Assembly (NCBI RefSeq): GCF_010450875.1
Contig: NZ_CP048422.1
Coordinates: 2,887,001 to 2,951,000 of the forward strand
Length of the DNA stretch: 64,000 nucleotides
Source: Sphingomonas insulae
GTDB lineage: Bacteria; Pseudomonadota; Alphaproteobacteria; Sphingomonadales; Sphingomonadaceae
Direction: 5' to 3'
The notes beneath the pieces are model-generated. The model saw nothing but the letters and a program-made list of their open reading frames with translations. It did no database searches and had not been told where the DNA came from. The position numbers were made by a program, and so were the translations under genes. Below are positions 1 through 64,000 of this stretch, piece after piece (the stretch's first letter is position 1; every line of letters starts with the position of its first letter).

Positions 1-546
1 TCCCTGTCCCGCATCGAGGCGGAGAAATACCGGCTGCCCGGCGATCGGCTCGACCTCGGCGAATTGCTGGAGGATGTCGCCGCGGAGATCGAGGCGGCGC
101 GCAGCCCGCGGGCGGAGAACGTCGCGGTCACCGTCGAACCCGGCCTGCCCGAAGTGGTCGGCGACGAAGCGCAGCTGTCGCAGCTGTTCCACAACCTGAT
201 CGGCAATGCGATGAAATACGGCCGCCCCGGCACGCCGGTGACCGTCACGCTCGGCCTCGATCGATCCGGGCTGCTGCGCTTGACTGTGGTGGACGAAGGC
301 GAAGGCATCGCGCCCCAGCATATCCCGCGCCTGACCGAGCGATTCTATCGCGTCGATGCCGGCCGCAGCCGCAGCGTCGGCGGCACCGGGCTGGGCCTCG
401 CCATCGTCAAGCATATCGTCGAACGGCATCGCGGCCGGCTGGATATCGCCAGCAAGGTGGGGATCGGGACCACCGTATCGGTCGCGATCCCGGCGGCGGA
501 CGCGGTGGCCGGAACATCCACCGGAGCCGCTGTCATCAAAGGGTAA
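1..546 (+). CDS. phoR: Phosphate regulon sensor histidine kinase PhoR, C-terminal part
   Basis: The reading frame is open from the first base, so the start lies outside the window; about 181 codons remain. What is left is the end of the dimerisation helix (SLSRIEAEKYRLP, typical just after the phospho-accepting His in PhoR) and the whole HATPase domain. Visible ATP-binding motifs are the N box HNLIGNAMKYG, the G1 box DEGEGI and the G2 box GGTGLGLAIVK. The family is a membrane sensor kinase that phosphorylates PhoB when phosphate is scarce. Assignment to PhoR rather than another kinase rests on the pst genes directly downstream and phoB at the end of the same run. The last bases carry a candidate Pho box for pstS. 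Confidence 0.9.
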   Translation, partial: SLSRIEAEKYRLPGDRLDLGELLEDVAAEIEAARSPRAENVAVTVEPGLPEVVGDEAQLSQLFHNLIGNAMKYGRPGTPVTVTLGLDRSGLLRLTVVDEGEGIAPQHIPRLTERFYRVDAGRSRSVGGTGLGLAIVKHIVERHRGRLDIASKVGIGTTVSVAIPAADAVAGTSTGAAVIKG

Positions 547-558
547 CCGAACCGTCAC
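530..558 (+). promoter_or_regulatory. Candidate Pho box upstream of pstS
   Basis: Three 7-base half-sites start exactly 11 bases apart: CTGTCAT at 530, GGGTAAC at 541 and CCGTCAC at 552. The 4-base spacers are A-containing (CAAA, CGAA). The first and third resemble the known PhoB half-site CTGTCAT/C; the middle one is weak. The array overlaps the phoR stop codon and ends 42 bases before the pstS ATG, a sensible place for PhoB activation of pstS. This is a pattern match only. Confidence 0.5.
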
Positions 559-600
559 ACAGGCGGGGCGTGGCGACGCGGAGTCGCCCGCGGGGATCCG

Positions 601-1647
601 ATGCGCGTTCTAATCACCGGCCTGATGGGGCTTTGCCTCGCGGGCTGTCAGGACCAGGCAAATGGCGGTGGCGGCGGCGCGCGCGATCAGATCGCCGTGG
701 TCGGATCGTCCACCGTCTATCCGTTCACAACGCTGGTCGCCGAGACGTTCGTCGCCAACAATCCCGACGCCAGGGCACCGGTGATCGAATCGACCGGCAC
801 CGGCGCCGGCATGAAGCTGTTCTGCGCCGGCGTCGGCGCCGGGCATCCCGATATCGAGGATGCCTCGCGACGGATGAAGCGCAGCGAATATGCCGCATGC
901 GCGGCCCATGGCGTCGGCCCGGTGATGGAGGTGCAGATCGGCATCGACGGCATCGCCTTTGCCGAAGCGAAGAACGGGCCGGAAATGACGCTGACGCCGG
1001 CAATCCTGTACCGGGCGCTGGCCGCGAACCCGCTCGGCCGGCGCAACGCCGCAAGGGTGTGGCGCGACGTCGATCCGGCACTGCCCGCGACGCCGATCCA
1101 GGTCTATGGCCCGCCGGCGACCAGCGGCACCCGCGACGCGCTTGCCGAACTGATCCTGACGCGGGGGTGCGAGGCGGTCGATCCGCGCGCCAAGGCGCTG
1201 GCGACGACGAACCCGGCGGCGCACAAGGCGCTGTGCACGCGGGTGCGCGAGGACGGCGCCTATGTCGATGCGGGCGAGAACGACAATCTGATCGTCCAGA
1301 AGCTGTCCGCCAATTCCGATGCGATCGGGGTGTTCGGCTACAGCTATCTCGAACAGAATGCCGGGACAGTGAACGGCGTCGCGATCGACGGCGTCAAGCC
1401 GACCTATACTGCGATCGCCTCCGGCGCCTATCCGGGATCGCGACCGCTGTACGTCTACGTGAAGGCAGCGCATCTGCGGGCGATCCCGGGCCTGGCGACG
1501 TTCCTGACGCTGTATGCGGGTGCCTGGGGTCCGGACGGGCCGCTGGTCCGCCGCGGCCTAATCGCGGCGCCGGCCGACGTGCGGGCGCGGGCGGCGGCGA
1601 TCATCGCGAACGAGACGCCGCTGGATCCGGCGGAGCTGGCGTCGTGA
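601..1647 (+). CDS. pstS: Phosphate ABC transporter, substrate-binding lipoprotein PstS
   Basis: A 348-residue periplasmic phosphate-binding protein. The N-terminus has a short hydrophobic signal ending in LAGC with Cys16, so it is probably a lipoprotein held at the outer face of the inner membrane. Characteristic PstS phosphate-loop sequences are present: GSSTVYPF near residue 40, STGTGAGMK near residue 65 and GPPATSGTRD near residue 170. It delivers phosphate to the PstCA channel. It is the first gene after phoR and sits behind a candidate Pho box, so induction by phosphate limitation is likely. The 202-base gap to pstC is large for this operon and holds a repeat fragment and a hairpin. Confidence 0.93.
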   Translation: MRVLITGLMGLCLAGCQDQANGGGGGARDQIAVVGSSTVYPFTTLVAETFVANNPDARAPVIESTGTGAGMKLFCAGVGAGHPDIEDASRRMKRSEYAACAAHGVGPVMEVQIGIDGIAFAEAKNGPEMTLTPAILYRALAANPLGRRNAARVWRDVDPALPATPIQVYGPPATSGTRDALAELILTRGCEAVDPRAKALATTNPAAHKALCTRVREDGAYVDAGENDNLIVQKLSANSDAIGVFGYSYLEQNAGTVNGVAIDGVKPTYTAIASGAYPGSRPLYVYVKAAHLRAIPGLATFLTLYAGAWGPDGPLVRRGLIAAPADVRARAAAIIANETPLDPAELAS

Positions 1648-1767
1648 GGCGGTTCGTTTCGTCATGCGGGCGGCGGTCGGGGGGATCCGCCGCTATTTTC
1701 CCGATCGTTCTCCGGCAGAGGACGGGGCACGATCGGGGTGCGCTGGCGAGCAGCGACCAAGGGCTGC

Positions 1768-1830
1768 CCAACTGGGCCCCGGCCTTCGCCGGGGAAGCGG
1801 GTGATCGGGGCGTCGGGCGGGGTCGCCCGA
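1768..1830. repeat. Fragment of dispersed palindromic element plus hairpin, pstS-pstC gap
   Basis: Bases 1768-1799 resemble the right half of the dispersed element found at 17192, 23082 and 23378 (shared core around CCCAACTGGGCCCCGGCC). They fold into a GC stem 1777-1783/1788-1794. A second stem, TCGGGCG at 1813-1819 with CGCCCGA at 1824-1830, follows just before pstC. There is no T-run, so it is not a typical intrinsic terminator. It could reduce or protect the transcript between pstS and pstCAB, as is common for repeats after binding-protein genes. Confidence 0.45.
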
Positions 1831-1849
1831 TCCACCAAGGCCGGGCGGC

Positions 1850-3226
1850 ATGAGCGGCCTTGCCATCGTCTTCGTCGTCATCGGGCTGGCGCTGATCGGC
1901 TGGCTCGCCGCACGGATGCGGGCGGCGACGTTCCGCAAGCCGGGCGTGGCGCGCTTCACCGCTTTGCCCGTCCACTACGGCTATTTCGTCGCGATGTGCG
2001 CGGCGATCCCGCCGCTGCTGTTCCTGGCGGTGTGGAGCCTGACCTCGCCCGCGCTGGTCACCGATGCGGTGATCGCCACGCCGGCCGCGGCGGCGCTGCC
2101 GTCGCCGGGGTTCGAGCGCGCATCGATCCTGTCGGAAGCGCGCGCGCTTGCCGCCGGACGGAGCCATGGCGTGTTCCATGCGCTGTCCGGGCGACTGGCG
2201 CCGGCCTATGCGGCGGCGCAGGCGCGATACGACTGGATCGCGACGGCCGTGGCGCTGTTGCTGGCGTTCGTCGGCGGCGGGATGGCCTTCACGCGCGTCC
2301 GGCCCGATTTCGCGGCGCGTACCCAGGTCGAACGCGGCGTCATGCTGCTGCTGCTCGCCGCATCGCTGATCGCGATCCTCACCACGATCGGCATCGTCGC
2401 GTCGCTGCTGTACGAATCGGGCCGCTTCTTCAGCATCGTGCCGATCGGCGAATTCCTGTTCGGCACGCACTGGAGCCCGCAGGTGATCGACCCGCGCGAT
2501 CCGGGCGCCAGCCTGGGCGCGGTGCCGCTGTTCTGGGGGACGTTCTTCATCGGCGCGGTGATCGCGATGGCGGTGGCGATTCCGTTCGGCCTGATGAGCG
2601 CGATCTATCTGACGCAATATGCGCATGCCCGTACCCGCCGCTGGATGAAGCCGGTGCTGGAGATGCTCGCCGGCGTGCCGACCGTCGTCTACGGCTATTT
2701 CGCGGCGCTGACCGTCGCGCCGGCGGTGCGCGAGCTGGCGCTGGCGATCGGCATCGACAACGCCTCGTCGGAAAGCGCGCTGGCGGCGGGCGCGGTGATG
2801 GGGATCATGATCATCCCCTTCGTCTCGTCGATGGCCGACGATTCGATCGCCGCGGTGCCGGCATCGATGCGCGACGGCAGCCTGGCGATGGGCGCGACCA
2901 GTTCGGAAACGATCCGCAAGGTGATCCTGCCCGCGGCGCTGCCCGGTGTCGTCGGCGGCATCCTGCTGGCGGTCAGCCGCGCGATCGGCGAGACGATGAT
3001 CGTCGTCATGGCCGCATCCGGCGTGGCGACGCTGACCGCCAACCCGTTCGCCAGCACCACCACGGTCACCAAGCAGATCGTCGACCTGCTGACCGGCGAG
3101 GCGGAATTCGACAGCGCCAAGACGCTCGCCGCCTTCGCGCTCGGCCTCACCCTGTTCGTCATCACGCTGGCGCTCAACGTCGTCGCGCTGACCGTCGTGA
3201 AGCGGTATCGGGAAGCCTATGAATAG
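1850..3226 (+). CDS. pstC: Phosphate ABC transporter permease PstC
   Basis: A 458-residue inner-membrane permease, longer than the roughly 320-residue enterobacterial PstC. The first 170 residues are an N-terminal extension with two hydrophobic segments, of the kind seen in alphaproteobacterial PstC. The transmembrane permease domain follows. The ABC-permease EAA region is visible as GATSSETIRKVILPAALPGV near residue 345. ATG at 1850 is the first start in frame and gives the usual extended N-terminus. The end overlaps pstA by 8 bases, indicating translational coupling. With PstA it forms the channel energised by PstB. Confidence 0.93.
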   Translation: MSGLAIVFVVIGLALIGWLAARMRAATFRKPGVARFTALPVHYGYFVAMCAAIPPLLFLAVWSLTSPALVTDAVIATPAAAALPSPGFERASILSEARALAAGRSHGVFHALSGRLAPAYAAAQARYDWIATAVALLLAFVGGGMAFTRVRPDFAARTQVERGVMLLLLAASLIAILTTIGIVASLLYESGRFFSIVPIGEFLFGTHWSPQVIDPRDPGASLGAVPLFWGTFFIGAVIAMAVAIPFGLMSAIYLTQYAHARTRRWMKPVLEMLAGVPTVVYGYFAALTVAPAVRELALAIGIDNASSESALAAGAVMGIMIIPFVSSMADDSIAAVPASMRDGSLAMGATSSETIRKVILPAALPGVVGGILLAVSRAIGETMIVVMAASGVATLTANPFASTTTVTKQIVDLLTGEAEFDSAKTLAAFALGLTLFVITLALNVVALTVVKRYREAYE

Positions 3227-4517
3227 CCCCCTCGTCCCCGGCGTGCCCGCGCAGGGCCACGAGCCGGCAGCCCGTCGCCCGACCGACTGGAAGGCCGCGT
3301 CGGTCCAGCGCCGTACCCGCCGCCGCTATGCCGCCGAGCGCCGGTTCCGGCTGATCGGCCTTGCCGCGGTGTGGCTGTCGGCGGGCTTCCTCGCACTGCT
3401 GCTCGCGACCATGCTGTGGCAGGGGGCGAGCGGGTTCCGCCAGACGCGGATCGCGCTGCCGATCGACCTCGCCGCGGCCCGGCTGGCAGTGACCCCGGCA
3501 CAGCTGCGGGAGCGCGGCGCGAACCTGGCGCTGGCCGGCGCCGGCCTGGAAGGCGTCGTCGATCGCGCCGCGGTCCGCGCCTATGGCCAGCACGGTGCCG
3601 ACCTGCTGTCGGACGGCGCCTGGCTGGTGGTGCGCGATGCGATCAAGCGCGATCCCGCCCTGCTGCGCCGATCGACGACGCTGGCGGTGCCGGTCGCCAG
3701 CGCGATCGACGTCGCCGCCAAGCATGACGGCGCCCCGCGGGCGGAGGCGATCGTCGCGCGATTGCAGGCGCGTGGCGTGCTGTCCACCGGCTGGGCGACG
3801 GGTTTCCTCACCACCGCGGATTCGACCGATCCGACCCGGGTCGGCATCTGGGGCGCGTTCAAGGGATCGCTGCTGACGATGCTGGTGACGATCGGCATCG
3901 CATTCCCGATCGGCGTGCTGGCGGCGCTGTACCTCGAGGAATATGCGCCGCGGAACCGCTGGACCGACCTGATCGAGGTGTCGATCAACAATCTGGCCGC
4001 CGTGCCCTCGATCATCTTCGGCCTGCTCGGGCTGGCGGTGTTCCTCGGCACGTTCCACCTGCCGCGCTCGGCACCGCTGGTCGGGGGCCTGACGCTGGCG
4101 CTGATGACGATGCCGGTGATCGTCATCGCCGGGCGCAACGCGATCAAGGCGGTGCCGCCGTCGATCCGCGACGCCGCGCTGGCGGTCGGCGCATCGCCGG
4201 TGCAGGTGGTGTTCGATCACGTCCTGCCGCTGGCGCTGCCCGGTATCCTGACCGGCACGATCATCGGCATGGCGCGCGCACTGGGCGAGACGGCGCCGCT
4301 GCTGATGATCGGCATGCGCGCCTTCATCGCCGCGCCGCCATCGCGGCTGACCGACCCCGCCACGGTGCTGCCGGTGCAGATCTTCCTATGGTCCGACGAC
4401 GTCAATCGCGGCTTCGTCGAAAAGACGTCGGCAGCGATCATCGTGCTGCTCGTCTTCCTGCTCGCGATGAACGGGCTCGCCATCTACCTTCGCAACCGTT
4501 TCGAGACCCGCTGGTGA
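3219..4517 (+). CDS. pstA: Phosphate ABC transporter permease PstA
   Basis: A 432-residue inner-membrane permease, partner of PstC. Residues 1-200 hold one transmembrane helix (near 47-67) and a periplasmic segment corresponding to the DUF3333-type N-terminal extension of alphaproteobacterial PstA. The permease core follows, with an EAA-type loop [20 protein letters not shown] near residue 327. The start ATG lies inside the end of pstC and the stop overlaps the GTG of pstB (GTGA), so pstC, pstA and pstB are tightly coupled. Confidence 0.93.
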
Positions 4518-5272
4518 CCCACAAGATCTCCGCCCACGACGTCAGCGTCTTCTATGGCGACAAACAGGCGATCGACCATGTCTCGATCGACGTCGACCAG
4601 GACAATGTCGTCGCCTTCATCGGCCCCTCGGGCTGCGGCAAATCGACGTTCCTGCGGACGCTGAACCGGATGAACGATACCGTGCCCTCGGCGCGCGTGT
4701 CGGGCGAGATCCTGCTGGACGGCGAAGATATCTATGCGTCGGGCATGGACGTGGTGCAGCTGCGCGCACGGGTCGGCATGGTGTTCCAGAAGCCCAATCC
4801 GTTCCCGAAGTCGATCTACGAGAACGTCGCCTATGGCCCGCGCATCCACGGCCTTGCCACGGCGCGTGCCGACCTGGATGGGCTGGTCGAACAGTCGCTG
4901 CGCCGCGCCGGCCTGTGGGACGAGGTGAAGGATCGCCTGACCGACAGCGGCACCGCCCTGTCGGGCGGCCAGCAGCAGCGGCTGTGCATCGCCCGCGCCA
5001 TCGCGGTCGATCCCGAAGTGATCCTGATGGACGAGCCGTGCAGCGCCCTGGACCCGATCGCGACCGCCAAGATCGAGGAGCTGATCCACGAGCTGAAGGG
5101 CCGCTACGCGATCGTGATCGTCACCCATAACATGCAGCAGGCGGCACGCGTGTCGCAGCAGACCGCGTTCTTCCACCTCGGCCAGCTGGTCGAGTTCGGG
5201 CGGACGGGCGACATCTTCACCAACCCGCGGGAAGAACGCACCCGCGACTATATCACGGGCAGGTACGGTTGA
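4514..5272 (+). CDS. pstB: Phosphate ABC transporter ATPase PstB
   Basis: A 252-residue cytoplasmic ATPase of the Pst transporter. It shows Walker [10 protein letters not shown], the Q-loop region [18 protein letters not shown], the ABC signature [14 protein letters not shown] and Walker [14 protein letters not shown]. The frame is open further upstream, but GTG at 4514 ([20 protein letters not shown]) fits the family N-terminus and overlaps the pstA stop by four bases. The stop overlaps the phoU ATG by one base (TGATG). Confidence 0.95.
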
Positions 5273-5981
5273 TGGTGGATCATACGGTCAAGGCGTTCGA
5301 CGCCGATATCGGCCAGCTGCGTGGAATGATCTCGCAGATGGGCGGGCTGGCGGAGGATGCGATCGGGCTGGCGATGCAGGCGCTCGCCCGCCCCGATCCC
5401 GAGCTCGCCGCAAGGGTGCGCGCCGACGACAAGGCGATCGACGCGATCGAGGCGGAGGTGGAGCGGCTCGCGGTGCGCATCATCGCGCTGCGCGCGCCGA
5501 TGGCGGTCGACCTGCGCGAAGTGGTGGCGGCGCTGAAGATCGCCGCCGTCGTCGAGCGGATCGGCGACTATGCCAAGAACATCGCCAAGCGCGTGCCGCT
5601 GATCGCCAATTCGAATGAGGGGGAGAGTATCGGATCGAGCCGATATCGCTGCTGCCGTCGATGGCGCGGATGGCGAGCGACATGGTCCGCCGCGCGCTCG
5701 ACGCCTTTGCCGCGCGCGATGCCGAGGCAGCGATCCGCGTCGTGGAAAGCGACGCGGCGCTCGACGATTTCTACGACAGCATCTTTCGTACCCTGGTCAC
5801 CTACATGGTCGAGAATCCGCGCACGATCAGCCAGGTCGCGCACCTGCTGTTCGTCGCCAAGAACCTCGAACGTATCGGCGACCACGCCACCAACGTCGCC
5901 GAGATGGTCTATTTCGCGGCGACCGGAACCCAGATGGCCGACCGCGACCGCGGCGGCGCCAGCTTCGAGGACAAACGCTGA
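5272..5981 (+). pseudogene. phoU: Phosphate signalling protein PhoU, interrupted by a frameshift
   Basis: PhoU is the cytoplasmic helical protein linking Pst transport to PhoR. The first half reads in one frame from ATG 5272 ([16 protein letters not shown] to NIAKRVPLIANSNEG). The second half reads in another frame (RIEPISLLPSMARMASDMV to ASFEDKR, stop at 5979-5981). Both halves match PhoU, including the two repeats ending in ERIGDYAKNIAKR and ERIGDHATNVAE. The break lies at a run of five Gs (5619-5623). One extra G would restore a single frame of about 236 residues reading EGGEYRIEP. So the gene is either a real 1-base deletion or a homopolymer sequencing error. Loss of PhoU often leads to constitutive Pho expression, so the difference matters. 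Confidence 0.85.
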
Positions 5982-6673
5982 TGGCACGTGCATCCATGCT
6001 GCTGGTCGAGGACGACGCCGCCCTCGCCGAATTGCTGATCTATCATTTCAAGCGCGAGGATTTCGAGGTCGCGCACACACCGGACGGCGAGGAGGCGTTG
6101 CTGCTCGCCAAGGAAAAGGCGCCCGACATCGTGCTGCTCGACTGGATGGTCGAGGGCCTGTCCGGGATCGAGGTCTGCCGCCGCCTGCGCCGGATGACCG
6201 AGACGCAGAACGTGCCGATCATCATGCTGACCGCGCGCGGCGAGGAAGAGGATCGCATCCGCGGGCTGGAGACGGGCGCGGACGATTACGTCACCAAGCC
6301 CTTCAGCCCCCGCGAGCTGGTCGCCCGCGTCAGTGCGGTGCTGCGTCGCGTCCGGCCGGCGCTGGCGGGCGAGGCGTTGACCTATGACGACATCGAGATG
6401 GATACCGTCGGCCACAAGGTCCGCCGCTCGGGCGAGGTCGTGCCGCTCGGCCCGACGGAATTCCGGCTGCTGAAGCATTTCCTCGAACATCCCGGCTGGG
6501 TGTTCAGCCGCGAACGACTGCTGGATGCGGTGTGGGGGCATGACAGCGACATCGAAAGCCGCACGGTCGATGTCCACATCCGGCGGCTGCGCAAGGCGAT
6601 CAACGTCGGCGACCGCCCGGACCTGATCCGCACCGTCCGGTCGGCCGGATATTCGCTCGATTCGGGCGCGTAA
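5981..6673 (+). CDS. phoB: Phosphate regulon response regulator PhoB
   Basis: A 230-residue OmpR/PhoB-family regulator. The receiver domain (1-120) has the acidic pair D11/D12, phospho-acceptor D54 in VLLDWMVEG, T84 and K106 in YVTKPFS. The winged-helix DNA-binding domain (about 130-230) includes GPTEFRLLKHFLEHPGWVFS and TVDVHIRRLRKAI. ATG at 5981 overlaps the phoU stop by one base (TGATG). Phosphorylated by PhoR, it activates Pho-box promoters such as the candidate at 530-558. Confidence 0.95.
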   Translation: MARASMLLVEDDAALAELLIYHFKREDFEVAHTPDGEEALLLAKEKAPDIVLLDWMVEGLSGIEVCRRLRRMTETQNVPIIMLTARGEEEDRIRGLETGADDYVTKPFSPRELVARVSAVLRRVRPALAGEALTYDDIEMDTVGHKVRRSGEVVPLGPTEFRLLKHFLEHPGWVFSRERLLDAVWGHDSDIESRTVDVHIRRLRKAINVGDRPDLIRTVRSAGYSLDSGA

Positions 6674-6772
6674 TAGAATCGTTCGCGAAACGAAGGAGAA
6701 AAAGTCAGCATCGGGCGTTGGGCCGGAGCGTTGTCGTTATTCGACGCATGAGATTTCAAAGGAGAATCCGCG

Positions 6773-7201
6773 ATGAAGCTCATTCTGCTGGCCGCCACGG
6801 CCCTGATCGCTGCCCCGGTGATGGCACAGACGACCCCGCCGGCCCCCGCCGATGCCCAGACGGCACCGGCGCAGGACCCGGCCGCTCCGGCCCCCGCCGA
6901 TCCCGCCGCCGCCGCACCGGCCGATCCCGCCGCCGCACCGATGCCGGCCGACCCCGCCGCCGCACCGATGCCGCAGGCCGCCACGCCAGCACCGATGACG
7001 ACCGGATCGGGCACGCCCGCCGGCGGCTATGCCCCGACCGGTTCGGCGTTGAGCGGCGGCACCCCCGGCGCGACGCTGCCCCCGGTGTTCCGTCCGGCTC
7101 CGTCGCCCGACCAAGCCTATCCGGCGCCGGCGCCGCTGGCCAAGTATCCGGTCTGCAAGAAGGGTCAGTACGACCAGTGCATCCAGCGCGGCGGCAAGTA
7201 A
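6773..7201 (+). CDS. Secreted Ala/Pro-rich low-complexity protein
   Basis: A 142-residue protein with a clear Sec signal peptide (MKLILLAATALIAAPVMAQ, cleavage after AQA-type site near residue 19). Residues 20-75 are almost wholly Ala, Pro and Asp in imperfect repeats of the type PADPAAAP. The C-terminus has a short conserved-looking tail with two cysteines (KYPVCKKGQYDQCIQRGGK). A strong Shine-Dalgarno AAAGGAGA precedes ATG 6773. Similar exported Pro/Ala-rich proteins occur in sphingomonads without assigned function; a cell-envelope role is inference. An intrinsic terminator follows at 7261. Confidence 0.75.
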   Translation: MKLILLAATALIAAPVMAQTTPPAPADAQTAPAQDPAAPAPADPAAAAPADPAAAPMPADPAAAPMPQAATPAPMTTGSGTPAGGYAPTGSALSGGTPGATLPPVFRPAPSPDQAYPAPAPLAKYPVCKKGQYDQCIQRGGK

Positions 7202-7260
7202 GCCCTCGCGCGTCGGCAATCGGGATGACCGGTTGCCAGATGCTACCGACCGTTTAGGAA

Positions 7261-7292
7261 AAGGCGCTCCATGGCAACAGGAGCGCCTTTTT
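7261..7292 (+). terminator. Intrinsic terminator abutting the next start codon
   Basis: A perfect 10-base stem, AAGGCGCTCC at 7261-7270 and GGAGCGCCTT at 7280-7289, has a 9-base loop and runs into a T stretch (7288-7292). It suits termination of the gene ending at 7201. The next gene's ATG is at 7294, so the T-run is almost in contact with that start codon. Confidence 0.8.
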
Positions 7293-7293
7293 C

Positions 7294-8196
7294 ATGTCTG
7301 CTATCCGCTTCGACGGCAAGGTCGCGATCGTCACCGGCGCCGGCGGCGGCCTGGGCCGTCACTATGCGCTCGAACTCGCGCGGCGCGGGGCGAAGGTCGT
7401 CGTCAACGATCTGGGCGGATCGCGCGACGGGACGGGCCATTCCGACGCTGCGCTGGCGGTCGTCGAGGAGATTCGCGCCGCCGGCGGCGAGGCGATGTCC
7501 AACGGCGGCAGCGTCGCCGACTATGACCAGATGACCGAGATGGTCGCACGAGCCAGGGATGCCTGGGGCGGCGTCCACATCCTCATCAACAACGCCGGGG
7601 TGCTGCGCGACAAGACCTTTGCCAAGATGGACCCGGCGGATTTCGAATTCGTTATCCGCGTCCACCTGCTGGGATCGGCGTTCGCGACCAAGGCGTGCTG
7701 GGAGACGTTCCGCGAGCAGAATTACGGCCGCGTGCTGATGACCGCATCGTCCACCGGCCTGTTCGGCAATTTCGGCCAGGCGAATTACGGCGCGGCCAAA
7801 ATGGGGCTTGCCGGCCTCACCAAGACGCTGGCGATCGAGGGGGCTAGGAACGACATTCGCGTCAACACGATCGCGCCGACCGCGGGCACGCGGATGACCG
7901 AGGACCTGTTTCCCGCCGCGGCGTTCGAGGCGTTCGCGCCCGAGAAGGTCGCACCGGGGGCACTGTACCTCGTCAGCGAGAATGCGCCGACCAACGTCAT
8001 CCTCGGGGCCGGCGCGGGCGCGTTCCAGGCCGCGTACGTCACGCTGACCCGCGGTGCGTTGCTGACCGGCGACGACCTGACTCCGGAAGGCGTCGCCGCG
8101 CATTGGGACGCGATCACCGATCGTGCCGGAGAGATCGTGCCCAAGACGGGCGCCGAACAGGCGATGACCATCGGCACGCTGCTGCAAGGCGGCTGA
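7294..8196 (+). CDS. SDR-family 3-hydroxyacyl-CoA dehydrogenase-like protein
   Basis: A 300-residue short-chain dehydrogenase. It shows the NAD(P)-binding motif VTGAGGGLG near residue 14, VVNDLGG (the turn typical of peroxisomal multifunctional-enzyme type dehydrogenases), NNAG near 98 and the catalytic Ser with YGAAK near 165. The extra 50-residue C-terminal region beyond a classical SDR also matches the (3R)-hydroxyacyl-CoA dehydrogenase branch of fatty-acid oxidation. ATG 7294 gives the conserved start MSAIRFDGKVAIVTG. The terminator hairpin directly upstream leaves no room for a normal leader, and no good Shine-Dalgarno is seen. Confidence 0.85.
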   Translation: MSAIRFDGKVAIVTGAGGGLGRHYALELARRGAKVVVNDLGGSRDGTGHSDAALAVVEEIRAAGGEAMSNGGSVADYDQMTEMVARARDAWGGVHILINNAGVLRDKTFAKMDPADFEFVIRVHLLGSAFATKACWETFREQNYGRVLMTASSTGLFGNFGQANYGAAKMGLAGLTKTLAIEGARNDIRVNTIAPTAGTRMTEDLFPAAAFEAFAPEKVAPGALYLVSENAPTNVILGAGAGAFQAAYVTLTRGALLTGDDLTPEGVAAHWDAITDRAGEIVPKTGAEQAMTIGTLLQGG

Positions 8197-8238
8197 CGGT
8201 GAGTCCCCCGCCGCGCTGCAGGGGCGTGGCGCCGGAAG

Positions 8239-8260
8239 GTGTATTGATTACGTAATACAC
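8239..8260. promoter_or_regulatory. AT-rich inverted repeat upstream of membrane-protein gene
   Basis: GTGTATT at 8239-8245 and AATACAC at 8254-8260 form a perfect 7-base inverted repeat. Nested in it is the palindrome ATTACGTAAT (8247-8256). It is strikingly AT-rich for this genome and lies 38 bases before the ATG at 8298, so it could be an operator. No cognate regulator is adjacent. Confidence 0.35.
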
Positions 8261-8269
8261 GAATGGTAA

Positions 8270-8291
8270 CCTCCCCACTCAAACGGGGAGG
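8270..8291 (+). promoter_or_regulatory. Hairpin covering the ribosome binding site of the 8298 gene
   Basis: CCTCCCC at 8270-8276 pairs perfectly with GGGGAGG at 8285-8291 across an 8-base loop. The right arm is also the Shine-Dalgarno sequence for ATG 8298. The fold would hide the ribosome binding site, suggesting low or conditional translation. Confidence 0.45.
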
Positions 8292-8297
8292 ATCGCC

Positions 8298-9317
8298 ATG
8301 TACAGCGAGAGTGACATCGACGGCGCGGTGACCGCGGGGGTGCTGTCGGCCGATGCGGCGGCGGCGTTGCGCGCGCACGTCGCGTCCAGCCATGCAAGTC
8401 CGGCGGTGGACGAAGAACATTTCCGCCTGCTGACCGGGTTCAACGACATCTTCGTATCGATCGCGCTGGTGCTGCTGCTGGTCGCGGTGGGGCAGATCGG
8501 CCTGTCGATCACCTATGCCGCGGGCGGCGTGCTGGTCGCGGCGGCGGCGTGGGGCCTTGCCGAATATTTCACCGCGCGCCGCCGGATGGCGCTGCCCAGT
8601 ATCCTGCTACTGATCGCCTTCGTCGGCGGCATTGCCGGCGCGCTGTACGCGCTGGTCGAAACGGTGGCCCCGCATATCGACGGACGCGCCGGGGCGCTGG
8701 CAGCGGCGGGCGTCGCCTTTTGCTCGGCGGCGGCGGCGTGGGTGCATTGGCGACGGTTCATGGTGCCGATCACCGTCGCTGCGGGCGCGGCGGCGCTGGT
8801 CGGGACCGCCATCGGACTGGTCGTCGCGGCGTTTCCGACGGTCGGGCAGACGGTGTGGCCGCTGCTGCTGGTCGGCGGCCTGGGCGTGTTCGCCACCGCG
8901 ATGCGATGGGACATGAGCGACACGCGGCGCCAGACGCGCCGATCGGACGTCGCATTCTGGCTGCACCTCGTCGCCGCACCGATGATCGCGCATTCGATCT
9001 TCCAGATGCTGGGCGTGTTCCGGGGCGAGATCGGCGCCGGCATGGCGGCGGTGGTGCTGGCGCTCTACGTCTGTTTCGCCGGCATCGCGCTGGCGGTCGA
9101 CCGGCGCGCCTTGCTGGTCAGCGGCCTCGCCTATGTCCTGGCCGCCCTGTACGCGCTGTTCCGCAGCGCCGGGGCGATCGAGCTTGGCGCCGCGCTCACC
9201 GCCTTCGTCATCGGATCGGCATTGCTGTGCCTGTCCGCCTTCTGGCAGCCGATGCGCCGGGCCGTCGTCAACGCCCTGGCGCCATCGTGGCGCCGCAGCC
9301 TGCCGGTCGCCGCCTGA
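8298..9317 (+). CDS. DUF2157-like multispanning membrane protein
   Basis: A 339-residue inner-membrane protein. An N-terminal cytoplasmic stretch of about 55 residues (acidic, helical, MYSESDIDGAVTAGVLSADA) is followed by roughly nine or ten hydrophobic helices. The layout, a short helical head and then many helices, resembles DUF2157 proteins, whose function is unknown. The start is set by the GGGGAGG Shine-Dalgarno, which is itself held in a hairpin. It stands alone between an SDR gene and the HPr-rel-A-like unit. Confidence 0.65.
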   Translation: MYSESDIDGAVTAGVLSADAAAALRAHVASSHASPAVDEEHFRLLTGFNDIFVSIALVLLLVAVGQIGLSITYAAGGVLVAAAAWGLAEYFTARRRMALPSILLLIAFVGGIAGALYALVETVAPHIDGRAGALAAAGVAFCSAAAAWVHWRRFMVPITVAAGAAALVGTAIGLVVAAFPTVGQTVWPLLLVGGLGVFATAMRWDMSDTRRQTRRSDVAFWLHLVAAPMIAHSIFQMLGVFRGEIGAGMAAVVLALYVCFAGIALAVDRRALLVSGLAYVLAALYALFRSAGAIELGAALTAFVIGSALLCLSAFWQPMRRAVVNALAPSWRRSLPVAA

Positions 9318-9419
9318 GCGGTCGGGACCGGCCGGCGGGGGTCGTCCCGCAACGACACGTGCGTCGCGCTTGCCAGTGGTTAGCGAATGTGAAACTCAGC
9401 ATGCGCTAGCAGGGGTTTT

Positions 9420-9842
9420 ATGAACGACGCGACGCCGACCGACGGCCACGACGAAGCGCAGACCAGGGACGGGACCATCCCGACCCGGCGGCGTGTACTG
9501 ATACTCGGCGCGGTGACGGCGGGTGCGGTCGTGTCGATCCGCCCGGCCCTGGCGCAGACCGCGGGGTCGGTGATGACGTGCGAGATCCCGGTGCCGGACA
9601 TAGCGCGTGCCGGGCAGTTCATCGATCCGGCCGGCAACGTCGTCGCGGCCGGCACCAAGGGCGCATTCCCGCCGGCATCGCGCCCGTTCAAGGGCGAAGA
9701 GGTGAAACGGGCGCTCGCCGGCAGCCAGTTGCCCGGCACGACGTACGAGAGCAACCGCGCCTACGTCAGCTACATCCGCCGCCTGCAACGCGGCCAGGGC
9801 GGCTTCACCTGCTTCGCCTCGTTGCAGATGCCGCGCGCCTGA
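9420..9842 (+). CDS. Tat-type exported small protein of the HPr-rel-A-like unit
   Basis: A 140-residue protein of unknown function. A 22-residue hydrophilic head precedes a twin-arginine-like signal (RRRVLILGAVTAGAVVSI, residues 23-40), with a likely cleavage at ALA-Q near residue 45. The mature part is about 95 residues with two cysteines (Cys54 in MTCEIPVPD and Cys131 in GGFTCFASL). It ends only four bases before the PqqD-like gene and is co-directional with the kinase and nucleotidyltransferase. It is therefore the obvious candidate client of those proteins, but this is inferred from position only. Confidence 0.7.
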   Translation: MNDATPTDGHDEAQTRDGTIPTRRRVLILGAVTAGAVVSIRPALAQTAGSVMTCEIPVPDIARAGQFIDPAGNVVAAGTKGAFPPASRPFKGEEVKRALAGSQLPGTTYESNRAYVSYIRRLQRGQGGFTCFASLQMPRA

Positions 9843-9846
9843 GCCG

Positions 9847-10113
9847 GTGCGCTATCGCGCCCCGCCGGCCGAGGCGTTGCTGACCGCGGACCTCGATGCG
9901 TTCACCGCCGTGTTCCACCGCCCTTCCGGCATCACCCATCTGCTCGCCAGTCCGGCGCCGGAGATCCTGGCGGCGCTGGCGGATGGGCCGCTCGACAGGC
10001 CGGCGCTGCTCGCCACCCTGGCCGCGACGTTCGACCTGGCCGATGCCGATGACGAAGCGCTGGCCGCCCGCCTCGACGAGCTGGTCGTCGCGGGCCTGAT
10101 CGAGGCGGCATGA
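9847..10113 (+). CDS. PqqD-like peptide-binding protein (HPr-rel-A system)
   Basis: An 88-residue protein with the PqqD/RRE-like winged-helix pattern: a strand segment (FTAVFHRPSGITHLLASP) followed by helices rich in Ala and Leu (EILAALADGPLDRPALLATL, then a second helix set to the end). PqqD-type domains bind leader peptides of ribosomally made, modified peptides. The start is GTG at 9847, four bases after the upstream stop. The end overlaps the kinase gene by ATGA. Its combination with an HprK-related kinase and a nucleotidyltransferase is the signature of the named but uncharacterised HPr-rel-A system. Confidence 0.75.
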   Translation: MRYRAPPAEALLTADLDAFTAVFHRPSGITHLLASPAPEILAALADGPLDRPALLATLAATFDLADADDEALAARLDELVVAGLIEAA

Positions 10114-10964
10114 GGCACGCCTTTTCGGTACGGATCGGGCCGATCGGGTTTCGCATCGGCAGCGACTGGCGCGCGCCGATCGACCAGCTGCGCGAGTTGT
10201 ACCGTTACTACCCCTCGCCCAACCTGCCCGATTTCACCGTGCGGCTGGAAGCGACGCGGCCGTGGCGGCGCTGGGTCCGCCCGTCGATCCGCCTCGCCGG
10301 GGACAATATGCTGCCGGAGGCGGCACCGTTGCCGCTGGCGCAGGGGCTGCTCGCCGCCGAGATGGCGATGAACCTGCAACTGGCGCTGGGCGGGCGGCGC
10401 TATCTGTTGCTCCACGCCTCGTGCGTCGAGCGTGACGGGCGCGCGGTGCTGATGACCGGCGAATCGGGCGCGGGCAAGTCGACGCTCGCCACGCTGCTGG
10501 CGGCGCGAGGGTGGCGATTCATGGGCGACGAGTTCGCGCTGGTCGACCCCGACACCGGGCTGGTCCACGCCTTTCCCCGGCTCATCAGCCTGAAGAATGC
10601 CGGGATCGCCGCGGCGATGGCGGCGCGGCCGGATGCGCGGTTCGGGCCGCTGCTTGCCGGTACGCCCAAGGGCGACATCCGCCACATGGTGCCCGACGGG
10701 CTGGCGGTGGGCGCGATGGACGAACCCGCCCGCCCCGCCCTGCTGCTCTACCCGCGCTTCGGCTTCGCCGCCGCCACCACGCCGGTGCGCGCCAGCGAAT
10801 CGTTCGTGCGGCTGACGCAGGCATCGACCAATTACGTCGCGATGGGCGAGGCCGGGTTCGGCGCACTCTGCCAACTGGTGCGATCGACGCCGGCGCATGC
10901 GATCGACTATCCCGACGGTGCCGCGGCGGTGGCGCAGGTGGAGGCGCTGTGGCGGACGCTCTGA
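10110..10964 (+). CDS. HprK-related kinase A
   Basis: A 284-residue protein related to the C-terminal domain of HPr kinase/phosphorylase. A P-loop GESGAGKST lies at residues 117-125. HASCVE near 102-107 precedes it, and GDEFALVDPD (139-148) occupies the place of the following acidic motif in HprK. No HPr or PTS gene is nearby. Kinases of this kind also tailor some lasso peptides by phosphorylation, so a peptide or protein substrate is plausible. It overlaps the PqqD-like gene by four bases and the nucleotidyltransferase by 16, indicating a coupled unit. Confidence 0.8.
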   Translation: MRHAFSVRIGPIGFRIGSDWRAPIDQLRELYRYYPSPNLPDFTVRLEATRPWRRWVRPSIRLAGDNMLPEAAPLPLAQGLLAAEMAMNLQLALGGRRYLLLHASCVERDGRAVLMTGESGAGKSTLATLLAARGWRFMGDEFALVDPDTGLVHAFPRLISLKNAGIAAAMAARPDARFGPLLAGTPKGDIRHMVPDGLAVGAMDEPARPALLLYPRFGFAAATTPVRASESFVRLTQASTNYVAMGEAGFGALCQLVRSTPAHAIDYPDGAAAVAQVEALWRTL

Positions 10965-11932
10965 TCCTCGCCCGCGCGCTGGCCGACCCGCAGTCGCTGA
11001 CGCTCGACACCGATTGGGTGGGGCTGATCACCACCGCCAGGGCTGAGCTGCTGCTCGGCACCCTCGCCTATCGGCTCGACGGGCTGCCGCTGCCCGAGGA
11101 CGTGGCGCTGCTGCTGGCGGATGCGCGCGCCGCGGCGGAGAACGGGCGCCGTGCCGCATTGTGGGAGGCGGAGATGGCGCGACGGGCGCTGGCGCCGCTC
11201 GATTGTCCGGTGCTGCTGCTGAAGGGCACCGCCTTCGTCGCGGCGGGGCTGACGGCGGGGCGCGGCCGGTCGATCGGCGACCTCGACATCCTGGTGCCAC
11301 GCGGGTCGCTGGATGCCGTCGAGGCGGCGCTGCTGGCGGCGGGATGGGAATGGGTGAAGCCGGACCCGTATGACGATGCCTATTACCGGCGCTGGATGCA
11401 CGAGCTGCCGCCGCTGATCCACCGCGAGCGCGACCGGATGATCGACGTCCATCACACCATCCTGCCGCCGACCGCGCGCATCACCCCCGATGCCGCCGCG
11501 CTGATCGCCGATGCGCAACCGCTGGGCAACGCCCTGTCGGTGCCGTCGCCGAACGACATGCTGGTCCATGCCGCCGCGCATCTGCTGGCCGACGGCGACC
11601 TTGCCGGGGCCTTGCGCAACCTGTGGGACATCCATTGCCTGATCGAGGATCATGGCATCGACGGCCTCGCCGCGCGGGCGCGCCACCATGGCCTGTCGCG
11701 GGAGGTCGATCGTGCGTTGCGCCTGGTCCGCCGCCTGTTCGGAACGCCGGTGCCCGAGATGCCGGCACGGTGGGCGGACGTCCTCTACCTGCGCCGCGTG
11801 CTGGCCCGCGACGATTGGGGGCGGCCGATCCGGCCGTTCACCCGCCTTGCCTTCTACATCCGGTCGCATTGGCTGCGGATGCCGCCGGCGATGCTTGCGC
11901 GGCACCTGTGGACGAAGTGGCGGCGGGCGTAG
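10949..11932 (+). CDS. Nucleotidyltransferase family protein (HPr-rel-A system)
   Basis: A protein of about 327 residues of the NTP_transf_5 type. LLKGTAF near residue 90 and RSIGDLDILVP near 108-117 (Asp111 and Asp113 as metal ligands) are the nucleotidyltransferase core, followed by a substrate-domain motif DVHHTI. The frame is open upstream, but GTG at 10949 is the first plausible start and gives a 16-base overlap with the kinase gene. In the phosphorylated lasso-peptide clusters I know of, an HprK-like kinase and a nucleotidyltransferase of this kind also occur together. Transfer of a nucleotide to a phosphorylated client is one possible role, unproven. Confidence 0.75.
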   Translation: MADALILARALADPQSLTLDTDWVGLITTARAELLLGTLAYRLDGLPLPEDVALLLADARAAAENGRRAALWEAEMARRALAPLDCPVLLLKGTAFVAAGLTAGRGRSIGDLDILVPRGSLDAVEAALLAAGWEWVKPDPYDDAYYRRWMHELPPLIHRERDRMIDVHHTILPPTARITPDAAALIADAQPLGNALSVPSPNDMLVHAAAHLLADGDLAGALRNLWDIHCLIEDHGIDGLAARARHHGLSREVDRALRLVRRLFGTPVPEMPARWADVLYLRRVLARDDWGRPIRPFTRLAFYIRSHWLRMPPAMLARHLWTKWRRA

Positions 11933-12052
11933 CGGTGGCGGGCGTGGCGGGCTTGAGGCTGGCTGCGGGCCTTGGTGATGAACGCTGCCGGGCGAGGCGG
12001 CGTCCGGTCAGGACGCTTGGGATTGCTTCGCCGCGCGCGCGATTGCGCCGCC

Positions 12053-13345
12053 CTACAGCACGAAGCGGCTGAGGTCGGTGTCGCGGGCGATGCCGGCGAG
12101 CTGCCGGTCGACGTAGGCGGCATCGACGGTGACGCTCTCGGTGCGATCCTCGGCGTCGAAGCTCACCTCCTCCAGCAGCTTTTCCATCACCGTCTGGAGA
12201 CGGCGGGCGCCGATATTCTCGACCTGTCCGTTCACCTCGGCGGCAATGCGCGCGATGGCGGCGATGCCGTCTTCGGTGAATTCCACCTGCGCACCCTCGG
12301 TCGCCAGCAGCGCCTTGTATTGCGCGGGCAGCGAGGCCTTGGTGTCCGACAGGATCGCGATGAAGTCCTCCTCGGTCAGCCCCTTCAGCTCGACACGGAT
12401 CGGCAGACGGCCCTGGAGTTCGGGCAGCAGGTCGGACGGCTTGGCGACGTGGAACGCGCCGCTGGCGATGAAGAGGATGTGGTCGGTCTTCATCGGCCCG
12501 TATTTGGTCGAGACGGTGGTCCCCTCGATCAGCGGCAGCAGGTCGCGCTGCACGCCCTCGCGGCTGACCGAACCGCCGCGCACGTCGCTGACCGCGATCT
12601 TGTCGATCTCGTCGAGGAAGACGATGCCGTTCGCCTCGGCATCGGCCAGCGCGGTGCGGCTGACCTCGTCCTGGTCGAGGCGCTTGTCGGCCTCTTCCTC
12701 GACCAGCTTGTCCCAGGCGGCGCGGACGGTCAGCTTGCGGCGCTTCAACTGCTGGCCGCCGCCGAACGACTTCATCATCTCGCCGAGGTTGATCATCTGC
12801 GGGCCGGCGCCCGGCACCTCGAACGGCATGGCGGGGGCCTGTTCCAGCTCGATCTCGATCTCGGTCGCATCGAGATGACCGTCGGCGAAGCGCTGCTTGA
12901 AGCTTTCGCGCGTCGCCTGGCTGCTGTCCTTGCCGACGAGCGCGTCGAGCAGGCGCTTCATCGCCGCCTCCTCGGCCTTGTCCTTCACCGCGACGCGGCG
13001 GCGTTCCTTTTCCAGCCGGATCGCTTCCTCGACCAGGTCGCGGGCGATCTGTTCGACGTCACGCCCGACATAGCCGACCTCGGTGAACTTGGTCGCCTCG
13101 ACCTTCACGAACGGCGCGTCGGCCAGCTTGGCGAGGCGGCGGCTGATCTCGGTCTTGCCGCACCCCGTCGGCCCGATCATCAGGATGTTCTTGGGCGTCA
13201 CCTCGTCGCGTAGGTCGGCGGACAGCTGCTGCCGGCGCCAGCGGTTGCGCATCGCGACGGCGACGGCGCGCTTCGCATCGGCCTGTCCGATGATGTGCGC
13301 ATCGAGCGCGGCGACGATCGCCTTGGGGGTCAGGTTCTGGTTCAT
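12053..13345 (-). CDS. hslU: ATP-dependent protease ATPase subunit HslU
   Basis: A 430-residue AAA+ unfoldase of the HslUV (ClpYQ) protease. Walker [10 protein letters not shown] and Walker [11 protein letters not shown] are clear; the intermediate I domain lies between about residues 110 and 240. The C-terminus ends LSRFVL, the tail that docks into HslV. ATG at 13345 ([11 protein letters not shown]) is preferred over GTG 13360 because AAGGA sits just upstream of it. hslV is 76 bases upstream in the same direction, the usual hslVU order. Confidence 0.96.
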
Positions 13346-13421
13346 ATCGTCCTTGCGCACCGACCGTGACGTGGTGCCGGGAAAGGTTGGAAAGTCACGA
13401 AAGTCTTGGTTGTGGAGAGGA

Positions 13422-13991
13422 TCAGCCGGTGCTGTCCATGACCTCGATCGTGGTGCGATCGTTGGTGTAGACGCACACCTCCGCCGCGATCGCCATCGCC
13501 TTGCGGCACACCGTTTCGGCGTCCGCTTCGTAATCGACCAGCGCGCGGGCGGCGGCGAGCGCGTAATTGCCGCCCGAACCGATCGCGGCGACGCCGTTCT
13601 CCGGCTCCAGCACGTCGCCGTTGCCGGTGAGGATCAGCGTCACGTCCTTGTCGGCGACGATCATCATCGCTTCCAGATTGCGGAGGAACTTGTCGGTGCG
13701 CCAGTCCTTCGCCAGTTCGACCGCGGCGCGCATTAGCTTACCCTGATGGCGTTCCAGCTTCGCCTCCAGCCGTTCGAACAGCGTGAAGGCATCGGCGGTA
13801 GCGCCGGCGAAACCGCCGATCACCTGCCCGTCGGCGCCGAGACGGCGGACCTTCTTCGCATTGGGTTTCATGACCGTCTGGCCCATCGAGACCTGGCCGT
13901 CGCCGATGACGACGACCTTGCCGTTGCGCCTGACCGACAGAATGGTGGTGCCATGCCAGACCGGCATGGAATGTGGATCGTTCCCGCTCAT
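13422..13991 (-). CDS. hslV: ATP-dependent protease peptidase subunit HslV
   Basis: A 189-residue threonine peptidase forming the proteolytic chamber of HslUV. The catalytic threonine lies in [15 protein letters not shown], so a propeptide of about 14 residues ([14 protein letters not shown]) must be removed, as in other alphaproteobacteria. Further family sequence includes [13 protein letters not shown] and [18 protein letters not shown] 13991 is chosen because the frame upstream runs into repeat DNA. hslU follows. Confidence 0.96.
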
Positions 13992-14071
13992 GACGCGCGA
14001 TGTAGGGTGGCGGTGGGGCCGGTGCAAAGGGTCGCCGTGCGGAGGTGGGTGCGGCGGGAGCAGGTTGGGTT

Positions 14072-14141
14072 CACGCGGAGGCGCGGAGGCGCGGAGAAGA
14101 AGGGGTTTTCGCGCGACGACGCGAAGCCGCAAAGAGAAGCG
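14072..14141. repeat. Dispersed repeat, copy 1 (modules A then B)
   Basis: Module A at 14074-14102 is a run of CGCGGAGG units; module B (about 14119-14139) reads CGCGAAGCCGCAAAGAGAAG. An inverted second copy lies at 14253-14320. Sphingomonad genomes contain many such A/B repeats. The 351-base gap between hslV and the holin gene holds little else. Confidence 0.75.
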
Positions 14142-14252
14142 ATACGGTGCAGAGGACGTGGAGGTGTCATGCGCGGCGCAGCCGCCGTCCCTTATTCACG
14201 CGTCCGGGAGGGATCGGAAGCCAGCCTGCGGCGCTATGCCCCCCCTGTGCCT

Positions 14253-14320
14253 CTTCTTCTCCGCGCCTCCGCGCCTCCGCGTGCACACATCTTCTCTTTG
14301 CGGCTTCGCGGCTTCGCGCG
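14253..14320. repeat. Dispersed repeat, copy 2 (inverted)
   Basis: Bases 14253-14281 are the perfect reverse complement of module A at 14074-14102 (29 of 29). They are followed by the reverse complement of module B with an extra CGGCTTCG unit. The two copies could pair as a long-range hairpin. Copy 2 ends 22 bases beyond the 3' end of the holin gene. Confidence 0.75.
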
Positions 14321-14342
14321 ATCGCACCCTCCTCGCGCATCC

Positions 14343-14588
14343 TCATTCCACCCCGCGCACCTTCCCCCATGCCCGCGCCGCGGTGTAGCCGAGGTATCCG
14401 GTGCCGAACAAAGCGTAGAGCGGTTCGGGGATCGCCGACAGATAGGCGCCCATGCCACGCGCCATCGCGGTGGCGGTCGCGGGGCTGATCGCGGCGATCA
14501 GGCTCATCGGGATCGACCAGAGCAGCAGCAGGTACATGACGTAGAGGAACGCCGGTCGGGCGCGCCGTACCCAGGGATCGGGCGTCAT
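14343..14588 (-). CDS. Small 3-TM holin-like protein
   Basis: An 81-residue membrane protein beginning MTPDPWVRRARPAFLYVMY, which resembles the membrane part of the GTA_holin_3TM family. Two or three hydrophobic helices are visible (about 14-34, 48-66). It starts within the last four bases of the GH108 endolysin gene, so the two are coupled. In phages and gene transfer agents such a pair releases particles by opening the membrane and cutting peptidoglycan. No phage genes are nearby, so its present use is unknown. It is shorter than full-length family members. Confidence 0.7.
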   Translation of the reverse strand: MTPDPWVRRARPAFLYVMYLLLLWSIPMSLIAAISPATATAMARGMGAYLSAIPEPLYALFGTGYLGYTAARAWGKVRGVE

Positions 14589-15124
14589 GCGATCCGCCCC
14601 GCCAGCCAGCCGTACAGGAAGGCTTCGTTGGCGGGGCGGCGCTCGGCGAGGCTGAGGTAGCGTTCGCCCTGAAGGGCGTCGACCGCCTTGACCAGCACCG
14701 CCTCCCCCGCCCTGCCGCGCCGGGCGAGGAACGCGTCCAGCGCGCCGAGCGTGCGTGGCCCGATCGCGCCGTCGAGCGGCAGGTCGGCATAGTCGCTGGC
14801 GCCGCGATTGAGGGCATTGAGCGCGCGTTGCAGGAAACCGATGGCGACGCCCGTCCCCATGTTGACGCCGGTGTCGAACAATTCCGCCGCCAGGCCGGGC
14901 GCGCGTGCCGCGACCCGGTCGAACCCCGGCGCGCGCCAGTATACCGCGGCATAGATCGTCGCCGCGACGGTGCGCGGCATGTCGCGGATCGGGCCATGAT
15001 AGCCGTTGGCGCGGGCGACCGCGGTGGTGATGCCCCAGCAGGTGGCGCCCCCGCGATCGGCAGGATGCTCGACGAAGCCCCCCTCGCGCGCGATGAGCTG
15101 GTCGATGAGCGTGGTGATGGGCAT
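14585..15124 (-). CDS. Glycoside hydrolase family 108 endolysin
   Basis: A 179-residue muramidase-type protein. The family motif AREGGFVEHPADRGGATCWG lies near residues 12-31, with Glu14 as the expected catalytic residue. A C-terminal peptidoglycan-binding-3-like segment (DGAIGPRTLGALDAFL, about 120-135) follows. There is no signal peptide, so it would rely on the adjacent holin for export. It forms a two-gene lysis cassette with the 14343 gene. Confidence 0.85.
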   Translation of the reverse strand: MPITTLIDQLIAREGGFVEHPADRGGATCWGITTAVARANGYHGPIRDMPRTVAATIYAAVYWRAPGFDRVAARAPGLAAELFDTGVNMGTGVAIGFLQRALNALNRGASDYADLPLDGAIGPRTLGALDAFLARRGRAGEAVLVKAVDALQGERYLSLAERRPANEAFLYGWLAGRIA

Positions 15125-15384
15125 GATCGTGTCCCCCTGCGGTTAGCGTCGCGAAGGATCACGGCCGATCCCGATAGGACAGCGCGATTTTTCGGCGGCG
15201 GGTTCGTGGTGGTTTGAGAGCGATTTGCCGGAGTGTGAGGGGCGGCGGCGTCCAACGGGCACGCGTTCGATCCGCCGTTGCGTCGCGAGTCGGCGAAGGT
15301 AGGTGGTGCGACGCGGTGCGCTTCGGAGCCGGTGAGGGGCGACGGGGGGATATTGGCTGGTCGCGGCGCGGCCAGCCCACCATC

Positions 15385-15461
15385 CGTCATTGCGAGCGCA
15401 GCGAAGCAATCCAGTGCGCCCTGGTCCGACCCTGGATTGCTTCGCTGCGCTCGCAATGACG
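15385..15461. repeat. Perfect 30-base inverted repeat (REP-like)
   Basis: Bases 15385-15414 and 15432-15461 are perfect reverse complements (arms starting CGTCATTGCGAGCGCAGCGA) around a 17-base spacer. This is the common sphingomonad intergenic palindrome. It lies in the 591-base gap between the endolysin and SulP genes. The rest of that gap, apart from the leader near the SulP gene, shows nothing I can name. Confidence 0.85.
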
Positions 15462-15565
15462 CGGATGAGGCGCGGTTCAGGCCAGCGCCTGCCGGCCGCC
15501 TAGCCCTCGCTTACCCTCGTATACTGCCGCCCTCCCCTCCCCGTTGCACCGCAGCATGTTTATCG

Positions 15566-15640
15566 GTATTGCGCGGGCAATCGCATGGACCCGGTGCAAA
15601 TCCGGGTGGCTATTCCGGCCGCCGATCCGCCGGACAACGT
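15566..15640 (+). ncRNA. Candidate structured leader RNA of the SulP gene
   Basis: Three short stems lie in series: ATTGC/GCAAT (15568-15572/15577-15581), ACCCGG/CCGGGT (15589-15594/15602-15607, loop TGCAAAT) and TCCGG/CCGGA (15614-15618/15630-15634). The start codon follows 76 bases later. A class of alphaproteobacterial leader RNAs upstream of sulfate transporters (sul1) has been described; whether this is one cannot be settled by eye. Confidence 0.35.
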
Positions 15641-15715
15641 AAACCGACCCCGACATCCCTCCGTCGCGCCCGATCGCGCGATGCCCGTCGCGGCGGTCAA
15701 TGCGGACCCCCTTTC

Positions 15716-17185
15716 ATGACATCCTCCCTCTCCCGCTATCGGGCCGAATGGTATGGCGGTGCCGCCGCGGCGCGGCGCGACGTGCTTGCCGGCATGGTCG
15801 GCACCTTTGCGCTGATCCCCGAGGTCATCGCCTTTTCCTTCGTCGCCGGCATCGATCCGCAAGTCGGCCTGTTCGCCTCGTTCGTCATCGGTATCGTCAT
15901 CGCGATCTTCGGCGGGCGGCCGGCGATGATCTCCGGCGCGGCAGGATCGGTGGCGCTGGTCGCCGCGGCGCTGGTCCACAGCCACGGCCTGTCCTATCTG
16001 CTGGGTGCGACGATGCTGGCGGGCGTGTTCCAGATCGTCTTCGGGTTGCTAAGGCTCGACGTGCTGATGCGCTTCGTATCGAAGTCGGTGCGAACAGGCT
16101 TCGTCAACGCATTGGCGATCCTGATCTTTTCCGCGCAGGTGCCGCAGCTGGTCGGTGTCGACTGGCACACCTATGCGATGATCGCGCTGGGCCTCGCGAT
16201 CATCTATCTGGTGCCGCGGCTGACCACCGCCATCCCGTCGCCATTGATCTGCATCGTCGTGCTGACCGCGATCAGCATCGCGTTTCCGATGCCGTTGCGC
16301 ACCGTCGCCGACCTCGGCCGGCTACCGGCGTCGCTACCCCATCTCGCATGGCCGTCGCTGCCGCTGGAATGGCGGACGCTGAGCATCATCGCGCCCTATG
16401 CGCTGGCGATGGCGGCGGTGGGCCTGCTCGAATCGATGATGACGGCAAGGGTGGTCGACGAACTGACCGAGAGCAACAGCGACGGGCCACGTGAATGCAC
16501 CGGGCTGGGCCTCGCCAACGTCGCCGCAGGGATGTTCGGCGGGATCGCGGGGTGCGGCATGATCGGGCAGACCGTCGGCAACGTCCGCTATGGCGGGCGC
16601 GGGCGGCTGTCGACGCTGGTGGCGGGTGTGTTCCTGCTGGTCGTGATGGTGCCGCTGCGTCCGTGGGTGGCGCAGGTGCCGGTCGCGGCGCTGGTCGCGA
16701 TCATGGTGATGGTATCCGCCAGCACCTTCGCCTGGGGATCGCTGCGCGATCTCGGGCGGCACCCCAAGGTATCGGGGCTGGTGATGCTGGCGACCGTCGC
16801 GGTGACGGTGGCAACGCACGACCTGTCGATGGGCGTCGCCGTCGGCGTGCTGATGAGCGGCGTGTTCTTCGCGTTCAAGGTGACGCGGCTGATGCACGTG
16901 GCGGTCGGCTATGACGCGGACAACGACACGCGGACGTACGACGTGTCCGGGCAGGTGTTCTTCGCGAGTGCCGAAATCTTCGCCGACCGATTCGACCTGC
17001 GCGACGAGGCGGCACGGGTGCGGATCGACCTGACCGCGGCGCATCTGTGGGACATCACCGCCGTGGCGGCGCTGGAGGACGTGGTGGCCAAGCTGCGCAG
17101 CCACGGCATCGCGGCGGAGGTGGTGGGCCTGAACGCGGCGAGCAGCGTGCTGGTCGACCGGCATGCGCCGTTGGTGATGGGGTGA
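15716..17185 (+). CDS. SulP family anion transporter with STAS domain
   Basis: A 489-residue SulP (SLC26-like) transporter. About ten to twelve hydrophobic helices span residues 25-395, with family motifs such as GMVGTFALIPEVIAFS, AGSVALVAAAL and GGIAGCGMIGQTVGNVRYGG. A cytoplasmic STAS domain occupies roughly 400-489 (FFASAEIFADRFD, LTAAHLWDITAVAALEDVV). The frame is open upstream through repeat DNA; ATG 15716 begins the conserved sequence (MTSSLSRYRAEWYGG). The substrate (sulfate, bicarbonate or another anion) cannot be told. A structured-looking leader suggests regulation at RNA level. Confidence 0.85.
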   Translation: MTSSLSRYRAEWYGGAAAARRDVLAGMVGTFALIPEVIAFSFVAGIDPQVGLFASFVIGIVIAIFGGRPAMISGAAGSVALVAAALVHSHGLSYLLGATMLAGVFQIVFGLLRLDVLMRFVSKSVRTGFVNALAILIFSAQVPQLVGVDWHTYAMIALGLAIIYLVPRLTTAIPSPLICIVVLTAISIAFPMPLRTVADLGRLPASLPHLAWPSLPLEWRTLSIIAPYALAMAAVGLLESMMTARVVDELTESNSDGPRECTGLGLANVAAGMFGGIAGCGMIGQTVGNVRYGGRGRLSTLVAGVFLLVVMVPLRPWVAQVPVAALVAIMVMVSASTFAWGSLRDLGRHPKVSGLVMLATVAVTVATHDLSMGVAVGVLMSGVFFAFKVTRLMHVAVGYDADNDTRTYDVSGQVFFASAEIFADRFDLRDEAARVRIDLTAAHLWDITAVAALEDVVAKLRSHGIAAEVVGLNAASSVLVDRHAPLVMG

Positions 17186-17191
17186 TGGGGC

Positions 17192-17364
17192 CTAGGTCGG
17201 ATCGACATTCAACAGCGCGACGGCATTTGGACCGGCGAGCTTCCCCGGCGGAGGCCAGGGCCCAATCGGGAAAGCGACCGTGACGGTGGAATGCGCCTCA
17301 TCACCAGCCTGTCCCACCTGGGCCCCGGCCTCCGCCGAGGGGTAGAAGGCTGAATGTCGATACA
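17192..17364. repeat. MITE-like palindromic element, copy A
   Basis: The left end CTAGGTCGGATCGACATTCA (17192-17211) is the exact reverse complement of the right end of copy B (23243-23262). The right end (TGAATGTCGAT at 17351-17361) is decayed. Internally, the GGCGGAGGCCAGGGCCC and GGGCCCCGGCCTCCGCC arms make the whole unit an imperfect long hairpin. It fills much of the 393-base gap between the SulP and sdhA genes. Confidence 0.75.
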
Positions 17365-17385
17365 TTCCAGCCTCAGCCGCGGACT

Positions 17386-17481
17386 CGTCATTCCCGCGCA
17401 GGCGGGAACCCATACGTGCGCACGTTCGCGATGGAGCCGTGAGGTTCGCCAGTCTGGATGCCCGCCTGCGCGGGCATGACG
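17386..17481. repeat. Intergenic palindrome with 21-base arms
   Basis: CGTCATTCCCGCGCAGGCGGG (from 17386) and its reverse complement with one mismatch at 17461-17481 enclose about 54 bases. It is a second repeat family in the SulP-sdhA gap, unrelated to the CTAG-ended element beside it. Confidence 0.75.
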
Positions 17482-17578
17482 GCTTTGGGCGTGCGGCGCC
17501 CATGCTACTGCGCAGCGGCGCCGTCTTTCCGGGCGCGCAGCCCCTCTCCTGCCGAGGCGGGAGAGGGGCGGAACGATC

Positions 17579-19381
17579 TCAATACACCCGCTTCTTCGGC
17601 TTGATGTACTCGACGTCGTCGGTGAGCGTATAGTCGTGGACCGGACGGTAATCGATCGCGGTCGCGCCGCCGACGCCGCCCCAGCCGGTGAAGGTCGTGA
17701 TCGTGTGCTTCATCCAGTTCGCATCGTCGCGATCGGGATGATCCTCGTTGACGTGGGCGCCGCGCGATTCCTTGCGGTTTGCCGCCGAATCGATCGTCAC
17801 CACCGCCTGCGCGACCAGATTGTCGAGCTCCAGCGTCTCGATCAGGTCCGTGTTCCAGATCAGGCTGCGATCGTTGACCTGCACGTCCGCCATCTTCTTG
17901 TAGATGCCGTTCATCAGCGACTGGCCCTCGGTCAGCAGCGCATTGTCGCGGAACACCGCGCAATGCTTCTGCATCGTGCGCTGCATCTCGCCGCGGATCT
18001 CTGCGGTGGGGGTGCCGCCGGCGGCGTTGCGGAACTTGTCTAGACGGGTCAGCGACAGCTCCTCCGACCCCTTGGGCAGCGGATTGTGCGTGCCGTTGGG
18101 CTTGCAGATGTCGGCGATGCGCTTGCCGGTCGCGCGGCCGAACACGACGAGGTCGATCAGCGAGTTGGAGCCGAGGCGGTTGGCGCCGTGCACCGAGACG
18201 CACGCTGCCTCGCCCACCGCGAACAGGCCGGGGACGACCGTGTCGGGGTTGCCATCGACGAGATTGACGACCTCGCCGTGGAAGTTGGTCGGGATGCCGC
18301 CCATGTTGTAATGGACGGTCGGCGTCACCGGCAGCGGCTGGCGCGTCAGGTCGACGCCGGCGAAGATCTTGCCCGTCTCGGTGATGCCCGGCAGCCGCTC
18401 GTGCAGCACCTTGGGATCGATATGGTCGAGGTGCAGGAAGATGTGGTCGCCGTTCTTGCCGACGCCGCGTCCTTCGCGCATCTCCATCGCCATCGACCGC
18501 GACACGACGTCGCGGCTGGCAAGGTCCTTCGCCGACGGGGCGTAGCGCTCCATGAAGCGCTCGCCCTCGGAATTGGTCAGATAGCCGCCCTCGCCGCGCG
18601 CACCCTCGGTGATGAGCACGCCCGCACCGTAGATGCCGGTCGGGTGGAACTGGACGAATTCCATGTCCTGCAGCGGCAGGCCAGCGCGCAGCACCATGCC
18701 GCCGCCGTCACCGGTGCAGGTGTGCGCCGAGGTCGCGGAGAAATAGCAGCGGCCGTAGCCGCCGGTCGCCAGCACGGTATTGTGGCTGCGGAAGCGATGA
18801 ATCGAGCCATCCTCCATGCACAGCGCCACGACGCCGCGGCACTGGCCGTTCTCCATGATGAGATCGAGTGCGAAATATTCGACATAGAAGTCGGCGTCGT
18901 AGCGCAGGCTCTGCTGGTACAAGGTGTGCAGCATCGCATGACCGGTACGGTCGGCGGCGGCGCAGGTGCGCTGCGCGGGCGGGCCTTCGCCCATGTTCTG
19001 CATCATGCCGCCGAACGGGCGCTGGTAGATGCGCCCTTCGTCCGTGCGGCTGAACGGCATGCCGGCATGTTCCAGCTCGTACACCGCGGCCGGCGCCTCG
19101 CGGACCATGTACTCGATCGCGTCCTGGTCGCCGAGCCAGTCGGAGCCCTTGACGGTGTCGAACATGTGCCAGGTCCAATGGTCCGGACCCATGTTGCCGA
19201 GCGATGCGGCGATGCCGCCCTGCGCCGCGACGGTGTGGCTGCGGGTCGGGAACACCTTGGTGATGCAGGCGGTCTTCAGGCCGTTCTGCGCGCATTCCAT
19301 GACGGCGCGCAGGCCCGAGCCGCCGGCGCCGACGACGACGGCGTCATAGGTGTGATCGATGATCTTGTAAGCGTCCGACAT
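17579..19381 (-). CDS. sdhA: Succinate dehydrogenase flavoprotein subunit SdhA
   Basis: A 600-residue subunit carrying covalent FAD and the succinate site. The dinucleotide motif [12 protein letters not shown] lies near residues 16-27 and the FAD-linked His49 in [11 protein letters not shown]. Further family sequence includes [28 protein letters not shown] and the C-terminal domain ending KPKKRVY. It starts one base into the end of sdhD. No sdhB (iron-sulfur subunit) follows; the next 393 bases are repeats and then an opposing SulP gene. Confidence 0.96.
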
Positions 19382-19764
19382 TATGCGGCGGCTCCGAAGG
19401 CGACCTTGAGGATCGCGAAGATGGCGGTCGCGGCGGTGGCGACGGTGAAGAAGTTGAGCAGCAGCATGTAGGCGACCCGCTTTTCGCCATGCTGGTAATC
19501 CTCGATCACCACCTGCAGCCCGAGGCGGAAGTGATAGAAGACCGAGACGATCAGCAGGATCATCGGCACCGCCGCCCAGCTGTTCTGCAGCCAGCTGTGG
19601 ACGCTGCCATAGTCATAGCCCGGCATGCGCAGGATCGCGAAGACGAACCAGAGCGTCAGGAACAGGTTGGAGCCGGCGGTGACGCGCTGGCGCCACCAAT
19701 GATGCGCGCCCTCCTTGGCGCTGCCGAGGCCGCGGACGCGGCCGATGCTGGTGCCCGATCCCAT
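19381..19764 (-). CDS. sdhD: Succinate dehydrogenase membrane anchor SdhD
   Basis: A 127-residue anchor with three transmembrane helices. [15 protein letters not shown] (near residue 73-87) is the family motif carrying the heme and quinone-site residues. The frame is open upstream, but ATG 19764 ([19 protein letters not shown]) gives the normal length and lies at the sdhC stop. The end overlaps the sdhA start by one base. Confidence 0.92.
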
Positions 19765-20192
19765 TACTTCATCCCCAGGTAGAGCCAGAACGCCGCGGTC
19801 AGCACGAAGCCGCCGGCGATCACGATCAGGCTGAACATCTTGTTGCGCTTCAATTCGAATGCCGCGCCTGCGTCCATGACGAGGTGGCGGACGCCGTTCA
19901 GCATGTGCGTGAAGAATGCATAGGTGATGCCGAGGCCGACGATCCAGCCGATCACGTTGAGATTGCCGGCAGAGGTGGTGAACACGTTCAGGAAGGTCGC
20001 ATATGCCTCTGCCCCCGCGGCGATCGCGGCGAGCCACCAGACCAGCAGGACGGTGCCGACGGTCGCCATGCCCGAACCGGTCGCGCGGTGGAGGATGGAG
20101 ACCAGCATGTGCGGCCCCCAGCTGTAGTGGAGCTTCAGGAAGCCCGAAAAGAGATGCGGGCTGCGCGGACGCGCCGGGTTACGGGATGCCAT
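19764..20192 (-). CDS. sdhC: Succinate dehydrogenase cytochrome b556 subunit SdhC
   Basis: A 142-residue anchor with three helices. The quinone-site motif SILHRATGSGM and the heme-ligand region FTHMLNGVRHLVMD are present. ATG 20192 (MASRNPARPRSPHL) is chosen over the open frame upstream because a GAGGA Shine-Dalgarno precedes it. It is first in sdhCDA, behind a candidate promoter at 20225-20252. Confidence 0.93.
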   Translation of the reverse strand: MASRNPARPRSPHLFSGFLKLHYSWGPHMLVSILHRATGSGMATVGTVLLVWWLAAIAAGAEAYATFLNVFTTSAGNLNVIGWIVGLGITYAFFTHMLNGVRHLVMDAGAAFELKRNKMFSLIVIAGGFVLTAAFWLYLGMK

Positions 20193-20224
20193 GAACGGTC
20201 CTCGGGCAAGATCGAATGCATTGC

Positions 20225-20252
20225 CTATTAGGCCGACCGTGCTGCGATGCAA
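20225..20252 (-). promoter_or_regulatory. Candidate sigma-70-type promoter of sdhCDA
   Basis: On the minus strand TTGCAT (20252-20247) and TAATAG (20230-20225) are separated by 16 bases, close to the -35/-10 consensus. They lie 33 bases before the sdhC start. The match was found by eye and may be chance. Confidence 0.4.
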
Positions 20253-20339
20253 CCCGTGGCATCCGCTTCTAACCCCCCATTAACCAGTGACGGTTACCAC
20301 CACGCAGACGCTTACGCCTGTTGACCGCCGGAGACGCAC

Positions 20340-21701
20340 TTGTCCGATATCGTCCTGCCCACGCCGACCAGCATCGCGGCCGCCGTGGACCTCAAGAGCC
20401 GCATCGCCGCGTTCGACGGCGGCGAGAACACGCTGCTCGCGCAGGCGGCCGATCTGTGGGCGATCATCGAACCCGATGCGCCCGAGATCGTCGAGGCCTA
20501 TTGGGCGCACTGGCGCCGGGCCAATCCGGGCGCGGCCGAATGGACGCCGTTGGAGAACGAGCGGCGGATCGGCGCCGGCATCACCTATCTGCGCAACCGC
20601 TGCTGCCATCTGGACGGGCGGGCGTGGGTGGAATCGCTCGAACGATCGGTGTCCGCCGCTTATGCCGCCGGCGTATCGACCATGGAGGTGCTGGCGATGT
20701 CCTGCGCCAGCGACCGCGCCGCGCTGAAGGCGCTGATGGCGCGCGTGCCGGCCGACGATCCGCGCCACGCCGGGCTGGTCGATGCGCTGATGCGATTGTT
20801 CGGCATGGAAACCGAACTGACCGTCGAACTGTTCGCCGGCTTCGTCGATCACAATGCGCGCATCGACCGCGAACGCCTGGCGACCGAATTTCGTGAACGC
20901 ATCGCGACCGCGGTGGAGACCGCGACCGACGAGGGCCATGCCCTGCGAGGCCAGGCGGAGCGCAGTTCGGGTTCGGCACGCGGCATGCTGGGCAAGGCGA
21001 GCGAGGTCGCCGCCGCCGCCGAGCAATCCGCAGTCGCCATGCGCGAAGCGGCACAGACCGCCGCCGGCCTGATCCGCGCGATCGAGGATGCCCGCACCGA
21101 GGTGGAGGCCGCCGCCGAGATCGCCAGCCGCGCCAGCGTGCAGGCGACCAATGCGGTCGGCATGTCCGAAACCCTGTCCGATCACGCCAAGTCGATCGAA
21201 TCGATCCTGGGCCTGATCCGCGACATCGCCGGGCAGACCAACCTGCTCGCCCTCAACGCCACGATCGAGGCGGCGCGCGCGGGCGATGCCGGCCGCGGTT
21301 TCGCCGTGGTGGCGCAGGAGGTGAAGAGCCTCGCCAACCAGACCGCGCGTGCGACCGACGACATCGCCGCCAAGATCGCCTCCATCCAGTCGGCCACGCG
21401 GTCGACCGTCGACACCAACGCCAGCATCAAGACGACGGTGACCGAGGTGCAGGAAAGCGCCGACCGCATCCGTTATGCGATGGAGGCACAGGCGCAGACG
21501 GTCACCGCGATCACGGCCGCGGTCGACGAGACCGCGCTCGCCGCCGATTCGATGTCGAGCACCATCGCCGCGATCCGCGAGGATACCGAGACGGTGGCGG
21601 CCGAGATCGACAGCGTCGGCCGCGGCTTCGACCGGCTGGACGGACGGTTGAACACCCTCAAGAACAGCGCCGGCGAATTCGTCGCAAAGGTTGCTGCGTG
21701 A
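20340..21701 (+). CDS. Soluble methyl-accepting chemotaxis-type receptor, paralog 1
   Basis: A 453-residue chemoreceptor without any transmembrane segment, so it is cytoplasmic. The first 185 residues form an all-helical sensor domain of uncertain family. The overall plan resembles globin-coupled sensors, but I cannot identify a heme ligand with confidence. The rest is the coiled-coil MCP signalling domain with the hairpin tip [21 protein letters not shown]. The start is TTG at 20340, supported by GGAGA eight bases upstream. A second receptor with a nearly identical signalling domain follows. No che genes are in the window. Confidence 0.85.
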
Positions 21702-21720
21702 GGACCTGGAGGATGACCGC

Positions 21721-23085
21721 ATGGCCGACGCGACGCTGTTGCACGCGATGACGCCCGCCCGGCGCTCGATCGTCGAGCACCTGGGGGATTACGACTGGGA
21801 CAGGCTGATCGCCGATGCCTGTCGGGATATCGGCTCGCTGCTCGGGGAGGATGACTATCGCGAGATCGCGGCGCGGTTCTGGCAGCATTATCTGGCACTG
21901 CCCGGCGCGCGGCATATCCGCCACCTGTTCGACACCGAACGGCTGCAGCGCCGCGTGCGCGACAGTGCCCGCTACGCCTTCCTCAAATACAATGCGCCGT
22001 TCGACGAGGCATGGGTCAGCGTGGCGATCGTGCATGCCGAACAGTCGACCCGTTCGGGCGTGTCGGTGCAGAGCCTGCAGGCGGCGCTGGCGCAGTCGCA
22101 CAGCTTCACCGTCGCGACGCTGGAACAGCGCTGTGCCGGCGACACCCGCAGGCTGATGCGCCTGTGCGATGCCGTCCAGCGCATCGCACTGGTCGAATCG
22201 GATCTGATGACCGGACACCTCGCGACCTTGCAGGCGAACGCCGCGCAGCAGGAACGCGCGGCGCGATCGGCAGCGTTCCGGGAAAGCATCGCAGCATCGA
22301 TCGAAGGGGCTGCGACGGTGGGCGCGCGCATCCGCGTGCAGGCCAACATCGCCTCCGCCTCGACGCGGGACGTGCTGGGCAAGGCGAGCGAGGTCGCCGC
22401 CGCTGCCGAGCAATCCGCGGTCGCGATGCGCGAAGCGGCACAGACCGCCGCCGGCCTGATCCGCGCGATCGAGGATGCCCGCACCGAGGTCGATTCAGCC
22501 GCCACCATCGCATCGCGTGCCAGGGACCATGCCGGCGATGCCGTGCGGGCGAGCGAATTGCTCAGCGACCATGCGCAATCGATCGAATCGATCCTGGGCC
22601 TGATCCGCGCGATCGCCGGGCAGACCAACCTGCTCGCCCTCAACGCCACGATCGAGGCGGCGCGCGCAGGCGATGCCGGCCGCGGGTTCGCCGTGGTGGC
22701 GCAGGAGGTGAAGAGCCTCGCCAACCAGACCGCGCGTGCGACCGACGACATCGCCGCCAAGATCGCCGCGATCCAGCATGCGACCCGCACCACCGTGGCG
22801 ACCAACGCCAGCATCAAGGATACCGTTGCCGAGGTGCAGGTGTCCGCCGACCGCATCCGCTTTGCGATGGAGGCACAGGCGCATACCGTGACCGCCATCA
22901 CCGCCGCGGTCGACGAGACCGCGCTGGCGGCGGATTCGATGTCCCACACGATCGACGCGATCCGCGCCGACACGCAGGCCGTCGCGGGCGAGATCGACAG
23001 CCTTGGCGCCGACGTCGCCGATGTCGGCGACCGCCTGGGGCAATTGCGCGCATCGGCGGACAGCTTTTCGGCGAGCGTCGGCTAG
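21721..23085 (+). CDS. Soluble methyl-accepting chemotaxis-type receptor, paralog 2
   Basis: A 454-residue cytoplasmic receptor, paralog of the 20340 gene. The N-terminal helical domain (about 1-190) is only distantly similar to paralog 1. The signalling domain is nearly identical at protein level and largely so at DNA level (for example around 22381-22490 versus 21001-21110). ATG 21721 is preceded by GGAGGATG, better than the TTG at 21691. The stop codon TAG (23083-23085) lies within the CTAG end of a repeat element, so the element may have trimmed or replaced the original C-terminus. Confidence 0.85.
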
Positions 23086-23262
23086 GCCCGATCGACAGTC
23101 AAAAGGCGCGACGGCATTTGGACCAGCTTGCTTCCCCGGCGAAGGGCGGGGCCCGGTTGGGAAAGCCGCTGTGACGCTGGTATGCGCCTGATTATTTGAC
23201 TGGCCCAACTGAGCCCCGCCCTTCGCCGGGGAGGTAGCAGGCTGAATGTCGATCCGACCTAG
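23082..23262. repeat. MITE-like palindromic element, copy B
   Basis: The left end is CTAGGCCCGATCGACAGTCA (23082-23101), the right end TGAATGTCGATCCGACCTAG (23243-23262). CTAG stands at both extremities. Internal arms CCCCGGCGAAGGGCGGGGC and GCCCCGCCCTTCGCCGGGG make it an almost complete hairpin. It supplies the stop codon of the upstream receptor gene. Confidence 0.8.
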
Positions 23263-23266
23263 CCAA

Positions 23267-23380
23267 CACGCAGGCCGTCGCGGGCGAGATCGACAGCCTT
23301 GGCGCCGACGTCGCCGATGTCGGCGATCGGTTGAGGCAATTGCGCGCATCGGCGGACAGCTTTTCGGCGAGCGTCGGCTA
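23267..23380 (+). pseudogene. Duplicated 3' tail of receptor paralog 2
   Basis: These bases repeat the last 115 bases of the 21721 gene, including its end (CGGCGAGCGTCGGCTA). They have no start codon or upstream domain of their own. They are a remnant of the tandem duplication and are not expected to make protein. Confidence 0.85.
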
Positions 23381-23557
23381 AGGCCCGATCGACATTCAAC
23401 CGCGAGACGGCATTTGGACCAGCTTGCTTTTCCGGCGAAGGCCGGGGTCCAGTTGGAAAAGAAGTGTGACGCTGGAATGCGCCTCATCACCAGCCTGCCA
23501 CAACCGGGCCCCGGTCTCCGTCGGCGAGGTAGAAGGCTGCATGTCGATCCGCGCTAG
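23378..23557. repeat. MITE-like palindromic element, copy C
   Basis: The left end begins CTAAGGCCCGATCGACATTC at 23378; the right end is ATGTCGATCCGCGCTAG, finishing at 23557. It arose together with copy B by tandem duplication but has since diverged inside, where its middle part is closer to copy A. Confidence 0.75.
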
Positions 23558-23728
23558 AATGCTCACCGCCAGGTCACGGCCGGCCGCCGGCCCGGTCGGT
23601 CGGTCGCGTCCTGGTGTCGGTCCGGTGCGGGGTTAATGACTCCGCGGCGATGCCGGGTGGTGGAGGGCGACCGCAAGGCCGTACCGGCGCGGTTGTCGCG
23701 CCCCCGCCCCGGCCCTAAAGCCACGGCC

Positions 23729-24439
23729 ATGTCCATTCTCCTCACCGGATCGAGCCGCGGCATCGGCGCGGCGATCTTCGATGCGCTCACCACCGCCGGC
23801 GCACCCGTCATCGGCCACGGCACCCGCAGCGGCATCGCCGCCGATTTCGCCGACCCCGCCGCCCCGCAGGCGCTGTGGGACGCCGCGCTCGACCAGGCCG
23901 GCGGCACGATCGACGTGCTCGTCAACAATGCCGGCGTGTTCGAGGCCAATCGGCTTGACTGCCGCCACGACGATTGGGTCGCCGGGTGGGAACGGACGCT
24001 GCGGATCAACCTGACCGCCTCCGCCGAACTCTGCCGCCTCGCCGTCCGCCACTGGCAGGACCGCCGCGCCGACGGATGGACGGGGGCTGGCCGGATCGTC
24101 AACATCGCCAGCCGCGCCGCCTATCGCGGCGACAGCCCGGCGCATTGGCATTACGCCGCCGCCAAGGCGGGCATGGTGGCGATGACCAAGACGATCGCCC
24201 GCGGTTATGCGAGAGAGAATATTCTCGCCTTCGCCATCTGTCCGGGCTTCACGATGACCGGCATGGCCGACGATTATCTCGCCAGCCGCGGCGGCGACGC
24301 GCTGCTCGCCGACATTCCGCTCGGCAAGGTCGCCGACCCGGCGGAAGTCGCCGCGATCGCCAAGTTCTGTGCGCTCGACGCGCCCGCATCGATGACCGGC
24401 GCGGTGCTGGACGTCAACGGAGCCAGCTATGTCCGCTGA
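23729..24439 (+). CDS. SDR-family oxidoreductase
   Basis: A 236-residue classical short-chain dehydrogenase. The cofactor motif LTGSSRGIG lies at residues 5-13, NNAG near 71, the catalytic Ser in NIASRAAYRG and Tyr/Lys in YAAAKAG. The C-terminus GAVLDVNGASYVR is typical of FabG-like enzymes. ATG 23729 is the first start consistent with the Rossmann fold. It overlaps prmA by 11 bases. The substrate is unknown. Confidence 0.87.
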   Translation: MSILLTGSSRGIGAAIFDALTTAGAPVIGHGTRSGIAADFADPAAPQALWDAALDQAGGTIDVLVNNAGVFEANRLDCRHDDWVAGWERTLRINLTASAELCRLAVRHWQDRRADGWTGAGRIVNIASRAAYRGDSPAHWHYAAAKAGMVAMTKTIARGYARENILAFAICPGFTMTGMADDYLASRGGDALLADIPLGKVADPAEVAAIAKFCALDAPASMTGAVLDVNGASYVR

Positions 24440-25418
24440 CCGGAGCGCCGCTGACCTGTCAGCCGGGGCACTAGGAACCGCGGAATCGTGGAAGGTCACC
24501 CTGCCCTGCACCCGCGCCGAGGCGGAGGCGATCGACAGCGCATCCGACCTGACGATCGATGCCGTGCTGATAACCAGCGAAGAGGTCGAGGACGACGTCG
24601 AACGCTGGCGGCTCGATGCCTATATGGAGCATGAGCCCGACGCGGCGATGCTGGCGCAGTTGCACGCGCTGGCGCCGAGTGCATCGGCGAACGACCCCGT
24701 CGTCGTCCGCCTGGGCGACGAGGACTGGATCACGATGAGCCAGTCCGGCCTGGAACCGATCCGCGAGGGCCGGTTCGTCGTCCACACCGGCGCGCATGCC
24801 GTCGACGTTCCGAGCGGCGGGCGTGCCTTCCTGATCGAGGCCGGGCAGGCGTTCGGCACCGGCCACCACGGCACGACCAGCGGCTGCCTGGCGATGCTCG
24901 ACGGGCTGGCGGTGGCGGGCAAGGATTTCGCCAAGGTCATCGACGTCGGCACCGGCACCGGCCTGCTCGCCTTCGCCGCGGTCGATCTGTGGCCGGACGC
25001 GCGGGTGGTCGCCACCGACATCGATCCCGTCGCGGTCGAGGTGACGCGGGAGAATGCCGCGCTCAACGCCGTCGAGGGGGTCGACCTGTTCGTCGCCGAC
25101 GGCGCGCGTCATGCCGATATCGATGCGCAGGCGCCGTTCGACCTCGTCATCGCCAACATCCTTGCGGGCCCGCTGGTGTCGATGGCGCCCGAACTCGCGG
25201 CGATCGCCGACGTCGGCGCGACGATCGTTCTCGCCGGCCTGCTGGAAACGCAGCGCGAGACGGTGGTCGCCGCCTATGCCGCCTGCGGGTGCACGCTGGA
25301 GGCGATCGACCGTCGCGGCGACTGGACCGTCCTGCGCCTCACCGCCGGCGCGACGCGCTACGTTCCGACCGCACCGTTCGATCCCAACGGCCGCGACGGC
25401 TGGGCGCTGGACCTGTAG
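24429..25418 (+). CDS. prmA: Ribosomal protein L11 methyltransferase PrmA
   Basis: A 329-residue methyltransferase for ribosomal protein L11. The N-terminal ferredoxin-like substrate domain spans about 20-125. The SAM-binding domain follows, with VIDVGTGTGLLAFAAVD, the acidic residue in VVATDIDPVAVE and the active-site sequence IANILAGPL. GQAFGTGHHGTTSGCL is a PrmA hallmark. The first 18 residues are extra relative to short homologs. It is translationally coupled to the SDR gene. Confidence 0.93.
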   Translation: MSADRSAADLSAGALGTAESWKVTLPCTRAEAEAIDSASDLTIDAVLITSEEVEDDVERWRLDAYMEHEPDAAMLAQLHALAPSASANDPVVVRLGDEDWITMSQSGLEPIREGRFVVHTGAHAVDVPSGGRAFLIEAGQAFGTGHHGTTSGCLAMLDGLAVAGKDFAKVIDVGTGTGLLAFAAVDLWPDARVVATDIDPVAVEVTRENAALNAVEGVDLFVADGARHADIDAQAPFDLVIANILAGPLVSMAPELAAIADVGATIVLAGLLETQRETVVAAYAACGCTLEAIDRRGDWTVLRLTAGATRYVPTAPFDPNGRDGWALDL

Positions 25419-25469
25419 CCGGCGATCGGGCGCGCGGTGCGCGTCGCGTCCCGGACGGATCGATGACGA

Positions 25470-26342
25470 TCAGCCCCGCGCCTTCATCCGCGCGTAACGC
25501 TGGGTCCCCTGCGTCATGACGTCGTCGCCTGCGACGATCGCCGCGACCGGGATATCGTCCTGCAACTTCAGCTGTTCGTACAGCGGTGCGAAATCGGTTT
25601 CGACCGTCACCCGCAGCAATTCGTCGAAGCTGGGGATGACGAAGTAATTCTGCTGGAAATCGTCGATCCGATAGTCGGTCCGCATGACCCGCGCGATGTC
25701 GAAACCGATGCGGTTGGGGCTCGGGTCGTCCAGCGCGAACTGGCTTTCGGTATAGCTCGACACGATGCCGGATCCATAGATCTTCAGCCCGTCGCCTTCG
25801 CGGATCAAACCGAATTCCACCGTATACCAGTACAGGCGCCCCAGATACTTCAGCGCATCCAGCCCCAACGCCCGCTGCCCACCGCGACCGTAGGCCGCCA
25901 GATAATCCGCGAACACCGGGTCGGCGAGCATCGGCACGTGGCCGAACACGTCGTGGAAGACGTCGGGTTCCTGCAGGTAATCGAGCTGGTCCGGCCGGCG
26001 GATGAAATTGCCGGCGACGAAGCGCCGGTTGGCCATATGATCGAAGAACACGTCGTCCGGCACCAGCCCCGGCACCGCGACCACCTGCCACCCGGTCAGC
26101 TTCATCAGCCGTTCGGACAGTTCGGCGAAATCGGGAATCCCGGGCTTCGACAGCTTCAGCACGTCCAGCCCGCGCAGATACGCTTCCGATGCGCGGCCGG
26201 GAAGCAGTTGGGATTGGCGCGCGAACAGGGTATCCCAAGTCGCATGCTCCTCCGCGGTGTAATGCTGCCAGTCCTGATCGATCGTCCAGTCGGTCGCGGC
26301 ACCGGCGGGGGGCGTATCGAGAGCGTGCGATTCATCAGCCAT
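25470..26342 (-). CDS. phhA: Phenylalanine 4-monooxygenase
   Basis: A 290-residue pterin-dependent phenylalanine hydroxylase converting Phe to Tyr in the cytoplasm. The iron ligands are visible as His130 and His135 in FHDVFGHVP and Glu176 in YWYTVEFGL, matching the short bacterial enzyme. ATG 26342 (MADESHALDT) is chosen; the frame is open another 12 codons. The next gene starts only 27 bases away on the other strand, so the two share a very small divergent control region. Confidence 0.94.
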   Translation of the reverse strand: MADESHALDTPPAGAATDWTIDQDWQHYTAEEHATWDTLFARQSQLLPGRASEAYLRGLDVLKLSKPGIPDFAELSERLMKLTGWQVVAVPGLVPDDVFFDHMANRRFVAGNFIRRPDQLDYLQEPDVFHDVFGHVPMLADPVFADYLAAYGRGGQRALGLDALKYLGRLYWYTVEFGLIREGDGLKIYGSGIVSSYTESQFALDDPSPNRIGFDIARVMRTDYRIDDFQQNYFVIPSFDELLRVTVETDFAPLYEQLKLQDDIPVAAIVAGDDVMTQGTQRYARMKARG

Positions 26343-26368
26343 GACGACGGCGTAGCATAAGGTTTCTA

Positions 26369-27058
26369 ATGATACCAAACCGCGTTCACGTTACCCTGCT
26401 GGCCCGATGGCTCGGCCAATGGCTGGGCCGTGGCGCGCTGCTGCTGGCGCTGCTGTTCGGCAGCTACGCGACCGCGGGGCTGATCGGCGGCGCGATCCCG
26501 GCCAATGCGCAATGGCGCCCGCCGGCGCAGGGAGTCCGCATCTATGTGGAATCGAACGGCATCCACGTCGGTATCGTCGTGCCGAAGGTGGCGGGCGGCG
26601 TCGACTGGCGGGGGCTGGCACCCGGAGCCGACCTCGCCGACCCGCGTTATGCAGGCTATGACCATCTGGCAATCGGCTGGGGTGAGCGCGCCTTCTTCCT
26701 CGACACCGCGACCTGGGCCGACCTCAAGCTGCGCACTGTCCTGTCCGCCGCGCGTGGCAGCGACGCGACGTTGATGCACGTCGAACACGTTCCCGCGCCG
26801 CATCCCGGCGTGGATGTGCGTAGCGTGGTGCTGCGGCCGGAGGAATACCGGCGTCTTGCCGGCTATATCCGCGCGAGCCTGGCCGATCCGCGCCAGCGCT
26901 ACCGCGGCTATGACGCCAACGACGCATTCTATGCCGCGCGCGGGCATTACGATGCGATGCGGACCTGCAATGCCTGGGCGGGCGCCGCGCTGCGTCATGC
27001 CGGTGTGCGCGTCGGCCGGTGGACGCCGTTTCCGGTGACGGTGCTGGCATGGTTCTAG
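26369..27058 (+). CDS. DUF2459 / TIGR02117 family membrane-anchored protein
   Basis: A 229-residue protein with one N-terminal transmembrane helix (about 22-42) and a periplasmic domain. Conserved features are VESNGIHVGIVVP, AIGWGERAFFLDT, the segment near YRGYDANDAFYAARG and NAWAGAALR. These match the TIGR02117 family, whose function is unknown. AAGG precedes ATG 26369 by six bases. It overlaps the hydrolase gene by 10 bases. Confidence 0.8.
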   Translation: MIPNRVHVTLLARWLGQWLGRGALLLALLFGSYATAGLIGGAIPANAQWRPPAQGVRIYVESNGIHVGIVVPKVAGGVDWRGLAPGADLADPRYAGYDHLAIGWGERAFFLDTATWADLKLRTVLSAARGSDATLMHVEHVPAPHPGVDVRSVVLRPEEYRRLAGYIRASLADPRQRYRGYDANDAFYAARGHYDAMRTCNAWAGAALRHAGVRVGRWTPFPVTVLAWF

Positions 27059-27837
27059 ACCGCCTGCAGGCCGGGCTCGCCCGCTGGCACGACCGGGTGC
27101 CGTCGCATGCGCGCATCGGCAACGGCTTCCTCGCCCCGCCACCGCCGCCGAAGGCGCTGGCGGCGAGCGAGGTGCCGCGCGTGGCCTGGATGCTCGCGAC
27201 CCGCTGGCGCCATGCCGCGGCGCTGGCGGCGGTGCCGCAGGGGCGAGGCGGCGCAGTGATGATCCTGCCCGGCCTGTTCGATGCCGACGGATCCAGCGTG
27301 GTGCTGCGCCGGTTCCTGGGCGGCATCGGCTATCGCGCCGAAGGCTGGGGCCTCGGCCGCAACCTGGGCGTCAAGAGCGTCGGCGCCGAGGCGGAGCGGC
27401 TGATCGCCCGCGTCGAGGCGCTGCATGCCGAGGCGGGGCCGGTGACGCTGGTCGGCGTCAGCTTGGGCGGCATCATGGCGCGCCTGGTCGCGCATCGCCG
27501 CCCGGAACTGGTCGCGCGGGTGGTGACGGTCAGTTCGCCCTATGCGGGCAGCGGCCGCGCCACCAACGTCTGGCGCGCGTTCGAATGGGCGACCGGCGAG
27601 CGGGTCGACGATCCCGCCGTCATCGCCCGTAGCGAGGCCATCGCCGCGCCCCTGCCCGTCCCCTGCACCGCGATCTGGAGCCCGCGCGACGGCTTCGTCA
27701 ACGGCTTCATCTGCCACGATCCCAGCGCCGAATCGGTCGAGGTCAACAGCGGCCATCTTGGCGTCCACATCCACCCGGAGGTGCTGATCGCCGTCGCCCG
27801 GGCGCTCGCGGGCGACAGCGTGGTGCAGGACCGGTAG
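27049..27837 (+). CDS. Alpha/beta-hydrolase
   Basis: A 262-residue hydrolase. The nucleophile elbow GVSLGG lies near residues 137-142, AVMILPGLF near 71-80 provides the oxyanion region, and His in SGHLGVH near residue 240 is a plausible catalytic base. It lacks a signal peptide. ATG 27049 overlaps the DUF2459 gene, suggesting a joint role at the envelope, which is inference. The substrate is not evident. Confidence 0.78.
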   Translation: MVLDRLQAGLARWHDRVPSHARIGNGFLAPPPPPKALAASEVPRVAWMLATRWRHAAALAAVPQGRGGAVMILPGLFDADGSSVVLRRFLGGIGYRAEGWGLGRNLGVKSVGAEAERLIARVEALHAEAGPVTLVGVSLGGIMARLVAHRRPELVARVVTVSSPYAGSGRATNVWRAFEWATGERVDDPAVIARSEAIAAPLPVPCTAIWSPRDGFVNGFICHDPSAESVEVNSGHLGVHIHPEVLIAVARALAGDSVVQDR

Positions 27838-28121
27838 GTCGACGCGGATCGGCGGCGATCCTGCCCATGCGGCGCCACGGCAGTGCCGGGCGCCATCGTG
27901 CACCCCTAGTCCATCATGCCGACGGATACCGGAATGAGGGGTCTGGCGGCGGACCGACATGGCATCACCGCACCGGCATCGGTTCCGTGCAAACGGAGTA
28001 CGACACGCTCCGGCTCAGGTGAGGCGCCATGGCGGGGCAGATATTGGTTCCTGCGTGCGCGTGTACGACAACGGAAGGAACGACGCCTCCTCAGGCTGCC
28101 GACAGTCGCGGTTGCACGCGC

Positions 28122-28400
28122 TCAATAGCCCGCGCGATAGCCCGAATAGTCGCACGCCCGGCGGTCATCGGGGTGCTTGCGGCATTGCTTCGCCGCCTCC
28201 TTGCGCTCGCGGCCTTCCCTGGCCTCCTGCTTGCGCATCTTGCGGCCATAGTTGCGGTCCGCCTCCTCCTGGCTGGTCGTGGTCCAGTCGACCGCCTTGC
28301 CGGCGACCTGGAACGGCGCCTTCACGATCGATGCGGCGGTGTTGATGCAACCTGCGGTGGCGAACAGCAGGGGAAGACAAACGAGGGGAGCGATACGCAT
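28122..28400 (-). CDS. Small lysine/arginine-rich lipoprotein
   Basis: A 92-residue protein with a lipoprotein signal (MRIAPLVCLPLLFATAGC, Cys18). The mature chain is highly charged and helical (GRKMRKQEAREGRERKEAAK), ending with CDYSGYRAGY. No function is recognised. It starts directly at the glpQ stop and is probably in one transcript with it. Downstream to 27837 there are 284 bases with only weak hairpins, such as CCGT/ACGG closing a GCAA loop at 27985-27996. Confidence 0.65.
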   Translation of the reverse strand: MRIAPLVCLPLLFATAGCINTAASIVKAPFQVAGKAVDWTTTSQEEADRNYGRKMRKQEAREGRERKEAAKQCRKHPDDRRACDYSGYRAGY

Positions 28401-29480
28401 TTACCGATGATCCTTGGCCGCACGGCGGGTGTCGAAGCCGATTAGCGGATAATCCGTGAAAAATCCGTCGATACCAAGGCCCAGTGCCGCGGCGATCTCC
28501 CCCGCGACATCGCCGTGTGCGGCAGGGTCTGCGCCGCGTCGGAAGCGTTCCGGCAGGAAGGCGTTTTCGGCACGATAGGTCCAGGGATGGACGCGCAGCC
28601 CCGCGGCATGGGCGTCCGCGACCAGTGTCGTCGGGGTGGAGCCCGACCATGTTTGCGCCTTGTCCGGCCCCAGCCCATAGGCGTAGGTCGCCACCTGCCG
28701 CAGCCCGGCCGGGGTCAGCATCGCCGCATAGGACGGCGCGGAGCCGTCCGCCGGACCGCCCTGCCCGGCCACCAGCTGGATCAGCCGCACCGTCGTCAGC
28801 GCGTGGATGCGTTGCAGGTTCTTCACCTCGAACGACTGGATGAACACCGGCGCATCGGCGCTGTCCCATCCCGCCGCCCGCAGCTGTTCGACCAGGCGCA
28901 CGTCGGTGGGGTGGCCGATGCCGGCGAAATAGGTCGGGTGCTTGGTTTCGGGATAGATGCCGACGTGCCGCCGCTTCGCCAACGCGATGATCTCCGCCAG
29001 CGTCGGCACCTCGAACCAACCATCATACGCCGTATTGCCGGGCCGCAGCTGCGGCAAGCGCTCCTTCGCGCGCAGCGTCTTCAGTTCGGCGAGCGTGAAA
29101 TCCTCGACGAACCAGTCGGTCAGCGTCGTGCCGTCGATCGTCTTGGTGGTGCGCCGGTCGGCGAATTCCGGATGGGCGGCGACGTCGGTCGTGCCGCCGA
29201 TCGCATTTTCGTGCCGGGCGACCAGCACGTCGTCCCTGGTCGGCACCAGATCGGGCTCGATGAAGTCCGCGCCCTGGTCGATCGCCAGTTCATAGGCGGC
29301 GAGCGTATGTTCCGGCCGCGACCCGCTGGCGCCGCGGTGCGCGATGACGATCGGCGCCGACAGGGGTTTCGAGGCGGACGAGGCGGAGGGCGATCGGGTC
29401 ATCGGCGCATCCTGCCCCCGTCCGGGAGCCGATACCAGCACGGCGGCAGTGAGAGCGATTCGCAAAGCGGAAACCATCAT
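28401..29480 (-). CDS. glpQ: Periplasmic glycerophosphodiester phosphodiesterase
   Basis: A 359-residue enzyme releasing glycerol 3-phosphate from phospholipid deacylation products. A signal peptide (MMVSALRIALTAAVLVSAP) is followed by IAHRGASGSRPEHT (catalytic His, Arg and Glu) near residue 45 and FIEPDLVPTRDDVLVARHE with the metal-binding Glu and Asp. The length and the long insertion match periplasmic GlpQ and not the shorter UgpQ. The frame is open far upstream across the start of the next locus, but ATG 29480 precedes the signal peptide. ATG 29477 is an alternative. Confidence 0.9.
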   Translation of the reverse strand: MMVSALRIALTAAVLVSAPGRGQDAPMTRSPSASSASKPLSAPIVIAHRGASGSRPEHTLAAYELAIDQGADFIEPDLVPTRDDVLVARHENAIGGTTDVAAHPEFADRRTTKTIDGTTLTDWFVEDFTLAELKTLRAKERLPQLRPGNTAYDGWFEVPTLAEIIALAKRRHVGIYPETKHPTYFAGIGHPTDVRLVEQLRAAGWDSADAPVFIQSFEVKNLQRIHALTTVRLIQLVAGQGGPADGSAPSYAAMLTPAGLRQVATYAYGLGPDKAQTWSGSTPTTLVADAHAAGLRVHPWTYRAENAFLPERFRRGADPAAHGDVAGEIAAALGLGIDGFFTDYPLIGFDTRRAAKDHR

Positions 29481-29543
29481 GCCGACAGGCGTTAGGCCAT
29501 CAATCCTACACGGGTGAGACACCCGCATTCTGCGAGGCAGCGC

Positions 29544-30083
29544 ATGCATTTCACGATCAACGGCCAGTCGTATCAGGCAGAACCGGACATTCGCACGTCG
29601 CTGCTCGACCTGTGCCGCGAACATCTCGGCCTGACCGGCAGCAAGAAGGGGTGCGATCACGGTCAGTGCGGCGCGTGCACGATGCTGGTCAACGGCCGCC
29701 GCATCAACAGCTGCCTCAGCCTGGCGGTGATGCATCAGGATGACGAGATCACGACGATCGAGGGGCTGGGCACGCCCGACAACCTCCACGCGCTGCAATC
29801 TGCCTTCGTCCGGCACGACGGCTATCAATGCGGCTATTGCACCCCCGGCCAGATCTGCTCCGCGGTCGGCATGCTGGACGAGGTGCGCAAGGGGTGGGCG
29901 AGCCACGTCACCGACGACCTCGATGCCCCCCGGTTCGACGACGAGGAGATCAGCGAGCGGATGAGCGGCAACCTGTGCCGTTGCGCCGCCTATCCCAACA
30001 TCGTCGATGCGATCCGCGAGGTCGCCGAGGCGGATGGCACCGTCGACATTGCCCTTCGGCACAAGGTGGAGACGGGCGCATGA
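29544..30083 (+). CDS. Aldehyde oxidoreductase, 2Fe-2S subunit (PaoA/YagT-like)
   Basis: A 179-residue electron-transfer subunit of a molybdenum hydroxylase. The plant-type cluster motif GCDHGQCGACTML is near residues 36-48, and the second cluster motif has CGYCTPGQIC and CRCAAYPNI. Unlike E. coli PaoA there is no Tat signal, so the enzyme is probably cytoplasmic. ATG 29544 is preceded by GAGG. It overlaps the FAD subunit gene by ATGA. This is the first gene of a molybdenum hydroxylase operon. Confidence 0.9.
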   Translation: MHFTINGQSYQAEPDIRTSLLDLCREHLGLTGSKKGCDHGQCGACTMLVNGRRINSCLSLAVMHQDDEITTIEGLGTPDNLHALQSAFVRHDGYQCGYCTPGQICSAVGMLDEVRKGWASHVTDDLDAPRFDDEEISERMSGNLCRCAAYPNIVDAIREVAEADGTVDIALRHKVETGA

Positions 30084-31060
30084 AGACCTTTACCTACGCC
30101 AAGGCGGACAGCACCGACACCGCGGTGCGCGACGCCCACGCATCGGGCGCCAAATATATCGCCGGCGGCACCAACCTGCTCGACCTGATGAAATTGCAGG
30201 TCGAGACGCCGGACAAGCTGGTCGACATCAGTCGCCTGCCGCTCGGCGAGATCGAGGAGCGCGAGGATGGCGGTCTGACCATCGGCGCGCTGGTACCGAA
30301 CTCCGACCTCGCCGCCGACCCGCGGGTCATCGAAAAGTACGAAGTGCTGAGCCGCGCGCTTCTTGCCGGAGCCTCCGGCCAGTTGCGCAACAAGGCGTCG
30401 ACCGGGGGCAATCTGCTCCAGCGTACCCGCTGCTATTATTTCTACGACACCGCGACGGCCTGCAACAAGCGCGAGCCCGGAACCGGCTGTTCGGCGGTCG
30501 GCGGCTTCAACCGCGTGCTCGCCGTGCTCGGCACGTCGGACCAGTGCATCGCGACGCACCCCAGCGATATGGCGGTGGCGATGCGCGCGCTCGACGCGAC
30601 GATCATCACGCAGACGTCGGATGGCGACAAGCGGCGGATATCGATCCACGATTTCTACCGCCTGCCCGGCGAGACGCCCAACATCGAAACGGTATTGCAG
30701 CCGGGCGAGCTTATCACGCACGTCGAACTGCCTGCCCCGCCGAGCGGAAAGCAGGTCTACCGCAAGGTCCGCGACCGCGCCTCCTACGCCTTCGCGCTCG
30801 TGTCGATCGCCGGCGTCGTCAGCGTCGAGGATGGCAGGATCGCCAGCGCCGCCCTCGCCTTTGGCGGCCTTGGCCCGATGCCGTGGCGCAACCCGGCGGT
30901 CGAGGCGGCGCTGGTCGGACAGGCGCCGTCCGATGCGGTGTTCAACGCCGCCGCCGACGCCTTGCTGGCCGATGCCAGAGGCTATGGCTCGAACGACTTC
31001 AAGATCCCGCTGGCGCGTCGGGTCCTGATCGCCACGCTGCGCGACCTGACGGGAGAATGA
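30080..31060 (+). CDS. Aldehyde oxidoreductase, FAD subunit (PaoB/YagS-like)
   Basis: A 326-residue FAD-binding subunit. AGGTNLLDLMK near residue 28 is the FAD-binding loop, and GNLLQRTRCYYFYDTATACN lies near residue 115. The cysteines there and in KREPGTGCSAVGG correspond to the extra 4Fe-4S site of the PaoB branch. It passes electrons between the 2Fe-2S subunit and the final acceptor. It overlaps both neighbours by ATGA. Confidence 0.92.
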   Translation: MKTFTYAKADSTDTAVRDAHASGAKYIAGGTNLLDLMKLQVETPDKLVDISRLPLGEIEEREDGGLTIGALVPNSDLAADPRVIEKYEVLSRALLAGASGQLRNKASTGGNLLQRTRCYYFYDTATACNKREPGTGCSAVGGFNRVLAVLGTSDQCIATHPSDMAVAMRALDATIITQTSDGDKRRISIHDFYRLPGETPNIETVLQPGELITHVELPAPPSGKQVYRKVRDRASYAFALVSIAGVVSVEDGRIASAALAFGGLGPMPWRNPAVEAALVGQAPSDAVFNAAADALLADARGYGSNDFKIPLARRVLIATLRDLTGE

Positions 31061-33294
31061 GTATGTTCGGATTCGGCAGCGACACCAATGCGCTCACCAT
31101 GAACAAGTCGCATCCCGACAGCCTGCTCGATTCGTCGGTGCAGGACATCATCGGAAAGCCGATCGACCGTATCGACGGCCCGCGGAAAGTGTCGGGAACG
31201 GCGACCTACGCCGCGGAATACCAGCTGGACAACGTCGCCTACGGCTATCTCGTCCGTGCCACCGTCGGCGCCGGCAAGATCAGGTCGCTGGACGCCACCC
31301 GCGCCAAGGCGATGCCGGGCGTCGTCGACGTCATCACCGATTACGCCAGCTTCATCCGCAATCCCCAACAGGGCGGCGAGACGAGCGCACCGGCGCAGGG
31401 GGTCGAGGACGTCGCCTATCACGGTGAGATCATCGCGATCGTCGTCGCCGAAAGCTATGAAGTCGCACGCGATGCCGCGCTGCAGGTCAGCGTCGATTAC
31501 GAACCGGCCGAAGGTCGCTACAGCTTCCTCGCCCACCGCGAGGAAGCGGAAAAGCCCGCGCCGCAGCAGATCCCGCCGCACCACAGCCAGGGCGACGTCG
31601 ACAAGGCGATGGCGGACGCGACGCACACGATCGACGTCACCTATACGACGCCCAGCCAGAATTCCGCCGCGATGGAACCGCACGCCAGCCTCGCCGTGTG
31701 GGAAGAGGGCAAGCTGACCCTGTACGGCGCCTATCAGATGCCCTCTTCGGACAAGCTCCAGCTCGCCAAGGCGCTGGGTGTGTCGGCGGACAAGGTGCGC
31801 ATCGTCGCGGCCTTCGTCGGTGGTGGCTTCGGATCGAAGCTGGGCATCGCCCCCGAAAGCGTCGCGGCGGCGATCGCGGCGAAGCGTCTCGGCCGGCCGG
31901 TCAAGGCGGTGATGGCGCGCCAGCAGGTGTTCGACGCGACCGTCCGCCGCTCCAACACCGAACAGCGTCTGCGGCTTGCCGCCGATGCCGAGGGCAGGCT
32001 GTCGGCGATCGGCCACGAGACGCTGGTGTCGAACCTGCCGGGCGAGGATTATTTCGAGCCTGCGGGCGTTTCGACGCATTTCCTCTATGCCGGTGAGAAC
32101 CGCCTCATCACCCATGACATCGTCCGGCTCGACTGGATGCTGGCAGGATCGATGCGCGCACCGGGCGAGGCGGTCGGGCTGATCGCGCTGGAGGGCGCGA
32201 TGGACGAACTGGCGGAGAAGACCGGGATCGACCCGATCGAACTGCGCCGGCGCAACGAGCCGGAACAGGACCCGGAAAAGAAGGTCCCCTATTCGTCGCG
32301 GGCGCTCATCCCCTGCCTCGATCGCGGTGCCGAGACGTTCGGCTGGTCGCGCCGCAAGCCCGCCGGCACCGACCGACGCGGCGACTGGTTGTACGGCATC
32401 GGCGTCGCGTCCGGGGCGCGGTCGAACATGCTCATCAAATCGGCGGCCAAGGTGTCGATCGATGGTCAGGGCAAGGCGATCGTCGAAACCGACATGACCG
32501 ATATCGGCACCGGCACCTACACGATCCTGGGGCAGATCACCGCGGAGATCCTGGGCCTGCCGATCGAGGACGTGACCGTCCATCTGGGCGACACCGATGC
32601 GCCTCCGGGTGCGGGATCGGGCGGCTCCTGGGGTGCCGCATCGTCGGGCACTTCGGTCTACCTCGCCTGCGAGGCGTTGCGCGACAAGATCGCCAAGGCG
32701 ATGAAGGTCGATGCGGGCGAACTGACGCTGAAGGATGGACGCGCGATCGCCGACAACCGCAGCGTGCCGCTCGCCCAGCTGGTCGGCGAAGGCATGGCGG
32801 CGACCGGCGAAGTCAGCCCCGGCAGCCAGGAAAAGACGTTCAACCAGGCCAGCTACGGCGCGCATTTCGCCGAGGTCGCGGTGAACGTGATCACCGGCGA
32901 AGTGCGGGTGAAGCGGATGCTCGGCGTGTTCGCCGCGGGTCGCATCCTCAATGAAAAAACCGCGCGTTCGCAATGCCTTGGCGGCATGACCTTCGGTATC
33001 GGCTGTGCACTGTCGGAAGAGCTGGTTCACGATCCGCGCAATGGCAAGATCGTCAATCGCGACCTTGGCGAATATCACGTGCCGGTGAACGCCGACGTGC
33101 CGCAGCTAGACGTCGACTTCCTCTACGAACGGGACGTCGAGGCGAACCCGCTGCACGCCAAGGGGCTGGGCGAGGTCGGCATCTGCGGCGCGGCGGCGGC
33201 GATCGGCAACGCGATCTACAACGCCACCGGCGTGCGGGTGCGCGATTATCCGCTGACCCTCGACAAGCTGCTGGAGGGATTGCCGGCGGTCTGA
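31057..33294 (+). CDS. Aldehyde oxidoreductase, molybdenum subunit (PaoC/YagR-like)
   Basis: A 745-residue catalytic subunit. The aldehyde oxidase hammerhead domain (about 30-150) is followed by the molybdopterin cytosine dinucleotide-binding domains, with VGGGFGSKLG near residue 258 and the catalytic Glu in GLGEVGICGAAAAIGNA near residue 708. Together with the two preceding genes it forms a PaoABC-type enzyme for oxidation of aldehydes or aromatic aldehydes. The real substrate is unknown. The start is ATG 31057, coupled by ATGA. Confidence 0.92.
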   Translation: MSMFGFGSDTNALTMNKSHPDSLLDSSVQDIIGKPIDRIDGPRKVSGTATYAAEYQLDNVAYGYLVRATVGAGKIRSLDATRAKAMPGVVDVITDYASFIRNPQQGGETSAPAQGVEDVAYHGEIIAIVVAESYEVARDAALQVSVDYEPAEGRYSFLAHREEAEKPAPQQIPPHHSQGDVDKAMADATHTIDVTYTTPSQNSAAMEPHASLAVWEEGKLTLYGAYQMPSSDKLQLAKALGVSADKVRIVAAFVGGGFGSKLGIAPESVAAAIAAKRLGRPVKAVMARQQVFDATVRRSNTEQRLRLAADAEGRLSAIGHETLVSNLPGEDYFEPAGVSTHFLYAGENRLITHDIVRLDWMLAGSMRAPGEAVGLIALEGAMDELAEKTGIDPIELRRRNEPEQDPEKKVPYSSRALIPCLDRGAETFGWSRRKPAGTDRRGDWLYGIGVASGARSNMLIKSAAKVSIDGQGKAIVETDMTDIGTGTYTILGQITAEILGLPIEDVTVHLGDTDAPPGAGSGGSWGAASSGTSVYLACEALRDKIAKAMKVDAGELTLKDGRAIADNRSVPLAQLVGEGMAATGEVSPGSQEKTFNQASYGAHFAEVAVNVITGEVRVKRMLGVFAAGRILNEKTARSQCLGGMTFGIGCALSEELVHDPRNGKIVNRDLGEYHVPVNADVPQLDVDFLYERDVEANPLHAKGLGEVGICGAAAAIGNAIYNATGVRVRDYPLTLDKLLEGLPAV

Positions 33295-33300
33295 CCCCCT

Positions 33301-33329
33301 CGTCACCCCGGACCTGTTCCGGGGTGACG
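33301..33329. repeat. 11-base perfect palindrome between molybdenum subunit genes
   Basis: CGTCACCCCGG (33301-33311) and CCGGGGTGACG (33319-33329) surround a 7-base loop. It starts seven bases after the paoC-like stop. There is no T-run, so it is a REP-type hairpin that may stabilise the upstream message or act as a weak terminator. Confidence 0.7.
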
Positions 33330-33423
33330 GCCGGTCCGGGACGGAACGTGCGCCGACCCTTTGCCCCGGACCGCCCCCATCCTACATCAGCCCGACACCG
33401 CTCCGGGCAAGGATCAGACCGGC

Positions 33424-35616
33424 ATGACCGATATTACGATGGACCGGGCACACCGCCCCGACGCCCTCGCCCGCGCGCGTCAGAACCTCCTCGGCCAGCC
33501 GATCCCCCGCATCGAAGGCCCGGCGAAGGTCACCGGCACCGCCACCTATGCCTACGAAGGCGCGCCGGACGGCATCGCCTATGCCGTGATCGTCGGCGCC
33601 CCCATCGGCAGCGGCCGGGTCACCGCGATCGACACGGCGACTGCCGAGGCGCTGCCCGGCGTCATCGCCGTGATCCACGACGATCCGCGCATCGTGACAG
33701 GCGGCAGCAATTCGCAGGCGCAGGCGCACAGCGATACCGACACCATCTTCCACTACGGCCAGCCCGTCGCGATCGTCGTCGCCGAGGATCAGGCGGTCGC
33801 CCGCGATGCGGCGAAGCGTGTCGTGGTGCACGCCGAACCCGGCGCGGACCGGTTCGATGCCGGCGCGCAACCGGTACAGCGCGACCACGGCATCGGCTTC
33901 CTTCCCGCGATCGACATCGGCGACCTCGACGCCGCGCTCGAACGGGCGGAGGTGACACTCGATCGCCACTATACGACGCCCGTCCACTTCCCCGCCGCGC
34001 TCGAACCGCATGCCAGCACCGTCCGCTGGGATGACGGCAAGCTGACGGTGCGGACCAGCAACCAGGTGATCGGATCGGCGAGCGCGACCATCGCCACGGC
34101 GCTCGGCATCGACAAGGGCGACGTCCGCGTGCTCGCACCGTTCGTCGGCGGCGGCTTCGGCGGCAAGACCGGCGTCGGGCCGGAGGTGATCCTGGCCGCC
34201 ATCGCCGCCGAGCGGATCGGCCGCCCGGTCAAGGTCGCGCTGCCCCGTGCGCAGACCGCCTATCTGGTCCATCACCGTTCCGCGACCACGCAGCGCGTCC
34301 GCATCGGCGCCGACCGCGATGGTCGCATCACCGCCTTCGCGCACGAAGGAGTGGCCGCGCAGAACGACGATGCGAGTTTCCTCGAACCGATCCCGTTCGG
34401 CTCGCTGCCCCTGTATGCGGGTGAGAACCGCCGCTTCCGCACCGACCTCGTCCGGGTCGACCTGCCCGCCACCGGCGCGGTACGCGCACCGGGGGAGGCG
34501 ATCGGCAGTTTCGCGGTCGAATGCGCAATGGACGAACTGGCCGTGCAGCTGGGGCTCGATCCGATCGCGTTGCGCCGCATCAACGAACCCCGGGTCGATC
34601 CGGTCAACGGCAAGCCCTTTTCCACCCGCCGCCTGGTCGACTGCTATGACGAGGGCGCCCGCCGGTTCGGCTGGGATGCCCGGCAGAAGCGCCGCGAGGG
34701 CAACTGGCTGATCGGCCACGGCATGGCGGCGGCCCTGCGTGGCAACTTCACCGTCAAGGCGGAGGCGCGCGTCCGCCTCGACACCGATGGCCGGGCGATC
34801 GTCGAATGCGACATGACCGACATCGGCACCGGCACCTACACCATCCTCGCGCAGACCGCGGGCGAGATGCTGGGCCTGCCGATCGACCGGGTCGAGGTGC
34901 GCATCGGCGACAGCGACCTGCCCGCCAGCGCCGGTTCGGGCGGATCGTTCGGTGCCGGCAGCGCGTGTTCGGCGACGGTGCTGGCGTGCGAGGACATCAT
35001 CACCGAACTGGCCCGCCGCATGAACGCCGCGCCGGAGGATCTGGTTTTGCAGGACGGCTGCGTCACGGCCGGTGGCCGCAGCGTCGCGCTCGCCGACCTG
35101 ATCCGGGGCGAATCGATCGTCGCGACCGGCAAGACCGGCCCCGGTGCGGAAACGAAACGCACCAGCCAGGCGAGCCACGGCGCGCATTTCGTCGAGGTCG
35201 CGGTCCATGCCGTCACCGGCGAGGTGCGCGTCCGCCGCATGCTGGGCGTGTTCGACATCGGCCGCGTTCTCAACGCCAAAACCGCCGCCAGCCAGCTGAT
35301 CGGCGGCATGATTTGGGGCCTGTCCTACGCCTTGGGCGAAGCGGCGGAGGTCGACACCCGCAACGGCCATTTCGTCAACCCGGACTTCGGCGAATATCAT
35401 GTCGCGGTCCACGCCGACGTGCCGCCGATCGAGGTGCATTTCATCGAGGAGATCGACGATCACGCCAACCCGGTGGGGGCAAAGGGCGTAGGCGAACTCG
35501 GCATTTCCGGCGCCGGCGCGGCGGTGGCGAACGCGATCCACGATGCGACCGGCGTCAGGGTACGCGACTTTCCGGTAACGCTGGACAAATTGTTGGCAGG
35601 ATTGCCAAACCTCTAA
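33424..35616 (+). CDS. Second molybdenum-subunit paralog of the xanthine dehydrogenase family
   Basis: A 730-residue paralog of the preceding Mo subunit, similar along its whole length. VGGGFGGKTG and the catalytic-Glu region GVGELGISGAGAAVANA are intact, so it should be active. It has no 2Fe-2S or FAD subunit of its own and presumably borrows those upstream or replaces the first Mo subunit. ATG 33424 (MTDITMDRAHRP) is preferred over the open frame upstream. Confidence 0.9.
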   Translation: MTDITMDRAHRPDALARARQNLLGQPIPRIEGPAKVTGTATYAYEGAPDGIAYAVIVGAPIGSGRVTAIDTATAEALPGVIAVIHDDPRIVTGGSNSQAQAHSDTDTIFHYGQPVAIVVAEDQAVARDAAKRVVVHAEPGADRFDAGAQPVQRDHGIGFLPAIDIGDLDAALERAEVTLDRHYTTPVHFPAALEPHASTVRWDDGKLTVRTSNQVIGSASATIATALGIDKGDVRVLAPFVGGGFGGKTGVGPEVILAAIAAERIGRPVKVALPRAQTAYLVHHRSATTQRVRIGADRDGRITAFAHEGVAAQNDDASFLEPIPFGSLPLYAGENRRFRTDLVRVDLPATGAVRAPGEAIGSFAVECAMDELAVQLGLDPIALRRINEPRVDPVNGKPFSTRRLVDCYDEGARRFGWDARQKRREGNWLIGHGMAAALRGNFTVKAEARVRLDTDGRAIVECDMTDIGTGTYTILAQTAGEMLGLPIDRVEVRIGDSDLPASAGSGGSFGAGSACSATVLACEDIITELARRMNAAPEDLVLQDGCVTAGGRSVALADLIRGESIVATGKTGPGAETKRTSQASHGAHFVEVAVHAVTGEVRVRRMLGVFDIGRVLNAKTAASQLIGGMIWGLSYALGEAAEVDTRNGHFVNPDFGEYHVAVHADVPPIEVHFIEEIDDHANPVGAKGVGELGISGAGAAVANAIHDATGVRVRDFPVTLDKLLAGLPNL

Positions 35617-35765
35617 AATCTCCCCGGCGCGGGACGGGGGACGGGGGACCGGCGCGGCTGGTGGCGGCACACCAGACAGTACCGGCGCCGGACGCTGCCC
35701 CACCACCCCGCGCCGCAAGCGCGGTCCCCCTCCCCGTTCCGCGCGGGAATCAGGAAAGACATATC

Positions 35766-36701
35766 ATGGCCGAAAACGATTCCGTCCTTACCGCCGCGCG
35801 CAATTGGCAGGGTGAACCGCTCGCCCTCGCGACGGTCGTCTCCACCTGGGGCAGCGCGCCGCGCCCCAAGGGCAGCCACATGCTGGTCCACGCCGACGGC
35901 CGCTTCGAAGGCTCCGTGTCCGGCGGTTGCGTGGAAAGCGATATCCTCCAGACCGCCGCCGACGTCATCGCCGGCGCACCGTTTCAGCTGAGGACCTATG
36001 GCGTCGCCGACGATGCCGCGTGGGAAGTCGGCCTGCCCTGCGGCGGCGAGATCGCGGTGATGGTCCAGCCGGTGTCGGCGACCGGTTTCGATCCCGAATT
36101 GTTCGACCGGATCGCAGAGGCGCGCGACCACGGCCAGGCGGTGACCGTAACCACCGACCTCGCCACCGGTCACAGCGACCTCAAGCCCGCGGAAACCGGC
36201 GAGGTGTTCGTCAACCGCTACGATCCGCCCCGCCGGCTGCTGATCGTCGGTGCGGTGCAGATCGCGCAGGCACTCGCCGCGCTCGCCACGACGCTGGGCA
36301 TCGATACGACCGTCATCGATCCGCGCGCGCGTTTCCTGACCGAGGAACGCTTTCCCGGCGTCACCCTCGACGATCGCTGGCCCGATGAAGCGATCGAGGC
36401 GCTGAAGCCGGGCCCGTCGACCGCGGTGGTGACGCTCAGCCACGACATCAAGATCGACGATCCCGCGCTGATCGCGGCGCTCGCCAGCAACGCGCCCTAC
36501 GTCGGGGCGCTCGGCAGCCGTCGCAGCCATGCCGCGCGCCGCGACCGTCTCGCCGCCGCCGGCCTGTCGGTAGAGCAGATCGACCGCATCGACGCCCCCG
36601 TCGGTATCGACATCGGCGCGATCGGCCCGTCGGAGATCGCGCTGTCGATCGCCGCCGCCATGGTCGGGGCATTCCATGGGTTCGGCCATGATCGCGGCTG
36701 A
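35766..36701 (+). CDS. XdhC-family molybdenum cofactor maturation factor
   Basis: A 311-residue XdhC/CoxI-type protein. The N-terminal domain has GSAPRPKGSHMLV and SGGCVESDI; the C-terminal Rossmann-like domain has LIVGAVQIAQALA and GALGSRRSHAARRDRL. Such proteins bind the molybdenum cofactor, sulfurate it or deliver it to the hydroxylase. AGGAAA precedes ATG 35766. It overlaps the MocA-like gene. The 149 bases before it hold nothing recognisable. Confidence 0.9.
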   Translation: MAENDSVLTAARNWQGEPLALATVVSTWGSAPRPKGSHMLVHADGRFEGSVSGGCVESDILQTAADVIAGAPFQLRTYGVADDAAWEVGLPCGGEIAVMVQPVSATGFDPELFDRIAEARDHGQAVTVTTDLATGHSDLKPAETGEVFVNRYDPPRRLLIVGAVQIAQALAALATTLGIDTTVIDPRARFLTEERFPGVTLDDRWPDEAIEALKPGPSTAVVTLSHDIKIDDPALIAALASNAPYVGALGSRRSHAARRDRLAAAGLSVEQIDRIDAPVGIDIGAIGPSEIALSIAAAMVGAFHGFGHDRG

Positions 36702-37302
36702 GGATTGCGTTCTCGTCCTGCTCGCCGCCGGCCGTTCGCTGCGTATGGGTGACATCGGCAGCAAGCTCGACGAACCGTTCCTCGGCCGTCCGCTCGGCCT
36801 GCACGTCGCCGTTGCGCTGGAGGACATGCCGTTCATGGAGCGCGTTGCCGTCGTCGGCCAGGCGGATTGCGACTATGCCGCGCACGGCTTCGTCATCGTC
36901 CGCAACGACGACCCGCAGCTCGGCATGGGCCGATCGGTCGCGCTCGGCGTGGACTGCGCCCGCGCACGCGATGCGAAAGCCGTCGTCGTCGCGCTCGCCG
37001 ACATGCCCCGTGTCACCGCGACCCATATCTACACGCTGCTCGATGCGGTGGATGGTGACGACGCCGTGGTCGCCTCCAGCGATGGCCGCTCGCCCAGGCC
37101 CCCGGCCGTCTTCGGCCGCGCCCGGTTCGACACGCTCGTACAGCTGGAGGGCGACGCCGGCGCCCGCGACCTGGTTCGCGCCGGCAAGCACGTGGTGACG
37201 ACGCCCGCCGAGCTGATCGACGTGGATACGCCGGAGGAACTGGAGCGGCTGCGCGAGCTGGTGAACGCTCCGGAAGCCTACACCCGGCGGCGCCATGGCT
37301 GA
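36676..37302 (+). CDS. Molybdenum cofactor cytidylyltransferase, MocA-like
   Basis: A 208-residue nucleotidyltransferase of the MobA/MocA type. LLAAGRSLRMGDIGSKLD near residue 16 is the signature loop, and ADMPRV near 108 holds the metal-binding Asp. Paired with XdhC and PaoABC-like genes it most likely makes the cytosine dinucleotide form of the cofactor used by this enzyme family. The start could be ATG 36676 or ATG 36688; both overlap xdhC. Confidence 0.87.
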   Translation: MGSAMIAAEDCVLVLLAAGRSLRMGDIGSKLDEPFLGRPLGLHVAVALEDMPFMERVAVVGQADCDYAAHGFVIVRNDDPQLGMGRSVALGVDCARARDAKAVVVALADMPRVTATHIYTLLDAVDGDDAVVASSDGRSPRPPAVFGRARFDTLVQLEGDAGARDLVRAGKHVVTTPAELIDVDTPEELERLRELVNAPEAYTRRRHG

Positions 37303-37561
37303 CGCCGCCGCGATGCGATCGCGCCCCGTCGCGGGGCGGCGTTGGACGGGATTCGCCGTTACCCGTTCATAACACGAGTGGAAACGGCCGGGTCTGTCCT
37401 ACATCGTCCCACGCCGCTACGCCGCGCCGGCATGGCACCCGTCCGACCTGCCGTTCGCCCTGAACGCATCGAAGGGCTGGTATATAAAGATGTCCGGCGC
37501 GCGGCATACGTGGCGTCGACGGGCTCGGAAGCAGTCCGGTGCGCTTTCATCGACACCAAAT

Positions 37562-37626
37562 CGGAAACGATCGGCAGGCGATCGTTTCCGTCAGGGTGCC
37601 CATGTTGTTCATGTTGTTCATGTTGC
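37562..37626. repeat. 12-base palindrome and 9-base tandem repeat
   Basis: CGGAAACGATCG (37562-37573) and CGATCGTTTCCG (37579-37590) form a perfect hairpin between the convergent ends of the MocA-like and permease genes. No T-run follows. Then CATGTTGTT is repeated 2.7 times (37601-37625). The hairpin may be a bidirectional terminator. The remainder of this 328-base gap shows only an isolated TATATAAAGA at 37481. Confidence 0.65.
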
Positions 37627-37630
37627 CGCG

Positions 37631-38836
37631 TTACTCATGCCGCAGCGCATCGATCGGATTTAGCGCCGCCGCGCGCCGCGCGGGGAAATAGCCGAACACC
37701 ACTCCGATCACCGCCGATATCGCAAACGCGATCAGGTTGATCTGCAGGTCGAACGTCCACTGCACCTGCATCAGCGGCGATAGCGCCAGAATGACGCCCT
37801 GCGCCAGGATCAGGCCGATCACGCCCCCCAGGCACGACAGTGCGACCGCCTCGACCAGGAACTGCAGCAGCACCTCGCGCGCCACCGCGCCGATCGCCAG
37901 CCGGATGCCGATCTCCCGCGTCCGCTCGGTCACCGACACCAGCATGATGTTCATGATGCCGATGCCGCCGACGACCAGGCTGATCGCCGCCACCGCGGCG
38001 ACGATGCGGGTCAGCAGCGTCGTCGTGCCGGTCAGCGTGTCGGAAATCTGCTTGGTATCGAAGATGTTGAAATCGTCGTCGCGCCCGCCGGTCAGATGCC
38101 GGCGTTCGCGTAACAGCGCGCTGATCGACGCCTGTACCGCGCTGCTCTGATAGTCGCTGTCGACCCCGACCAGCATCACCCGCACGTCGTCGTTGCCGAC
38201 GAAGCGCCGCTGCACCGTCTTGATCGGCATCACCACCACATCGTCCTGATCGCCGAAGCCGCCCTGCCCGCGCGTGCTCAGCGCGCCGATCACGTCGCAG
38301 CTGACGTTGCCCAGCCGGATGCGCTTGCCGATCGGATCGTCGCCGCGGAACAGGTTCTGCCGCACGGTATTGCCGACCAGGCACACCGATTTGCCCGCCT
38401 CCTGCTCCGCCGCCGTCCAATACCGGCCCGCGGTCAGCGGCCATGGCTGGACGGTCAGGAAGGCGCTGGTCGTACCGTTGATCGTCGTCGACCAATTCGC
38501 CCCCTCGTAGATCGCGGTGGCGCTGGAACTCGTCTGCGGCGCCACTGCGGTGACGCCGGCGATCTGCGTTGCGACCGCGTCGGCATCGGCCGTCTTGAAC
38601 GGCGGCGGCGGCGGCCCGCCGCCGCCCCGCCCGAACCCCTGGCCGGGGCGGATCTGCAGGATGTTGCTGCCCAGCGCCGAAATCTGCTGCTGCACCGCAG
38701 CCGTCGTCGCCTTGCCCAGCGTCACCATGGTGACCACCGCGCCGACGCCGATGACGATGCCGAGGATGGTCAGGAACGAGCGCAACAGATGCCGCCGGAT
38801 CGACCGCAGCGCGAGGATGAGGGTGGTGCCGAGCAT
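37631..38836 (-). CDS. MacB-like ABC transporter permease
   Basis: A 401-residue permease of the MacB/FtsX type. One helix near residues 20-42 is followed by a large periplasmic domain (about 45-280), then three helices. The motif SVTERTREIGIRLAIGA near residue 310 is characteristic. A glycine/proline run near residue 78 is species-specific. The ATPase is a separate gene, overlapping by ATGA. It works with the adaptor and outer-membrane factor of the same operon in efflux or export. Confidence 0.9.
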   Translation of the reverse strand: MLGTTLILALRSIRRHLLRSFLTILGIVIGVGAVVTMVTLGKATTAAVQQQISALGSNILQIRPGQGFGRGGGGPPPPPFKTADADAVATQIAGVTAVAPQTSSSATAIYEGANWSTTINGTTSAFLTVQPWPLTAGRYWTAAEQEAGKSVCLVGNTVRQNLFRGDDPIGKRIRLGNVSCDVIGALSTRGQGGFGDQDDVVVMPIKTVQRRFVGNDDVRVMLVGVDSDYQSSAVQASISALLRERRHLTGGRDDDFNIFDTKQISDTLTGTTTLLTRIVAAVAAISLVVGGIGIMNIMLVSVTERTREIGIRLAIGAVAREVLLQFLVEAVALSCLGGVIGLILAQGVILALSPLMQVQWTFDLQINLIAFAISAVIGVVFGYFPARRAAALNPIDALRHE

Positions 38837-39621
38837 CAGGCGATCCCCCCGGCATCGGATGCGGAATCGGGTATGGCGCGCGTCTCGCGCGGCCCCGTCG
38901 CCGCGTCCGCCGCCGGCATCTCGCCCTGCCGATGCTGCGCCTCGATCCGTTCGACCAGCCCGTCCTTGAAATGGATCAACGTGCGCGCGAACGCCGCCAT
39001 GTCCGGTTCGTGCGTCACCATCAGCACGGTGATGTTGCTGTTCCGATTGAGGTTCGTCAGCAATTCCATGATCTCCACCGACCGTTCGGAATCGAGGTTG
39101 CCGGTCGGCTCGTCGGCCAGCAGCACATCGGGCTGCGTGACGATCGCGCGCGCGATCGCGACGCGCTGCTGCTGCCCGCCCGACAATTCCGCCGGGGTAT
39201 GATCCCACCAGCGATCCAGCCCGACCTTGGCCAGCGCCGCCATGCCCAGCTCACGCCGAGCCTTCTTGTCCTCGCCGCGATACAGCAGAGGCAGCTCGAC
39301 GTTCTCCAGCGCGCTCGTCCGGCTGAGCAGGTTGAACCCCTGGAACACGAAACCGAGATAGCGGCGCCGCAGCAACGCACGCTGGTCGCGATCCAGCGTC
39401 TCGACGTGATGCCCGCGGAACAGGAAGGTTCCGCCCGATGGCACGTCGAGGCAGCCGAGGATATTCATCGTCGTCGACTTGCCCGACCCCGACGGCCCCA
39501 TGACGGCGACGAAATCGCCGGCCTGGATGTCGAGGTCGACGCCCTTCAGCGCTTGGAATTGCGTCGCGCCCATGCCGTACACCTTGGTGACGCCGCGCAT
39601 GGTGATGAGGGGGTCAGGCAT
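38836..39621 (-). CDS. MacB-like ABC transporter ATPase
   Basis: A 261-residue ATPase with Walker A GPSGSGKST, signature [14 protein letters not shown] and Walker B LLADEPTGNLD. It belongs to the LolD/MacB class. The last 35 residues are a non-conserved tail. ATG 39621 begins MPDPLITMRGVTKVYG; the upstream frame is a shadow of the adaptor gene. It lies nine bases after the adaptor and overlaps the permease. Confidence 0.92.
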   Translation of the reverse strand: MPDPLITMRGVTKVYGMGATQFQALKGVDLDIQAGDFVAVMGPSGSGKSTTMNILGCLDVPSGGTFLFRGHHVETLDRDQRALLRRRYLGFVFQGFNLLSRTSALENVELPLLYRGEDKKARRELGMAALAKVGLDRWWDHTPAELSGGQQQRVAIARAIVTQPDVLLADEPTGNLDSERSVEIMELLTNLNRNSNITVLMVTHEPDMAAFARTLIHFKDGLVERIEAQHRQGEMPAADAATGPRETRAIPDSASDAGGIA

Positions 39622-39629
39622 GACCGGCC

Positions 39630-41024
39630 TTACTGGCCACCGGCCGCACCCTGCCGCCGCGCGCCGCCGGCACCGCCACCGCTCCGCCGCCCGCCGCCCG
39701 CCGCGCCGTCGCTGCCCGTCGCCAACTGGCCGGTGATCACCTGCTGCCCCGGCTTCAGATCGCCAGCCAGCACCTCGGTCATCGTGCCGTTGCTGTCGCC
39801 GGTCGTCACCTGCACCGGCTGCGGCTTGCCCTCGGCATCCTTGATGTAGACCGTCTGGTTCGCGCCGCGCGCCAGCTTGGCGGTCCGCTCCGGCCGGTCG
39901 CGCCGGGGGCGGAAGGTCAGCGATCCGGCGATGCCCCCGCTCGACCCGCCCGACGCCCCCGCCGCGGTCGGTTTGAAGCGCAGTGCCGCATTGGGCACCA
40001 GCAACACGTTCTGTCGGTCCGACGTCACGATGTCGGCGGTCGCGGTCATGCCCGGACGCAATTGCAGCGAGGGATTGGCGACCGTCAGGTCGGCGGCATA
40101 GCTCACCACCTGACCGGTCGTCGCCGTCGTGGTCGTCGTCGTGGTGGAACTCGCCGAACTGACGGTCAGGTTCGACCCCAGATCGACGCGCGTGATCTCC
40201 GCCGGGAACGTCCGCCCCGGAAAGGCATCGACGGTGAAGTTCGCCTTCTGGCCGACCTTCACCTCGCCGACGTCGGCCTCGTCGATCGCCACCTCCAGCT
40301 TCATCTTGCTGAGATCCTCGGCGATCACGAACAGCGTCGGGGTGTTGAACGAGGCCGCAACGGTTGCGCCCGGATCGATCTGTCGGGCCAGCACCACGCC
40401 GTTGACCGGCGAGCGGATGATCGCACGCGCGCGCTGCGTCTGGCTCTGCGCCAGCGCCGCCTGCGCCGCGGTGACGTTCGCCTGCGCGACCTTCAGCGCG
40501 GCGACGCTCCGCTGGTAATCGGCACGCCCGGCCTGCAACTCGGTCCCCGACGGCACCCGGCCGTTGGACAGCTTGTACACCTCTTCCAGCCGCGACAGCT
40601 GCGCGCGGCTTTCCGCGACGGTCGCCTGCGCCTGGTTCACCTGGGCACGATTGGCGGCGATCTGCGCCTGTTGCTGGCGGATCTGGTCCTCGATCTGTTC
40701 GGGATCGATCAGTGCCAGCGGCTGGCCCGCCGTGACGCGGTCGTTGACGTCGACCACCACCTTGGTGACGAGCCCCGACAGCTGCGAACCCACCGTCACC
40801 TGATTGGTCGGCGCCAGCTTGCCGGTCGCCGACACCGTCACCGTCAGATTGCCGCGTTCTGCCGCCTGCGTCGAGAAACCCGCCTCCGCCTGCGGCCCGA
40901 AACAGCTCTTCAGCAGCAGCGCGAGCAGCACCACGCCGATCGCGACGAACACCCATTTCAGATAGCGGCGCCATGCCGGCACCGGCTTCACGCCCAGGAA
41001 ATCGTCGATCTGTTCGTCGGCCAT
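39630..41024 (-). CDS. MacA/HlyD-type periplasmic adaptor
   Basis: A 464-residue membrane fusion protein. One transmembrane helix near residues 21-40 anchors it. A biotinyl-lipoyl-like half motif (VTVGSQLSGLVTKVVVDVND), a long helical hairpin (about 115-200) and the second half with RSPVNGVVLARQIDPG follow. The C-terminus is low-complexity Gly/Arg-rich. A Thr-rich stretch lies near residue 300. It bridges the permease and the NodT-type channel; the start overlaps the channel gene's stop by ATGA. Confidence 0.92.
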   Translation of the reverse strand: MADEQIDDFLGVKPVPAWRRYLKWVFVAIGVVLLALLLKSCFGPQAEAGFSTQAAERGNLTVTVSATGKLAPTNQVTVGSQLSGLVTKVVVDVNDRVTAGQPLALIDPEQIEDQIRQQQAQIAANRAQVNQAQATVAESRAQLSRLEEVYKLSNGRVPSGTELQAGRADYQRSVAALKVAQANVTAAQAALAQSQTQRARAIIRSPVNGVVLARQIDPGATVAASFNTPTLFVIAEDLSKMKLEVAIDEADVGEVKVGQKANFTVDAFPGRTFPAEITRVDLGSNLTVSSASSTTTTTTTATTGQVVSYAADLTVANPSLQLRPGMTATADIVTSDRQNVLLVPNAALRFKPTAAGASGGSSGGIAGSLTFRPRRDRPERTAKLARGANQTVYIKDAEGKPQPVQVTTGDSNGTMTEVLAGDLKPGQQVITGQLATGSDGAAGGGRRSGGGAGGARRQGAAGGQ

Positions 41025-42499
41025 CAGCGGGTCTCGCCCTCGGAAGGTTGGGTCGCGCCGCGGTCCGGCGCCTGGGGGATGACGCTCGCGTCCCAGCCGC
41101 CGCCGAGCGCGTCGTAGAGTGCGATCAGCGCCGTCGCCTGATCCGATCGCGCCTGGACCAGGCCGTTGCGGGCGGAGAGCAGCGCCGCCTCCTGCTGGTT
41201 CAGCGTCGTGAAGTCGGTCAGCCCGCTGCGATACTGGCTGCGGCTGAGGATCGCGGAAGCGTTGGCGGCGTCGAAGGCGATGGCGAACTGCGTCTCGCGC
41301 TGGCGCGCGGTATCCAGCGCCACGATGGCGTTTTCGACATCCTCCAGCGCGGTCAACACCGTGCCGCGATAGCTGGCGAGCGCGGCATCGGCGGCAGCCT
41401 CGTTCGATCGTACCTGGCTGCGCAACCGGCCGCCGTTGAAGATCGCCTGCGTCAACCCGGCGAACAGGCCGCCGGTGATCGCGTTGCCGATATCGCCGAT
41501 GCTGGTCGCGTTGGTGTTGATGTTGCCGGTGATCGCCAGCGCCGGATACAATTGCGCCTTGGCGACGCCGATCTGCGCCGTCGCGGCTGCCAGCGTCCGT
41601 TCCGCCGCCCGCACGTCGGGACGGCGGCGCAGCGTGTCCGCGGGGATGCCGACGCCGACCGTCGCCGGCCCCCTGGGGATCGGTTTCGCGATCGCCAGCG
41701 CGGTGCGCAGCGCCCCCGGCGCCTGACCGGTCAGCACGCCCAGCCGCGCGACCGATGCGGCATATTGCTGCTCGATCTGCGGCACCGTCGCGGCGGTCTG
41801 CGCACGCTGGGCGCGTGCCTGTTCGGCATCGACCGACGACACCAGTCCCGCCTGCACCCGGAATCCGGCGATCTCCAGATTGTCGTCCTGGATACCCAGG
41901 CTGGCGCGCGCATTGGCCAGCTGCGCCTGATAGGCGCGGGCGAGCACGTAATTGCGCGCGACCTCGCTCTCCACGGTCAGCAGCACGGTGGCATAGTCGA
42001 ACCCGCTCGCCTCATATTGCGCGCGGCTGGCTTCGACGGTGCGGCGGATCTCGCCGAACAGGCCGACCTGATAGCTGGCGGACAGACCTGCGGAAAAGTT
42101 GTTGGTCCCGCCGCCGCCGGTATCCACGACCGTGCCATCGGGCAGCGTGAAGGACCGGCCGCCGCCACGCAAATTCTCGTTGCGCTGATAGCCCGCCGAA
42201 CCGGACAGCGTCGGCAACAGCGTCGCCCTGCTCTGCACCAGCGCCTCGCGCGCCTGGCGCAACCGCGCCACCGCCTGCGCGACGTCGGTGTTGGCCACCC
42301 GCGCCTGCTCGACCAGCTGGCCCAGCACCGGATCGTCGAAGTTCGACCACCAGCGGGTGATATCCTCGGGCGTCTGCTGCGCGGGAACCGAGAAGCCCGT
42401 CGGCACGCCCAGCTCCGCTGCCCCCTTGGGGCGATAATCGGGTCCGACGGTGCAGCCGGCGAGCGCCGCGGTGAACAGCAGGAGTGCAGGAACACGCAT
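41024..42499 (-). CDS. NodT-family outer-membrane efflux lipoprotein
   Basis: A 491-residue TolC-like outer-membrane factor. The lipoprotein signal MRVPALLLFTAALAGC places Cys16 at the mature N-terminus, followed by TVGPDYRPK, a NodT hallmark. Two OEP repeats follow. ATG 42499 is chosen because it directly precedes the signal; the frame is open further upstream. It is first in the operon, just behind a perfect inverted repeat at 42505-42523. Confidence 0.92.
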   Translation of the reverse strand: MRVPALLLFTAALAGCTVGPDYRPKGAAELGVPTGFSVPAQQTPEDITRWWSNFDDPVLGQLVEQARVANTDVAQAVARLRQAREALVQSRATLLPTLSGSAGYQRNENLRGGGRSFTLPDGTVVDTGGGGTNNFSAGLSASYQVGLFGEIRRTVEASRAQYEASGFDYATVLLTVESEVARNYVLARAYQAQLANARASLGIQDDNLEIAGFRVQAGLVSSVDAEQARAQRAQTAATVPQIEQQYAASVARLGVLTGQAPGALRTALAIAKPIPRGPATVGVGIPADTLRRRPDVRAAERTLAAATAQIGVAKAQLYPALAITGNINTNATSIGDIGNAITGGLFAGLTQAIFNGGRLRSQVRSNEAAADAALASYRGTVLTALEDVENAIVALDTARQRETQFAIAFDAANASAILSRSQYRSGLTDFTTLNQQEAALLSARNGLVQARSDQATALIALYDALGGGWDASVIPQAPDRGATQPSEGETR

Positions 42500-42504
42500 G
42501 GCGT

Positions 42505-42523
42505 GGTGTGTGGTCAACACACC
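42505..42523 (-). promoter_or_regulatory. Candidate operator of the efflux operon
   Basis: GGTGTGT (42505-42511) and ACACACC (42517-42523) are a perfect 7-base inverted repeat with a 5-base centre. Read on the minus strand it contains TTGACC. It ends five bases before the outer-membrane factor's ATG, so it may be a repressor site or a hairpin over the ribosome binding site. No regulator gene is adjacent. Confidence 0.35.
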
Positions 42524-42591
42524 CGGCGACGTCCAGCGATTTTCTGTCGCAATTTGTCTTCCCGACATAACGGCAGGGCCATATCCGCTCC

Positions 42592-43374
42592 CTACCGACC
42601 GGTGAAGTTCGGCTTGCGCTTCTGCAGGAACGCCATGCCGCCCTCCATCGAATCCGCCGATCCGCGCGCGGCGCGCTGCGCCTGCGCCTCCGCCGTCATC
42701 GCGGTGGCATAGTCGGTTTCCAATGCTTGTCCGAGCGCCCGGCGCATCAGACCCAATGCCATGGTCGGTCCTGCGGCAAGCCGCGCTGCCAGCGCCAGCG
42801 CCTCCCCGTCCAGCGCCTCGTCGGGGACGACCTTGTGGATCATGCCCCAGTCCAGCGCCCTGGCGGCCGCCACGCGCTCGCCGAGCATCATCATTTCGGC
42901 AGCCCGCGCCCGCCCGATCAGCCGTGGCAGCATCCACGATGCGCCGCCGTCGGGCACCAGCCCGATGTTGACGAACGCCTGCAGGAAATAGGCGGTGTCG
43001 CTCGCCACGCAGAAATCGGCCGCCAGCGCGAGGCTGCAACCGATGCCCGCGGCCGGACCACGCACCGCACTGACCACCGGCACGTCCAGTTCGGCGATCG
43101 CGCGCATCGCCGGGTTGTAGTGTTCGGTGAGCGCCGCATAGGTGGTATCACCGGGATTGTCGCTGCCAAGCGCGCCGCCCGCGACATCCGCCCCCGAACA
43201 GAATGCGCGACCGGATCCTGCGATCAGCACCGCCCGCGCGCCGTTCAGATCGCCAAGGGCGGCGCGCAGTTCGTCGAACAGCGCCGGCGGTGCCGCATTG
43301 AGCCGGTCCGGGCGGTTCAGCGTCAGCACGAGGACATCGCCCACCGGCTCTTCGAGAATGTGCTGGTAGGTCAT
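42592..43374 (-). CDS. Enoyl-CoA hydratase/isomerase family protein
   Basis: A 260-residue crotonase-fold enzyme. The CoA-binding oxyanion region is SGRAFCSGADVAGG near residue 65 and GPAAGIGCSLALAADF near 110. The second catalytic stretch is FVNIGLVPDGGASWMLP with Asp instead of Glu, as in PaaG-type isomerases. ATG 43374 follows a GGGGAGAGG ribosome binding site. It sits alone between the efflux and polysaccharide loci. Confidence 0.87.
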   Translation of the reverse strand: MTYQHILEEPVGDVLVLTLNRPDRLNAAPPALFDELRAALGDLNGARAVLIAGSGRAFCSGADVAGGALGSDNPGDTTYAALTEHYNPAMRAIAELDVPVVSAVRGPAAGIGCSLALAADFCVASDTAYFLQAFVNIGLVPDGGASWMLPRLIGRARAAEMMMLGERVAAARALDWGMIHKVVPDEALDGEALALAARLAAGPTMALGLMRRALGQALETDYATAMTAEAQAQRAARGSADSMEGGMAFLQKRKPNFTGR

Positions 43375-43464
43375 GGCCTCTCCCCTCTGCCGCGCAGCGT
43401 GCCGGAGCCGGACCTGCATGGTTTGGCGCCCCCTGCGGGATGCGCGATAGCCGGGTCTTATGGT

Positions 43465-45147
43465 CTAGCGCACGACGGCGCCAGCGTTTTGCGCGCGCGC
43501 CGCGGCCAGCCCCGGAGCGATGAGGTCCACGCCGTCGACCCGCTCGATCCGCGATACCAGGCTGGCCGGTATGCGCGCGCCGGGCAGCAGGATGTAAAGG
43601 CGATTCCGATCGATGCTGGCGCGCGCCAGCGCGGCTTCCTCCGCCGCCAGCCGGTGCAGCGATACGCGACTGTTGCGGGCAGCATAGACGTTGGCGACCG
43701 GTCGACCGGCATCGATGGCGCGCCACGCAACCTCCTGGAACAGTTCCAGATCGCGGGTGACGTCGCCGGGCAGGAACACGACCGCGCGCGATCGTGCGAT
43801 AAGCTGGTCCCAGCGTGGATCGGTCGTACGCGTATACAACCGGTATGCGGATGCCGCCTGGCTACGCGCCCGGATCGCGGCGACCATGCCGGACAGGTCG
43901 ATCGCCTGTATCGCGACGACCGCGAGCAGCATGGCCGCCGCCCGGTGCGCGGACAGGCGGAACACGGCGAGCACCGCCATCAGGATCAGCACATAGCCGA
44001 CCGGCCAGAACAATCTGCCCGATGCGCGAACCGGGTCCAGCCAGGTCAGCAGCGCCGGCGGCAACGGCAACCGGGCGATGGCCAGCACCGCCAGCGCGAC
44101 CAGCGCCGGCACGAGCACCCGCAACCGTTCACCCGCAACCCTTTCACCCTCCCGCGACGGCCGATATCGCGCGACGCCCAGCGCCGCGGCGACCAACAAC
44201 AAGCCGCCCGCTCCCAGATACTGGAATCCCTCGAAACCGCGGCCGGGGCTCGCTTCATGCCCGCGGATCAGGCGCGTCGACGCTTCGGCACCCGGATTCC
44301 ACAGTGCATCGAGCGGCATCGAAAAGCGGCCGAAATAGCCGGTGGCCGCCTGCCCTCCGACCCCCAGCCACCACGCGAGCATACCCCCAAGCGCCAGCAT
44401 CCCCGCGACCTGCGCCAGTATCGCCGGGCGCCGACCGGGCCGCCCGTCGACCCATTGCGACAGGATCGCCGAGGCCCAGATGGCACCGACCAGGATCAGC
44501 AAATAGCTGTGGGTCAATGCGGACACGGCGATCAACGCCGCCCACCAAGGCCATCGCGCATGACGCCGTGTGTCGAGGAACAGGTACAGCGCCGCCAGGA
44601 TCGTCCAATGCGCCATCAGGTTGACATGGCCGGCCCGGTTCATCAGCGTCGGCGGGAAGGCGAGCAGCACCACGCCTGCCCACAGCGCGATCCGGCCGGG
44701 CGCATGCCGCCGCAGCAGCAGCCATGTGAACAGCGTCTGCAGGATCAGGCTCAACAGGATGAACGGTCCGACCAGCTGCGCATCAGCCGGCAGCCAAGCG
44801 GCGAACGGCTTGGCGACCAGCGTCACCAGCGGATTGCTGTCGGTAAACAGCACCGGCACCCCTTCGGGTGCGTTCAGCAGGGTGGTCCTCAGTGACGCGC
44901 CCGCTGCGTGATCGTGCCAATAGGCATGCGCGCCCAGTGCATTCTCGCCCGCATCGCTTCCGTCCAGCAGCCAACCGGCGTTGCCGATATCCAGCGTCGC
45001 CGGATGAAACAGCGACACGAACAGCAACAATGGCAAAGTCAGCAGCAGGACGGGGGTGACGAACCGGAGCGCCACGCGCGACGATGCATCGTCGACGGCT
45101 TGCGTCCGGGCAACGCGCCGTCGCCGGACGCGGGCGGGGCCGAGCAT
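43465..45147 (-). CDS. DUF6311-type polytopic membrane protein
   Basis: A 560-residue membrane protein with about 11-12 hydrophobic helices and a soluble C-terminal domain of about 140 residues. LDIGNAGWLLDGSDAGENAL and NAPEGVPVLFTDSNPL near residues 50-105 match DUF6311 as I remember it. The acidic first loop and topology are reminiscent of GT-C glycosyltransferases that use lipid-linked sugars, but this is inference. It lies 16 bases after the co-polymerase gene in the same direction. Confidence 0.7.
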   Translation of the reverse strand: MLGPARVRRRRVARTQAVDDASSRVALRFVTPVLLLTLPLLLFVSLFHPATLDIGNAGWLLDGSDAGENALGAHAYWHDHAAGASLRTTLLNAPEGVPVLFTDSNPLVTLVAKPFAAWLPADAQLVGPFILLSLILQTLFTWLLLRRHAPGRIALWAGVVLLAFPPTLMNRAGHVNLMAHWTILAALYLFLDTRRHARWPWWAALIAVSALTHSYLLILVGAIWASAILSQWVDGRPGRRPAILAQVAGMLALGGMLAWWLGVGGQAATGYFGRFSMPLDALWNPGAEASTRLIRGHEASPGRGFEGFQYLGAGGLLLVAAALGVARYRPSREGERVAGERLRVLVPALVALAVLAIARLPLPPALLTWLDPVRASGRLFWPVGYVLILMAVLAVFRLSAHRAAAMLLAVVAIQAIDLSGMVAAIRARSQAASAYRLYTRTTDPRWDQLIARSRAVVFLPGDVTRDLELFQEVAWRAIDAGRPVANVYAARNSRVSLHRLAAEEAALARASIDRNRLYILLPGARIPASLVSRIERVDGVDLIAPGLAAARAQNAGAVVR

Positions 45148-45163
45148 CGTGCCCGCGGTCCGG

Positions 45164-47209
45164 CTACGCGCGGATCGGTCGCAGATTGCGCTCGATCACC
45201 AGGCGATACACCCATTGCGGGATATGCGATTTGCGACCGAGCAGCACCGCGCCCAGCACGTGAGCGCCGGCATCGCGCAACTGGGTCAGCATGTTGCGCG
45301 CCACCGGGCGACGTGTCGCTTCCGCCTCGATCACCGGCACGACGGCATCGACCGACAGGGCGAGTTCGATCCCTTCGAACCCTTCGGCAACCGGCGGCGC
45401 AGTGACGATCACATAGGCGTAGCGCGTCTTGAGTTCCGCGATCAGCCGGGTATCCAGCCGCTGTCCGGAACACGCCGCCGTGCTGATGACGCCGGTCGCC
45501 ATCCCTTCGAACTGCTGGATGTGCAATTGCCCCGCGTCGGGCGGCAGGTCGCCGTTGTCGGCAAAGCGGATCAGGATGACGCTGCCGCGACTGCGCCGAC
45601 CGATCGCCCGCCCCAGGCCGAGCGCCGCGTCCTGCAGGCTCATCTTCGATGTGGGAGCGACCAGCAGCACGGCACGTCCCGCGTTCCCGCCGATGGCATC
45701 GAGCACCCCGATCATCCGGCTATAGTCCCGGTGCTCCAGCGACGGCATGCCGTCGACCGGCGGCAACGGCGCCGACAGGACGGTGACGTCCAGCGCGCGT
45801 TCGACCTCGATCGGCGACAGGAACACTTCGCGCATGCTGCCGAGCACGAACACGGTGGTACCGGCGATCAGGATCGCTGCGACGATGCTGCCCGCGATCA
45901 GCAGCAGCGGCGGATTGTTGCGCTTGGCCGGCGGCGTCGGCGCCTCGATGATACGGACGCTGGGACTGCCAGCATCGGATGCCTGATTGAGCTGCACGCG
46001 CGCCTGGCCGACCTGTCCCGCCAGCGACTTGTAGCTGTCGGACAGCACGTCGCGCTCCAGCTTCATCGCGGTCAGCTGGTCGCTGATCCCGTTCAGCTGG
46101 TCGAGCCGCGCCTTGGATGCCGCCAGTTGCGCCGCGAGCGCCGCGCCCCGCGCCTGCGTACCGGCGACGCTCGCCTGCGTCTGCACCATCCGGTCGCGCG
46201 TCGTATCGAACAACTGGTTGCGCCCGGTCCGGCGCGTCTGCACCAGCGTCCGCTTCTGCTGGTCGATCGTCGTCTGCACGTTGGCGATCTGGCGGTCGAT
46301 CTGGGTAACCTGCGGCGACCCCTTCATGAAGCGCGAGGCGAGGTCGGCGCGCTTCGCCTGAAGCGTCAGCAGCGATGCCTGCATCTCGCCGAGCGCCCGC
46401 GCGGCTTCGGTATTGTCGCTGTAGAGTTCGACGTTGGCGGGGATGCCGCGGGTATCGGCGCGCAGCGAGGTTAGGCTGCGGCTGGCATCGGCGAGCGATG
46501 CATCCGCATCCAGCTTGTTCTTCCGCAACAGATCGTCCTGCGCGACCGCACCGGCGACCTGCGCGGCGATGTCGACGATGCCGTTGTCGCGTTGATAGGT
46601 GACGATCTTGGCATTGGCCGCGTCGAGCTGGCGGCGGATCGCATCGCGCTGCTGTTCGAGGAATGCCACGCGGCCCGAGGTAAGGACGTTGGCGCGGGTT
46701 TCGAAATAGCGGGTGATGAGCTGGTGCAACGTGTCCGCCGCCTGCCGCGGATCGCGCGCCGTATAGGTCAGCTCGATCACGTTGGCATCGTTCGCCTTGG
46801 TGACGTGCAGATGCGATTCGAATCGCTCCAACGCGGCGTTGACGTCGGCCGTCGAGGCGTTTTGCGGCAGCTGCGCGCGAACGACGGAGCGATGCAGTTC
46901 GAGGCTGCCGAGCATCTGCAATTCGACATTGGCGACGGCGGCAGGGTCGAGCACCTGTCCCGGCTGCGGCGCGCCGCCGGCATCCTGCATGTCGTAGATG
47001 CCGGTGCTGAGCGGCAGCAGCCGCGCCTCCGCACTATAATTGGCGGGCATCAGCACGGCCGCGAGGACGCCGAGCGCCACGATCACGCCCGCGACGATCA
47101 GCGCCACCCGGCGATAATAGAACAACCCGTTCAGCAGGTCGCGCAGGGCGAACTGCGCCCGTGCGGGCGGCGGCTCCAGAGCCTGTGCGGACGTGGTGAA
47201 GTCGAGCAT
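45164..47209 (-). CDS. Wzz/GumC-like polysaccharide co-polymerase with degenerate kinase domain
   Basis: A 681-residue inner-membrane protein. The first transmembrane helix is near 35-55, a long periplasmic coiled coil occupies about 150-415, and the second helix is near 445-465 after the Pro-rich APTPPAKRNNPP. The cytoplasmic C-terminus looks like a BY-kinase fold (LLVAPTSKMSLQDAALGLG, VILIRFADNG, AYVIVTAPPV). It lacks the Walker A glycine-lysine motif and a Tyr-rich tail. It should control chain length but probably does not phosphorylate. It is divergent from the export lipoprotein gene. Confidence 0.85.
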   Translation of the reverse strand: MLDFTTSAQALEPPPARAQFALRDLLNGLFYYRRVALIVAGVIVALGVLAAVLMPANYSAEARLLPLSTGIYDMQDAGGAPQPGQVLDPAAVANVELQMLGSLELHRSVVRAQLPQNASTADVNAALERFESHLHVTKANDANVIELTYTARDPRQAADTLHQLITRYFETRANVLTSGRVAFLEQQRDAIRRQLDAANAKIVTYQRDNGIVDIAAQVAGAVAQDDLLRKNKLDADASLADASRSLTSLRADTRGIPANVELYSDNTEAARALGEMQASLLTLQAKRADLASRFMKGSPQVTQIDRQIANVQTTIDQQKRTLVQTRRTGRNQLFDTTRDRMVQTQASVAGTQARGAALAAQLAASKARLDQLNGISDQLTAMKLERDVLSDSYKSLAGQVGQARVQLNQASDAGSPSVRIIEAPTPPAKRNNPPLLLIAGSIVAAILIAGTTVFVLGSMREVFLSPIEVERALDVTVLSAPLPPVDGMPSLEHRDYSRMIGVLDAIGGNAGRAVLLVAPTSKMSLQDAALGLGRAIGRRSRGSVILIRFADNGDLPPDAGQLHIQQFEGMATGVISTAACSGQRLDTRLIAELKTRYAYVIVTAPPVAEGFEGIELALSVDAVVPVIEAEATRRPVARNMLTQLRDAGAHVLGAVLLGRKSHIPQWVYRLVIERNLRPIRA

Positions 47210-47350
47210 GCACTGCCGATCTGGAAGGTGGATGGGATATGATGTCGTCCCGTCTTATGGCGCGGCGCACTTACCGTTCCATTAAGGCTTGCCCGCTACC
47301 AACTGCCGCAGCGCCGATCGCATGGGTCGGCGAACAGGAACGAGGCGGCG
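47210..47350. promoter_or_regulatory. Divergent control region of the polysaccharide locus
   Basis: This 141-base gap separates the Wzz-like gene (minus) from the Wza-like gene (plus) and must contain promoters for both arms. I see no convincing -35/-10 pair or operator palindrome in it. Confidence 0.4.
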
Positions 47351-48097
47351 ATGGCGTTACCGGGACGGATCGGTCGGATGCGAGGCAGGGCGGCGGCGGC
47401 GCTGTTGGCGGCGGCCTGGCTGGCGCAGGGCTGCGCGGAATCGCCGGTCACCGCCGCCATGGCACCGCCGCAGGCCGCCGCGGTGCCGCAGCCGGCGAAC
47501 GATGCCTATCGCATCGCGCCGGGCGACGAGATCGCGGTCACCTTCCCCTACAACGCCGAACTCGACCATGCCGGCCCGGTCGGCCCGGACGGTCGCTTCG
47601 CGATGCCGCTGGTCGGCAACATCCCGCTGGAAGGCCGCACGATCGACGAGGTCGCGGCCCTCATCTCGACCGACCTGCGCCGTCAGGGCGTCGTCGAGGA
47701 TGCCCGGCCGACGGTGGCGATCCGCCAATATGGCGCGGTGATCTACGTCGGCGGCGAAGTGCGCCAGCCCGGCGCGATCAAGCTGACCCAGGCGATGGAC
47801 CCGATGCAGGCGGTCATCACCGCCGGCGGCATGCTCGACACGGCGAAGACGCGGCAGATCGTGGTGATCCACCGCACGCCGGAGGGGACGATCGTCCAGC
47901 GCCACGCCGACCTGCGGCGCTACACCAAACATGGCGAGGCGACCGGCATCGCTTTGCACCCACAGGACATCGTCTTCGTACCGCGCTCGTCGATCGCCGA
48001 GGCGGACCTTTGGATAGACCAGCATATCAACAAGCTGCTGCCGTTCAGCCGCAGCCTGAACTACAGTCTTGGCAACAACGCGGTGGTCACGCGCTAG
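47351..48097 (+). CDS. Wza/GumB-like polysaccharide export lipoprotein
   Basis: A 248-residue outer-membrane auxiliary protein. The lipoprotein signal ends LAQGC (Cys28). A poly-export domain (YRIAPGDEIAVTFPYNAELD near residues 53-72) and SLBB-type segments (VYVGGEV-like VIYVGGEVRQPGAIKL, near 130) follow. The C-terminal amphipathic helix ends at NNAVVTR. It forms the outer-membrane exit pore with the co-polymerase. It is one base from the polymerase gene. Confidence 0.88.
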   Translation: MALPGRIGRMRGRAAAALLAAAWLAQGCAESPVTAAMAPPQAAAVPQPANDAYRIAPGDEIAVTFPYNAELDHAGPVGPDGRFAMPLVGNIPLEGRTIDEVAALISTDLRRQGVVEDARPTVAIRQYGAVIYVGGEVRQPGAIKLTQAMDPMQAVITAGGMLDTAKTRQIVVIHRTPEGTIVQRHADLRRYTKHGEATGIALHPQDIVFVPRSSIAEADLWIDQHINKLLPFSRSLNYSLGNNAVVTR

Positions 48098-48098
48098 C

Positions 48099-49400
48099 AT
48101 GGCCAGCGTCGCCGCTTCCGGGTCGCGCGCACGCACGGGCGGCGGCGGTTTCCTGCGCGGCGGCCTGTTCGCGCGGCTGCGGGCGATCGACGTGCGCTGG
48201 ACGCGGGTCGCATTGCTCGTCGCGGTGCTGCCGCTGTTCGGCCAGAGCTTTCACTATGTGAAGATGCTGCCGCCGCTATGGGCATTGTCGAAAGCCTTTC
48301 CGATCCTGTCGTTGCCGCTGTGCCTGCTACTGTTCGCGGGCGAACGACCGCTTGGCGGACGACAGCTGCTGGTGACGTTCGTCTGGCTGCTGCTGGTCCC
48401 GACCTTCATCTCGCTGGTGACGTTCCAGCAGACCTTTTTCGTGGCCATCGCCGCTCAGGTGAAGCTGCTGCCGATCCTCTACGCCTTTTCCTTCTTGGCG
48501 CTGCTCCGCTGGACACGCCCGACGCTCGAGGAACTGACAACCAGCTTCGTCATCTGCGCGCTCATCACCTTCGTCCTGCTGATCGCGATCTGGGCGCTGG
48601 CACCGCAATCCGCCTACAGCGAACATTACGTCGCCGGCGATTCGCCGCTGCTCGCCGCCGACAGCCGCGGCAACCGCATCCGCCTGCCAATGTTCTTCGG
48701 GCTGATCGGCATCCTCTATGCCTATCGCCGCTTTCTCGATGGCTGGAAGCCGGGTTGGCTGCTCGCCTGGGCGGCGGGATTCATGCTGGTGTTCTCGCTG
48801 GTGCGGATGCGGACCTTCGTCCTCGGCATGGCGCTGATGGCGGCGATCAACATCTTCATCGCCGCGAGCCCGCGGATGAAGATGGTACTGATCGCGCTGA
48901 TCCCCTTCGCGCTCGGCGCGCTGTTCTCGGTCCCGTACATGGCATCGATCTTCAGCACCGACAAAGCCTTCGCCTTCGACGTGCGCTGGATATCCACGGT
49001 GAAGGCGATCGCGTTCCTGGGGACAAATCCGCTGCGCTGGATCTTCGGTGTCGGCACGATCAGCCCGATCGATCCAGCGGGCATGATGACCTATTTCAAC
49101 CACTTCTTCTTTCTCGCCGACATCACCTGGATGGGCGTGCTGTTCGAATTCGGCATCATCGGCGCGGTACTGATCCTGGCGATCCCGGTCCGCGGCGTGT
49201 GGATATTCCGGGCCGTGCGGCAATGGCGCGACGATCCGTTCATGGCAGCGCTGCAGGACTATCTGGTCTATGCCATCCTGATTTCGGAGATGTTCCCGAT
49301 GACGATGGCCCCCGGCGAATTGACCATGCTGATCGCCATCGGCGTCTATCGGCTCGAACAATTGCGCGCACCATCAGCGACCCGACAGGTGGCGGCATGA
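48099..49400 (+). CDS. O-antigen ligase/polymerase-like membrane protein (Wzy)
   Basis: A 433-residue protein with about 11 hydrophobic helices and one larger periplasmic loop (near 160-210, with EHYVAGDSPLLAADSRGNR). This is the layout of Wzy polymerases and related ligases, which lack strong motifs, so the call leans on topology and on the flanking wza-, GH44- and wzx-like genes. ATG 48099 directly follows the wza-like stop; the end overlaps the GH44 gene by ATGA. Confidence 0.75.
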   Translation: MASVAASGSRARTGGGGFLRGGLFARLRAIDVRWTRVALLVAVLPLFGQSFHYVKMLPPLWALSKAFPILSLPLCLLLFAGERPLGGRQLLVTFVWLLLVPTFISLVTFQQTFFVAIAAQVKLLPILYAFSFLALLRWTRPTLEELTTSFVICALITFVLLIAIWALAPQSAYSEHYVAGDSPLLAADSRGNRIRLPMFFGLIGILYAYRRFLDGWKPGWLLAWAAGFMLVFSLVRMRTFVLGMALMAAINIFIAASPRMKMVLIALIPFALGALFSVPYMASIFSTDKAFAFDVRWISTVKAIAFLGTNPLRWIFGVGTISPIDPAGMMTYFNHFFFLADITWMGVLFEFGIIGAVLILAIPVRGVWIFRAVRQWRDDPFMAALQDYLVYAILISEMFPMTMAPGELTMLIAIGVYRLEQLRAPSATRQVAA

Positions 49401-51049
49401 CCCGGCAGCGTCGCGTCGCAATTGCGATACTGTTCGCCGCGCTACCGCTGTCGGTCGGGGCGTGGATCGGCGGCAAGGCCTCGGCGAACGGACCGGTGCG
49501 GATCGCCATCGACGCGGGCGCCGACCGGCATGCGATCAGCCCGCTGATCTACGGCTCCAGCTTCGCCAGCCCCGAAGCCGCGCGCGACCTGAAGCTCGCG
49601 CTCGACCGGTCCGGCGGCAACAGCGCATCGCTATACGACTGGCGTACCGAGGCGCGGGGCGCGGGCCGCGACTGGTTTTTCGAAAGCCTGCCGATCGCCG
49701 CGGACGATGCCGCGCAATATGGCGCACGCTTCGTGGTCGAGGCAAAGGCCGGGGGCGCCGAACCGATCGTCACCGTGCCAATGACCGGCTGGGCCGCTAC
49801 GCTGGCTGCCGATGGCGGCAAGCGGGCGGCGTTTTCCGTCGCGCGCTACGGTCCGCAGGCCGCGGTCGACCGCGCCGGCCTGCCCGATGCGGGCAACGGC
49901 GTGCGACCCGACGGCCGGCCGATCACCGGCAACGACCCACACGACGCCGCCCATCCGGTGCCGATCACCGACACCCGCGCCTGGATCCGGGGCCTCGTCG
50001 CCCGTTTCGGCCCGGCCGCGCAGGGCGGCATCCGCTATTACGCGATGGATAACGAGACCACGCGGTGGCACGACATCCACCGCGACGTCCTCCCCGTTGG
50101 CTTGCATGCGCGCGAGCAGCTGCAACGGACGATCGCTTATGCGCGCATGGTCAAGTCGGTCGATCCCACCGCCCGGATCATGGCGCCGGAGGCGTGGGGC
50201 TGGGGGGAATATCGCTACAGCGGTTTCGACCAGCAATGGGGCGATGCGAAGGGCTATGACGCGCTGCCCGATCGCACCAGCCAGACCGGTGGCATGGACC
50301 TGCTGCCATGGCTGCTGACCGGCTGGCGCGCGGCCGGGTTTCCGGTCGATGTCGTCAGCGTCCATTTCTATCCTCAGGGCGGCGAATTTCGCGGCGATGG
50401 CCATGACGACGTCTCGTCGGCGATGCAGGCGCTCCGCAACCGTTCGACACGGCTGCTGTGGGATCGCAGCTATCGCGACACCAACTGGATCGCCGACACC
50501 GTCGCGCTGATCCCGCGGCTGCGCGACTGGGTGTCGACCTATTATCGTGCCGGCACACCGGTCGCGATCACCGAATATGACTGGGGCGCGGCACAGCACA
50601 TGAACGGCGCGACGGCGCAGGCCGACGTACTCGGCATCTTCGGCCGCGAAGGGCTGGCGATGGCGGCGCGGTGGATGACACCGCCGACCGGCAGCCCCGC
50701 CTATCTGGCGATGAAGCTGTTCCGCAACGCCGACGGGCGGGGCGCCGGTTTCGGCGAAACCAGTGTCGCGACCCGCGCGCCCGATCCGGATACCGTCGCC
50801 GCATTCGGCGCGTTGCGCGCCAGCGACGGCGCACTCACCGTCGTGGCGATCAACAAGACGATGGCGGATGCGAAGGCGGTATCGCTGACACTCGCCCGCT
50901 TCGCCGCGCACGGCCGGGTCACCGGCATGCGCGTCATCGACGGGCGCCTCGTCCCCCTGCCCCCTTCCCGCTTTGCCGGCGGCACGCTCGACGTGCAACT
51001 GCCCGCGCAAAGCATCACCCTGTTCGAAATGCACCCCGATGATCGCTGA
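49397..51049 (+). CDS. Glycoside hydrolase family 44-like secreted enzyme
   Basis: A 550-residue enzyme with an N-terminal signal or anchor helix (about 7-27). GH44 features are ISPLIYGSSFAS near residue 48, the likely acid/base Glu220 in YYAMDNE and the likely nucleophile Glu393 in VAITEYDWG. A C-terminal beta domain is visible from about 460. GH44 enzymes cut beta-1,4-glucan-type backbones. Its place between polymerase and flippase genes, overlapping both, suggests it trims or processes the exported polymer and is not for scavenging. Confidence 0.83.
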   Translation: MTRQRRVAIAILFAALPLSVGAWIGGKASANGPVRIAIDAGADRHAISPLIYGSSFASPEAARDLKLALDRSGGNSASLYDWRTEARGAGRDWFFESLPIAADDAAQYGARFVVEAKAGGAEPIVTVPMTGWAATLAADGGKRAAFSVARYGPQAAVDRAGLPDAGNGVRPDGRPITGNDPHDAAHPVPITDTRAWIRGLVARFGPAAQGGIRYYAMDNETTRWHDIHRDVLPVGLHAREQLQRTIAYARMVKSVDPTARIMAPEAWGWGEYRYSGFDQQWGDAKGYDALPDRTSQTGGMDLLPWLLTGWRAAGFPVDVVSVHFYPQGGEFRGDGHDDVSSAMQALRNRSTRLLWDRSYRDTNWIADTVALIPRLRDWVSTYYRAGTPVAITEYDWGAAQHMNGATAQADVLGIFGREGLAMAARWMTPPTGSPAYLAMKLFRNADGRGAGFGETSVATRAPDPDTVAAFGALRASDGALTVVAINKTMADAKAVSLTLARFAAHGRVTGMRVIDGRLVPLPPSRFAGGTLDVQLPAQSITLFEMHPDDR

Positions 51050-52367
51050 TGCCCTCGGCCGCCTGCGCTCCCGTCACGGCGGATCGATGGTCACCACCGC
51101 GACACGGCTGATCGACATCCCGTGCCGATACGGCATGCACCTGATGATCGCGCTGCGGCTGCCGCTGGATCAGGTCGGCGCCTTCTACATCGTGTTCGGC
51201 ACGATGTCGCTCGCCTCCGGGCTGGGGCGGCTGGGCGTCGATCGCGCCCTCACCCGCGAAATGGCGCGGGCACTGGCGCATGGCGACGTCGCGACCGCGC
51301 GCGCGGCGCTGAAGCGGGCGACGCTGATCGTGCTCGCGCTGTCGCTGGCTCTGTCGGCCCTGACCGCGGCGGCGGCATGGCCGATCGCCGCGCTGGTCAT
51401 GCACAAGCCGGCGATGACGCCGCTGTTCCTGCTCGGCGCGCTGACGATCGTCCCGCTCAACCTGTCGAGCGTGGTCGCGGGCGCCCTTGCCGGGTTGCAC
51501 CGCGTCACCGAAAGCCAGATCGTCTACACCTGGCTATGGCCGGGGATGTTCTGCATCGCCGCATTCTTCCTGCCGCTGGACGTCCATCTGGCGCTGCTCG
51601 CAGTCGGATTCGGCATGACGATGGCGATGCTGATCGGCGGCATGCTGCTGTTCCGCCATTTGCCGGCCGCACCGGCGCAGGGTGGCGCCGCCGCGCCTGC
51701 CCACGGACCGCTGCTGACCACCGGCCTCTCGCTGTTCAGCATGGAACTGGTGCAATTGCTCATCAGCGCCGCGCCGCCCTTCGTTATCGGCGCCTTGTCG
51801 TCGACCGACGCAGTCGGCCTGTATGCGATCGCATGGCGGGTCGTGCTGGTAATCTACATGTTCGTCAGCGGCGTCGCATCGATGGTCTCGCCGCGCTTCG
51901 CCCGGCTCTACATGCTCGGCGACCACGCCGGACTGCGTCGCGAGGCGAGCCGCGCGATCGGTTTCGCGCTCGCGCTGGCGATCTTGCCGATCCTGCTGGT
52001 GACGCTGGAGCCGGCGCGCATCCTGAAGCTGTTCGGGGCACATTTTGCGCCGGCCGCATCGACGTTGCGCATCCTGCTGGTCGGCCAGCTGGCGGCGACG
52101 CTGACGACGACGACCCCCGAACTGCTCGGCATGACCGGCTATGCGCGGTCGTTGCTGCGGATCAACGCACTGGCGTTCGTCACGCTGATCGCCGGGCTGG
52201 TCTGCTTCGTGCCGGGCCTGGGCGCGGATGGAGCCGCCATTGCCACGGCGGCGACGATGCTGGTCAATGCGATCGGCGGGACGATCGTGGCGCAGCGGCA
52301 GCTCGGCTTCGTGCCGCTCGGCGCGCTCTACGCTTCGCTGACGGGGCGGCGGACGCTGACCGCCTGA
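51039..52367 (+). CDS. Wzx-like polysaccharide flippase
   Basis: A 442-residue membrane protein of the MOP/MviN-like superfamily with about 12 hydrophobic helices. It is expected to flip the lipid-linked repeat unit to the periplasm. The start ATG 51039 overlaps the GH44 gene by 11 bases. The last 40 bases overlap the 3' end of the convergent epimerase gene. Confidence 0.85.
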   Translation: MIADALGRLRSRHGGSMVTTATRLIDIPCRYGMHLMIALRLPLDQVGAFYIVFGTMSLASGLGRLGVDRALTREMARALAHGDVATARAALKRATLIVLALSLALSALTAAAAWPIAALVMHKPAMTPLFLLGALTIVPLNLSSVVAGALAGLHRVTESQIVYTWLWPGMFCIAAFFLPLDVHLALLAVGFGMTMAMLIGGMLLFRHLPAAPAQGGAAAPAHGPLLTTGLSLFSMELVQLLISAAPPFVIGALSSTDAVGLYAIAWRVVLVIYMFVSGVASMVSPRFARLYMLGDHAGLRREASRAIGFALALAILPILLVTLEPARILKLFGAHFAPAASTLRILLVGQLAATLTTTTPELLGMTGYARSLLRINALAFVTLIAGLVCFVPGLGADGAAIATAATMLVNAIGGTIVAQRQLGFVPLGALYASLTGRRTLTA

Positions 52368-53263
52368 GCCGCCTCGGCGACGCCGGCGGCGAGCGGGGTC
52401 CAGCGCATGCCCAATTCGCGCTCGGCCCGCGTCGGGTCGAGCCGGATGTCGCGCTGCCACAGGGTCGCCAGCCACGCCGGGATCGGCGGCGGCGCCTGCC
52501 GCGTCGCCCGCCGGGCGAGTCCGAGCGGGATGGCGAGCATCGTCGTTTCGCCGCGCAATTGCCACGCCGGCACGCGCCGCACCGGGACCAGTCCGTTTGC
52601 CCGCGCGACCGCCAGGAAATAGGCGTTCCAGTCGGGCGCATCCGCCATCGCCAAATTATAGGCCGCGCCGGCACTATCGCTACGCAACGCGGCGACGATG
52701 GCGCGCGCGACATCGTCGACATGGACGAGGTTGCTGTAGCCATCGCCCCGCCGGCCAAGGTCACCGATGCGACGACGGGCGAGCAGCGCCGTGATCGCGC
52801 AGGACCATTGGACGCTGCCCGCGCCATAGATGCAGCCGGGGCGCAGCAGGACCGTATCGGTATCCGCCGCCAAGCGTTCCGCCGCCGCCTTCGCCGTGGC
52901 GTAACTGCCGGTGTCCGCGAGCAATGGCGCGCTTTCGGTGATCGTGCCGGTGGCGCTGCCATAGACCGCCATCGAACTGAGGTGGACGATCCGTCGCGAT
53001 CCCGCTGCGGCGAACAGCGCCTCGGCATTGCGGCGGATCACCGACGCGTTGCCGCCGACGCAATTGACGACCGCGTCGATGCCGTCGAGCGCCGATGCCA
53101 GCGCTTGCCGGTCGGTGGCGTCGACCGCGATGCGAGCGACCCCGGTGCCCTCGCGGACGCGGCGGCTGCCGGCGATCGGCGTCGCCCAATCGCTCGCCGC
53201 CAGCGCCGCGATCGCCCGGCGTCCGACGAACCCGTCGGCGCCCAATACCAGAACGCGCATCAT
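52328..53263 (-). CDS. NAD-dependent epimerase/dehydratase
   Basis: A 311-residue extended SDR. VLVLGADGFVGRRA at the N-terminus is the Rossmann glycine motif, and VHLSSMAVYG with YATAKAAAE supplies Ser, Tyr and Lys. LVHVDDVARAI near residue 185 is typical. It likely acts on a nucleotide sugar for the polysaccharide. Its start overlaps the GMC oxidoreductase gene by four bases, while its end overlaps the flippase gene on the opposite strand. Confidence 0.85.
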   Translation of the reverse strand: MMRVLVLGADGFVGRRAIAALAASDWATPIAGSRRVREGTGVARIAVDATDRQALASALDGIDAVVNCVGGNASVIRRNAEALFAAAGSRRIVHLSSMAVYGSATGTITESAPLLADTGSYATAKAAAERLAADTDTVLLRPGCIYGAGSVQWSCAITALLARRRIGDLGRRGDGYSNLVHVDDVARAIVAALRSDSAGAAYNLAMADAPDWNAYFLAVARANGLVPVRRVPAWQLRGETTMLAIPLGLARRATRQAPPPIPAWLATLWQRDIRLDPTRAERELGMRWTPLAAGVAEAAQAVSVRRPVSEA

Positions 53264-54933
53264 GTCACGGCTCCCGCTTCACGACAGGGTTTCGCCAGCA
53301 GCCGGTCGGCAAGGCGCAGCGCCAGTGCGACCGCGGTCAGCGTCGGATTGGCCTGACTGGACGTCGGGAATACCGCAGCCCCCGCGATGTACAGGTTGGC
53401 GATGCCGTGAATCCGGCAATCCGGATCGACCATGCTATGGCGCGGATCGTCCCCCATCCGGACCAAGCCGATGTGATGTCCGGGATAGGCGCCGTAGCGC
53501 GTCATCTCGCGCTCGACCTCATCGGGATCATAGTCGAACCGGCCACAGCCCCCCCGCGCCAGATCCTCGGCGAGCAGGGCGAGCGCGGTCTTCACCGTGG
53601 TGACGTCGCCCGCGGAATAGCGCCAGTCCGCCACCAGCCGCGGCATGCCCCACGCATCGCGCTCGGTCCCCAGATACACGCGGCTCGCGTGCTGCGGTTC
53701 CTGCTCGGCGTGGAAATCCAGGCTGTATCGCCCACTGCGCGGCACGACGACGATCGACGGGAATTTACGCTCGGCAAGCCGGCGATCGACCAGCGCCTGC
53801 CAGGCGAACCGGGCGACCGCCGACGGCTGGCGGGCGACGTTGATCGCATGCTCCACCGTGTCGCGCAGGCCATTACCGCCGCTGCCCGCCAGCCGCTGGC
53901 GATACAGCCGCGGCACCAGCATTCGCCCGAGGAACAGCGCCGACAACACGCCCGTGCGATGTCCGGGATCGGCGATGCGCGGGTGGTGCAGCCGCGCCAC
54001 GAAATTGCCGATGCGATGGTCGCGCTGCGCGTCCTCGCCCAGCGCCAGTCGCCGGCGGCAATAGGTGCCGTCTTCGGCGACATCGTAACCATGCCAGACG
54101 CGGTCCGGATCGGCGAAGTGCACCGTCCCGATCGTCCCGGCGAGATGGCTCATATAATAGCGGCCGAGCACGTCGTGATGATTGCCGATGCCGTGTGGAT
54201 GCACGTCGCGGCTCGCCAGCAACAGCCGCGTCGTCTCCAGCCCGCCAGCGCCCAGCACCACATCGCCCGCGGTCACCGTGAAGGTCCGGCCCGCCGGGTC
54301 CCGCAGCGTCAGTGTCGCGACGCGCTGCCCGGCGGGATCGAGCCCGATCGCCTGTACTGCCGCCTTCAGCACGACGCGGACGTCGCGTGCCGCCGCCAGC
54401 CGCTCACGATACCGCGTGCCGAAGTCGGTCGGGCAGCTGAATCGCTCAAGGCGATCGGTCGTGTACGCGGTGCCGGCAAAACCGCCGATCATCGCCCGCG
54501 CGCCGGCGCGAAGGGCGCTGTCGGCGCGATAGTCGAATGCTCCCGCCTCGCAGAGGCGGTTGGCCGCGGGGTAATATGGTGCCAGCGTGTCGGCATCGAT
54601 CGGCCAGCCGCTCGCGGGAATCCATGCGCGCCGTGTGAAGTCGATCGGGTCCAGCGGCATGCAGCGCCCGCCCCAGATCGTGGTCGTGCCGCCGAGCCGG
54701 CGTTCGCGATAATCGATCAGCGGGCTGTGCAGCGCCGGGTCGACGACGGTGCCGCGATACGCCTTCTGGATCGCATCCTCGCGCACGGTGCCGCCCGCCT
54801 CGACCAGCAGCACGTCGCGGCCCTTGCCCGCAAGCGCGAGTGCCATGGCGATCCCCACCGCGCCGCCGCCCACGATGCAGATATCGGCGCGCAGCGTAGC
54901 GCCGTCGTCCAGCTCTTTGCTATCGATGATCAC
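53260..54933 (-). CDS. GMC-family FAD-dependent oxidoreductase
   Basis: A 557-residue oxidoreductase. ICIVGGGAVGIAMALALAG near residue 19 binds FAD, GGTTTIWGGRCMPLDPIDF near 80 is the family flavin-attachment region, and the active-site His lies in YPGHHIGLVRMG near 485. The C-terminal motif SQANPTLTAVALALRLAD is also present. There is no signal peptide. Alcohol or sugar oxidation in polymer precursor synthesis is plausible. It is co-transcribed with the epimerase, divergent from the WecG-like gene across 106 bases. Confidence 0.88.
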   Translation of the reverse strand: MIIDSKELDDGATLRADICIVGGGAVGIAMALALAGKGRDVLLVEAGGTVREDAIQKAYRGTVVDPALHSPLIDYRERRLGGTTTIWGGRCMPLDPIDFTRRAWIPASGWPIDADTLAPYYPAANRLCEAGAFDYRADSALRAGARAMIGGFAGTAYTTDRLERFSCPTDFGTRYRERLAAARDVRVVLKAAVQAIGLDPAGQRVATLTLRDPAGRTFTVTAGDVVLGAGGLETTRLLLASRDVHPHGIGNHHDVLGRYYMSHLAGTIGTVHFADPDRVWHGYDVAEDGTYCRRRLALGEDAQRDHRIGNFVARLHHPRIADPGHRTGVLSALFLGRMLVPRLYRQRLAGSGGNGLRDTVEHAINVARQPSAVARFAWQALVDRRLAERKFPSIVVVPRSGRYSLDFHAEQEPQHASRVYLGTERDAWGMPRLVADWRYSAGDVTTVKTALALLAEDLARGGCGRFDYDPDEVEREMTRYGAYPGHHIGLVRMGDDPRHSMVDPDCRIHGIANLYIAGAAVFPTSSQANPTLTAVALALRLADRLLAKPCREAGAVT

Positions 54934-55039
54934 GCGCCGCGATTAGCAGCAAAGCGCTGCACGAGGGTTAATGCGCCGCATCGTCGCCGGGTGCGCCCCC
55001 ACAATTTATTAAGCCTCCCGATGTACACCGCGGCCTTCG

Positions 55040-55882
55040 TTGATCGCCCTGCCGGACGGAGTACAGGACATCGAGCACCTTCCGACGCAGGCGACCCGGC
55101 CCAAGGCACCCTATACCGGCGTCGAACGGCGCGTCCGCAAGCCCGTCCTCGGCATGCGCATACGCGACTTCGATTCCGGACAGAGCGCCCGCTACATGCT
55201 CGGGACCAGACGGTCTGCCGCAGAAGGGGTCGGCCTGTTCGTCACACCCAACATCCAGCACGTCGCGCTGGCGCGCGAGGATGGCGAATTCCGCACGGCG
55301 GTGGAAAGCGCGCAGATCATCGTCGCCGACGGATTCCCGGTCTTTCGCTTCGCCCGGCTTCGCGGCCTGTCGCTGCCCGGCCGCGTCGCCGGTCGCGAAG
55401 TCATCGAGCGCATGTTCGAGGACCCCGCCCCCCTCGCCGGCCATCGCGGCTATTTCGTCGTCGATACGGACGAAACCGCCTCGCTGATCGAGGCATGGGT
55501 CGCGCGGGACATCCCCGGTTTCGCCTGCCGCACGCACGTACCGCCATTCGGCTTCGACCGCGATGTCGCACAATGCGCCGCGCTGGCGGACGAGGTGACG
55601 CGGTTCGACACGACCTTGCTGTTCCTGTGCATCGGCGCACCCAAGAGCGAGGTGTTCGTCCATCGCCACCGCGCGTTGCTGCCGCCGTGCTGGGCATTGT
55701 GCGTCGGTCAGTCGTTCCGGCTCATGCTCGGCACCACCACCCCGCCCCCGGCGCTGATGGTCCGGCTGAACCTCGAATGGCTGTGGCGCATCATGCTGGA
55801 GCCGCGGCGGATGCTGCGCCGCTACGGGCCCAGCACCATCGGCTTCCTGCGCGCCGCCCGCGCCGACCTCACGCGGCGTTGA
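55040..55882 (+). CDS. WecG/TagA/CpsF-family glycosyltransferase
   Basis: A protein of about 280 residues. The family core starts near residue 36 (PVLGMRIRDFDSG) with FVTPNIQHVALA, VADGFPVFRFARL, GREVIERMFED and FLCIGAPKSEVFVHRH. Conserved end sequence NLEWLWRIMLEPRRMLRRY is also present. Members add a ManNAcA- or glucuronic-type sugar to a lipid-linked acceptor. The start is uncertain: TTG 55040 is the only one giving the full length, with no clear Shine-Dalgarno. Confidence 0.85.
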   Translation: MIALPDGVQDIEHLPTQATRPKAPYTGVERRVRKPVLGMRIRDFDSGQSARYMLGTRRSAAEGVGLFVTPNIQHVALAREDGEFRTAVESAQIIVADGFPVFRFARLRGLSLPGRVAGREVIERMFEDPAPLAGHRGYFVVDTDETASLIEAWVARDIPGFACRTHVPPFGFDRDVAQCAALADEVTRFDTTLLFLCIGAPKSEVFVHRHRALLPPCWALCVGQSFRLMLGTTTPPPALMVRLNLEWLWRIMLEPRRMLRRYGPSTIGFLRAARADLTRR

Positions 55883-55976
55883 GCCGGCCCGGCTCACTTA
55901 CCTGATCTTAATCGCGATCGCGCATCATCCTGCCCAACGCCGCCGTCCCCTCCGGCCGCTACCCGAGGATATCATC

Positions 55977-56228
55977 TTGGAACGTACCCTTCGCGCCATT
56001 CTCGACGACGTCGGCGGACTTGCCCGCCCGGCCGACAGCCTGTCGACCCGTGACGACCTGTTCGTCGCTGGCCTGACGTCGTTTGCGACCGTCGGCGTGA
56101 TGCTGGCGATCGAGGACGAATTCGACGTCGCCTTTCCCGATGCGCTGCTGGTCCGCTCGACCTTCGTCAGCATCGATGCGCTCAGCGCCGCAATCACGTC
56201 GATCCGGGATGAAGCGCGTGCTGCATGA
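55977..56228 (+). CDS. Acyl carrier protein-like protein
   Basis: An 83-residue carrier protein. The phosphopantetheine attachment serine is Ser35 in GLTSFATV, in a variant of the usual DSL motif, followed by the acidic recognition helix IEDEFDVAFPD. The start is TTG 55977, supported by GAGGAT upstream. It overlaps the acyl-CoA dehydrogenase-like gene and lies two genes before an amino acid:carrier protein ligase, which is its likely loading enzyme. Confidence 0.85.
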   Translation: MERTLRAILDDVGGLARPADSLSTRDDLFVAGLTSFATVGVMLAIEDEFDVAFPDALLVRSTFVSIDALSAAITSIRDEARAA

Positions 56229-57429
56229 TCCGGTGACCGGCGGCGATCCGCTGGCGGCCGGGATCGCCCGCGTCGTCGCCGTCGCGGCGGAATACGCCGA
56301 CGCGGTCGATCGCGAGGGTCGCTTCCCGCACGAGGCCGTTCAGGCATTGCGCGAGGAAGGATTGTTCGGCGCGATGGTCCCCGTCTCGCTGGGCGGCCAT
56401 GGCGCGACGCTCGCCGAACTCGCCGGCCAGACGCAGCAGCTCGCCCGGGTCTGTGCATCGACCGCAATGGTCTATGCGATGCACCACAGCCAGCTCGCCT
56501 GCATCGTCGGCCACGGCCTGGACCAGCCATGGCACCGGGCGTTCGCGGAACGCATCGCTAGCGAACAGTTGCTTCTCGCCTCGATCACGTCCGAAGTCGG
56601 CATCGGCGGGGACACCCGGTCCAGCCTGTGCGCGGTGGAAGTGGCGGATGGCCGCCTGACGCTGGTCAAGCAGGCGCCGACCGTATCCTACGGCGCCTAT
56701 GCCGACGCCTTCCTGGTCACCGCCCGCGCGCACGCCGATGCGGTCGCGTCGGAACAGGTGATGGTGACGATCCCGCGCGAACAGGCCGAGATGGAGCCGA
56801 CCGGCAGCTGGGACGCGCTGGGCATGCGCGGCACCTGCAGCATCGGCTTCACCTTCAGGGCGGAAGGCGTTCCCGAACAGGTCCTGCCCGCCTCGTTCGC
56901 AGAGATTTCGGCCGAGGTGATGGTGCCAGTGTCGCATCTGCTCTGGAGCGCCGCCTGGACGGGCATCGCGGTCGAGGCCCTGTCGCGCGCCCGCCAGTTC
57001 CTGCGCGCGCAGGCGCGTCGCAGCCGCGGCGTCGTGCCGCCGGGCGCGGCGCGGCTGGTCCGCGCATCGGGTGAGATCGATGGCCTGCGCGCGCGCCTGG
57101 CGCCATTGATCGCGCAATTCGACGCCTGCTCGCCGCTGGTCGACGGCGCGCCGGCGATGTCTGCGGAAGAGGCGCACTGGCCGACCGGCATGGCCTGCGG
57201 CGCCGCGCTCAACATGCTCAAGCTCGACGTGTCCGAGACCTGTTACGATGTCGTGATGGAGGCGATGCGCATCTGCGGCATGGCCGGGTACAAGAACGGC
57301 AGCGAATTCAGCATCGGCCGGCACCTGCGCGACATCATCTCGGCGCAGCTGATGATCAACAACGACCGCATTGCAGCGACCACCGGGCAATTGCTCCTCG
57401 CGCAACGCACCGATCTGGGAACGATCTGA
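56209..57429 (+). CDS. Acyl-CoA dehydrogenase-like flavoprotein
   Basis: A 406-residue protein of the acyl-CoA dehydrogenase fold. The N-terminal helical domain begins near residue 12, LLLASITSEVGIGGDTRSS near 120-138 is the flavin-binding strand region, and RICGMAGYKNGSEFSIGRHL near 355 is the C-terminal helix domain. It overlaps the carrier protein gene by 20 bases. Beside an aminoacyl carrier protein system it may oxidise a carrier-bound aminoacyl group instead of an acyl-CoA, as proposed for other such clusters; this is inference. Confidence 0.82.
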   Translation: MKRVLHDPVTGGDPLAAGIARVVAVAAEYADAVDREGRFPHEAVQALREEGLFGAMVPVSLGGHGATLAELAGQTQQLARVCASTAMVYAMHHSQLACIVGHGLDQPWHRAFAERIASEQLLLASITSEVGIGGDTRSSLCAVEVADGRLTLVKQAPTVSYGAYADAFLVTARAHADAVASEQVMVTIPREQAEMEPTGSWDALGMRGTCSIGFTFRAEGVPEQVLPASFAEISAEVMVPVSHLLWSAAWTGIAVEALSRARQFLRAQARRSRGVVPPGAARLVRASGEIDGLRARLAPLIAQFDACSPLVDGAPAMSAEEAHWPTGMACGAALNMLKLDVSETCYDVVMEAMRICGMAGYKNGSEFSIGRHLRDIISAQLMINNDRIAATTGQLLLAQRTDLGTI

Positions 57430-57430
57430 C

Positions 57431-58342
57431 ATGGACATGCACACCAGCTTCCGCAGCCGGCTCGTCGCCGCCGGTATCCTGTTCCCGACCGGCGTCGACG
57501 GCCTGTGGGGTCGAAACGGCACGTTCGAGGCGATCTACGACGGACTGGAGCGCGCGATCACGCGCGCCGGGCTGGACGACAAGGCCGAGGTGATGCGCTT
57601 CCCGCCGGCGATGGCGCAGAAGACGTTCGAGAAGAGCGGCTACATGAAGAACTTCCCGCATTTCGCGGGGACGGTGCACTGTTTCTGCGGCGACGATCGC
57701 GCCCACCACAAGCTGATGGGCCAGATGGAACGCGGCGAGGATTGGATGGAGAACCAGCAGCCCGCCGACCTCGTGCTGACGCCCGCCGCTTGTTATTCGG
57801 TCTATCCGATCGTCGCGCAGCGCGGCGTGCTGGCGGACGATGGCCATCTGGTCGACGTCGCATCCTATTGTTTCCGCCACGAACCCTCGCTGGAGCCGAC
57901 CCGGCTGCAGCTGTTCCGGATGCGCGAATATGTCCGCATCGGCACGCCCGCGCAGGTGCTCGCCTTCCGCGAGGACTGGATGGAGCGTGGGCAGGCGTTC
58001 GCGCGCTCGCTCGGCCTGCCGTTCGAGGTGGAGGTGGCGAACGATCCGTTCTTCGGTCGCGCCGGCAAGCTGATGGCCGACAGCCAGCGCATGCAGAACC
58101 TGAAGTTCGAGCTGCTGATCCCGGTCAACGACGGCGCCGGGCCGACCGCCTGCCTCAGCTTCAACTATCACATGAGCTATTTCGGCGACACGTGGGACAT
58201 CCGCACGCCCGATGGCGAACCGGCCCAGACCGCGTGCTGCGCCTTCGGCATGGAACGGCTGGTGTTGGCGCTGTTGCGTCACCACGGCTTCGACTTGGCC
58301 GACTGGCCCGCCGAGGTCCGCGACACACTCGGCCTCGGCTGA
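57431..58342 (+). CDS. Amino acid--[acyl-carrier-protein] ligase
   Basis: A 303-residue homolog of the class II aminoacyl-tRNA synthetase core without a tRNA-binding domain. Zinc-ligand positions known from the Bradyrhizobium enzyme have counterparts at Cys121 (AACYSVYP), Glu166 (MREYVRIG) and Cys269 (ACCAFGMERL), with the same 45- and 103-residue spacing. Motif 3-like GMERLVLALL is present. The family activates glycine or alanine and loads it on a dedicated carrier protein, here presumably the 55977 product. ATG 57431 starts one base after the upstream stop. Confidence 0.88.
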   Translation: MDMHTSFRSRLVAAGILFPTGVDGLWGRNGTFEAIYDGLERAITRAGLDDKAEVMRFPPAMAQKTFEKSGYMKNFPHFAGTVHCFCGDDRAHHKLMGQMERGEDWMENQQPADLVLTPAACYSVYPIVAQRGVLADDGHLVDVASYCFRHEPSLEPTRLQLFRMREYVRIGTPAQVLAFREDWMERGQAFARSLGLPFEVEVANDPFFGRAGKLMADSQRMQNLKFELLIPVNDGAGPTACLSFNYHMSYFGDTWDIRTPDGEPAQTACCAFGMERLVLALLRHHGFDLADWPAEVRDTLGLG

Positions 58343-58371
58343 GCACGGCACGACCGATGGGGGGAGACATC

Positions 58372-60222
58372 GTGACAGAACGTGTGGGAATGACGCCGGT
58401 CTATTTCGACGGCTGCTTCGGCTGGATCCATGCGCGATCCGGTGCGGCCGCGGGCGCAACGCCTGCCGGTGTCGTGCTGTGCCCGGCCTTCGCGCAGGAG
58501 GAGGTGTGCACGCATCACGGCATGATGGCGCTCGCCGATCGGCTCGCCGCGGCCGGCGTGCCGGCGATCCGTTTCGACTATCGCGACACCGGTGACGGCA
58601 TCGGCGACGGCGACGGCGTCGCACTCGACCGTCTGGTCGCCGACGCGCGCAGCGCCGCGGCCGTGCTGCGCGACCAATGCGGCGTCGGTGCGATCGTCAT
58701 GGCCGGCGTCCGGCTGGGGGCCGCGGTCGCGCTGCTCGCCGCCGATGGCGTCGACGATGTCGGCGCGCTCGCCCTGATCGCGCCGGTGTTGTCCGGCCAT
58801 GCCTTCCTGCGCGAAACGCGGGCGTCGGCCAGTGTCGCCAGCCTGTCCGGCCTCGATCCGGTTCCGCCGGCGGACAGCGACCTGCCGCTCAACACCAACG
58901 GCTTTCATTGGCCCGCCGCGTTCCAGCGGCAGGTCGCCGGCATCGACCTGACCGGCGCTCCCGCCCCCGCCTGTCCGGCGTTGCTGATTCCGGCGCGGGG
59001 TGATCGCCGTCCGGGCAAACTCGCCGCTACGTGGCGCGATGCGGGCGCGGCCGTCACCGAACTTCCCTTCCCCGATTACGAAGGCTGGATGCAGGATCCG
59101 ACGACCAACCAGTCGCCGGCCGCAACCTTCGCCGCCATCACCGCCTGGGTGGCCGGGCTTACCCCGTCCCCCGCCTCCGTACCCACGCGTCCGATGGCGA
59201 CGTCGGTCCCGATCGCGCTGACGCTGGCCGATCACGACTGGGTCGAGGAACCGGTGCGCTTCGGTCCCGGTCAGGTCCTGTTCGGCATCCTGTGCCGCCC
59301 CCGCAGCATCGCCGCGGCACCGGTCGCCGCCCTGTTGCTGCACGAAGGCAGCACGCATCATATCGGCAACGGCCGCGCCTACGTTCGGCTCGCCCGACGG
59401 CTGGCGGCAGAGGGCCATGCCTCGCTGCGCATGGACCTCACCGGCATGGGCGACAGCCCCGCAGGCGAAAACACCCGGCACCCGCATTACGACCCGGAAC
59501 GCATTGCGGAAGGCGTGGCGGGCATCGACCGGCTGGCCGAGGCGGGATTTGCACGGGTGGTCGCCTTTGGCCTGTGTTCGGGCGCGCACACCGCCTTGCA
59601 GGTGACGTTGGCCGATCCGCGCGTCGTCGGCAACGTCGTCCTCAATCTGCAGAAATTCATCTGGCATTACGGCGACGATATCCGCGTCGCGGTGCGCGAC
59701 AACAAGCGATCGCTGAAGGGATATCTGCGCGCGATGCGCAATCCGGGCGAATGGCGCCGGATGTTCGCCGGCGAGGCCGATCTGCCGGGCATCGCCCGCG
59801 TCCTCGCCAAGCGCAGCTGGACGCGTGCCAGGCACGCCGCGCGCAGCCTGCTGCCGCCGGCGCCCGGATCGGACACCGCCCGCGCGCGCGAACAGATGCG
59901 CGTCCTGACCGACCGGCGCGTCCACACCACATTGGTCTTCAGCGACGAGGATCCGGGCCTTGCCGACCTGACGATGCAGTTCGGTGCCAGGGGGCGCCGG
60001 ATCGCCGGCTACGCCCCGGCGCGGGTGGTGATGCTGGATCAGGCCGACCATCATTTCAACGGCACCGCCGCACGGCGTCGCTTCATCGACATCGCCGCTG
60101 CGACCCTGCGCCAGGCGAACGAGGCCCATGGCAGCGACCTGCCGCCCGTTGCCCCCTTCGCCCCCTCCATCGAGCCGCCGGTTGCCGGTCCGTCCCGGGC
60201 GCGGACCCGGGCCGTCGCATGA
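58372..60222 (+). CDS. Tandem alpha/beta-hydrolase fusion protein
   Basis: A 616-residue protein holding two alpha/beta-hydrolase domains (about 1-265 and 285-600). The layout recalls a fusion of the two exosortase-A-associated hydrolases. The nucleophile elbows are unusual: GVRLG (112-116) has Arg in domain 1 and GLCSG (400-404) has Cys in domain 2, as in dienelactone hydrolase. Domain 1 is probably not catalytic. GTG 58372 is chosen because GGGGGAG precedes it; ATG 58357 is the alternative. It may release or transfer the carrier-bound group. Confidence 0.75.
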   Translation: MTERVGMTPVYFDGCFGWIHARSGAAAGATPAGVVLCPAFAQEEVCTHHGMMALADRLAAAGVPAIRFDYRDTGDGIGDGDGVALDRLVADARSAAAVLRDQCGVGAIVMAGVRLGAAVALLAADGVDDVGALALIAPVLSGHAFLRETRASASVASLSGLDPVPPADSDLPLNTNGFHWPAAFQRQVAGIDLTGAPAPACPALLIPARGDRRPGKLAATWRDAGAAVTELPFPDYEGWMQDPTTNQSPAATFAAITAWVAGLTPSPASVPTRPMATSVPIALTLADHDWVEEPVRFGPGQVLFGILCRPRSIAAAPVAALLLHEGSTHHIGNGRAYVRLARRLAAEGHASLRMDLTGMGDSPAGENTRHPHYDPERIAEGVAGIDRLAEAGFARVVAFGLCSGAHTALQVTLADPRVVGNVVLNLQKFIWHYGDDIRVAVRDNKRSLKGYLRAMRNPGEWRRMFAGEADLPGIARVLAKRSWTRARHAARSLLPPAPGSDTARAREQMRVLTDRRVHTTLVFSDEDPGLADLTMQFGARGRRIAGYAPARVVMLDQADHHFNGTAARRRFIDIAAATLRQANEAHGSDLPPVAPFAPSIEPPVAGPSRARTRAVA

Positions 60223-61616
60223 ACATCCAGCGCGGCCCGATGTACCCCGCAGGGGTATCCGGCACCGCATCGCGCGCACCGATCATGTCCCGGCGGCTGT
60301 TGCGGATCGGCACCTATGGGGCGCTTGCTGTCGGCGATTGCCTTGCGATCGTCACCGCGTTCCTGATCGGCAACCTCGTTCGCTTCGGTACCCTGTTCGA
60401 TCCGGCCGGCTTGATCAGCTGCGTGCTGATGGTGCCGATCTACCTCGGTATCGTGGCGCAGCGGCAACCCTATGGCGCGCGGTTCTTCCATGACTGGCGG
60501 CGCACCGCACGCGATGCCGCGACCGCGCTCGCCACCGCGATCCTCGTGGCGGGTCTGGTCGCTGTCTACCTGCATGCGGCGATACCCCTGTCGCGCAGCG
60601 TCGTCGTGATCGGCGGCGGCATCGGCATGGCGCTGCTCGGCGCCAACCGGTGGCTGCTGCACCGGATCGCCATGCGGGTGCTGGGCGGCAACCCGATCGC
60701 GGAACTGCTCGTCATCGACGATGTCCCGGTCGTCCCGCCACCCGGCATGCCCGTGCTGATGGCGGCGGCGCAGGGGCTGGAACCCAGGATGGACGACCCC
60801 GTGGCGCTGGACCGGCTCGGCTCCGCCTTCGCCGCCTCCGAACGGGTGGTCGTCGCGTGCAGTCCCGAGCGGCGCGAGGCATGGGCGACCGTGTTGAAAA
60901 GCGCCAACGTGCAGGGCGAAGTGGTGCTGGGCGAGATGGCTGCGCTGGGCATGCTGCGCGCCGCGCGGTTCGCCGACCAGCCGACCGCCGTCGTGTCGCT
61001 CCGTCCCCTCGGCACGGTCAATCGGCTGGTGAAGCGCGGGTTCGACACGCTCGTCGCCACGCTGGCGCTCGCCATCCTGTGGCCGGTGCTGCTGGTCACC
61101 GCCCTGCTGATCCGGCTCGACAGTCCGGGACCGGTGCTGTTCCGCCAGCCGCGCATGGGGCGCGGCAACACCTTGTTCTCGATGCTGAAGTTCCGCAGCA
61201 TGCGGAGCGACCTGTGCGATGCCAGGGGCGATCGCTCGACGGCGCGCGACGATGACCGGGTGACCCGCGTCGGCCGCTTCATCCGCGCCACCAGCATCGA
61301 CGAGCTGCCGCAGATCTTCAACGTGCTGCGCGGCGAAATGAGCATCGTCGGCCCCCGCCCGCACGCGCTCGGCAGCCTCGCCGGCGACAAGCTGTTCTGG
61401 AACGTCGACCGGCAATATTGGCTGCGCCACGCGATCAAGCCCGGCATCACCGGGCTGGCGCAGATCCACGGCTTTCGCGGTGCGACACTGATCGAGGAAG
61501 ACCTCGCCAACCGCCTGCGGTCGGACATCGCCTATATGCAGGGCTGGACGATCTGGCGCGACCTGCACATCCTCGTCGCCACCCTCCGCGTCCTGACCCA
61601 CCGCAACGCCTTCTGA
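60219..61616 (+). CDS. Polyprenyl-phosphate sugar phosphotransferase
   Basis: A 465-residue sugar transferase that starts polymer assembly by placing a sugar-1-phosphate on undecaprenyl phosphate. Four N-terminal helices (about 25-145) and a degenerate nucleotide-binding-like middle precede the catalytic domain (from about 268). That domain has [48 protein letters not shown] and GPRPHA. The C-terminus ends LTHRNAF. ATGA overlap with the hydrolase gene indicates one operon. Confidence 0.92.
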
Positions 61617-61697
61617 GCGGCGATCTGCCGGATCGTGCGCGAATCTGGGATACGATCGATGGGCGATCGATGCGGAGCATTCCAGTGTCGGCGGTTA

Positions 61698-61779
<82 letters not shown>

Positions 61780-61819
61780 GGCTGCGCCTAGCAAAGCCCC
61801 GCGGGCTGCGCCAGTGGAT

Positions 61820-62482
61820 TTATGGCGTTGCGGGCGGCGGGGTTCGGGGCGCCGGCGTCTTGGGCTTGAATGCGCACAGGTCGGCGACGATGCAGCGCCA
61901 GCATTCGGGCTTGCGCGCCTTGCAGACGTAGCGGCCATGCAGGATCAGCCAATGATGGGCATGGACGCGAAACGGCTGCGGTGTCGCCTTGTCGAGTGCA
62001 TTCTCGACCGCCAGCGGCGTCTTGCCGCGGGCAAGGCCGGTGCGGTTGCCGACGCGGAATATATGGGTGTCGACCGCGAACGTCTCCGCGCCGAACGCGA
62101 CGTTGAGGACGACATTGGCGGTCTTGCGGCCGACGCCGGGCAGTCGCTCCAGTGCGGCACGATCGTCCGGCACCGCGCTGCCATGGTCGGCGACCAGCGC
62201 CTCGGACAGGGCGATGACGTTCTTGGCCTTGGTGTTGAACAGGCCGATCGTCCGGATATGCTGCTTCAGCGCGTCGAGGCCCAATGCGACCATCTGTTCC
62301 GGGGTCTTCACTCGGTCGAACAGCGCGCGCGTCGCCGTGTTGACGCCGGCGTCGGTGGCCTGCGCCGACAGCACCACCGCGACCAGCAGCTGGTAGGCGT
62401 TGCCTGATTCCAGCTCCGTTTCCGGATGCGGGTTGGCCTCCGCCAGCCGGCGGTAGAATTCGAAGACGTCCGCCTTCTTCAC
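61820..62482 (-). CDS. nth: Endonuclease III
   Basis: A 220-residue base-excision repair glycosylase/AP lyase. The helix-hairpin-helix [13 protein letters not shown] contains the catalytic Lys; VDTHIFRV holds the catalytic Asp. The 4Fe-4S motif C-x6-C-x2-C-x5-C is complete near the C-terminus ([17 protein letters not shown]). The start is GTG 62482, overlapping the dapB stop (GTGA), rather than the open frame further up. Confidence 0.95.
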
Positions 62483-63207
62483 AGGCCCAGCACGTCGCCC
62501 ATGCGATAGCGGCCCGGCGGCTGGCTGGCGATCCACAGGGCGGCGCGAACCGCACCCTTGGCGAAGATGCTGCGGTCCTGCGCCAGATGCGCCAGCTCGA
62601 TCCGCTCCCCCTCGCTGGCGAAGACGACGTTGTGATCGCCGATCACCGACCCCCCGCGCAGCGAGGCCATGCCGATCGTCCCCTCGGTCCGTGCGCCGGT
62701 CAGCCCGGCACGGCCATCGACCCGCAATTCGGACAGCGTCGTCCCCCGCCCCGCCGCCGCGGCCTCGCCGAGCAGGATAGCGGTACCGGACGGCGCGTCG
62801 ACCTTGTGGCGATGGTGGCTCTCGACGATCTCGATGTCCCAGTCGGTGCCCAGCTTCGCCGCAGTCTCGCGCACCAGCCGGGCGAGCAGGGTGACGCCGA
62901 GCGAGGTGTTGCCGGTTTGCAGTACCGCGATGTCGGCCGCCGCGGCATCGATCGCGGCATGCTGGGCCTGGGTAAGGCCGGTGGTGCCGATCACCAGCGG
63001 CGTGCCGGCCGCGCGCGAAATGGCAAGATGCGCGTCGAGTGCCGAGGGCGTCGAGAAATCCACCAGCACATCCGCCACCCCCGCCAACGCCGACGGATCG
63101 CCGCCCGCATCGACGCCGCCCGCGAACGTGGCTCCCGCGACCGCAATTTGCTCGGCAATCGCGCGCCCCATGCGCCCGCTACTGCCGTAGATGCCGATCG
63201 CGGTCAT
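62479..63207 (-). CDS. dapB: 4-hydroxy-tetrahydrodipicolinate reductase
   Basis: A 242-residue enzyme of lysine and diaminopimelate synthesis. GIYGSSGRMGRAI at the N-terminus binds NAD(P)H; SHHRHKVDAPSGTA near residues 130-143 is the substrate and active-site loop. The length is normal. It is coupled to nth by a four-base overlap. The start faces the sirtuin gene across 181 bases. Confidence 0.96.
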   Translation of the reverse strand: MTAIGIYGSSGRMGRAIAEQIAVAGATFAGGVDAGGDPSALAGVADVLVDFSTPSALDAHLAISRAAGTPLVIGTTGLTQAQHAAIDAAAADIAVLQTGNTSLGVTLLARLVRETAAKLGTDWDIEIVESHHRHKVDAPSGTAILLGEAAAAGRGTTLSELRVDGRAGLTGARTEGTIGMASLRGGSVIGDHNVVFASEGERIELAHLAQDRSIFAKGAVRAALWIASQPPGRYRMGDVLGL

Positions 63208-63388
63208 GCGCGCGCTCCACGATCATGGGCGATGGCCATGCGAGGCGTCGGGTTCATGGGCGCGAAGGTCATGGCGCCCCTTTGGCACAGGCCGGCTGCT
63301 TAGGACAGGCGGTGCCGCTAACATAACGGTGAAGCGAACCGCCGCGAGCGGCTTCTGCGAGCGCGGGATCGACGCTAAGGCTGCGACG

Positions 63389-64000
63389 ATGACGCACATC
63401 CGCAACATCGTCGTCCTGACCGGGGCCGGCATCTCCGCCGAGTCCGGCATCGCCACCTTTCGCGGTCCAGGCGGGCTGTGGGAGGGACATCGGATCGAGG
63501 ATGTCTGCACGCCGCAGGCACTCGTGATCGACCCGCAGTTGGTGCACCGTTTCTATGACATGCGACGCGCGGCGCTGGCCGATGTCGTACCGAATGTGGC
63601 GCATGTCGCGCTCGCGCGGCTTGATCGAGAGTGGCCGGGCGATCTGTTGATCGTGACGCAGAACGTCGACGACCTGCACGAGCGCGCCGGCGCACGACGC
63701 ATGCTGCATATGCACGGCGAGTTGCGCTCCGCCCTGTGTGCAGATTGTGGGCAACGGCAGACCTGGGCAGCGTCGTTGCCGATGGGCGCTGTATGCGAGG
63801 CATGCGGTGCCGCTGCATTACGGCCCGACATCGTGTTCTTTGGCGAGATGCCGTACGAGATGGAGGGCATCGAGACAGCGCTGGCACAGGCCGATTTGTT
63901 CGTCTCGATCGGCACGTCGGGCGCCGTTTACCCGGCGGCCGGATTCGTGCAGCTTGCTGCGGCCAGTGGCGCCGCGACGCTGGAACTCAATCTCGAGCGA
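63389..64000 (+). CDS. cobB: NAD-dependent protein deacylase (sirtuin), 5' part
   Basis: The frame runs off the end of the window after 204 codons. NAD-binding motifs are LTGAGISAESGIATFRG and TQNVDDLHERAGA, and the catalytic His lies in HMHGELR. The zinc site has CADCGQ and CEACG. The sequence RFYDMRR carries the Tyr and Arg that mark class III (Sirt5-like) sirtuins active on succinyl or malonyl groups. ATG 63389 is the first start that includes the NAD site. Confidence 0.93.
   Translation, partial: MTHIRNIVVLTGAGISAESGIATFRGPGGLWEGHRIEDVCTPQALVIDPQLVHRFYDMRRAALADVVPNVAHVALARLDREWPGDLLIVTQNVDDLHERAGARRMLHMHGELRSALCADCGQRQTWAASLPMGAVCEACGAAALRPDIVFFGEMPYEMEGIETALAQADLFVSIGTSGAVYPAAGFVQLAAASGAATLELNLER

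Follow-up and report, generated by a model that had tools for sequence, protein, structure and literature searches.

What do the adaptor, kinase and nucleotidyltransferase of the HPr-rel-A system act upon? The families of this system have names, and the open-licence papers that we searched describe no function for it. One copy lies in a stretch of 64,000 nucleotides from Sphingomonas insulae (hereafter the window), where it directly follows a gene for a small protein, here called the client. Our analysis points to the client as the likely substrate of the HPr-rel-A genes and names candidate residues within it. If this is true, leader-guided tailoring in the style of RiPPs extends to whole Tat-exported proteins, in a system found in more than half (81 of 147) of the genomes sampled from the window's order.

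A four-gene cassette of the HPr-rel-A system

The cassette consists of four tightly packed genes on the forward strand, to which all coordinates given here refer. The client gene (9420..9842; ATG at 9420, stop at 9840-9842) encodes 140 residues with a twin-arginine leader, and its stop is separated by a 4-base gap from the GTG start (9847) of a gene for a PqqD-like protein (9847..10113). The latter overlaps the gene for an HprK-related kinase A (10110..10964), which in turn shares 16 bases with the gene for an NTP_transf_5 nucleotidyltransferase (PF14907; 10949..11932, with a probable GTG start at 10949). In NCBIfam searches, the PqqD-like protein scored 63.7 bits against TIGR04353 (cut-off 35) and the kinase 232.7 bits against TIGR04352 (cut-off 200); as both pass the curated cut-offs, the cassette belongs to the HPr-rel-A system of NCBIfam. 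The transferase reached 169 bits against PF14907 in a Pfam search (cut-off 31.2). By analogy, the PqqD-like protein is a probable leader-binding adaptor of the RRE type. These results confirm what a preliminary description had observed, namely four packed genes at 9420..11932; its reading, a protein that is phosphorylated and then nucleotidylated before export, is partly supported by what follows, and the Pho and exosortase linkages, a second client type and the [ST]CxxS motif are added here.

Both enzymes retain conserved putative active sites. The P-loop of the kinase (G117-S124, 10458-10481) is intact, as previously described, and H102 (10413-10415), G122, K123, D140 and E141 (D140-E141, 10527-10532) are invariant in all 101 kinases aligned. 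In the transferases, K92, G93, R107, D111 (11279-11281), D113 (11285-11287) and D166 (11444-11446) are invariant in 97 of 97 sequences. Among solved structures, the kinase has distant matches only, including HprK chains (E 0.0012), and the transferase has none.

The cassette kinase is distantly related in sequence to HPr kinase/phosphorylase around the P-loop, and scores 26 bits against the HprK family TIGR00679 (cut-off 240). Unlike in that system, the cassette has no HPr gene. The earlier claim that any HPr/PTS partner is lacking thus holds at the locus but not genome-wide, where two HPr-domain matches lie elsewhere on the same contig.

The client is co-inherited with the kinase

The client has 2018 homologues at E<=1e-3. 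Among 147 genomes of the window's order, the client profile and the kinase (at least 187 bits, with G093 and G006 below the curated cut-off) were found in the identical 81 genomes, and the client in none of the 66 kinase-free ones; the reference alignment A2, whose 36 sequences represent seven families of the order as well as other classes, was drawn from clients beside kinases and might therefore pass over a client of a kinase-free genome that had diverged strongly. A lack of co-conservation between exported protein and kinase had been named beforehand as a refutation; the outcome (81 of 81 genomes with the kinase against 0 of 66 without) is strongly the opposite and led us to reject a chance neighbour, the Fisher value of 1.8e-43 overstating the certainty because the genomes are not phylogenetically independent. 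At most 24 first-look client candidates per genome were scored in this sample (9 in the phylum sample), and the count leaves out thirteen client rows below 42 bits, mostly second segments of an open frame already represented, with two weak separate client places (G058:C5 and G005) among them. Extra client copies away from the cassette occur in eight of the 147 genomes, and all ten genomes sampled from the window's genus carry the system.

In a wider sample of 398 genomes of the phylum, 59 of 61 kinase-bearing genomes hold a client, 50 by profile and nine as a second client type, including the fairly weak matches in G246 (E 3e-7), G270 (E 9e-10) and G322 (E 1e-8); no client was found in G428 and in G330, a genome 57% complete. 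Five kinase-free genomes gave weak A2 matches (E 6e-5 to 6e-4), which we did not treat as clients.

Gene order was compared in 101 loci, namely wide regions from 100 genomes plus the window, out of some 129 genomes with the kinase (81 in the order, 48 outside it). All four gene types were recognised by profile in 79 loci, 78 of them in the gene order of the window and on one strand, while in the 79th (L081) kinase and transferase form a single open frame of 708 aa. The client profile matched upstream of the cassette in 83 of the 101 loci (61 of 66 in the order, 22 of 35 elsewhere). Nine of the 18 misses are the second client type, and eight of the other nine genomes hold a client elsewhere. 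The PqqD-like profile missed 10 loci and the transferase profile four, and kinase and transferase lie more than 1 kb apart in seven. A named collection, the best 80 of 575 relatives, gave a similar picture: in 78 of its 80 loci the client lies upstream. This set overlaps the first in part (L229, L237 and L253 against G039, G125 and G132) and is not fully independent of it.

A plasmid-borne trait was rejected, since the only one of 72,556 plasmid records with the client is an 880-kb Sphingomonas replicon; so was an anti-phage system, the four proteins having no PADLOC match.

Conserved ends and a hypervariable middle

Clients combine a twin-arginine leader with a hypervariable middle region, a conserved pair of cysteines and, towards the C-terminus, an [ST]CxxS motif; those in A2 range from 121 to 263 aa with both ends conserved. 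The hypervariable middle resembles that of RiPP precursors.

The leader (residues 22-46, TRRRVLILGAVTAGAVVSIRPALAQ, 9483..9557) is a signal and probably also an adaptor-binding leader. In 66 aligned clients (alignment A3), its mean top-residue frequency is 0.88, against 0.43 in the N-terminal tail. The features of a Tat substrate (twin-arginine, hydrophobic stretch and AxA) are present by pattern: all 87 client open frames have RR-x-h-h, and 84 of them an AxA-like site, both patterns being permissive and counted without a control set. The window client matched no NCBIfam family, Tat models included, and no Pfam family over the cut-off, UCR_Fe-S_N (Pfam) being sub-threshold at E 0.012. None of the 11 clients searched was recognised over the cut-off by a model of either library; among the ten others, that of L092 came near the NCBIfam Tat model (14.8 bits, cut-off 16.7). 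The Tat signal named in the preliminary description thus draws on a conserved twin-arginine pattern, not on a curated Tat model.

C54 (9579..9581) and C131 are invariant in A2, as are R24 and S134, across highly diverged clients. S134 closes the C-terminal CxxS (C131-F-A-S134, 9810..9821) and is the favoured candidate modification site. Of the 87 profile clients, 85 have the form [ST]CxxS[hydrophobic] within their final 60 residues, the exceptions being L086 and L095. Another candidate is S50 (9567..9569), four residues before C54 and present in 66 of 66 clients of A3; among the 87 clients, a serine stands at -4 from the first cysteine in 66 and within five residues upstream in 85. The second client type (nine loci) has the same kind of leader and the same place as profile clients, and none of the nine has CxxS in its last 45 residues. 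Together with L086 and L095, these clients imply that S134 is not a universal modification site.

Linkage to phosphate-sensing and exosortase genes

Upstream of the cassette, and part of its setting rather than of the cassette itself, the window carries on the same strand a Pst-Pho locus (1..6673), assigned from Pfam domains and gene order. It comprises the end of a PhoR-type kinase gene (G000:C4:2886524-2887486, a match below the curated cut-off) and genes for a phosphate-binding protein, PstC-, PstA- and PstB-type transporter proteins, a frameshifted PhoU and a PhoB-type regulator. In 67 of the 70 genomes that carry both on one contig, the client gene and a phoR-type gene are no more than 3 kb apart, a count made with no control gene pair. 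In all six genomes where the client was not found near the kinase, it is still within 3 kb of a phoR-type gene. For PhoR-type genes we took the best listed match in each genome, with a lower limit of about 241 bits, which gave 131 genomes; no match in the 147 genomes exceeded the PhoR cut-off. The client is a small, probably exported protein of Sphingomonas and its relatives, usually beside phosphate-sensing genes.

We also scanned the 350 bases upstream of clients with a Pho-box consensus. In the order, 17 of 65 regions scored at least 11/14, compared with 37 of 650 shuffles, but in other classes two of 22 did, compared with 12 of 220; the window scored 10, at chance level. The scan proves nothing for the client, because the stretch scanned often contains the phoR promoter as well.

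An exosortase over the curated cut-off was found in 66 of 81 kinase genomes of the order sample and in 33 of the 66 others, and a broader set of 108 includes matches down to 177 bits, nine of them below that cut-off. Outside the window's family, client and cassette are linked to exosortase A. Outside the order, two genes beside the cassette of L074 are exosortase-system genes, and the one neighbour searched in L078 encodes a trypsin-type protease.

Comparison with known tailoring systems

The HPr-rel-A families (TIGR04352, TIGR04353) already cover kinase and PqqD-like protein; what the present work adds is the client with its motifs and the Pho linkage. The same trio of protein types is reported to phosphorylate a precursor serine in lasso peptides (PMC9266682), as the preliminary description had stated, and in linear polyphosphorylated peptides (LPPs; PMC13381572, 2026). 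In phosphorylated lasso peptides (paeninodin and pseudomycoidin), an RRE and an HprK-like kinase acting on the conserved C-terminal Ser are accompanied by a nucleotidyltransferase-like second enzyme, and PsmN installs hexoses on that Ser (PMC9266682). Since this relative gave hexoses, the second step of the cassette may, by analogy, be a nucleotide or a sugar transfer. The cassette differs from lasso clusters in its large client, its Tat-type leader and the lack of a lasso cyclase over the cut-off in the genome (best match 189.8 bits, cut-off 525), on which ground a lasso cluster was rejected. That best match starts 0.7 kb beyond the one to exosortase A and so suggests the exosortase-system amidotransferase. 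In our own alignment, the fourth residue of the lasso-kinase His-Lys-Asp-Asp motif is Glu in 101 of 101 cassette kinases.

The LPP clusters of Bacillota share with the cassette a discrete RRE, an HprK-like kinase, an NTP transferase and a linear precursor whose N-terminus is conserved and whose remainder is variable. LppK phosphorylates one Ser of this precursor, and LppN had no visible activity in a heterologous host (PMC13381572). LPPs are often near capsule loci in that account, much as the cassette, outside the window's family, frequently neighbours exosortase genes. LPPs have a dedicated SpI-like peptidase, an MsbA-like pump and a leader of the form YxxPxVL, with a core of 45 aa in the case studied (PMC13381572), whereas the cassette, from a different phylum, has a Tat-type signal, protein-sized clients and two conserved Cys. 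The LPP leader motif YxxPxVLxHQxIxFETxxS is absent from the window client, whose residues 1-46 contain no Y or W, and from the A2 consensus; the [Y/W]xxP bound by LPP and lasso adaptors is likewise missing from the window client's leader. No SpI-like peptidase or MsbA-like pump was found among the upstream neighbours searched in the window.

Proposed mechanism and alternative explanations

Gene content and order, co-occurrence, conserved residues and the linkages to phoR and, outside the family, to exosortase A were all read directly from the genomes. As expected of a RiPP-type system, adaptor, kinase, transferase and putative precursor are encoded together and co-inherited. We consider it reasonably probable that the cassette tailors the client in a RiPP-like manner, by the following scheme. 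The twin-arginine signal would serve both for export and as a leader gripped by the PqqD-like adaptor, which would present the client to the kinase for phosphorylation of a conserved serine. The chance that this residue is S134 is about even, and S50 near the leader comes somewhat short of that. The nucleotidyltransferase would extend the phosphate with a nucleotide or sugar-phosphate group, so that the three proteins probably attach a phosphate-based tag to the client before export. The client would then leave by the Tat route, lose its leader to a housekeeping signal peptidase and form a C54-C131 disulfide. It may have a role in the phosphate response or at the cell surface, including exopolysaccharide. 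Several observations speak against the scheme: the [Y/W]xxP missing from the window client's leader, the Glu in the fourth motif position of the kinase, the clients that lack CxxS, the two kinase-bearing phylum genomes in which no client was found, the inactivity of LppN in its host, and the loci where the adaptor or transferase profile missed or where kinase and transferase lie apart.

The phosphate linkage could also be read as regulation. Bacterial HprK is both a kinase and a phosphorylase using Pi, and a kinase of this type might sense phosphate or energy state and reversibly modify the client within Pho signalling, for example tuning PhoR from the periplasm. Such a switch would suit the position of the cassette downstream of the Pst-Pho locus and the closeness of client and phoR-type gene, at most 3 kb apart in 67 of 70 same-contig genomes, among them all six in which the client was not found near the kinase. 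We nevertheless find it unlikely: a simple switch would need neither transferase nor PqqD-like adaptor, two neighbours in L074, outside the order, belong to the exosortase system and the one searched in L078 encodes a trypsin-type protease, and the hypervariable middle of the client is unlike what one would expect of a conserved sensor. To a similar degree we doubt that the substrate of the trio is some other protein, or its product a small molecule, and that the client is inherited along with it merely as a partner, for example as a periplasmic scaffold or an immunity-like protein. That the client is modified is a proposal from sequence, the kinase is distantly related to HprK in a genome with HPr-domain proteins, and some clients are distant from the cassette. 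Yet the joint occurrence in 147 genomes is without exception, eight genomes hold extra client copies away from the cassette, Ser and Cys are invariant in otherwise barely alignable proteins, and the leader is more conserved than a signal peptide seems to require. Very improbable, finally, is an offshoot of lasso biosynthesis, in which an antimicrobial or signalling peptide would be cut from the client. The adaptor, kinase and transferase types are those of phosphorylated lasso clusters (PMC9266682, PMC13381572), and the client has a C-terminal Ser; against this, the genome has no lasso cyclase over the cut-off, A2 clients of 121-263 aa conserved at both ends have no evident short core, and all ten sampled genomes of the genus carry the system.

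Within the preferred reading, tailoring of the client, a more specific picture is speculative and rather doubtful: the product might be a new kind of secreted phosphoprotein or phosphoglycoprotein of the phosphate-starvation programme of Sphingomonadales, Tat-exported and disulfide-closed, with a nucleotide or sugar joined by a phosphodiester to a conserved Ser through the adaptor-guided kinase and transferase, the HprK-type kinase coupling modification to phosphate status. The tie to phoR points to a growth condition in which the client could be examined.

Co-inheritance of the client with the kinase

The four genes of the cassette (9420-11932, forward strand) run in one direction, with a 4-base gap followed by overlaps of 4 and 16 bases, the transferase probably starting at GTG 10949. 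An NCBIfam search placed the second product (PqqD-like, 9847-10113) in TIGR04353 and the third (kinase, 10110-10964) in TIGR04352, two curated families of the 'HPr-rel-A system', and a Pfam search assigned the fourth (transferase, 10949-11932) to PF14907. The first product, a probably exported protein of 140 residues with a twin-arginine leader (9420-9842, hereafter the client), had no NCBIfam match, nor any Pfam match above the cut-off.

A client profile built from 36 diverse sequences (alignment A2) matched 81 of the 147 sampled genomes of the order. TIGR04352 was over its cut-off in 79 of the 147 and just under it in two more (197.7 and 187.8 bits); with these counted, client and kinase are present in the identical 81 genomes, without exception in either direction. 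Co-conservation with the kinase, one of the conditions that the preliminary description had set for its proposal of this protein as the client, is therefore borne out, and the client belongs to the kinase system. In 75 of these genomes it lies less than 3 kb from the kinase, and in the other six it was found elsewhere (G035, G045, G053, G080, G097 and G119), for G045, a fragmented assembly, only on a different contig. Eight genomes (G029, G046, G052, G055, G070, G073, G087 and G099) carry an extra copy distant from the cassette. Remote copies at three loci (L166, L168 and L171) adjoin an open frame of about 430 codons that by eye resembles an RNA polymerase sigma-type factor; these clients may be separately regulated. 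Across the phylum sample, the kinase was over cut-off in 61 of 398 genomes, 50 of which had a client match (E 3e-7 or better); the client was not found in two further kinase-bearing genomes, G428 and G330 (57% complete, its region not fetched).

Gene content and order across loci

Profiles iterated on 100 fetched loci plus the window matched, among these 101 loci, the kinase in 101, the PqqD-like protein in 91, the transferase in 97 and the client in 83 (87 clients; 61 of the 66 loci from the order and 22 of the 35 from elsewhere). All four gene types occur in 79 loci, and 78 of these keep the order client, PqqD-like, kinase, transferase on a single strand. The 79th, L081, has one open frame of 708 residues comprising kinase and transferase, an arrangement which suggests that the two act as consecutive steps. 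The client lies upstream of the kinase on the same strand in 82 of the 83 client loci, the exception being L077, where client and PqqD-like gene stand side by side on the opposite strand. Four loci have two clients, one of them (L108) with a client separating the PqqD-like gene from the kinase, and the gap between kinase and transferase exceeds 1 kb in seven (L067, L074-L076, L082, L087 and L088). Among the 18 loci lacking a profile client, nine hold the second client type described below and eight (L079, L080, L088, L093, L105, L146, L151 and L154) belong to genomes with a client elsewhere; only L062 had neither.

A single scan of named genomes, partly overlapping these loci and limited to the best 80 of 575 relatives, mostly Sphingomonas, found kinase, PqqD-like protein and transferase in 80/80 and the client in 78/80 (missing from L208 and L235), with the [ST]CxxS motif in 78/78 of these clients. 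One record titled Bacillus sp. 2B10 (L212) has a Sphingomonas-type cassette whose kinase is 69% identical to that of the window; the assembly is probably mislabelled or contaminated.

Conserved residues of clients and enzymes

Clients from different families show little resemblance: of the 35 other A2 sequences, 29 share only 15-27% identity with the client of the window. R24, C54, C131 and S134 are nonetheless invariant in 36/36. A [ST]-C-x-x-S-hydrophobic motif occurs within the last 60 residues of 85 of 87 clients (exceptions L086 and L095), its serine at most 10 residues from the end in 73 of the 85. Near the leader, a serine stands at position -4 from the first cysteine in 66/87 clients and within five residues upstream in 85/87. 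Between these ends, the middle varies widely, being almost missing at one extreme and made up of Ser/His/Asp, Asn/Gly or Asp repeats at the other, as in L112, L108 and L157, whose repeats are possibly metal-binding or matrix-like. Among close relatives (n = 66), mean top-residue frequency is highest at the C-terminus (0.91), in the leader (0.88) and in the segment that follows the leader (0.87). Such conservation of the leader appears to exceed what a signal peptide alone would need; partner recognition would account for it.

In nine more of the 61 kinase genomes of the phylum sample (loci L064, L065, L078, L085, L091, L092, L094, L096 and L097), the place of the client is taken by a protein whose twin-arginine leader is of the same kind but whose body differs, frequently carrying an SPG[WYFN]-like stretch. 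This second type was identified by pattern and by eye rather than by profile. Most have a serine near the leader, and CxxS is absent from the last 45 residues of all of them.

The active sites are intact: H102, G122, K123, D140 and E141 of the kinase, among others, are invariant in 101/101 sequences, as are K92, G93, R107, D111, D113 and D166 of the transferase, among others, in 97/97. Lasso peptide kinases have an essential His-Lys-Asp-Asp set (PMC9266682), whereas the kinases here have His-Lys-Asp-Glu in our alignment.

Proposed tailoring of the client

The closest characterised counterparts of the cassette are the adaptor-kinase-transferase sets found with phosphorylated lasso peptides and with the linear polyphosphorylated peptides (LPPs) of Bacillota. 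For the cassette itself, gene content, co-inheritance, intact active sites and conserved candidate residues are established, while all of its chemistry is inferred. With its Tat-type leader bound by the PqqD-like protein, the client would, by analogy, be modified at S134 or S50 first by the kinase and next by the transferase, and exported afterwards. In favour of S134 are its invariance in A2 and the lasso precedent. The case for S50 comes from the LPP precedent and from clients of the second type, which mostly have a serine near the leader but in no instance CxxS in the last 45 residues. In LPPs, the residue that the kinase phosphorylates is S3 of a linear core; presentation of the leader to the peptidase depends on the RRE, and no product of the transferase was visible (PMC13381572). 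For pseudomycoidin, the transferase PsmN puts hexoses on phosphoserine, true nucleotidylation not being excluded (PMC9266682).

The proposed mechanism resembles known phospho-RiPP tailoring, and the enzyme system is a curated, functionally undescribed family; a literature search reaching few subscription papers found no description of it. To our knowledge, the client superfamily is new, together with its motif, its co-occurrence without exception across the sampled genomes of the order, the second type of client and the linkage to phoR.

Genomic setting

Client and PhoR-type kinase gene are on the same contig in 70 genomes, and in 67 of these the PhoR-type gene is less than 3 kb from the closest client; the 67 include all six in which no client was found near the cassette kinase. 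The other three are the genome of the window (9.9 kb), G027 and G034. Of the further client genomes of the order, three lack any listed PhoR hit, and in eight the best hit is on a different contig. None of the PhoR-type hits reached the curated PhoR cut-off, and the five searched among those adjoining clients had PhoR or PnpS models as top match, below cut-off. In the best 80 of 575 named relatives, a PhoR-type gene flanks 69 of 78 client loci. In the window, phoR is separated from the cassette by pst, phoU and phoB-type genes, with a single strand carrying them all; the upstream phoR of named relatives L177-L183 is encoded on the opposite strand, and the most similar relative, L176, has none within 4 kb. 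The lineage of the window therefore seems to have been rearranged.

Counting hits below cut-off, exosortase A is present in 75/81 kinase genomes versus 33/66 others of the order (66/81 with the cut-off). Exosortase A and kinase share a contig in 47 genomes; the two are at most 20 kb apart in 35 of these and no nearer than 180 kb in the other 12, the genome of the window included. At L074, from another class, two neighbours matched the XrtA/PEP-CTERM system models for an amidotransferase (TIGR03108) and a glycosyltransferase (TIGR03087), both over cut-off. Outside the order, by our count, only 12 of 48 kinase genomes of the phylum sample have exosortase A over cut-off, so the link is not general.

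Three other features of the window deserve mention. The phoU gene (5269-5980) has its PhoU domain in a single frame as far as about 5640, beyond which it seems to carry on in another, a frameshift that is either a sequencing error or real. Upstream of the client, 8298-9317 encodes a 339-residue protein that by eye resembles a membrane protein and matched neither Pfam nor NCBIfam at E<=1. Finally, a sul1 RNA (RF03058, 80.6 bits) lies at 15584-15639 on the forward strand within a long open frame (15278-17185), whose following part resembles a SulP-type transporter.
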